Source: a virus. From it: a stretch of DNA of 24,451 nucleotides. Positions 1 through 24,451 of this stretch are shown here, piece after piece; the first letter of the stretch is position 1; each line of letters begins with the position of its first letter. The notes under the pieces were generated by a model, which did no database searches, was not told the origin of the DNA, and worked only from the letters and a program-made list of their open reading frames with translations. Both the position numbers and the translations under genes were made by a program. The stretch covers positions 1 through 24,451 of IMG/VR virus record IMGVR_UViG_3300033149_003270. One strand, given 5' to 3'.

Positions 1-192
1 GATAGAATAGACAGAGTAATCAACCATCGGTTCGCTTTCTATGACTTTAATTTCTATCTGCGGGAATCTCTTCATCTCTTTAATCGCTTGTATATCGTCA
101 AGCTCTATCTCTTTACCTCTCGGAATGAAAAGATTGCCTAAGCACGTCGGGAATACATTCCTATAACTGTGGTTAGTGATTCTTGCCCTCAT
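1..192 (-). CDS. Hypothetical phage protein after the capsid gene (3' end outside window)
   Basis: The frame opens with ATG at 192, three bases after the TAA stop of the capsid gene, and stays open for 64 codons to the window edge, so the C-terminus is missing. The visible protein begins MRARITNHSYRNVF and has a hydrophobic-charged alternation without membrane segments or known motifs. There is no clear ribosome binding site beyond an adjacent AAGAG, so translation is probably coupled to the capsid gene. A short gene right after the capsid gene is often a head-completion or connector protein; that role is inferred from position only. Confidence 0.6.
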   Translation of the reverse strand, partial: MRARITNHSYRNVFPTCLGNLFIPRGKEIELDDIQAIKEMKRFPQIEIKVIESEPMVDYSVYSI

Positions 193-195
193 CTC

Positions 196-1335
196 TTAAC
201 ATCTATGTTCAAGACATCTCAAGAATACGACAGCGTTCACATTCTCAATAGTCACATCACTTCTGATTGAATAGAATACATAGGTAGCCTCATCTGCTGG
301 AACTCTCTGAGTCTCAATCTTGATGTCTCTCTGCAGCCCGATGATGAGATTGTTTTTCGGAGTAAGCAAAACATCAGTATACTCACCGCCACCCAATAAG
401 CCGTAAGTGCCATCAGCGTCGAGACCGAGATTTGTCGGTATGAGCGGAACATCAACGATTGGAACTTTGCCGTAAGTAGTGGGAGCTTTGCCCGTGAAAA
501 TCGCATCCCCCAAAGCTGTTCCTCTTTGACTTAAAGCTTCTATATAGTCCTGCGTTACCAAATCAGAGTTCATGAATACCATATTGGCAAGCCCATTATT
601 CAGCTTATACTTAGAGGGCATGTTCTTCAGCATCAGATGATACTTGAATTCCCAGTTATATGGTGGATTCGGGTCTTGTTCAGCAATCAATCCGGGAAAA
701 TTGAATTCAGCGTCTGGGTCTGATTTACCGCTTGGGCATGAAGCACCGCTCTCACAAAGACAAGCGTCTTTGATATGAGCTCCACCGGTGATTGAGTTAT
801 AATACTGCTGTCCGACTTGGCTGTGGTTGATTATATACCGCCAACCGTCCCACATGCTGCGGATGTCATCAGCTGCGAAGTTGTTCAAGCCGTGAGTGTC
901 ACCGATATAATAAGCTTCTTCAAGTTCATTGGCAATTTTTTTTGCAACGATTTTCATCAAGTGGTCAAGATAATCATCTTCATTCGATAACGCCCTGATA
1001 TCTTCTAAGTCGTCGTCAAAGACGGCTATAGCACCACGTGCTTTCTCTGTGCTCAGTCGAATCTTGTTGTGAGTCCACTGCTTTTTGTATTTGCTCTCAT
1101 TGAATTGGTCAGCAGGATAAAGAAATCGTCCAGAACCAAAACCAATGGCTCTAATATTCTTCTGCGGTGTGGTCATCTTGATAATTCTTGCATAATTTTT
1201 CATCACCGACTCATCGACTATATAATCGAGGAATCTATCAGCTTCTTCTTCAGTCAAAGAAATCTGCGGCATAGAGATTAGATTGAAGCTCTTTCCGATT
1301 TTAAATCGGGAAAGCAAATCTTTCGTATCTTTCAT
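196..1335 (-). CDS. Major capsid protein (HK97 fold, resembling the P2 gpN-type family)
   Basis: This 379-residue protein is the probable shell subunit of the phage head. Its N-terminal third has the pattern of P2-like capsid proteins: a segment with EEEADRFLDYIVDESVMKNYAR (residues 29-50, read in two halves) followed by MTTPQKNIRAIGFGSGR, then an acidic helix near 107-140 that matches the spine-helix region of HK97-fold proteins. An unusual stretch at about 185-215 contains three cysteines (C192, C194, C200) and is rich in Gly, Ser, Asp and Pro, so it looks like an inserted surface loop. The ATG at 1335 is preceded by AGGAGG at good spacing. It follows a scaffold-like gene and a prohead protease, the usual order in head operons. 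The fold is assigned from sequence pattern and position. Confidence 0.82.
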   Translation of the reverse strand: MKDTKDLLSRFKIGKSFNLISMPQISLTEEEADRFLDYIVDESVMKNYARIIKMTTPQKNIRAIGFGSGRFLYPADQFNESKYKKQWTHNKIRLSTEKARGAIAVFDDDLEDIRALSNEDDYLDHLMKIVAKKIANELEEAYYIGDTHGLNNFAADDIRSMWDGWRYIINHSQVGQQYYNSITGGAHIKDACLCESGASCPSGKSDPDAEFNFPGLIAEQDPNPPYNWEFKYHLMLKNMPSKYKLNNGLANMVFMNSDLVTQDYIEALSQRGTALGDAIFTGKAPTTYGKVPIVDVPLIPTNLGLDADGTYGLLGGGEYTDVLLTPKNNLIIGLQRDIKIETQRVPADEATYVFYSIRSDVTIENVNAVVFLRCLEHRC

Positions 1336-1338
1336 TGT

Positions 1339-2070
1339 TTAATCCTCCTGTGAAATGAGTGAAGGCCACTTTACCCCTTTGTCTTTATCTTTATCATCAT
1401 CATCTTGTCCATCAATGCTTTTTTTAATGCCTTTGCTCTTTTCAAGTTTCTCAATTCTCTCTTTAAGCTCTTTTATAAACTCTTCTTGTTTTTTCTCTTT
1501 CTCTATTCGTTCTTTCTCAATTCTTTCTTTCTCTGCTTTTTCGTATTCAGCCAGCTTCTCTAATTTTTCAACTACCTCGGGCGGAAGCTTTTCACCTTTG
1601 GTGATGTCGTCTTCTTTCTCTTTGATTAGACCCCGAATAATCTCTAATGCTTTCCTGAGCTGCTCAATCGTAGCTTTTGAGAGTTTTCTACCAGCTTTTT
1701 CAACATCAGTAAGTTCTTCAATAATATCTTCTGATTTAGTCGCCGGGTAACTGTAGCCGTATGATGCATATTTTGTCAGCGTCTTAATCGCCTTTAATAT
1801 ATCCGTCGGGTATACGTCTTTGTACTTATTCAAGATATTCAAAGCCCCCTGAATAGCTTTGATTGCTTTTTCATCAAGCTTTTCAGCCTTTGCAATATCT
1901 TCTTCACTCAGCTTAAATTCTTCATCATCTTCACCCATGAAAGATTTCAGAAGTTTGATGAATTCATCCATTTGTTGCCTCCGTTTTAAGATAAAAAATT
2001 TCAATTGATTAGCAGCATTATCTACGAGTGAGATTTCTGCTACATCAATATCTTTCAATTTTCTCGGCAT
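1339..2070 (-). CDS. Scaffold-like coiled-coil protein of the head operon
   Basis: The protein has 243 residues. Residues 1-30 contain the pattern KLKDIDVAEISLVDNAAN, a type of short N-terminal segment seen in phage proteins associated with XkdF-like proteases. The rest is highly charged and helical, with heptad-like EKERIEKERIEKEKK repeats at about 180-215 predicting a coiled coil, and a tail rich in Asp and Lys. Lying between the protease and the capsid gene, it is most simply an internal scaffolding protein that is cleaved during maturation. AGGAG precedes the ATG. The upstream 210-base leader carries a promoter. The scaffold role rests on composition and synteny, not on a recognised catalytic or binding motif. 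Confidence 0.6.
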   Translation of the reverse strand: MPRKLKDIDVAEISLVDNAANQLKFFILKRRQQMDEFIKLLKSFMGEDDEEFKLSEEDIAKAEKLDEKAIKAIQGALNILNKYKDVYPTDILKAIKTLTKYASYGYSYPATKSEDIIEELTDVEKAGRKLSKATIEQLRKALEIIRGLIKEKEDDITKGEKLPPEVVEKLEKLAEYEKAEKERIEKERIEKEKKQEEFIKELKERIEKLEKSKGIKKSIDGQDDDDKDKDKGVKWPSLISQED

Positions 2071-2132
2071 GGTCTGTCTCCTAAAGACCTCCGTCTTATT
2101 GAAATATGAGCTTGAATCCCCTCTTGGTTATC

Positions 2133-2158
2133 TGTCTCAAATGAGGCATTCAGAGACA
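2133..2158 (-). promoter_or_regulatory. Imperfect hairpin in the leader of the scaffold-capsid transcript
   Basis: Outer arms TGTCTC (2133-2138) and GAGACA (2153-2158) pair perfectly. Inside them AATG and CATT pair around the loop AGG, with a small asymmetric bulge. The hairpin lies about 60 bases before the scaffold start codon, downstream of the promoter at 2249-2278. There is no T-run after it on the transcribed strand, so it is more likely a leader structure than a terminator. Function is unknown. Confidence 0.3.
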
Positions 2159-2248
2159 TAATGAGCATTGAAAGCCTTGAACACTGAGCATGGCAAAATA
2201 AGTATTTCCTTATTCATCAGTTTCAATCTCTCAATCTCATTTGATAAT

Positions 2249-2278
2249 AATATACAAAGCAATCATTTACTTTGTCAA
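2249..2278 (-). promoter_or_regulatory. Sigma70-type promoter for the scaffold and capsid genes
   Basis: On the minus strand a perfect -35 box TTGACA (2273-2278) is followed after 18 bases by TATATT (2249-2254), five of six matches to the -10 consensus. The -35 box starts just after the stop codon of the 1164-residue gene, in a 210-base non-coding stretch that is the longest true gap of the window. The transcript would start near 2242, giving a leader of about 170 bases before the scaffold start. No convincing gene was seen in 2071-2280. Confidence 0.65.
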
Positions 2279-2280
2279 GG

Positions 2281-5200
2281 CTATTTTGCTTCTGAAGCTC
2301 TTCCACCCATAGAGAAGCCGGTCAATTTACCTGATTCAATCATTGACCAGATATCATCATCAGTAACTTTGACCATGAGCCACCAAGAACCAGCTTTGAC
2401 AATCTTACCGCCTTTTTTAATATCCGTCTCCGGCTGAAAGCACTCTATAATCGGGAAATAATAGCTCTTGCTTTTATGGTTGACCCGTATTCTTTTTGGG
2501 TCTTTTGAATATTTCTCCATGAATCTTTCGATTGCTTTTTCTATCTCTTCTGCATCCGTATAATCACCTTGAGAATCTATCGCATCTGGCTCATAGACAA
2601 CGCCGCCTACTAAATGCTTCTTCTTATCAATCTTTAAAATTTTCAAACCAAAAGACTTAGATTTAAGAAGCTCTTTTTTTAGTTTATCTTTTATATTTGG
2701 ATTTATATTATCTTTGAAACGTTTCGCAGCTTCTCCATTCTGTACTTCTTTCACAGAATCGATGTCGTCAAATCCCCCGGAATGTTCTTTATTATCCGGG
2801 CTTATCCATTTTCTAAAATGTTCTTCACAGAACCATGCATGAGCCATGCCCTCAGCCCAGAGAACCTCATAAATGGGTGGTTTAGAGCACTGCATACATT
2901 TTTCTCTACTGTGTTTGCTTTTCTCTGCTTCTTCTTTATGGTCATCATCTTTGAGCTTGCTCATCATCCAGACCCTTTCTTTCTCGCCGATAGGCACAAA
3001 TGCAAAGAGCCAGTTGCCGTTGAATAACCTGGAGTCTGTGACATGCAGCTTCTTTGCGTGCTCGTCGGCTTTGTATAGCTCCCAGTTGAATGAATCTATC
3101 CGTATCATCGCAGCATACATATTAGCAGTCGCACCGACCTCACCTGGCTTGAACAGCTTGATGCTTCTAGAGCCAGCTTCAAACCACGACATCGGCCCCC
3201 TTATCACCGATATCTTAGGTTCTTCAACTCTCGACTGCTTCCAACCGAACCGCAGCTTCTTGCCTTTCTGCAACAGCTTCGTCAGGCCGCTGATATTACC
3301 AATCATTATTTCTCCACCCTCCCAGTATTTATCACCAGAACGCTGAAGTCTTATATCTATATGAGCACCCTGCTCACCGATTAGTGATTTCAGCATTCTC
3401 TTCAATGTATCGATATTAGCTCTTGCCATCAAGACCCGGCTTTCATTCGTTTTGAGTCTTTTAGCTTCTTCTTCTTTCAAGCCCATAATATGAATCTGTG
3501 CAATGCCACGACCTTTGTCACCAAGCTTGAAATCGATATTGCCATATTGACCGATTGTACCTTCATCATCTGCTTTGACTGCTGGCTGTCCGGGGCCGGG
3601 TCTCTCTTTTCGACGCATCTGACCACCGCATTTTGGACATTTAAGTTCTTTGCAATGAGTGTCAGTTTCTTCTATATGACCGCATTCTATACATTCACAG
3701 GTGAAATTCGCTTTCTGCAGTATATTAGCGTTTCTTGCTATGGTGATAATCTGATTAGCAAAATAAGGTTCTTTCCTCTCTGGGTCAATATCTATTACTC
3801 TCGCCCCAAGCCATGAGAGTTCGCTGTCATGTGGTATGATTTCCTCAACGGCTACCGTGATGATATCACCAACCTTTGCTCTCAATTTTGTGTTGTAAGT
3901 CTTGCCGAGGTCAATGACCTCCATATCACCAATCCTGACCATATTCTCAAAATCTGAATCTCCTTTAAGGACTCCGCATCTGTAGTTATAGCCGCCGGAA
4001 GTTTTGTTCACTTTCAGCACAATGACCTTAATCTCTGCCTCGATTTTGAGTTTAGCCCAACCGGACTCTCTGCCGTCGATTGACCATGTGCTGTTTATAT
4101 CTTTAACGACGATGCCCTCAGATTGTGGGTATTTAGCAAACTTTTTAAACGCAGCTTCTAACTCTGCTCTATTGTTTACCCTCTTATATTCTGTAATATC
4201 AAAATTCTTTGATTTCTTCAGATATTTATTGAAGAAAGATTCTAACTTTTTTCTTCTCTCTATGAACGGCTTCTCATGCAGGTCTTCATTCAAATATGGC
4301 ATATCGAATACGGTGAACATGACTACATCATTCTCTTCAAGCTCTGGCTTCTTAGCCATCAATGTCATCAATTTCACTCTCGGTAACGGCTTTCCGCTTC
4401 TCTCTATACCGAGAGAACTATCAAGGATGAAATCGTCTTTTATCTTCTTCAGCTGCTCTACGATTTGAGGAAAACTCTTTGACCTATCTTTTCTTGATTC
4501 TGTGAGTACTTTGATTCTATCTCCTTGTTTGCAGAGTACGACTCTGATGCCGTTCAACTTCGGCTCTGCAACAAGCTCTCTGTCTTTCGCCCAGTTCCAG
4601 ATTTCTTCAACCGAGAACGCTTCCGTGAGTCCAGCCATCGTCGGCTTCGGTGGGTCAAATCTTCCCATCGGTGTCAATGCGGTTTTCTTCATCTTCTCTT
4701 TATCTAATTCAGCTATAGCAGAGTTCGTATCTTCTAGATGAATGAAAGAAAAACCATCATCTTTAAAGAGTCTTTTGAAATCGTCAATCTTCTTGAATTC
4801 ATGGACATGGGTGAGGTCTTGACGCTTGCCAAGCGGTACGAGAAAGACGACCATTTTCTTTGCTACTCTGACAGCTTCATTGATTGTATTATCTGTGTTT
4901 TTGATATGTTCAAGAGAATGAACAGCGATGACATTATCCCAACTTTCATCATCAAACGGCAGCTTCTCTCTCTCTAAATCCAGCTTGATGACCGATAGAA
5001 CTTTCTTTTTACAGAATCTCAATGCTTCATCACTATTATCAATACCGCTTACCTTTCTACCTGACTGCTCAAGCAGTTTAATCAACCGACCCGTACCGCA
5101 TCCCAAATCAAGCACCGAACCATCACCAAGACGCTTGACCACTTCATAATTATCAAAAAGAAGAGCTTCATCCCAATTATCAAGAGATGTGAAATATTCA

Positions 5201-5775
5201 ACGGATTGTTTTTCTATCTTCTTATTCTCTCTGATTTTGATTCTCTTTGTCTCTTCTTTGCTTCTCAACACCAAATCGAAAAGCGGTATATAAGAGCTGT
5301 GCGGACCTCTCGGAGAATAAATAAAATGCGGCAGCTTCTCCGTCTCTTTCTCAATCAATCTACCAATCTTCAACTCCAGTCCTTCATCTCTATTTGAAGA
5401 ACTATCTCGTATTATAATATCAATATCTTTCGCTTCGGTTGGTGACTTGACGAATGAACCAGCAATTGAAAGATAATTCTCTATAATGACAACATCACCG
5501 AGAGTGCTGACATCAAGCCCGCCGAACATTGCTTTTTTGAATACCTCAATATCGATATCGGTGACCTTTGCATGGGTCAGATTTCTGTCCTTCATCTCTT
5601 TCATCAACAGCTTATATCTACGCAGAAAATCACTTCTCATGAGAACACCGACCTTCGTTTTTCTATTATCTTTAAAATTCTTGTTATACAATTGTACGAA
5701 TCTGAGCCTCAAGCTATATAATTCTTTATCTGATGCATCTTTCAATTTATTCGCTGTTATTTCTTCTATTCTCAT
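2281..5775 (-). CDS. Giant fusion: nucleotidyltransferase, methyltransferase, ATP-dependent DNA ligase-like, zinc modules and XkdF-like prohead protease
   Basis: The chain has 1164 residues and several recognisable modules. Residues about 95-172 form a polymerase-beta-type nucleotidyltransferase (G106-S107, D117-I-D119, third Asp D167). Residues about 210-345 form a class I SAM methyltransferase (VLDLGCGTG at 221-229, GID at 244-246). Residues about 395-675 resemble an ATP-dependent DNA ligase: EPKLNGIRV with candidate nucleotidyl-lysine K406, VFDMPYLN near 489-496, EGIVVKD at 553-559, WAKLK at 573-577, then an OB-like region. A zinc ribbon follows (C693/C695, C698, C713, C716), then about 220 residues of unknown type, a CxxC...CxxH knuckle (C960, C963, C983, H986), and at about 1043-1160 a domain like PBSX XkdF, with YEPDAIDSQGDY, H1100 and TGFSMGG (S1155). 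TAATG couples it to the upstream zinc protein; GGAG precedes the start. The last domain fits prohead protease at this position. The enzymes may ride into the head and be released by cleavage; this is inference. Confidence 0.85.
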   Translation of the reverse strand: MRIEEITANKLKDASDKELYSLRLRFVQLYNKNFKDNRKTKVGVLMRSDFLRRYKLLMKEMKDRNLTHAKVTDIDIEVFKKAMFGGLDVSTLGDVVIIENYLSIAGSFVKSPTEAKDIDIIIRDSSSNRDEGLELKIGRLIEKETEKLPHFIYSPRGPHSSYIPLFDLVLRSKEETKRIKIRENKKIEKQSVEYFTSLDNWDEALLFDNYEVVKRLGDGSVLDLGCGTGRLIKLLEQSGRKVSGIDNSDEALRFCKKKVLSVIKLDLEREKLPFDDESWDNVIAVHSLEHIKNTDNTINEAVRVAKKMVVFLVPLGKRQDLTHVHEFKKIDDFKRLFKDDGFSFIHLEDTNSAIAELDKEKMKKTALTPMGRFDPPKPTMAGLTEAFSVEEIWNWAKDRELVAEPKLNGIRVVLCKQGDRIKVLTESRKDRSKSFPQIVEQLKKIKDDFILDSSLGIERSGKPLPRVKLMTLMAKKPELEENDVVMFTVFDMPYLNEDLHEKPFIERRKKLESFFNKYLKKSKNFDITEYKRVNNRAELEAAFKKFAKYPQSEGIVVKDINSTWSIDGRESGWAKLKIEAEIKVIVLKVNKTSGGYNYRCGVLKGDSDFENMVRIGDMEVIDLGKTYNTKLRAKVGDIITVAVEEIIPHDSELSWLGARVIDIDPERKEPYFANQIITIARNANILQKANFTCECIECGHIEETDTHCKELKCPKCGGQMRRKERPGPGQPAVKADDEGTIGQYGNIDFKLGDKGRGIAQIHIMGLKEEEAKRLKTNESRVLMARANIDTLKRMLKSLIGEQGAHIDIRLQRSGDKYWEGGEIMIGNISGLTKLLQKGKKLRFGWKQSRVEEPKISVIRGPMSWFEAGSRSIKLFKPGEVGATANMYAAMIRIDSFNWELYKADEHAKKLHVTDSRLFNGNWLFAFVPIGEKERVWMMSKLKDDDHKEEAEKSKHSREKCMQCSKPPIYEVLWAEGMAHAWFCEEHFRKWISPDNKEHSGGFDDIDSVKEVQNGEAAKRFKDNINPNIKDKLKKELLKSKSFGLKILKIDKKKHLVGGVVYEPDAIDSQGDYTDAEEIEKAIERFMEKYSKDPKRIRVNHKSKSYYFPIIECFQPETDIKKGGKIVKAGSWWLMVKVTDDDIWSMIESGKLTGFSMGGRASEAK

Positions 5776-5930
5776 TATTTGCTCTCCTTGTAGCCCTCTT
5801 TATGCCCACACCCGGAACGTGGACACTTGAGCATCTTCCGAAAGCCCCTGCGTCTTATAGCGCAACACGCCGGCAGTATAATCATCTTGCCGTTGCATTT
5901 CGGACACAGCCTCTCAGCTACTTGAACCAT
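5775..5930 (-). CDS. Small zinc-ribbon protein
   Basis: This 51-codon gene lies exactly between its neighbours. Its ATG overlaps the upstream stop (TGATG) and its TAA overlaps the start of the giant fusion gene (TAATG). The protein contains LCPKCNGKMI near residues 8-17 and KCPRSGCGHKEG near 36-47, giving two cysteine pairs typical of a zinc ribbon, plus an internal CC pair. There is no clear ribosome binding site, so translation is probably coupled. The perfect fit between two overlaps and the paired cysteines support a real gene. A nucleic-acid-binding or head role is possible, but nothing in the sequence decides it. Confidence 0.75.
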   Translation of the reverse strand: MVQVAERLCPKCNGKMIILPACCAIRRRGFRKMLKCPRSGCGHKEGYKESK

Positions 5931-6190
5931 CAATAAGTGTAAGTCGCTGCGTTAGCCCATATCTTGTTGAACTTAGCACAGCCGTTTGCATATAAAATGC
6001 TCAAGGGATTACCGTTCCCGTCGTAAGATATTTTCGTAATTCTGCAAACCGGTTGCAATATTCTATTCTGGTCACATGGAGCGAATTCACCGATATATTC
6101 TGGATACCATTCATTCCCAATCTGAATAAAGGTCATCCTGATTGCATATTGTCCAGAACTGACATGAAACGGTATTGTTGATTTAGTCAT
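5930..6190 (-). CDS. Conserved small phage protein, head region
   Basis: This protein of 86 residues is preceded by AGGAGG at ideal spacing. Its C-terminal half carries the pattern KISYDGNGNPLSILYANG followed by FNKIWANAATYTY, which I recognise as recurring in uncharacterised phage proteins of head and packaging regions. No signal peptide, membrane segment or catalytic motif is visible. The many aromatic residues and the Gly-Asn turn motif suggest a beta-rich structural protein. It lies between the lectin-like gene and the zinc-ribbon gene, with a one-base overlap to the latter. Function unknown. Confidence 0.75.
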   Translation of the reverse strand: MTKSTIPFHVSSGQYAIRMTFIQIGNEWYPEYIGEFAPCDQNRILQPVCRITKISYDGNGNPLSILYANGCAKFNKIWANAATYTY

Positions 6191-6205
6191 TTTTGCCTCC
6201 TGATT

Positions 6206-6300
6206 TTATGACGTCGGCCCGAATGACCGATACATCCTGAAATAATCGAACGGAGCTGAAATCGCATTAAAGTTTGGATTTACATTCTTTGCAAAGAAGC
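6206..6300 (-). other. Out-of-frame C-terminal tail of the lectin-like gene (apparent -1 frameshift)
   Basis: In the frame shifted by -1 from the gene at 6280-6840, the codons from about 6300 to the TAA at 6206-6208 read FFAKNVNPNFNAISAPFDY and then FRMYRSFGPTS. This looks like the natural C-terminal strands of a lectin-type domain. The main frame stops after an unrelated SLQRM. Inserting one base near 6300 would turn GAC GCT into GAC GGC and restore the common motif YSTDG, giving a 211-residue protein. A perfect 14-base palindrome (TTCTTTGCAAAGAA, 6285-6298) lies directly at the junction. Confidence 0.7.
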
Positions 6301-6840
6301 GTCTGTACTGTACTCTGTGTAAACATTGCCTTGAAGACAGAAAATATCAACTTTCATTCTCAGATATATCGGGAGCGTAGTCACTGCATTGCTTGTCGGA
6401 TAGTTATTATTAAAGTAGCTGGCAAGCCCATCAATAGGCTGGTTGCTGTCTTTCGTTCTACCAAACATGAATGTGTAAGCGCCGGCGTTTGCGTCTACGT
6501 ATGAGCTAATGAATAATCCAGCCATAGTGAAGTCATTTACCGTATAAGAATTAAGCTTAACTTCATAAATAAATGGGCATCCGGGTGCTCCAATCACGAG
6601 TCTTGGACAATTGTTAGCTCCGTTATCCCAGTAGCCATCAATGCCATCTGCTACCGATAAAGTACAGACATCTCCCGATTCGCTTATTGAACCATTCTTT
6701 GCAAGCTGCCACCAAGCCCAGAAAATCGAGTTGTCGTCAAAATTATCTAAGAATTGGATTGCATCTTCTGTGACGGCGGCTGCCTCTGCTGGCTCATAAT
6801 AGTCCATTTTCCCTGTTATCGGATTAAATTTATAAGGCAT
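6280..6840 (-). CDS. Lectin-like (concanavalin-type) virion protein, frameshifted near its end
   Basis: The open frame gives 186 residues. It starts with MPYKFNPITGKMDYY, an N-terminal motif I recognise from many phage structural proteins. From about residue 30 it resembles a concanavalin-like beta-sandwich (DNFDDNSIFWAWW, TMAGLFISSYV, YTFMFGRT, LRMKVDIFC). Such domains bind carbohydrates or decorate virions. AGGAGG precedes the start. The last few residues are probably wrong: the family-like C-terminus continues in the -1 frame to 6206, so the intact protein would have 211 residues. This may be a sequencing error, a real mutation or, less likely, recoding. Its place among head genes suggests a head decoration or adsorption protein; this is inference. 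Confidence 0.7.
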   Translation of the reverse strand: MPYKFNPITGKMDYYEPAEAAAVTEDAIQFLDNFDDNSIFWAWWQLAKNGSISESGDVCTLSVADGIDGYWDNGANNCPRLVIGAPGCPFIYEVKLNSYTVNDFTMAGLFISSYVDANAGAYTFMFGRTKDSNQPIDGLASYFNNNYPTSNAVTTLPIYLRMKVDIFCLQGNVYTEYSTDASLQRM

Positions 6841-6858
6841 TTTTCACCTCCTAATTTT

Positions 6859-7713
6859 TCATGATGCTGCTACCCAACAGCATTCACACTGCGGGTGAGC
6901 TGGTATTAAGCCAGAAGCTTCATCAAGAGTATAGATTTTACCATCTATATTCTCTAGACAATACTCACAAGCTTCTTCATCTGCGACACCCTGAACTCTC
7001 TTGATTCCAATCTGGCCAAAGCCCTGCAGAGTGCCTTCACTGAGTGCTGATGCTGTCTCCGTTCTGGCAATCATCTGAGTTCTGAACCTATGCAGCCTAT
7101 TTGCATATCTCTCTACCAATGAGGCAATCCTCTGCTCTGGCAGTGCCTGCTCTTCTAATAACAATCTGTATTTTGATACAGCTCCAGCTTGTTTAGATGT
7201 CAATCCGACAATCGGTCTCAATTCTTTTGCAATCTTCTGAATGCTCTTGCCGTAATTGACGCCGGCCTTAACTTCTTGTCGTATCGCTTTTTTCGTCTCT
7301 TCAATGACTTCAGTCACAAGCTTAGCTGTATGTTTTTCAGCCCATTTGACTGCTGGAACGCCGAGAATGTCGAAACGTGGTTCAAGCTCTTGTTTTATGA
7401 CCTTTCTCTCAACTACAGCTTTGCCGCCTTCAGCTAGAATCTTCAACAGCTCTGGCTTCAAGATTCTTTTGCCTTCTTCTATGATAGCATCCCAATCAGC
7501 AAGCTGCTCTGTGAATGTCTCCGGCTTTCTTGTCTTCACTCTTATCAAACCTCTCTGTAATTCTTTTTTCATATATTTCATAAATTCATTTATCTTTGGT
7601 ATCAATCTTCTCTCATTTAATCGCCTCAATCGTCTGGTATTGGTGAACGTTCTTTTTTTAGATTTCTCTACTATATCTTTCATCGTATCTTTCAGCGTCT
7701 CTAATAAATCCAT
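6859..7713 (-). CDS. Phage head morphogenesis protein, MuF/SPP1 gp7-like
   Basis: The protein has 284 residues. The N-terminal two thirds are helical and basic. The C-terminal 100 residues carry the MuF signature: RTQMIARTETASALSEG, then GVADEEACEYCLENIDGK, and finally IPAHPQCECCW, with a CxxC pair and an HPxCxC end likely to bind zinc. In Mu and SPP1 this family is a minor head protein associated with the portal and packaged DNA. The gene lies shortly after the portal gene, as expected. No strong ribosome binding site is seen before ATG 7713; the upstream gene ends four bases earlier, so coupling is likely. No toxin domain is fused to the C-terminus. Confidence 0.88.
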   Translation of the reverse strand: MDLLETLKDTMKDIVEKSKKRTFTNTRRLRRLNERRLIPKINEFMKYMKKELQRGLIRVKTRKPETFTEQLADWDAIIEEGKRILKPELLKILAEGGKAVVERKVIKQELEPRFDILGVPAVKWAEKHTAKLVTEVIEETKKAIRQEVKAGVNYGKSIQKIAKELRPIVGLTSKQAGAVSKYRLLLEEQALPEQRIASLVERYANRLHRFRTQMIARTETASALSEGTLQGFGQIGIKRVQGVADEEACEYCLENIDGKIYTLDEASGLIPAHPQCECCWVAAS

Positions 7714-7717
7714 CTCA

Positions 7718-8029
7718 TTAATGCTTCTTTTTCGTTGTCGGGATTATCATCTGAGGCCGTTCGATAATCGGCATTCTGGCCTTCTTCGCTGCTCTCTGTG
7801 CTTCTCTCTGCTTCTTCAAATCTTCAAATTCTTCATCGGTCATGGTGCTGATGTAGGTGATGTTCGTATCATCATTTACCGGTATAAGTATCTTATGGTT
7901 GCCTTCGATGCTGTCGAATTCTAATGCCTTACCAAACGCCTGCGCAATGGCTTTCTTTCTCCTCTCATTCAGGTCACCCTTGACAATCAATGATATCTCT
8001 GGCCTTTTGAAATAGATAACAAGCGGCAT
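7718..8029 (-). CDS. Small hypothetical protein between portal and MuF genes
   Basis: I place the start at ATG 8029, one base after the portal stop, because AAAGGAGAG lies just upstream; it gives MPLVIYFKRPEISLIVKGDL and 103 residues. A longer frame beginning at 8065 would overlap the portal gene by 35 bases without such a site. The first half is predicted beta-rich; the second half is charged and helical, with a basic tail. I recognise no family. Its position suggests an accessory head or connector protein. Confidence 0.75.
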   Translation of the reverse strand: MPLVIYFKRPEISLIVKGDLNERRKKAIAQAFGKALEFDSIEGNHKILIPVNDDTNITYISTMTDEEFEDLKKQREAQRAAKKARMPIIERPQMIIPTTKKKH

Positions 8030-8030
8030 A

Positions 8031-9488
8031 TCACTCTCCTTTCTTTGATTTTTTATATTCATCAATTATTTCATTGACTTTGGCATGAAGCTCCTCAATG
8101 GTTGCTTCTCTTCTTGTGATACTCTCTTCCCCAACGGGCAAGTAATTCGATGCGATATAATAATCGTCGCCATGGTCTACCTTCTCAAGATTCAGCTTGT
8201 CTCTGATAAAATTCACGTTGATTGCTCCGACACTGAAGAGTGTCTGCCAGCGTTTCACTTCTGCATCTAAATCTCTCGTATCAATCTTATTGAATTGAAA
8301 ATTGATATCTTCACAATTCAAACCATTATGGATAATGCTCTTCGTTAATATCCTATTAACAGCTTTCTGCAGTGGTGCGATTGTAGAATTGATGTATATC
8401 GGGGTCATCTCTTTCGCCGTAGAGCCACCGAGCGAACCAGACTCTGCGATGCCAATTCTATATGGTGGCATCTTATAAGCACTGAGGATTTCATCTCTTG
8501 ACTGCTTATAATATATGGTAAATGAACCTTCTTTCACGTCGACTGAAAGCGGCTTCCAAGTCAGAGTTCCACCAGTCGGCAGCTCCAACACAAGAGTCTT
8601 ATGAGCATTATTTGAGCCTTTGATTTCTACATCAAGAAAATTATTGATATACTTCATTGAATTTTCTTCCCAATCACCCTCAAGCGTCACGATAGCTGCT
8701 GGCACTCCATAATTATCAAAAAATGATAGATTATAATCTCTGATGCTGATGATTCCCCTAACAGCTCCGATAGAGCCAAGAACATTCGGAGCTCCATAAT
8801 ATGAACTCTTTGGATAATAATTTCTATAATAGATTATCTCATTTGCAAGATTCTTATCTGTCTTTGAAGATACTGGCTCACCGGTATCAGCATCATAATT
8901 CTCCTCTATACCGATTTTCTTGAACCAACGATATTTATTCTCTCTAATCTGACAGAACAATTTTTTATTCTGATGAATCCGGATGGTATGTGCTGGTATA
9001 TGCCAGAGCCCATTGACTTCTTTCGTCACTGGGTCTCTGCTCACTTCGATGGTGAACCAACCAGTAACACCCCAATCAACAATACATTTCTCAATGATAT
9101 CTTCAATCGCTTCTTCTTCTTCATCGTTCGGGTCTTCTAAAAATTCACTTGTTTTCTTTTTCTGTTCCTCAATTTCTCTCGCATTAACCTCTTCTCTCGC
9201 TTCTGTAAGCATCCATCCTGGACCAACGACATCTTTACCGATTTGACGAACACATGAATCGAAATAAGAGCAGTTCTCCTGCAGAATAAGAAGACCATTC
9301 ACATTGAATGGCAACGGCTTCAAACCTTTATCTGAAAGAAACCTCTGTTCTTCTTTGAGCTGTTTAGAAGTGCGTTTCTCTGCTTTCTGTAATATCGAAA
9401 ATGGGAACAATCCTCTATTGGTCTTTATATAATGAACCTTGCCAAGCTTCGCTTTACCACGGGTAGAAGATTTTGCCTTTTCTGACAT
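8031..9488 (-). CDS. Phage portal protein
   Basis: This protein of 485 residues lies directly after the large terminase gene and overlaps it by 35 bases. The pattern fits portal proteins: a basic flexible N-terminus, a segment near residue 75 with CVRQIGKDVVGPGW, a central portion with the WHIPAHTIRIH type of beta segment, a long helical stretch around 235-300, the motif MPPYRIGIAESGSLGGSTAKE near 340-360 (read in two parts), and a C-terminal helical crown. Portals form the dodecameric DNA channel at one head vertex. GGGAGGTGACGT precedes the start at good spacing. Assignment rests on synteny (terminases, portal, MuF, protease, capsid) and on these patterns. Confidence 0.88.
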   Translation of the reverse strand: MSEKAKSSTRGKAKLGKVHYIKTNRGLFPFSILQKAEKRTSKQLKEEQRFLSDKGLKPLPFNVNGLLILQENCSYFDSCVRQIGKDVVGPGWMLTEAREEVNAREIEEQKKKTSEFLEDPNDEEEEAIEDIIEKCIVDWGVTGWFTIEVSRDPVTKEVNGLWHIPAHTIRIHQNKKLFCQIRENKYRWFKKIGIEENYDADTGEPVSSKTDKNLANEIIYYRNYYPKSSYYGAPNVLGSIGAVRGIISIRDYNLSFFDNYGVPAAIVTLEGDWEENSMKYINNFLDVEIKGSNNAHKTLVLELPTGGTLTWKPLSVDVKEGSFTIYYKQSRDEILSAYKMPPYRIGIAESGSLGGSTAKEMTPIYINSTIAPLQKAVNRILTKSIIHNGLNCEDINFQFNKIDTRDLDAEVKRWQTLFSVGAINVNFIRDKLNLEKVDHGDDYYIASNYLPVGEESITRREATIEELHAKVNEIIDEYKKSKKGE

Positions 9489-10737
9489 ACGTCACCTCCC
9501 TTTTCTTTTGTTCTGATTCTTTCTCTTTCTCTTTTTCTGACCCTTTGTTTATGCCAATAAAATGTACTCTTCCCTTCTTATGTCTTCTTTTATCAAGAGC
9601 CAGAATCAATTGTCTCAATGCATCAACAGCATGGTCATTTTCTTTATACGGCTTCTCTGTGCCAGTCTGATAATGATATGTCTCAATCTCGTCGAGAAGA
9701 TTTGGGCATTTTTTTTTGAATACCTTCAATCTATTCGTTCTGATTCTTGCATTGACAGCTTCAATGCCTTTCTGGATATCATTGTCGCCGCTATGGATAT
9801 CAATCTTCATTCCTCTGAGTTCTTCAATCTCTCTCTTTCCGCTTGGGTCACCGAAATAGGTGATATCTTTCATGTGTTTCGCTATATCTTTCAACAACAT
9901 ATGGGAGACATAGAGTTCATCATAGATATAAAGCACATCATCAGGAGAGAGAGCACCCTTCTCATTGGCATGAGGATTATTGAAGCCGAAATCTGTGCCG
10001 CCGAGCTTGAGCCAGTCATCTGGTATTTCAAACTCTTCTTCAACGATATTATTTGAGTCAAAGTCTGGGTAGATAAGACCCTCCATCTTTCTGAATTGAC
10101 CCTTATATCTCATATCAAATAATCTCTCTGATAGGTCTTTTTTCGCTCTCTCAAACTCTCTTTCCGGATAATACGGATTATCTATCGATTTGAAATTTAT
10201 CACCATATAATTGGGGTCACCCTTTTTCCAATGAAGATAGAATTCATGATACAACCAGTTCAAGCCGTATGGAGTTGTTGTGAGCAATGCTCTACCTTCT
10301 TTCATGCCAAGACGAGCCTGAATAGCCACCCATGCCATGTATTTCATCTGACCAGCTTCATCAAGCCAAGCTGCTCTATATTGTCCAGCTTCTAGCGATT
10401 CTGGCCTATCTGCAGTACCAAACCATATCTTGCCACCAGTCGGCAGTAGATACACATTATAACTCGGCTTATATTCACCCTCTAAATCTGTATTCCTAAA
10501 AGAATCTCTCAACGCTGGCACTGTCGTCCTCATCAACATCTTATATGTCGGAGCTACGACAAGATACTCATCTCTCGGATATTTCTCTATCTCAGAAAAT
10601 AACCACCATGGCCCAGTATATGTTTTCCCACCACCAGTGCCGCCAATGAGGCCGATGAATCTATTCTTGCAGTTTAATGCCGTCGATTGATGTGCGTATA
10701 AACGGACTTCTTTATATTCAATCTTTTGAATTTGCAT
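9454..10737 (-). CDS. terL: Terminase large subunit (ATPase and nuclease)
   Basis: The enzyme pumps DNA into the head and cuts it. In the 427 residues the ATPase motifs are clear: Walker A GGTGGGKT (32-39), Walker B AAWLDEAG, and the coupling motif LLTTTPYG. The RNase H-like nuclease domain follows with GGTDFGFNNP, TYFGDPSG and NDHAVDALR, carrying the three metal-binding aspartates. The tail is basic and Lys/Glu-rich. I start at ATG 10737; an alternative TTG start lies three codons earlier. It overlaps the small subunit gene by 20 bases and the portal gene by 35, so the three are translated as one block. Confidence 0.95.
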   Translation of the reverse strand: MQIQKIEYKEVRLYAHQSTALNCKNRFIGLIGGTGGGKTYTGPWWLFSEIEKYPRDEYLVVAPTYKMLMRTTVPALRDSFRNTDLEGEYKPSYNVYLLPTGGKIWFGTADRPESLEAGQYRAAWLDEAGQMKYMAWVAIQARLGMKEGRALLTTTPYGLNWLYHEFYLHWKKGDPNYMVINFKSIDNPYYPEREFERAKKDLSERLFDMRYKGQFRKMEGLIYPDFDSNNIVEEEFEIPDDWLKLGGTDFGFNNPHANEKGALSPDDVLYIYDELYVSHMLLKDIAKHMKDITYFGDPSGKREIEELRGMKIDIHSGDNDIQKGIEAVNARIRTNRLKVFKKKCPNLLDEIETYHYQTGTEKPYKENDHAVDALRQLILALDKRRHKKGRVHFIGINKGSEKEKEKESEQKKREVTYVRKGKIFYPW

Positions 10738-11098
10738 TGTTCTCAAGTATCAATCTGACTGGCTTCTTCTCGTCTCCAGTATGGAGCATCTCTTGACGGT
10801 CTGTCATACCGAGCCAATTCTTTGCTAAGAATATCTGGACTGATGCATTATGCCGTCTTGTAGCATTCTCAAACATCGCTTTCATCAAGCTGACATTTCT
10901 ATCTGCTTTGCCCTTTTTTAATGCGGACAATAAATGAAGATGCTGTTTTTTCCAGTTCTTGAATGTGTTTGGATGGATGCCAAAGAACCATGCGATGTCT
11001 TCTTCATTAACGCCCAGAGTCGCAAGTTTTCTCGTTTCCTCTATATATTCCTCTTTGAATACAGATGGTCTCCCCTTTTTATTTTTTTTCTCTGTCAT
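10718..11098 (-). CDS. terS: Terminase small subunit
   Basis: This 126-residue protein probably recognises the packaging site and loads the large subunit. A helix-turn-helix is visible near residues 30-52 (GVNEEDIAWFFGIHPNTFKN), followed by a pattern common to small terminases: a helix with LKKGKADRNVSLMKAMFENA and then IFLAKNWLGMTD. The basic N-terminus with KKNKKGRPSVF is also typical. GGAG lies ten bases before the ATG. It directly precedes and overlaps the large subunit gene. Confidence 0.88.
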   Translation of the reverse strand: MTEKKNKKGRPSVFKEEYIEETRKLATLGVNEEDIAWFFGIHPNTFKNWKKQHLHLLSALKKGKADRNVSLMKAMFENATRRHNASVQIFLAKNWLGMTDRQEMLHTGDEKKPVRLILENNANSKD

Positions 11099-11113
11099 GA
11101 TTAATCTTCTCCG

Positions 11114-11989
11114 TTATAATGATATCGGGACGAATTTAGAGCCAGCCTTTTTAGCAAATATCATCCCATAATCATTCACGCTTTTAGGAATTTTGACGCC
11201 TTTTCTCTTTTTCAATTTATTATGTTTGAATGGACGATAATCGACTTGATGCTGCCATCTCCCCCATTTCCAAGATATTTTAGTAACATCCGGATGCTGC
11301 CGTTGAAGAGAACGAGCCATTTCTAATCTTCCGTCAAACTTCTCATCTCGTTTATAGAGTTCATCCGTATTACCGCCCTTCATTATCATTGTCCGCATTT
11401 TATCTTGTGTGAAGATATAAAAGAGAATCGTGCACCAACCATCTTTTAAAGCTCTCAATGATAAATCCGTATCTTCGTTATATCTTCCTCGCCAGCGATA
11501 AGGGATGTCGTTCTTTATCAAGATGCAAGAATAAATCCGAGTATTCAGAATAAAAGGCTTGTTCTCTTTTCTCGTCGGTTGTTTCCTCCCCATAAAAGTA
11601 TAATCAGGCCCGGCTAAAGCAACGTTCTCATATCGCTCAACGAAATCTTCCATCACCTTGAAAAATGTCCCTGTCAATACCTTAATTCTTTTATTTTTAT
11701 GCAATCTCCTGAATGCCCTTATATTGTCATCCAGAATCCAATGTCTTTCTGCACCTATTGAAATTGAATGTTCCCAGACCCAATTCCGAGCAGGAATTGA
11801 GCCTTGACCGAGATTGCTAAACGGAAGTGTTAGAATCTTCTTTGGGTCAATCACTGCGGCATAATTATCATATTCCTGCGGTTCAATAACGATATGATAA
11901 GGAGCATCCATTCTCTCAAGTGCTTTACTCGTATATCGGGATTTCCATCTGCCTTTTGAGATGATATAAATCGGATATTTAGGAAGCAT
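11114..11989 (-). CDS. DNA-base glycosyltransferase, TET-associated (TAGT) type
   Basis: The protein (291 residues from ATG 11989) matches what I know of the TET-associated glycosyltransferase family of phages, which adds sugars to oxidised 5-methylpyrimidines in phage DNA. Characteristic segments are YPIYIISKGR at 5-14, IVIEPQEYDNY, GQGSIPARNWVWEH at 61-74, HWILDDNI with the metal-binding DD at 87-88, NTRIYSCILI, RWRGRYNEDTDLSLR at 165-179 and MKGGNT. ATG 11989 has GAGGT eight bases upstream and overlaps the ParB-like gene by 11 bases; ATG 12004 is an alternative, and the frame stays open to 12121. The neighbouring ParB-like gene fits known modification clusters. No methylase, TET enzyme or hydroxymethyl-nucleotide synthase is visible here, so the acceptor base is unknown. 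Confidence 0.82.
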   Translation of the reverse strand: MLPKYPIYIISKGRWKSRYTSKALERMDAPYHIVIEPQEYDNYAAVIDPKKILTLPFSNLGQGSIPARNWVWEHSISIGAERHWILDDNIRAFRRLHKNKRIKVLTGTFFKVMEDFVERYENVALAGPDYTFMGRKQPTRKENKPFILNTRIYSCILIKNDIPYRWRGRYNEDTDLSLRALKDGWCTILFYIFTQDKMRTMIMKGGNTDELYKRDEKFDGRLEMARSLQRQHPDVTKISWKWGRWQHQVDYRPFKHNKLKKRKGVKIPKSVNDYGMIFAKKAGSKFVPISL

Positions 11990-12635
11990 CAATGCATACC
12001 TCATCTTTATAATTTTGCCTTTTCCTCTCCGGGAACCAGATGTATTTGGTTTTTTCCGTAATCTCTTGCTCAACCAATTTAGAGAATTTCTTAATATCTT
12101 CTTCAGTCTTGAAATGAACAAGCAAACTCTTCACCGCTTCACCTCTATCAGAAAACTCCGGCATCCCCTGCCATTCTTGATTTGGGTCTATATCCGGTCC
12201 AACTCGTTCGATTATCTGCTTTAAATCCATCCACGGCTCTGTCAGGTCTACGTTATAATCTTCCAATTCAATCTCTTCTATATACGGGTAGACGAGCTCC
12301 GCCAGTTCTTGTTCGATATATTGACCGAATCTCATGTTATCAAGCAGAGAGAGTTCAATCTTCTCTTTCTCATTCTCCGGAAAATTGAGGCTTATCCATA
12401 TATCTCTCTCTTCAGGCCATTTCAAGATATGCTTCATCGCATGCCAACGCATATTGCCACCGCCAGTGATATAAAAAGAGTCTTCTTTCCAGCATGTGAG
12501 GGTCTGAAACAAACCCTTTTCTTTGATGCTCTTCGCAAGTTTCTCTAATTTTTCTTTCTTGATATTTCTGGGATTCTTTTCCCACGGTTTAATTTGTCCG
12601 AATCTCACTTTCTTAAATTCCGGCTCTTTCAACAT
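11979..12635 (-). CDS. ParB/sulfiredoxin-like domain protein
   Basis: The protein has 218 residues. The N-terminal half is a ParB-like fold: QIKPWEKNPRNIKKEKLEKL (14-33), the helix with AKSIKEKGLFQTL, and ITGGGNMRWHAMK (56-68), which corresponds to the nucleotide-binding GxRR motif of the family. The C-terminal part has VHFKTEEDIKKFSKLVEQ, a pattern seen in phage ParB-like proteins linked to DNA modification. Family members bind DNA and may hydrolyse CTP or ATP, and some are nucleases. Its overlap with the glycosyltransferase gene suggests a joint role in DNA modification or packaging rather than partition. No ParA is seen nearby. GGAGG lies 12 bases before the ATG, with AAAGAG closer. Confidence 0.82.
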   Translation of the reverse strand: MLKEPEFKKVRFGQIKPWEKNPRNIKKEKLEKLAKSIKEKGLFQTLTCWKEDSFYITGGGNMRWHAMKHILKWPEERDIWISLNFPENEKEKIELSLLDNMRFGQYIEQELAELVYPYIEEIELEDYNVDLTEPWMDLKQIIERVGPDIDPNQEWQGMPEFSDRGEAVKSLLVHFKTEEDIKKFSKLVEQEITEKTKYIWFPERKRQNYKDEVCIDAS

Positions 12636-12654
12636 CTCTTTCGATGACCTCCTT

Positions 12655-12975
12655 TTATGATTTTTTCGCCGCCTTCACGACTTCAAGAATGTCTCTGCGA
12701 TTCTCATTGATGCCTTTCTCAAACCTTCTTGTCGTTTGACGGCAGTTATTCTTGATGCCCTTAACCTCAGTACTAAGTTGAGCCATGTTGATATTCAAGT
12801 CATCGACTTTTGTATCAATATTCTTTGTCAACTTTTTTACTTCTTCAATAGACGCACCGTTTTTCTTCTGGCTTCTGTTTCTCTTTCTCTCTTTTAGAGC
12901 TGAATTGATAATTGCTGATAAATTGACAATAACTAAACCAATAAGTCCATAGAAAGTCGTTGGTTCATACGGCAT
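12655..12975 (-). CDS. Membrane-anchored coiled-coil protein of the lysis region
   Basis: In 106 residues, one N-terminal membrane segment (about 8-27, FYGLIGLVIVNLSAIINSAL) is followed by a basic stop-transfer patch (KERKRNRSQKK) and a helical, coiled-coil-like part with KNIDTKVDDLNINMAQL. This layout recalls XhlA/BhlA-type lysis accessories or the inner-membrane partner of a spanin. GAGGAGG precedes the ATG, next to the stop of the putative lipoprotein gene. It is the last gene before the ParB-like gene, so it closes the lysis block. The function is inferred from topology and position. Confidence 0.65.
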   Translation of the reverse strand: MPYEPTTFYGLIGLVIVNLSAIINSALKERKRNRSQKKNGASIEEVKKLTKNIDTKVDDLNINMAQLSTEVKGIKNNCRQTTRRFEKGINENRRDILEVVKAAKKS

Positions 12976-12976
12976 A

Positions 12977-13249
12977 TTAATCCTCCTCTTTGCATTTCTC
13001 TAATTCTCTTCTCAATCTGATTATCTCTTGCTTCAGGTCTTCTACCCAAAGCATGAAGGCATTATTGACCACGATGTTACCATCTTCTGTTACTGCAATG
13101 ATTTTCACATCTTCACTAGGACGTAACACGTCTTTCACTGGATACAGCGACGGCTCGTAATGACAGCTATTTACCAAGAATGAGATGACGCAAAGTATCA
13201 ATATCACGCTTGATAATAGCTTTACGGATTTTCTTCTTCTTTCTTGCAT
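12977..13249 (-). CDS. Putative lipoprotein of the lysis block (outer spanin candidate)
   Basis: The 90-residue protein starts with a basic tip (MQERRRKSVK), a hydrophobic stretch (LLSSVILILCVISFLV) and then NSC at about residue 29, which resembles a lipobox (LVNSC), although Asn at -2 is not ideal. The mature part contains SLYPVKDVLRPSED, then AFMLWVEDLKQEI and a charged helix. This fits a small lipoprotein like those following endolysin genes in phages of Gram-negative hosts. Its first 83 bases overlap a 53-codon gene in another frame. The ribosome binding site is weak (AAAAGAGAAAA). The outer-spanin role is inference from topology and position. Confidence 0.65.
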   Translation of the reverse strand: MQERRRKSVKLLSSVILILCVISFLVNSCHYEPSLYPVKDVLRPSEDVKIIAVTEDGNIVVNNAFMLWVEDLKQEIIRLRRELEKCKEED

Positions 13250-13328
13250 TTTTCTCTTTTCTATAGATTGATACGAGTTTTCGGCTCAATTTGAACAGCT
13301 CTAAAAGAAACTTAATCATATCTTTCAT
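13167..13328 (-). CDS. Small basic protein overlapping the lipoprotein gene
   Basis: This 53-codon frame begins with an ATGA overlap to the endolysin stop and ends at TAG 13167. It starts MKDMIKFLLELFKLSRKLVS, an amphipathic helix, followed by a very basic stretch (KEKNARKKKKIRKAIIKR) and IDTLRHLILGK. It fills the 75-base gap after the endolysin gene and runs 83 bases into the next gene in a different frame. There is only a weak GAG upstream, so it would depend on coupled translation. It has no membrane-spanning segment, but could sit on the membrane surface. No family recognised; a regulator of lysis is a guess from position. Confidence 0.5.
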   Translation of the reverse strand: MKDMIKFLLELFKLSRKLVSIYRKEKNARKKKKIRKAIIKRDIDTLRHLILGK

Positions 13329-13777
13329 TTTAATAAACTCAAGAATGGGTCAATTATTTTGAAGTTCTCTCCCCGATAATAAAGCGGCCTCATCTTCACG
13401 AAAGCATTCTGTCTGATGGCATCTCTCAACGATTTGACCGATGAACTACCGCCGGATGAACCAATGACCAAAGAGTCATCGATTAACATTTCAACGTGAA
13501 TGGCTCTGCCGTCTCTGAACCAGAAAACAAGACAACCAGCATACGGCTTGTCTACTTTGTAATCTATGAGTCTCAGATATAAATCATGTGCTGTCGAATC
13601 CGCATCATGCAGCTCAAGCCCGACTGATTGCAGCACTTCATGAATCAAGCCAGAGCAGTCGAAGCCAGCAATCGGGTCATCTCCCCCCCAGAGATACGGC
13701 ACGCCGAGAAGATGCCAGAGATATTTTATAGATTTTTTTCTGAGATTTTCTACGAATGTTGGTTCTGTAGACGGCAT
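13325..13777 (-). CDS. NlpC/P60-family endolysin
   Basis: The enzyme (150 residues) should cut peptide bonds in peptidoglycan and release progeny phage. The NlpC/P60 pattern is clear: VPYLWGGDDP (26-35), the catalytic cysteine in FDCSG (C41), and the histidine in IHVEML (H94); the third, usually polar, residue cannot be fixed by eye. There is no signal peptide, so export would need a holin. No separate wall-binding domain is present, which is usual for phages of Gram-negative hosts. No ribosome binding site precedes the ATG. Instead the start codon lies in the loop of an 8-bp inverted repeat just downstream of a promoter. Confidence 0.88.
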   Translation of the reverse strand: MPSTEPTFVENLRKKSIKYLWHLLGVPYLWGGDDPIAGFDCSGLIHEVLQSVGLELHDADSTAHDLYLRLIDYKVDKPYAGCLVFWFRDGRAIHVEMLIDDSLVIGSSGGSSSVKSLRDAIRQNAFVKMRPLYYRGENFKIIDPFLSLLK

Positions 13778-13787
13778 TGGTCTACAG
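13765..13787 (-). promoter_or_regulatory. Inverted repeat with the endolysin start codon in its loop
   Basis: The arms CTGTAGAC and GTCTACAG are perfectly complementary (8 bp) and separated by seven bases, CAATGCC on the transcribed strand, which contain the endolysin ATG. The repeat also lies where transcription from the adjacent promoter would begin. It may be an operator for a repressor at the start of transcription, or an mRNA hairpin that controls translation of the endolysin. The sequence cannot separate the two. Confidence 0.6.
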
Positions 13788-13790
13788 ATA

Positions 13791-13819
13791 AATTAATATT
13801 TTGATAATGCTTTTGTCAA
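13791..13819 (-). promoter_or_regulatory. Sigma70-type promoter for the endolysin and downstream genes
   Basis: A perfect -35 box TTGACA (13814-13819) begins three bases after the stop codon of the preceding gene. The -10 region is AT-rich: ATTAAT after 16 bases or TATTAA after 15 bases, each four of six matches. It fills the whole 45-base gap before the endolysin start. The transcript would have almost no leader and would begin within or next to the inverted repeat. Endolysin, lysis accessories, DNA-modification and packaging genes lie downstream without a visible terminator. Confidence 0.55.
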
Positions 13820-13822
13820 GTC

Positions 13823-14194
13823 TTATCTTCTGAACAGGTCTCCGATTCTTATCAGAAAACCGAGAGAATCATCATTATCACCGCCGTATGTCTTGATTGC
13901 TTTTCCCTGCATATAGAGCTTGATGATTCTCTCTCGGAGCTGCTCAGTTCTGAATATGAGAATCGTGCCGTTTTCTGCTAGAATAACAGCAAACCATTCA
14001 GCAGTCGTAGTAAATACGCTGCTTCTGCTTTTTTCGCCTTTGTAGTGGCTTTCAAAGAATATGTTGCCAGTTGTTTTTGCCAATCTATCATACTTAACCT
14101 CTATCTTTGAACCTCTGAGTATTCTTTCAAGCTTCTTTTCAGCAATTTTACCCACCCTGAAATCCAAGTCAAAGTCGCTTGGCTGAGTATTCAT
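13823..14194 (-). CDS. Possible PD-(D/E)XK-type nuclease
   Basis: The protein of 123 residues has the segments FRVGKIAEKKLERIL (12-26), SKIEVKYDRLAKTTGNIFFE (29-48) and TTAEWFAVIL. This order of a helix with a Glu, an E-x-K strand and a strand ending in a second Glu is that of small restriction-like or Holliday-junction nucleases, and I recognise the pattern from uncharacterised phage proteins. The expected metal-binding Asp before the E-x-K is not obvious, so activity is uncertain. AAAGGAGG precedes the start. It is the last gene before the endolysin promoter. Confidence 0.6.
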   Translation of the reverse strand: MNTQPSDFDLDFRVGKIAEKKLERILRGSKIEVKYDRLAKTTGNIFFESHYKGEKSRSSVFTTTAEWFAVILAENGTILIFRTEQLRERIIKLYMQGKAIKTYGGDNDDSLGFLIRIGDLFRR

Positions 14195-14205
14195 ATTTTC
14201 CTCCT

Positions 14206-14439
14206 TTATTTGATTTGTTTAAACGTTTTTTCGGTTCTCTCTATCGTTATTTTATGAATCTCTGCGTCACAATATTCACAATAATATTTTTCTTTGCATA
14301 ACTTTATCCTTTCTCTTGCTTCACGTTCAGTTTTTGGCAACCAAGTGTTATGACGCCATTCTCCCCAAACATAAAGCTTCCGTACGTCAATATCACCCAT
14401 TGCTGAACAACTAATTATATAGAATTTTATCTTTGCCAT
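14206..14439 (-). CDS. Small hypothetical protein with a CxxC knuckle
   Basis: In 77 residues, the first half carries FYIISCSAMGD and WGEWRHNTWLPKTEREA; the second half has CKEKYYCEYCDAEIH, with a CxxC pair that could hold a zinc together with C12 or C48. The start at 14439 is backed by AGAGGAA two bases upstream and overlaps the preceding gene by 29 bases. I recognise no family. It may be a small DNA-binding or regulatory protein. Confidence 0.65.
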   Translation of the reverse strand: MAKIKFYIISCSAMGDIDVRKLYVWGEWRHNTWLPKTEREARERIKLCKEKYYCEYCDAEIHKITIERTEKTFKQIK

Positions 14440-14599
14440 TGTTCCTCTTCATAATATCTCTAATATCTAATAAAATCTCTAAAAGCAATTTTTGATTTTC
14501 AATGATATCAATAAGAAAATATACGCCTCTATCGCTTATGCCATCTTCAGTCTTTTGAGAACTATGAAATCTCTTCTCAATGATTTTTCGATTTCTCAT
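14411..14599 (-). CDS. Small hypothetical protein
   Basis: The protein has 62 residues; its middle has GVYFLIDIIENQKLLLEILLDIRDIM, a predicted amphipathic helix rather than a membrane span. Both ends are basic. AAGGAG lies six bases before the ATG. About 100 bases upstream hold no gene that I can support, only a 12-codon open frame and an AT-rich stretch. It overlaps the next gene by 29 bases. No family recognised. Confidence 0.6.
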   Translation of the reverse strand: MRNRKIIEKRFHSSQKTEDGISDRGVYFLIDIIENQKLLLEILLDIRDIMKRNNGKDKILYN

Positions 14600-14699
14600 T
14601 TTTTCTCCTTCATAGGACGTCCGTTATCATTCATTTATACGCTTGATAATATATTTATATATCTGAACCTATAAACGACGAACCCTTATTACCAGCCTT

Positions 14700-14969
14700 T
14701 TACTCTGACTTTCTGACTGAGTTCAGCACTTTCTTAGCACCATTGGCAAGTGCCCAAGCTGCTACTGCTACCAAGAACACATTGAAGTTTAGGCCATAGC
14801 CTGTTTTCAGAGCTGAATAAATTGCAACACCAAGAGCAACGAAAAATGACAATAGCACTGAATACCAGCCACGCCAGTTCTCGTCTGAGATGTTGAACCA
14901 ATTCTTAATCCAGCTCTTTATTGTCTGAGTCAGAGCAACGACTAGTGCAACTATTGCTTCTAATCCCAT
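14700..14969 (-). CDS. Holin-like membrane protein
   Basis: The start is ATG 14969, with AAAGGAGG eight bases upstream; a GTG three codons earlier is less likely. The 89-residue protein has three hydrophobic segments: LEAIVALVVALTQTI near 3-17, WYSVLLSFFVALGVAIY near 37-53, and FNVFLVAVAAWALANG near 64-79. It ends with the charged KKVLNSVRKSE. Size, multiple spans and a charged tail are typical of holins, which form the membrane lesions that let the endolysin out. The endolysin gene lies about 1 kb downstream. No specific holin family recognised. Confidence 0.65.
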   Translation of the reverse strand: MGLEAIVALVVALTQTIKSWIKNWFNISDENWRGWYSVLLSFFVALGVAIYSALKTGYGLNFNVFLVAVAAWALANGAKKVLNSVRKSE

Positions 14970-14974
14970 TATTC

Positions 14975-15172
14975 TCACCTCCTTTCAAAAAATTCACAAG
15001 AGTTTTTATCGAAAACAAAAACATTCCTGCCAAATCCTAAGACCAATCCAACATATAACCATAATTCATTAAATGGATGTTCTTTTCGCCAGTTATTCAT
15101 GAAAGATACGTCTATAAACAAATCATCGGAATTTTCTAGAATAAATAAAATAGCAGGCTTAATTTTTCCCAT
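14975..15172 (-). CDS. Small hypothetical protein
   Basis: The chain has 65 residues: KPAILFILENSDDLFIDVSF, then ELWLYVGLVLGFGRNVFVFD and CEFFERR. The second part resembles the short Gly-rich strand-helix-strand seen in nucleoside deoxyribosyltransferase-like folds, but the protein is far too short to be such an enzyme and lacks visible catalytic residues. AGAGGAAG precedes the start, and it overlaps the upstream gene by 14 bases. Function unknown. Confidence 0.6.
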   Translation of the reverse strand: MGKIKPAILFILENSDDLFIDVSFMNNWRKEHPFNELWLYVGLVLGFGRNVFVFDKNSCEFFERR

Positions 15173-15551
15173 TTTCTTCCTCTAGCACAGCCAGCACCAC
15201 CTTGAGCATCGCTTCAAGCGGCGTTTGACCTTCAGCTTCATAATATTTATCTTTCTCATATACTGTTGCTAAACACTCTTTGTGTTTTTTTCTTAAAATT
15301 ACCTGATAACGGAGAATTAAGATTCCAAATTTGTCTCTTTCCCCTAGCCATTTTCTTGCGTCTTCAAATGTCCAGAGAGGAATAAAGGGAAGATATTTAC
15401 TATATCTATCACTAATTGAAGGGTCTACACAGCATTCTACTTCTGGTTTTCTTAAATCTGTATCCAAGAAAAAATCTCCAAATCCTATTGGTTTTCGATA
15501 GTAATGAGCAATTTCTTTGCATAAAGCTATCTCTTTTTTAGTAAATCTCAT
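15159..15551 (-). CDS. Conserved small phage protein, paralogue B
   Basis: This 130-residue protein is a paralogue of the protein encoded at 17138-17560. Shared parts are the start (MRFTKKEIALCKEIAHYY versus MRYTKKEIEICREIARYY), the centre (PLWTFEDARKWL versus PLWTFEDAREWL) and the end (LEAMLKVVLAVLEEE versus LEAILKVVLAVLKEE). The middle differs and has a different length. The C-terminal Leu-rich helix is common in uncharacterised phage proteins of accessory regions. GGAGGG precedes the ATG, which lies inside the end of the upstream 43-codon gene. The two copies flank a cassette of small genes. Function unknown. Confidence 0.78.
   Translation of the reverse strand: MRFTKKEIALCKEIAHYYRKPIGFGDFFLDTDLRKPEVECCVDPSISDRYSKYLPFIPLWTFEDARKWLGERDKFGILILRYQVILRKKHKECLATVYEKDKYYEAEGQTPLEAMLKVVLAVLEEENGKN
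15187..15206. repeat. Direct repeat, left copy (20 bp; partner at 17157-17176)
   Basis: Twenty identical bases lie in the 3' parts of the paralogous genes. They encode the Leu-Lys-Val-Val-Leu-Ala-Val region and mark the recent common origin of the two genes. Confidence 0.75.
15361..15382. repeat. Direct repeat, left copy (22 bp; partner at 17355-17376)
   Basis: Twenty-two identical bases in the middle of the paralogous genes encode the WTFEDAR segment. With the first pair this frames about 2 kb that could be lost or duplicated by homologous recombination. Confidence 0.75.
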
Positions 15552-15669
15552 TTTCCCTCCTTTTTTTCTTTCTAAAAATTCTAAATCTCATATCATCTTC
15601 CATCTTGGCTATACAGAGCCATACCCAAGCTATGAAAAATAATAGACTAAGTGCGACTAGTATCTTCAT
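15538..15669 (-). CDS. Small single-span membrane protein
   Basis: This frame of 43 codons starts with an ATGA overlap to the upstream stop and ends at TAA 15538. It encodes KILVALSLLFFIAWVWLCIA, one membrane segment, followed by an acidic then strongly basic tail (RFRIFRKKKRREN). It fills the gap between two well-supported genes and contains, in its last codons, the ribosome binding site of the next one. Its own site is weak (GAAGAAA). Topology suggests N-out, C-in. It is one of three small membrane proteins in a row. Confidence 0.5.
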   Translation of the reverse strand: MKILVALSLLFFIAWVWLCIAKMEDDMRFRIFRKKKRRENEIY

Positions 15670-15917
15670 TTTTCTTCAGGCCAAATGTCCTCTAGGTCTT
15701 GCTGGTATATTCTAATAGCTCTTTCAAGTGCTTCTAGCTTCTCTTTCTCAAGCTGGTTGATTCTTTCCTCAACCTGCTTGTTCTCTTTCTGAAGTTCACT
15801 ATACCAAAAATTAGACCCATGGTATGCTCCAATAAAACCGACAGCAAGGCCGAGAAAAAAGCCTATAGCCAGCATCAAAAGAGCCAGTCCAGTCTTACTG
15901 AATCTTTCTACAGCCAT
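15666..15917 (-). CDS. Membrane-anchored coiled-coil protein
   Basis: The 83-residue protein has one glycine-rich membrane span (about 9-31, LALLMLAIGFFLGLAVGFIG) and a helical, charged part with LQKENKQVEERINQLEKEKLEAL, a clear coiled coil. This topology is like inner-membrane spanins (Rz type) or other phage membrane tethers, but it is about 1.9 kb upstream of the endolysin, and no partner lipoprotein is adjacent. GAGGAA lies eight bases before the start. The start overlaps the end of the upstream membrane gene. Confidence 0.65.
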   Translation of the reverse strand: MAVERFSKTGLALLMLAIGFFLGLAVGFIGAYHGSNFWYSELQKENKQVEERINQLEKEKLEALERAIRIYQQDLEDIWPEEK

Positions 15918-16081
15918 AGCGTATTCCTCGGCTTAGAACATTCAATAATTTTCGCACCAATCAAGAACGGCAATAATAAAATCATCATCAAAGAGATTAT
16001 TATCAAATTGATAATAAAAATGATGATTTTAATTAATATCTTGAATATTGAAATCGTTTTATTTACGCCGTTTTTAATCAT
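15908..16081 (-). CDS. Small very hydrophobic membrane protein
   Basis: Fifty-seven codons run from ATG 16081 to TAG 15908. AAGGAGG is placed seven bases upstream, one of the best ribosome binding sites in the window. After a short polar start the protein is almost entirely Ile, Leu, Phe and Met from about 15 to 41, interrupted by one Lys and one Asn, then has a Cys-containing polar tail. It may span the membrane once or form a tight hairpin. It fills the gap between two genes and overlaps the next by ten bases. A holin-like or antiholin role is possible but only inferred from size. Confidence 0.65.
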   Translation of the reverse strand: MIKNGVNKTISIFKILIKIIIFIINLIIISLMMILLLPFLIGAKIIECSKPRNTLWL

Positions 16082-16112
16082 GATTCAACCTCCTTAATAT
16101 TTTTATATTCAT

Positions 16113-16523
16113 TCAAGATAAAACTTTTATCCTACGAGCGTTGACAGCGAAACTAAGCATAATTTCGGTATCTTTCTTAACCAGATTTGCAGCTTTAATA
16201 AATTTATCTCCGTCAAATAGATAGATATCAATTTTTTCTCTGCTTCTCTTAATCCAGAGCATCGGTAAATCGTTCTCAGTCCATGGTACTTTGCTAAACT
16301 TCTCCCTTATTGGCTTGATTGCTGGTCTGCTGCCAGCCTTAGCTTGAATCCAGAGCGTCGTGCTTCTCTTTTTTGCTATGAGGTCTATACAGCCGAATAT
16401 ATCTCTCTGAGCTTTGAACCTGCCTCCAATCTCTTCATTATGTACAAGCCAGCTCCTAGCTTCAAGCCATTCCTGAATCCAGCGTTGAAAGGCCGTTGCT
16501 TTTCTTCTGCTTGTTGTAGTCAT
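16113..16523 (-). CDS. PD-(D/E)XK nuclease, Holliday-junction-resolvase-like
   Basis: The protein of 136 residues shows the core of a small PD-(D/E)XK nuclease: a helix with RWIQEWLEAR, then QRDIFGCIDLIAKK (39-52) with the metal-binding Asp, and LWIQAKAGSRPA (57-68) with Q-x-K in place of E-x-K. Gln at this place is known in some family members. A later strand MLWIKRSREKIDIYLF fits the fold. Such enzymes resolve branched DNA before packaging or cut foreign DNA. AAGGAAAGG precedes the start, directly after the stop of the 50-codon gene. The fold is fairly clear; the substrate is not. Confidence 0.72.
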   Translation of the reverse strand: MTTTSRRKATAFQRWIQEWLEARSWLVHNEEIGGRFKAQRDIFGCIDLIAKKRSTTLWIQAKAGSRPAIKPIREKFSKVPWTENDLPMLWIKRSREKIDIYLFDGDKFIKAANLVKKDTEIMLSFAVNARRIKVLS

Positions 16524-16676
16524 TTACCTTTCCTTCAAACCCCAGGGAAGCTCATCACATTCTTTTTTGATTTCATCCCTCACATCAATATAACCATAAC
16601 TTGTTCTTAACTTTGGATAGCTCGGAGTATCACCAATTGTAAAAAATTGACCTATTTTAATCTCATTTAATTTCAT
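16524..16676 (-). CDS. Small conserved phage protein (50 residues)
   Basis: The gene fills exactly the gap between two others: ATGA overlap upstream and TAAATG junction downstream. AAGGGGGA lies three to four bases before the ATG. The protein carries EIKIGQFFTIGDTPSYPKLR, then TSYGYIDVRDEIKKEC and a short tail. The motif F-x-x-G-x-T-P-S-x-P-K with Y-x-D-x-R-D is one I recognise from small phage proteins of unknown function, with a beta-barrel-like pattern. Function unknown. Confidence 0.75.
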   Translation of the reverse strand: MKLNEIKIGQFFTIGDTPSYPKLRTSYGYIDVRDEIKKECDELPWGLKER

Positions 16677-16975
16677 TCTTCCCCCTTTATCCTTATGCCA
16701 GCCTCTTTAAGCATTTGTTTTAAATCTTCTTTTGACGGATTAACATAATAATCATCATTCCATCGTTGTCTAACTTTAACTCCTAATTTATCAATCCATT
16801 TCTCAATAAACTCTTCATCCACCCCTGGCTGATTTTCTATTAGCTGGCGTATTTGCTTTTTAGCTTGATGAATTCTCTCATACCGCCAATGATATGCCCG
16901 GCTTGCTTTTTCCAATGCCATATTAAAAGCCAGAGCACATTCATCCCAAAGCTCCTCCTTACTCAACTCTCTCAT
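16673..16975 (-). CDS. Small hypothetical protein
   Basis: The 100-residue chain is helical and charged throughout. Its N-terminal part has KEELWDECALAFNMALEKASR and WRYERIHQAKKQIRQLIE; the C-terminal part has SKEDLKQMLKEAGIRIKGEE. No Cys pairs, membrane spans or catalytic motifs are seen. GGAG lies seven bases before ATG 16975, which overlaps the preceding gene by 17 bases. No family recognised. Confidence 0.65.
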   Translation of the reverse strand: MRELSKEELWDECALAFNMALEKASRAYHWRYERIHQAKKQIRQLIENQPGVDEEFIEKWIDKLGVKVRQRWNDDYYVNPSKEDLKQMLKEAGIRIKGEE

Positions 16976-17141
16976 TGGTTTGCTCCATTAATTTATAAGC
17001 CTCTTTAAGAGAGCGACACTTTAAATATTTCTTCATGTGAGGTCTATGATGTTTAATCCATTCTTTTACAACTAGCTTGGTGATATCGTTAAAAAATATT
17101 TCTGCTCCACATTCACAAACAAAGTGATTCAGTCTTTTCAT
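16959..17141 (-). CDS. Small hypothetical protein with CxC motif
   Basis: The protein has 60 residues and starts with LNHFVCECGAEIFFND, a C-x-C-G knuckle like the first half of a zinc ribbon; a single later Cys (C42) is the only other candidate ligand besides histidines at 31, 32 and 35. GGAGGAGAA immediately precedes the ATG, which overlaps the end of paralogue A (ATGA). Function unknown. Confidence 0.65.
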   Translation of the reverse strand: MKRLNHFVCECGAEIFFNDITKLVVKEWIKHHRPHMKKYLKCRSLKEAYKLMEQTNERVE

Positions 17142-17560
17142 TTCTCCTCCTTTAATACAGCCAGCACCACCTTGAGTATTGCCTCAAGGTCTGTCTTGCC
17201 TCGTCCGTTAAACGCTGGCAATAGAACATTTTCATATGACCAGAATTCCAAGCCTACCATATCTGGTTTTTGTGGAACTCGCCCCCCTCTGCAACTCCAT
17301 CCGTCATAATGCTGATTTAATCTCCATCCCCTTTCAAAAAGCCACTCTCTTGCATCTTCAAATGTCCAGAGAGGAAACCAATCTTTCTCTTTTCTTTCAT
17401 TCAAATCATCGGCAAGCTGATAACTATCAATTAAATTAGGTGAATTAGTATTTATTGGAGGAATATCACTCCAAATAAACCAATCCCCAAACCTAACTGG
17501 CTTCTGATAATACCGAGCAATTTCTCGACAAATCTCTATCTCTTTTTTGGTGTATCTCAT
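17138..17560 (-). CDS. Conserved small phage protein, paralogue A
   Basis: This 140-residue protein is a paralogue of the one at 15159-15551, alike at the start, centre and end but with a different middle part (GWRLNQHYDGWSCRGG) that is rich in Trp and Gly. Two exact stretches of 20 and 22 bases are shared between the genes. A run of G residues (TGGGGGG) serves as the ribosome binding site. As an uncharacterised family it is found in phage accessory regions. The divergence of the middle next to near-identical segments suggests either selection on the middle or gene conversion of the ends. Confidence 0.78.
   Translation of the reverse strand: MRYTKKEIEICREIARYYQKPVRFGDWFIWSDIPPINTNSPNLIDSYQLADDLNERKEKDWFPLWTFEDAREWLFERGWRLNQHYDGWSCRGGRVPQKPDMVGLEFWSYENVLLPAFNGRGKTDLEAILKVVLAVLKEEK
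17157..17176. repeat. Direct repeat, right copy (20 bp; partner at 15187-15206)
   Basis: Exact copy of the 20 bases in paralogue B, in the same orientation, about 1.97 kb apart. Confidence 0.75.
17355..17376. repeat. Direct repeat, right copy (22 bp; partner at 15361-15382)
   Basis: Exact copy of 22 bases in paralogue B. The similarity extends a few bases further with one mismatch. Confidence 0.75.
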
Positions 17561-17563
17561 CGT

Positions 17564-17725
17564 TCAGCCCCCCCATCTGTAGTTGACAATAAAATCCAAA
17601 ATTTTATCCATCATCTCGATAGCATAGGCGTTATATTCTATCTGTTTAGCCTTTTCATATTTGTGATTACTTCCGAAAAAATGCATGTAAACTGCATAAA
17701 TTAAATTATAAAGCCTTGGCTTCAT
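17564..17725 (-). CDS. Small hypothetical protein
   Basis: The start is ATG 17725, preceded by GGAGGAGAT and overlapping the upstream stop (ATGA); a longer frame to 17788 lacks such a site. The 53 residues include LYNLIYAVYMHFFGSNHKYE and an amphipathic helix (AIEMMDKILDFIVNYRWGG). It is rich in Tyr and may be a small helical binding protein. No family recognised. Confidence 0.65.
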   Translation of the reverse strand: MKPRLYNLIYAVYMHFFGSNHKYEKAKQIEYNAYAIEMMDKILDFIVNYRWGG

Positions 17726-18045
17726 ATCTCCTCCTTTGGTAATAGGCTTTCGAGAAAATCCAACTCTCTCTGGGCAAGCTCTTTGCAAGTGTCACAGTAA
17801 ACTTTCATCTTCTTTAATTTATTTTCGTGTTTTAATATATGATGATTTACCCAATCATTATAAGGAGTTTTAATACAACCAAAACGACTAGTCTTCTCAT
17901 TAATTGGACAACCTTGACATCCTTCATCAAAAAATAATTCACATAACGGACAATTATCTGCTCCCTCGTCAATACCCGTCCCTTCTACAATCTTTTCCCA
18001 TTTCTTAATCGACCCCTTGAGTGCTTTTAAGGTTTTAGCGTCCAT
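17722..18045 (-). CDS. Zinc-binding small phage protein (CPLC...CxxC type)
   Basis: The protein has 107 residues. Its centre has DNCPLCELFFDEGCQGCPI, then FGCIKTPYNDW. A further pair, VYCDTCKEL, lies near the end. The arrangement of CPLC, CxxCP and C-x-x-T-P-Y-x-x-W is one I know from a widespread uncharacterised phage protein family. Four to six of the cysteines could bind zinc. GAGGAGG precedes the start. Function unknown. Confidence 0.78.
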   Translation of the reverse strand: MDAKTLKALKGSIKKWEKIVEGTGIDEGADNCPLCELFFDEGCQGCPINEKTSRFGCIKTPYNDWVNHHILKHENKLKKMKVYCDTCKELAQRELDFLESLLPKEEI

Positions 18046-18047
18046 TA

Positions 18048-18341
18048 TCAGCCTCCTCTAAATAATTCGTTCTCTTTCTTTTTTTTCTTTCTCCTAAATG
18101 GCATATCAAGCCGGAGATGACATCGCTGGCAGAGTGCTATAAGATTGAGTCGCCGGTTGTCTGTAGGGTCTCCATTTATATGGTGGACGGTGAGCACGAC
18201 CTCAGAGCCGGTGAGTGGGTGAGGAAAACCGTTGTCAGCTCCACATAGCTCACATCTCCAATTAGCTTTTTCTCTAATAAGCAGTGAGATTTTATCCCAG
18301 TTGTCCGGATATAATGCTTTTCGCTCTGGTTTAATTGGCAT
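18048..18341 (-). CDS. HNH endonuclease
   Basis: In 97 residues the HNH motif is complete: a zinc knuckle WRCELCG (C30, C33) and QRCH (C71, C74), the catalytic histidines in VHHINGDPTDN (H53, H54), and the asparagine in the following NRRLNL segment. The tail is very basic. HNH proteins in phages act as homing endonucleases or help the terminase cut DNA. This copy is far from the terminase genes and close to an accessory sulfotransferase, so it may be a free-standing mobile or accessory nuclease. The ribosome binding site is weak (ACAGAG). Confidence 0.88.
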   Translation of the reverse strand: MPIKPERKALYPDNWDKISLLIREKANWRCELCGADNGFPHPLTGSEVVLTVHHINGDPTDNRRLNLIALCQRCHLRLDMPFRRKKKKKENELFRGG

Positions 18342-18343
18342 TT

Positions 18344-18562
18344 TTAATTTCTCTGTTCTCTTTTCAATGCTCTATTCAACGCTCTGTTCAATTGGTCAAT
18401 CTTATTTTGCTTTTTTCTCACGGCATCAGAAAGTTTACGCTTTTCCTCTTTCAGTGATACCAACTCATCTTCAACGTCACTGAGCTTCGCTAAAAAAAGG
18501 ATTGAAGTACCAAACATACCAAAGATAAAACCTAAGATAAAAATAATAATTTTAATAAGCAT
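18344..18562 (-). CDS. Small membrane-anchored coiled-coil protein
   Basis: The 72-residue chain starts with a membrane span (LIKIIIFILGFIFGMFGTSI) and continues as a charged helix with KLSDVEDELVSLKEEKRKL, a coiled coil, and a basic end with near-repeats NRALNRALKRE. AGGAGG lies six bases before the ATG. The layout resembles spanin-like or DivIC-like proteins, but it is distant from the lysis block. Function unknown. Confidence 0.65.
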   Translation of the reverse strand: MLIKIIIFILGFIFGMFGTSILFLAKLSDVEDELVSLKEEKRKLSDAVRKKQNKIDQLNRALNRALKREQRN

Positions 18563-18571
18563 ATAAACCTC

Positions 18572-19267
18572 CTATTCCCAATCTATTCCAAAGTGATTAT
18601 AAAGCTCTGCATTAGGCCGCCGATAATATTCAGTAAGAAAGTCAATAACTTCCTTATCAGGCTTTGGATAAGATTCTTTCTTTATCGGATTCTTTTTCTT
18701 TGGGTCATAATATAGAATTTTTTCTACTCTCTCAGGTATATTGAGGAAATGGTTAAGAATGAAATTAACTACATCTTCAGGCATCTCAAAAAACGTTTCT
18801 GCTTTAATGATAAAAAAACTTATTCTCCCAAAAAGACTAACCCAATGTTTTAAATACTCTATATATCGGCCTCTTTTTAGCAGCTCAGAGTCCGGATTGA
18901 ACAGCTCTGACTTTGATATCTTATGCTGCCAATGCCAATAATTCGACCATGCTCTATCAACAGGATTTCTTAATAGAACAATAAACTTATGGCTTGATTC
19001 AGGCAAATCTCTCTTGATTCTTATAGGTGCTGCGAATGAGTACAGGTAACCTGGTGTCGTATCAAAAGATATCTTCTCTTTTTCTGAAGCGAAAAATTTC
19101 TTATAATATCTGAGTCCTTTTTGATAGTTATAATCCACATCGAAAAAATGTATTTCTTTCTTCTTAGCAGGTGCTATTAATTTCGCTTGATTGAGTGTTT
19201 CTCTGAGTGAATTAGTGCCTGAGCGACTTGCACCGATGATAAAAAAGTCTGGAAGTCTTTTCATCAT
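18572..19267 (-). CDS. PAPS-dependent sulfotransferase
   Basis: This 231-residue enzyme should move a sulfate from PAPS to a hydroxyl or amine of a carbohydrate or similar acceptor. The PAPS loop is FFIIGASRSGTNSLRE (8-23), the next conserved segment is KKEIHFFD (37-43), followed by TTPGYLY (70-76) and the 3'-phosphate site FIVLLRNPVDRAWSNYWH (95-112), the order of NDST-type sulfotransferases. At 231 residues it is slightly shorter than many bacterial relatives but complete in motifs. Two adjacent ATG codons start the frame; AGAGAG is about nine bases upstream. It may alter a host surface polysaccharide or a virion sugar; this is inference. A relic of a related start lies at 19556-19609. Confidence 0.88.
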   Translation of the reverse strand: MMKRLPDFFIIGASRSGTNSLRETLNQAKLIAPAKKKEIHFFDVDYNYQKGLRYYKKFFASEKEKISFDTTPGYLYSFAAPIRIKRDLPESSHKFIVLLRNPVDRAWSNYWHWQHKISKSELFNPDSELLKRGRYIEYLKHWVSLFGRISFFIIKAETFFEMPEDVVNFILNHFLNIPERVEKILYYDPKKKNPIKKESYPKPDKEVIDFLTEYYRRPNAELYNHFGIDWE

Positions 19268-19294
19268 ATTCTTTTCTCTCTTGAAGCATTAAAC

Positions 19295-19543
19295 TTAAAG
19301 CTTTGGTCTATCTTTCATTATGCCACCGACAGTTTTTTTTGAGCTTAGCTTCTCCTCTTCAATAATCTCAAGCTGACTTTCATCGATATATTCACTGTCA
19401 GGCATCTTGTTGTTATCACCGACTTTTGGTTTCACGCCATACTGAATGCAGCCATTTAAGTACTCTACTCTAGAATATGCTATACCCTCAAAGCCTGTTA
19501 TCTTGTCTCTGACTTTGGTCCCTAACTTAATTTTTTTTGCCAT
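19295..19543 (-). CDS. Conserved small phage protein
   Basis: The protein of 82 residues has the pattern KLGTKVRDKITGFEGIAYSR, then VEYLNGCIQYGV and EYIDESQLEIIEE. I know this pattern from many phage genomes; it suggests a small SH3-like beta barrel, but its function is not known. AAAGGAGG precedes the ATG at six bases. The gene separates the sulfotransferase from the relic of a second sulfotransferase start. Confidence 0.82.
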   Translation of the reverse strand: MAKKIKLGTKVRDKITGFEGIAYSRVEYLNGCIQYGVKPKVGDNNKMPDSEYIDESQLEIIEEEKLSSKKTVGGIMKDRPKL

Positions 19544-19555
19544 TTTTTACCTCCT

Positions 19556-19609
19556 TTAAGAGTTTTTAGGGCTAGCTCCGATTATGAAAAACCTAGGCAG
19601 CCTATTCAT
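19556..19609 (-). pseudogene. Relic of a second sulfotransferase N-terminus
   Basis: A 17-codon frame from ATG 19609 to TAA 19556 reads MNRLPRFFIIGASPKNS. It matches the first residues of the nearby sulfotransferase (MKRLPDFFIIGAS) in 11 of 13 positions, although codon third positions differ widely, so it is not a recent copy. After GAS the PAPS loop is broken. The ATG overlaps the stop of the preceding gene. The remainder of the gene is missing; the ribosome binding site of the next gene follows directly. Confidence 0.65.
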
Positions 19610-19919
19610 TGTCTTCTCTTTTATTCTGTTTAGATAAAATCTTCTTCATTAAATCCCTCACTGCTACAATTTCTTTCGGAGCTGTAATAAAAATATCTTC
19701 AGGATAAATCCGTAACCACCATTTACAGACATCATAAAGTCCTGCTTTTCGGCCGTTTTCTAAAAAAAGCTCTATCATTTCATCTTTCAATTCTTCAATC
19801 TCACTATCTCTATCTTCTTTTATATTATTAACATTCCAATCGACTTGATGATACTGCAAATTTTGTAAGAATCTCAACCTCAAAAGAAGTTGTCTTATAG
19901 CTCTTTTGAATCTTCTCAT
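19602..19919 (-). CDS. Small hypothetical protein downstream of RNase HII
   Basis: The start is ATG 19919, which overlaps the RNase HII stop by four bases and has AGAGGG upstream; a longer frame to 19985 would lie inside the RNase gene. The 105 residues begin with a basic helix (MRRFKRAIRQLLLRLRFLQN), then an acidic part, and end with CKWWLRIYPEDIFITAPKEI and a basic tail. No family recognised. Coupling to RNase HII suggests a DNA-linked role, without proof. Confidence 0.65.
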   Translation of the reverse strand: MRRFKRAIRQLLLRLRFLQNLQYHQVDWNVNNIKEDRDSEIEELKDEMIELFLENGRKAGLYDVCKWWLRIYPEDIFITAPKEIVAVRDLMKKILSKQNKREDNE

Positions 19920-20560
19920 TTCGTTTTTCCCTCTTGTATTTTTTTCCACCATGATTGACCATAGTTTACCCTCATATATGGACAAGCACCGTCCTTTCTG
20001 ATTTTTTCATACATAACCTTATCGGGTGAACCATGATTCCGTTCGATATTATATCCTGGGTAGAAGCTTCCGAATCCAGTGAAGAGTGCGTCCGCATAGA
20101 TTCTGGCAACAATGGAAGCTGCACTCACTTGATATATGATTTCATCAGCATTGACCATGCATTCAACTGGTATAGCAATCTTGCTTTTGAAATAATTCAT
20201 CCAGCCTTTTGAGAAAGGTCCGTCAATGATTGCCTTCTCCGGTTTGATATTCATCCCTAAGAGCTGCAAATACAGATTCTCAAAGGCTGTGGCTATGGCA
20301 TAGTTCCGGGCTTTATAGATTCCAACACTATTGATTGAGTTTACGGTTGCTGGCACAATCGAATAAATGCTGTGATAATGCAGCTTCCCGAACAGATTTA
20401 ACCTTTGTTTATGGGTGAGTTGTTTAGAGTCTTTTACTCCACGCACTCTTCTCAATGCATATAGAGCACATATCACGCAGTCGCCAGCTAATGACGGGCT
20501 GTAATTTACTTCATCAATTCCTATTAGATGCATCTTATTTTTTTTGAAATTCTTCTTCAT
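19916..20560 (-). CDS. RNase HII-like ribonuclease, divergent
   Basis: The protein has 214 residues and the four acidic catalytic residues of RNase HII: D16 and E17 in IGIDEV, D113 in IIDGP, and D157 in AASIVARIYAD. DSKQLTHKQR (44-53) is also conserved. It should cut RNA in RNA-DNA hybrids, for example primers or R-loops during phage replication. The substrate-reading GRG motif that normally follows GIDEA is replaced by NYS, which may change specificity. No good ribosome binding site is visible; ATG 20533, just after the upstream stop, is an alternative that removes a Lys-rich tip. It lies among replication genes. Confidence 0.85.
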   Translation of the reverse strand: MKKNFKKNKMHLIGIDEVNYSPSLAGDCVICALYALRRVRGVKDSKQLTHKQRLNLFGKLHYHSIYSIVPATVNSINSVGIYKARNYAIATAFENLYLQLLGMNIKPEKAIIDGPFSKGWMNYFKSKIAIPVECMVNADEIIYQVSAASIVARIYADALFTGFGSFYPGYNIERNHGSPDKVMYEKIRKDGACPYMRVNYGQSWWKKIQEGKTK

Positions 20561-20867
20561 ATAACTCTGAAGCTGTTTTTATCATTTTCATCCCGATATT
20601 TTCAGCTCTTTCAAGAAATCCAGCTTCATCTTTTTGGATATCTTTAAAATCTTTGATTACGAATGTCAGCATCGCAGTCAGCTCTTCAATTTCTGGAAGC
20701 CTTTCGGGTGGTTTATCATCAATATTTAACAGATTCATTGTTAATAATATGCCAGAATAATAGCCCAAGCAGTATGAACGGAAGTCTGGTGTCCTGCTTC
20801 CACAAATCTTCGTCGTTGTAAGAGTGAAAATCAAAAATTCTAATTTTTTCTTTGTTAATTTTTTCAT
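20535..20867 (-). CDS. Hypothetical protein of the replication region
   Basis: In 110 residues, a basic start (MKKLTKKKLEFLIFTLTTT) is followed by SYCLGYYSGILLTMNLLNI, which is hydrophobic but interrupted, and by a helical acidic part. AAAGGAGG precedes the ATG. It lies between the helicase loader and RNase HII and overlaps the latter by 26 bases if the longer start is used there. No family recognised. Confidence 0.65.
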   Translation of the reverse strand: MKKLTKKKLEFLIFTLTTTKICGSRTPDFRSYCLGYYSGILLTMNLLNIDDKPPERLPEIEELTAMLTFVIKDFKDIQKDEAGFLERAENIGMKMIKTASELYEEEFQKK

Positions 20868-20885
20868 GATAACCTCCTTTATTTT

Positions 20886-21365
20886 TTATAGCCCCCCGTA
20901 TTTTTTTTGATACATTTCATACGCATCAATAATTAATTTTCTATATCTGTCATTATGTTCATCTAAACTGCCGGGTCTTTTTCTCTTTTCTAAAGCTTTT
21001 TTTGCTTCATTATAAAGACACTCACATGGCCTTGCTATTAATCGTTTATAACTATCTTTTGAAATCAACCAACCTTTCCAATCACATTTCTCACAACCTA
21101 CTTTTCTATTTTTACTCTCACTCTCTTCAATATATTCAAGAGCTCTCCGTATCTCCGTAACGGTTATTATTGAACGTCTAAGAAATTTATCATCTGGGTC
21201 TCTCATATCCATCGCAATGTTTATCGCTCTCTTTAAAATCGATAAAGGATAACCTTTAAGCTCTTCAAAATAAAATTCAAGAGTATCAAGGCTTATCTTT
21301 TGACTAAAGTGCTGTGCCATTCTATCAAGAGCAGCCTTGAACTGTGATTTATCTTTAAAATCCAT
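20886..21365 (-). CDS. Helicase loader, G39P-like, with zinc knuckle
   Basis: The N-terminal 85 residues of this 159-residue protein have the helical pattern of phage SPP1 G39P-type helicase loaders: MAQHFSQKISLDTLEFYFEEL (16-36, read in two halves), YPLSILKRAINIAM and an ITVTEIRRALEYI segment. A zinc knuckle follows (GCEKCDWKGW at 89-98 and RPCEC near 112-116), then a basic helical tail. It would deliver the replicative helicase to the origin complex formed by the upstream replisome organiser. GAGGTG precedes the ATG. Assignment is by helical pattern and position next to the replisome organiser. Confidence 0.6.
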   Translation of the reverse strand: MDFKDKSQFKAALDRMAQHFSQKISLDTLEFYFEELKGYPLSILKRAINIAMDMRDPDDKFLRRSIITVTEIRRALEYIEESESKNRKVGCEKCDWKGWLISKDSYKRLIARPCECLYNEAKKALEKRKRPGSLDEHNDRYRKLIIDAYEMYQKKYGGL

Positions 21366-21368
21366 ACA

Positions 21369-22097
21369 TCACCTCTTTTTTAACCATTCGTTGTATTTTT
21401 TCTGTTCTTCTTCTTCTCTCTGTAGACCGCTTTCAGCCCAAAGCCTGCCGAACTGCTTTCTCAATTTATCTGCAGAAAGTATGTTCTTATACCAGAAATC
21501 ACTTTCATCAAAAATCCATATTATAAGCCTTTTTATCTCATCTTCGGTAGCTTCTTTTTTGTCAATCATGATGCGGAAGGTATTAGCCCAATTTTCTTTA
21601 TATCTCTTTCCCTGAAATCTATATCTCGGTAATTTTTCTTTTATTTTTCGTTCTAAAAATTCAGCTAATTTAAGCTGATTTTTTATGAACTTAGAAACCG
21701 GAGGTTTCTTTTTCTTCTCTTCTCTTCTCTTCTCTTCTCTTAGAGTTAACTTTAAACTCGATTTTTTAGATTTAATGTTAACAGTTTCAGATTCTGTAAG
21801 TGGTTGATAAATATGCCATTTAACTATCTTACAAACATAACCTTCGATATTTTTCCGAAGGGTGACCCGATTTTTCCGGAGGCATTCCTGAAGGGTATTT
21901 TTTATAATCGGAGGGGGGGTATTGAGCTGCCGGGCAAGACTTTCGATATTCACGAATTTAAATTGACCGGGTGTTTGTGAGACCGCAGCAAGGCAGACGA
22001 AATCATGGAACGTCGCTCTTTGTTCTACGGTCATTTCATCTCTTGCTGTAGAATGCAACCATTGAACTGGATACCATTTAATCCAATGCAGTTTCAT
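21369..22097 (-). CDS. Phage replisome organiser / replication initiation protein
   Basis: The protein has 242 residues. The N-terminal domain is a winged helix of the replisome-organiser type (MKLHWIKWYPVQWLHSTARD, then SQTPGQFKFVNIESLARQLN and LQECLRKNRVTLR). A charged linker of Arg, Glu and Lys follows at about 121-133, coded by a pentanucleotide repeat. The C-terminal part has DFWYKNILSADKLRKQFGRLW, the hallmark of phage replication proteins that contact the helicase. It should bind the phage origin, which in relatives often lies inside this gene. GGAGGG precedes the ATG. Next comes the helicase loader gene. Confidence 0.82.
   Translation of the reverse strand: MKLHWIKWYPVQWLHSTARDEMTVEQRATFHDFVCLAAVSQTPGQFKFVNIESLARQLNTPPPIIKNTLQECLRKNRVTLRKNIEGYVCKIVKWHIYQPLTESETVNIKSKKSSLKLTLREEKRREEKKKKPPVSKFIKNQLKLAEFLERKIKEKLPRYRFQGKRYKENWANTFRIMIDKKEATEDEIKRLIIWIFDESDFWYKNILSADKLRKQFGRLWAESGLQREEEEQKKYNEWLKKR
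21714..21740. repeat. Pentanucleotide repeat (AGAGA, about 5.4 copies) inside the replication gene
   Basis: On the coding strand five copies of AGAGA plus AG run without interruption and code for the linker REEKRREEK. Because the unit is five bases, loss or gain of one copy by slippage would shift the frame and remove the C-terminal helicase-contact part. Confidence 0.8.
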
Positions 22098-22296
22098 TTT
22101 CCCTCCTGAATTCTTTTAGCCATTTTTCAATAAGAGATTTTGGCAGATTCAACGTCGAAAAATATATTTGCAACGCTTCTTGAATCACTATGCTCGGTTT
22201 CTTTTTTGAATGCTCTACCCATTTCTTAAATCTGAATAGCTGCCACGGCTGGACTCGGACAGCTAAAAGATTGCTCTTTTTATCGATTGATGCCAT
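22078..22296 (-). CDS. Ribbon-helix-helix-like DNA-binding protein
   Basis: In 72 residues, a strand-like segment (NLLAVRVQPWQLFRFKKW) is followed by two helices (PSIVIQEALQIYF and LIEKWLKEFRRE), the layout of CopG/Arc-type proteins that act as dimeric repressors. AAAGGAGAT lies about ten bases before the ATG. A 15-bp stem-loop is found just upstream, so autoregulation at DNA or RNA level is plausible. The gene overlaps the replisome organiser gene by 20 bases, so it could set replication gene levels. Confidence 0.68.
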   Translation of the reverse strand: MASIDKKSNLLAVRVQPWQLFRFKKWVEHSKKKPSIVIQEALQIYFSTLNLPKSLIEKWLKEFRRENETALD

Positions 22297-22329
22297 ATTT
22301 TTAATATCTCCTTTCGATTTTTAAAATAA

Positions 22330-22391
22330 GAGAGAGCCGCCAGTTTTAAATAAAAAGAAGAACAAAGGGAGGATTGACTGACAGCTCTCTC
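22330..22391 (-). promoter_or_regulatory. Long stem-loop between the cysteine-rich gene and the RHH gene
   Basis: On the minus-strand transcript GAGAGAGCUGUCAGU (22391-22377) pairs with ACUGGCGGCUCUCUC (22344-22330) over 15 bases, including two G-U pairs, around a 32-base loop. On the opposite strand the same positions would be C-A mismatches, so the structure is made for the operon RNA. The loop holds AUCCUCCCUUU, close to the complement of the RHH gene's ribosome binding site. A weak T-rich stretch (TTATTTT) follows, so it may also act as a terminator or attenuator. Confidence 0.65.
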
Positions 22392-22399
22392 ATCAGCTT

Positions 22400-22585
22400 C
22401 TATGTCTTAATCTTGATTTTGTGAGGTATTGAACCAATATCTACCTTGAGATATCCAAGTTCTCTTCTTAACTCATGAATCTGAAGTGCAATTTCTTTAA
22501 GAGAGCATCTTTCTAAATCTTTCAACCAGAGTGCACATATTTCCTTTTCACATGTATTATTAGTAAATGGACAAAAATCTCCCAT
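22400..22585 (-). CDS. Small cysteine-rich protein
   Basis: The start is ATG 22585, where GGAGGG lies five bases upstream and TAATG joins it to the preceding gene. The 61 residues begin MGDFCPFTNNTCEKEICALW and continue with CSLKEIALQIHELRREL. Four cysteines (C5, C12, C17 and C27) form a compact metal-binding or disulfide pattern, followed by an amphipathic helix. I know similar CPF...C...CALW...C arrangements from small bacterial and phage proteins without assigned function. Confidence 0.75.
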   Translation of the reverse strand: MGDFCPFTNNTCEKEICALWLKDLERCSLKEIALQIHELRRELGYLKVDIGSIPHKIKIKT

Positions 22586-23040
22586 TATTTCCCTCCTATA
22601 CCTAAACATTCATCACTGACAACAGCTCTTCTTACTGTTTCGGTTTTCCATTCAATCTTGCAGTTCGGCATGAGCTTCGGATTGTAGATGATGACCTCAA
22701 TCTCAATGAATCTTGATTCTTCTCTAAGAAAATCATATGCCTTTAAAAATATCAGCTTGCCTTCATCATTAACATAAGCAAATCTCTCTAATTTCAAATT
22801 GGGAAAAGCCGACTCAATTAACTTACAAACCAACTTGAACTCACCAGAATCAACTTCTTTTTTACTTCTTACACTTCCTTTCCAGATTGATAGATTGAAG
22901 CCTACATCATTGATATCGATATTCCAGCCCTCTGGCAATGCAACAGCAATCTTATCTGAGACTTCTTTACAAAGTTCAATTCTTTTTAAAAACAATTCAT
23001 ATCTCTCTTTTGCTTTTTTCTTTGCTTCTAAATAATTCAT
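22585..23040 (-). CDS. Hypothetical protein of the recombination module
   Basis: The protein has 151 residues: a basic N-terminal helix (YLEAKKKAKERYELFLKRIE) followed by a predicted alpha/beta part with GWNIDINDVGFNLSIWKG and FIEIEVIIYNPKLMPNCKIE. ATGA couples it to the nuclease gene upstream. No catalytic motif or zinc pattern is apparent. Its place next to the nuclease suggests a recombination accessory role, which is inference only. Confidence 0.68.
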   Translation of the reverse strand: MNYLEAKKKAKERYELFLKRIELCKEVSDKIAVALPEGWNIDINDVGFNLSIWKGSVRSKKEVDSGEFKLVCKLIESAFPNLKLERFAYVNDEGKLIFLKAYDFLREESRFIEIEVIIYNPKLMPNCKIEWKTETVRRAVVSDECLGIGGK

Positions 23041-24026
23041 GCGTCACCTCCAAGTTTCTTTATATTCATTCGGAAAGCCTCTCGTTTCTGAGCAAACTTC
23101 TGCTTCATATCATTCGGAATGTTATAATATGTAGTTTCATACTTCTTACTCTCAATCAAGAAGTCACCGACTACAGCGTTCTTGCCTCTGAACATCTTTT
23201 TGATTTCTTTGTCGATGGCTTGATACTCTTCAGCAGCAGTCTTTAACTCTTCCCTTCTCTGAAGTTTTTCAACTAAGTCTTCATCTGAAATAATATCGAA
23301 TCCTTCACCAAAGTCTTTATCTGGGAAGCAGTAAGTTAAAGCGAAGTCGCATGATGTACAGATATCTTTGTACTTAGGCTCTGGGATTATACCTTTCTCT
23401 GCATTTTTGTTTGCTCTTTCTGCTCTCTTGAGCAGCTCTTCAGCATAGTCATAATCAAGGTTCATTACCCAAAATAAAAACCTACCGCTCACCTTGTCAT
23501 AGAAAATCCAGAGCCCATATTCAACTCCTTTCTGCAGCATATAAATCATCAACTGTGCTGGATACTTTCTGACCCAGTGATACTTTGATTTCGTCAATGA
23601 TATATTTTGAGTTTTATGTTGAACGATAGACCTGAATATGTTCGGTGAACATGCTTTATGCTCTGCTGGGATTTCAATCTTCTTGCCGTCAATTTTGAGC
23701 CAAGCAACGCCATCAGTCCTGCCAGAGATTTTATATTTGTTCCATCTGTAATATTGAGCGGCTGGTTGAATAGGCAGTCCCGCTTGATTCAGAAATGTGA
23801 GATTTGGTATTTCGACGATATTGCCAGTCCTGAAGAGCTGTTTTTTATCGGGTGTCAGTTTCGGTTTGAGTTCACCTTTCAGCCTGCATAAAGCATGATA
23901 TGTGTCACAGTCAACACCTAAGTCAGAAGCTCTATTTGTATCTCTGCTGACAGAATCTGTGATTCCTGAGAGTATATGTTTCTGTAATTTTTCCTCAAGC
24001 ATAGATTCTATTTTCTCAATCTTCAT
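23037..24026 (-). CDS. Cas4/RecB-like PD-(D/E)XK exonuclease with Fe-S cluster signature
   Basis: I choose ATG 24026, which has GGAGAGGGTG directly upstream and overlaps the preceding gene by 11 bases; it gives 329 residues. The nuclease core is seen as GRTDGVAW (metal ligand D105), PAEHKA (E122, K124) and the QhxxY motif AQLMIY (Q158, Y162). Four cysteines fit a Cas4/AddB-type 4Fe-4S cluster: one of C40 or C47 and the group CTSCDFALTYC (C223, C226, C233). After that comes a long helical tail. It probably resects DNA ends for phage recombination, paired with the annealing-type protein encoded upstream. No CRISPR array or other cas genes are in the window, so an adaptation role is unlikely. 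Confidence 0.82.
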   Translation of the reverse strand: MKIEKIESMLEEKLQKHILSGITDSVSRDTNRASDLGVDCDTYHALCRLKGELKPKLTPDKKQLFRTGNIVEIPNLTFLNQAGLPIQPAAQYYRWNKYKISGRTDGVAWLKIDGKKIEIPAEHKACSPNIFRSIVQHKTQNISLTKSKYHWVRKYPAQLMIYMLQKGVEYGLWIFYDKVSGRFLFWVMNLDYDYAEELLKRAERANKNAEKGIIPEPKYKDICTSCDFALTYCFPDKDFGEGFDIISDEDLVEKLQRREELKTAAEEYQAIDKEIKKMFRGKNAVVGDFLIESKKYETTYYNIPNDMKQKFAQKREAFRMNIKKLGGDA

Positions 24027-24451
24027 CACCCTCTCCTTCAAAAGCTTTGCCAAAATAATCTTCATATTCTTTGACCGCTCTACCATAGGTTGCATCAATC
24101 CACTTGTCACTCTTCAAATCTTCAAGTTTTTCTGCTTTGAATGTCTTCTTGCCTACAGTGAAACTGCTGAATTTAGTGAGCTTGGCAAAAGCCTCAGCTT
24201 CGTTGCCAGCAACCAGCTCAAGACAGATATTCCAAAGCTTCTCTCTTTTTTTCAATGCTTCTTTTGATAGCTTTCTCTCTTCTTTCTTTTTGCCCGATTT
24301 GAACTTGACCTTTGTAATTTTGCCGATATCGATACCAGCAGCTTTCAGTTCATCGGTCTCAATATTCACCAGACCAGCCAGCCGTTTGATTAAACGATTA
24401 TAGAGATTCGTCACTGCTTTCTTTCGTATCATGTTCATGTCGACATCTTCA
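24016..24451 (-). CDS. Probable recombination protein, annealing type (5' end outside window)
   Basis: The frame is open to the window edge with no stop and no ribosome binding site before the first ATG (24438), so the gene most likely starts outside. The visible 145 residues begin with EDVDMNMIRKKAVTNLYNRL and IKRLAGLVNIETDELKAAGI. The pattern of R-K-K-A-x-T-N...R-x-x-K-x-L-x-G-L-x-N is found at the C-terminal side of phage recombination and annealing-associated proteins. A second part has LWNICLELVAGNEAEAFAKL and an acidic end. Its adjacency to the exonuclease gene supports a recombination pair, but the diagnostic N-terminal part is not visible. Confidence 0.55.
   Translation of the reverse strand, partial: EDVDMNMIRKKAVTNLYNRLIKRLAGLVNIETDELKAAGIDIGKITKVKFKSGKKKEERKLSKEALKKREKLWNICLELVAGNEAEAFAKLTKFSSFTVGKKTFKAEKLEDLKSDKWIDATYGRAVKEYEDYFGKAFEGEGDED

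Follow-up and report, generated by a model that had tools for sequence, protein, structure and literature searches.

The locus described here raises the question of why a viral prohead protease should be translated as the last domain of a chain that also carries a nucleotidyltransferase (NTase), a methyltransferase (MTase) and an ATP-dependent ligase. The window, by which we mean the whole 24,451-nucleotide stretch of viral DNA that was analysed, encodes this chain behind an AAGGAG-like ribosome-binding site, and its ATG overlaps the stop codon of a 52-aa zinc-ribbon-like ORF (5775-5933). The gene belongs to a head operon in the order TerS-like, TerL, portal, MuF, polyprotein, scaffold-like protein and major capsid protein (MCP), and its domains run from the N- to the C-terminus as NTase, class I MTase, ligase with OB fold, zinc ribbon, a domain resembling the LigD 3'-phosphoesterase (PE), a CxxC..HAWFC zinc module and XkdF (Table 1). 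An earlier note on this DNA had proposed such a fused frame, with the proviso that homologues encoded as separate genes would mark it as an assembly artefact. The frame of 1164 aa is intact, and in two related contigs (L002 and L003) all of the domains likewise stand in a single frame; dN/dS per domain (Nei-Gojobori) is mostly ~0.02-0.1, with a maximum of 0.23 in one short module. Purifying selection is thus strong on each of the domains, and an artefact was rejected. Prediction of the full-length chain with AlphaFold (6 sequences), which the note had also suggested, was run and gave a pLDDT of 37 and no usable model of the folds.

Table 1. Features of the polyprotein and of the surrounding head genes in the window (res, residues; the arrow marks a predicted cut)
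Feature	Position	Strand	Basis or remark
Whole polyprotein, 1164 aa	2281..5775	(-)	single uninterrupted ATG-started ORF
Pol-beta-type NTase, res 86-180	5236..5520	(-)	GS-x(8)-DxD and FDL acidic residues
Class I SAM MTase, res 197-352	4720..5187	(-)	Pfam MTase_11 at 222-308, 8e-17
ATP-dependent ligase nucleotidyltransferase domain, res 369-580	4036..4671	(-)	Pfam DNA_ligase_A_M at 384-577, 1e-27
Ligase OB-fold region, res 581-686	3718..4035	(-)	assigned from general knowledge of the ligase family
Zinc ribbon CECxECG..CPKCGG, res 694-727	3595..3696	(-)	read directly
Candidate site of self-cleavage, AVK734↓AD, ahead of the PE-like domain	3574..3576	(-)	predicted
LigD 3'-phosphoesterase-like domain, res 747-940	2956..3537	(-)	invariant H762, H805, D807, R809
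Zinc module CMQCS..AHAWFCEEH, res ~963-1028	2692..2889	(-)	some alignments place its first two residues slightly upstream
XkdF/Peptidase_S78_2 prohead protease, res 1045-1162	2290..2643	(-)	Pfam, 2e-26
Terminase large subunit (TerL)	9454..10746	(-)	family matches
Portal protein	8031..9488	(-)	family matches
MuF-like head morphogenesis protein	6859..7713	(-)	family matches
Scaffold-like protein	1339..2070	(-)	N-terminus resembles positions 1-49 of head maturation protease family phrog_3017
Major capsid/virion structural protein (phrog_1623)	196..1335	(-)	predicted IGK↓S near N-terminus

The domains listed in the earlier note (NTase, MTase, ligase, two zinc modules and XkdF) were recovered by Pfam, by conserved motifs and by direct reading of the zinc modules. 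Profile searches of the window found MTase_11, DNA_ligase_A_M and Peptidase_S78_2; for the NTase, in contrast, no Pfam family reached its cut-off with the window copy, and the domain was recognised through relatives. It carries the hG[GS]-x(7-13)-Dh[DE]h motif, and when the pattern hG[GS]..DxD..FDL is followed across 12 relatives GS-x(8)-DxD is conserved and the third acidic site nearly so. The NTase family profile retrieves cellular HTH-NTase proteins which themselves match Polbeta and NTP_transf_2, and the NTase of the relative L073 matches DNA_pol_B_palm (8.5e-5). Profile searches of the PDB with the NTase and the PE-like alignments returned nothing relevant. The MTase is replaced by a metallo-beta-lactamase (MBL) fold in L011, L016 and L026 and is absent in L018 and L033; judged from these sequences it is dispensable, a point on which the earlier note was silent. 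Its matches are to MetW/Methyltransf_11, a class that is not DNA-specific, and its identification as a DNA MTase was rejected.

The ligase scores 97.2 bits against PF01068, where the cut-off is 26.2; its OB region we assign from general knowledge of the ligase family. Its catalytic motifs, which had been overlooked before, are unusual: motif I reads E-P-K406-L-N-G, motif III ILDSSLG, motif IV SEGIVVK and motif V WAKLK, so that the KxDG of motif I and the Glu of motif III are both missing from the window copy. Read by eye, the ligases of L011, L018 and L033 carry KxDG and DGEL. Across the family, MTase-bearing proteins have KLN[G/A/S] in motif I and have lost the motif-III Glu, whereas MBL-bearing or MTase-less proteins have a canonical KxDG and DGE ligase, and the two clades are separated with support 1.0. 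The MTase-linked enzyme is without the Asp of motif I and the Glu of motif III that ligases usually have, and ligation by it is uncertain. It nevertheless ranks among the most constrained parts of the protein (omega ~0.03), which makes a relic unlikely.

The earlier list of domains was incomplete in that it lacked the PE-like domain at residues ~747-940. Its four table residues are invariant in 14 sequences and parallel the QxH..HxDxR of LigD PE. The window's own domain matches no Pfam family (0 families, PF13298 or LigD_N being the one sought), and a direct hhalign comparison of the window-type set with cellular PE proteins failed (probability 0.5%); for this reason homology was traced through intermediates. 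The window copy matches that of L022 (tblastn, 1e-6), and the copies of L022 and L025 match LigD_N at 2.8e-5 and 2.3e-6, both under the curated cut-off. With hhalign the window-type set reaches either L022 or a set of L022, ANMV-1 and L025 at 96-98%, and sets containing L022 reach cellular PE proteins from archaeal genomes at 95-98%. A phmmer search of the PDB with the L022 domain gave weak matches limited to 3p43 and 5dmp, which we take to be archaeal PE structures. The model of the domain has a pLDDT of 91, and Foldseek found no significant match to it in the PDB or BFVD; a CYTH/tunnel-fold reading of weak Foldseek matches (probability at most 0.25) was set aside. The shared H..HxDxR residues and the chain of intermediates support homology to LigD PE, but because the direct profile comparison fails and Foldseek gives no PE match, we call the domain LigD-PE-like and not LigD PE.

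The fusion is kept over a considerable range of relatives. Nine IMG/VR contigs encode proteins 81-88% identical in amino acids, some of them partial, and all of these close relatives are metagenomic. Besides the two complete ones, L004, L005 and L006 have every module except the second zinc module; L007-L010 hold parts of the chain, and some close relatives end at the contig edge. Searches with the core domains found ~20 further, more distant viral contigs, in which an NTase-ligase-PE-XkdF core is kept in proteins of 940 to ~2140 aa while the other modules vary; wherever the flanks are long enough the gene occupies the same slot between MuF and scaffold/MCP. L018 reads NTase-ligase-PE-XkdF and L033 has the same set plus zinc modules; L037 and L072 read NTase-MTase-ligase-zinc-PE-XkdF, to which L036 adds Dam; L022 is NTase-Dam-MTase-ligase-UDG-PE-XkdF (1559 aa counted from ATG) and L073 is NTase-Dam-Dam-Dam-MTase-ligase-zinc-PE-x-XkdF (~2140 aa). 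The modules that vary among relatives include UDG (2e-25), Dam in one to three copies (2e-19) and MBL. Between the window protein and that of L011, a 46% identical relative with the MBL fold, identity is 90% in the NTase, 33% in the ligase, 63% in PE and 84% in XkdF, and modules are exchanged along the borders of domains. In L016, L026, L029, L030, L039, L101 and L117 the fusion is interrupted or divided, the first five being two-frame chains, with a break common to L016 and L026. ANMV-1 and L025 have the NTase-ligase-PE set without protease fusion, yet beside portal-like or protease/MCP genes. A survey of phage genomes for the architecture, as proposed in the earlier note, found no ligase-XkdF fusion in 50,697 annotated phage records (E 1e-5), the fusion being present in uncultured viral contigs. 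An IMG/VR search with ANMV-1 as query gave no relatives, and we found no earlier description of a ligase-protease fusion in the open-licence literature.

The zinc modules connect the chain with other head proteins. The ribbon is kept in L011, L016, L033, L068 and L077. In the second module the Cys and His residues are mostly conserved among 7 sequences, and the pattern CxxC..AHAWFC..H recurs on another 43 ORFs, a number that includes some duplicates. Five of these are fusions to Portal_Mu (alone, with MuF in two, or with a 2H phosphoesterase), seven are fusions to XkdF, and others join the module to Dam, NTase, ligase or PolyA_pol. An HE-x2-H site occurs in the zinc-module relatives L100 and L125. 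Because 30 of the 43 bearers have a portal, protease, scaffold or MCP in the same ORF or within ~6 kb, as a raw count, we regard this as the best indirect evidence that the bearers are head components. The proposal that the head protease carries the enzymes along is supported by this module shared with portal and MuF proteins, by the head-module locus and by the C-terminal place of the protease.

XkdF matches PF14550 at 92.8 bits (cut-off 24), and we assume that it belongs to the assemblin-like peptidase group. It is C-terminal in every relative with a readable 3' end, and its candidate His and Ser residues, H1100 and S1155, are invariant in six sequences. XkdF/Peptidase_S78_2 proteases of Lactococcus phages and ORF12 of psiM100 share the domain and the place in the head operon; those of the isolated phages examined are proteins of 160-410 aa, alone or with a scaffold, unlike the fusion in the window. 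Candidate sites for self-cleavage, besides the one in Table 1, are K688 (LQK↓A), K952 (AEK↓S) and K1038 (LLK↓S). In ten representatives, which are related by descent, hydrophobic-x-K-[A/S] is enriched at linker lysines over domain lysines (OR 2.9, p 2e-5, domains mapped by BLAST); K[AS] alone gives an OR of 1.8 in linkers, and the control motifs K[DE], K[GT], K[ILVMF], R[AS] and E[AS] give 0.8-1.4, none significant. In the window protein alone the enrichment is not significant (p 0.07). Sites of like shape (IGKS, IQKG, FQKA, MKKA) lie just ahead of the conserved start of several MCPs. Since the motif was noticed post hoc, before the test, and the sequences share ancestry, hydrophobic-x-K↓[A/S] remains a predicted cleavage motif.

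The reading that we favour, with modest confidence, is that of a self-processing, polyvalent head polyprotein which loads a kit for DNA-end repair and modification to be delivered with the genome. The protease would bring the single translated chain into the prohead along with scaffold and portal, probably with help from the zinc module. During maturation its cuts would fall in the scaffold, in the capsid protein and in the linkers of the chain itself, probably behind the Lys of the predicted motif, and would leave the NTase, the ligase, the LigD-PE-like 3'-end cleaner and the MTase inside the head, with a Dam MTase, UDG or MBL fold in addition in relatives. The kit would enter the next cell together with the DNA, where it may process and seal ends or nicks, either to circularise the genome or to mend damage from packaging or from the host, and may mark or protect the DNA ahead of viral gene expression. 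The set would encounter the packaged DNA within the head or be injected together with it, and its most economical roles would be circularisation, nick sealing and the mending of damage done by host nucleases or glycosylases.

One alternative is that the enzymes work in the cell that makes the particles, while the genome is matured and packaged; there they might seal nicks, clean terminase-made ends or methylate DNA. The fusion would then serve only to set how much of them is present, when, and where at the portal, and they would be cut off and lost or degraded. We consider this rather unlikely, although the polyprotein is encoded with late head genes, the ANMV-1 set adjoins portal and terminase genes, and HK97-type heads expel small fragments. 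That the zinc module recurs on portals, on MuF proteins and on XkdF favours residence in the particle, without proving it, and the same holds for the precedent of polyvalent proteins (Iyer et al. 2017, PMC5512222). In the MTase lineage, the altered ligase and NTase could instead be DNA-binding or other nucleotidyl-transfer modules aimed at a host defence target and not at repair. The clade of KLN[GAS] ligases without the motif-III Glu would suit such a role, as would the proposal that NTases of polyvalent proteins modify proteins (PMC5512222), but with strong purifying selection on the ligase and with Lys406 and motifs IV and V intact we think it very improbable.

The set could also act on RNA, by repairing tRNA or rRNA cut by a host defence system or by modifying or capping RNA ends. 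Consistent with this are a weak secondary RNA_ligase match in L011 (5e-5; mRNA_cap_enzyme also matches weakly there, 0.016), a 2H phosphoesterase and a PolyA_pol NTase on other zinc-module proteins, and an MTase class that is not specific to DNA. The top ligase matches, however, are DNA ligases, and UDG, Dam and the LigD-PE-like partner are DNA enzymes; because relatives carry UDG, one to three Dam copies and the LigD-PE-like domain, DNA repair or modification is favoured, and an RNA role seems improbable. The protein matched neither a cap-MTase family nor an RNA triphosphatase family, and capping was rejected. Hen1-like RNA repair was considered and set aside on general grounds. Of the earlier suggestion of an RNA- or DNA-end modification system, the DNA side is favoured over the RNA side.

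The comparison with polyvalent proteins is close. In the part of the survey by Iyer et al. 2017 (PMC5512222) used here, their assemblin-like peptidases are always C-terminal and are assigned a role in virion assembly. The window protein shares with them at least two unlike catalytic domains in one polypeptide, an origin in a portal-terminase phage, among virion genes, and a C-terminal protease of this kind. The zincin-like metallopeptidase that is usual in them, common though not obligatory, has no Pfam match in the window protein. For them, as here, packaging and injection are predicted. That part of the survey reports no DNA ligase, LigD-PE or UDG ('ligase' occurs in it 3 times and 'glycosylase' never); on this basis the family fits the polyvalent concept and extends its theme to a set for DNA-end repair (ligase, PE-like domain, UDG). 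The same source describes T4 Alt and P1 DarB and DdrB as head-packaged enzymes, Alt being injected and DarB protecting DNA in cis; these differ from the window protein in their activities and in not being fused to an XkdF protease.

A ligase and a 3'-phosphoesterase homologue likewise share one chain in bacterial LigD and in archaeal PE proteins. Unlike LigD, the window protein has a Pol-beta NTase in place of PrimPol and a strongly diverged PE-like domain, and no PrimPol was found in the protein and no Ku among the scanned ORFs of the window, which places it apart from LigD of the NHEJ type. The ANMV-1 protein AJP62006.1, annotated 'ATP-dependent DNA ligase' (KP703175, 3200-5800), combines NTase, ligase and PE-like domain in 866 aa and adjoins a portal-like gene; in contrast to the window protein it is without XkdF, MTase and zinc ribbon and has a canonical KFDG ligase.

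If the favoured reading is correct, DNA repair would be a virion-delivered function whose enzymes are freed by capsid maturation. The named candidate protease sites, which can be mutated, and the zinc tag would offer a handle on the little-understood loading of enzymes into phage heads; the natural module swaps are a ready comparative set, and the ligase clade, with its unusual catalytic motifs, is an attractive subject for biochemistry. More tentatively, and in our view at less than an even chance, these would be tailed viruses, probably of archaea, whose self-processing virion polyprotein delivers a kit for both break and base repair of DNA (NTase, LigD-like PE, ligase, UDG, Dam, MBL) before viral genes are expressed, and the zinc module would be a general head-loading tag on portals, MuF proteins, proteases or free enzymes. 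One match in genome collections, a contig binned as Pacearchaeota (L026), points weakly to a host of that type.

The zinc module of the polyprotein (CxxC..AHAWFC..H), for which we looked for a Pfam model and found none, is possibly a general head-loading tag. Its partners are Mu-type portal proteins, some of these fusions additionally carrying MuF or a 2H phosphoesterase, and also enzymes. The 1520-aa protein of L125/L126/L127, contigs of 87-497 kb, combines the module with a PolyA_pol NTase and an HE-x2-H site behind an N-terminus judged by eye to be 2H-like, and has the look of a classical polyvalent protein. Two further zinc-module proteins also contain an intein splicing domain.

Variant architectures were also seen among the relatives. 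A 608-aa protein with apparently three LigD-PE-like domains is flanked, on a 133-kb contig, by an NTase-ligase gene and by a protease-like gene plus MCP, and one head polyprotein has three Dam-type methyltransferases in succession. A recurrent module of about 118 aa, which we call Ext (SPTFAYKAVYG...GLEVDKHIKDAWLEQLN), lies between the PE-like domain and XkdF or elsewhere; a Pfam scan gave no family match in the members scanned. In two of the relatives with an MBL domain in the MTase position, this domain is interrupted by the same frame break in both assemblies, which points to a split gene or a programmed frameshift, not a random error.

In the window, the stop of a 52-aa zinc-ribbon-like ORF overlaps the polyprotein start (TAATG), which suggests translational coupling of the two. 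Cytosine in the viral DNA may be modified and glycosylated, since a TET-associated glycosyltransferase (PF20691, 4e-43) is encoded next to a ParB-like gene, and a link of this glycosylated cytosine to base-excision defence is possible. Two further viral genes code for enzymes, one for a sulfotransferase (6e-18) and the other for an RNase HII (2e-17).

Coordinates of the features in the window and in related contigs or proteins (L-numbers)
Feature	Location	Strand
Zinc module	window 2692-2889; also L090, L100, L121, L123, L124	- (window)
52-aa ORF	window 5775-5933	-
TET-associated glycosyltransferase	window 11114-12121	-
ParB-like gene	window 11979-12635	-
Sulfotransferase	window 18572-19267	-
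RNase HII	window 19916-20560	-
1520-aa protein	L125/L126/L127 3838-8397	
Zinc-module proteins with intein	L097 4171-6711; L116 3634-6669	
608-aa protein	L025 9263-11089	
Three Dam-type methyltransferases	L073 4290-10706	
Ext	L068 547-665 (protein); also L029, L030, L073, L078, L098	
MBL frame break	L016 7745-7781; L026 2824-2879
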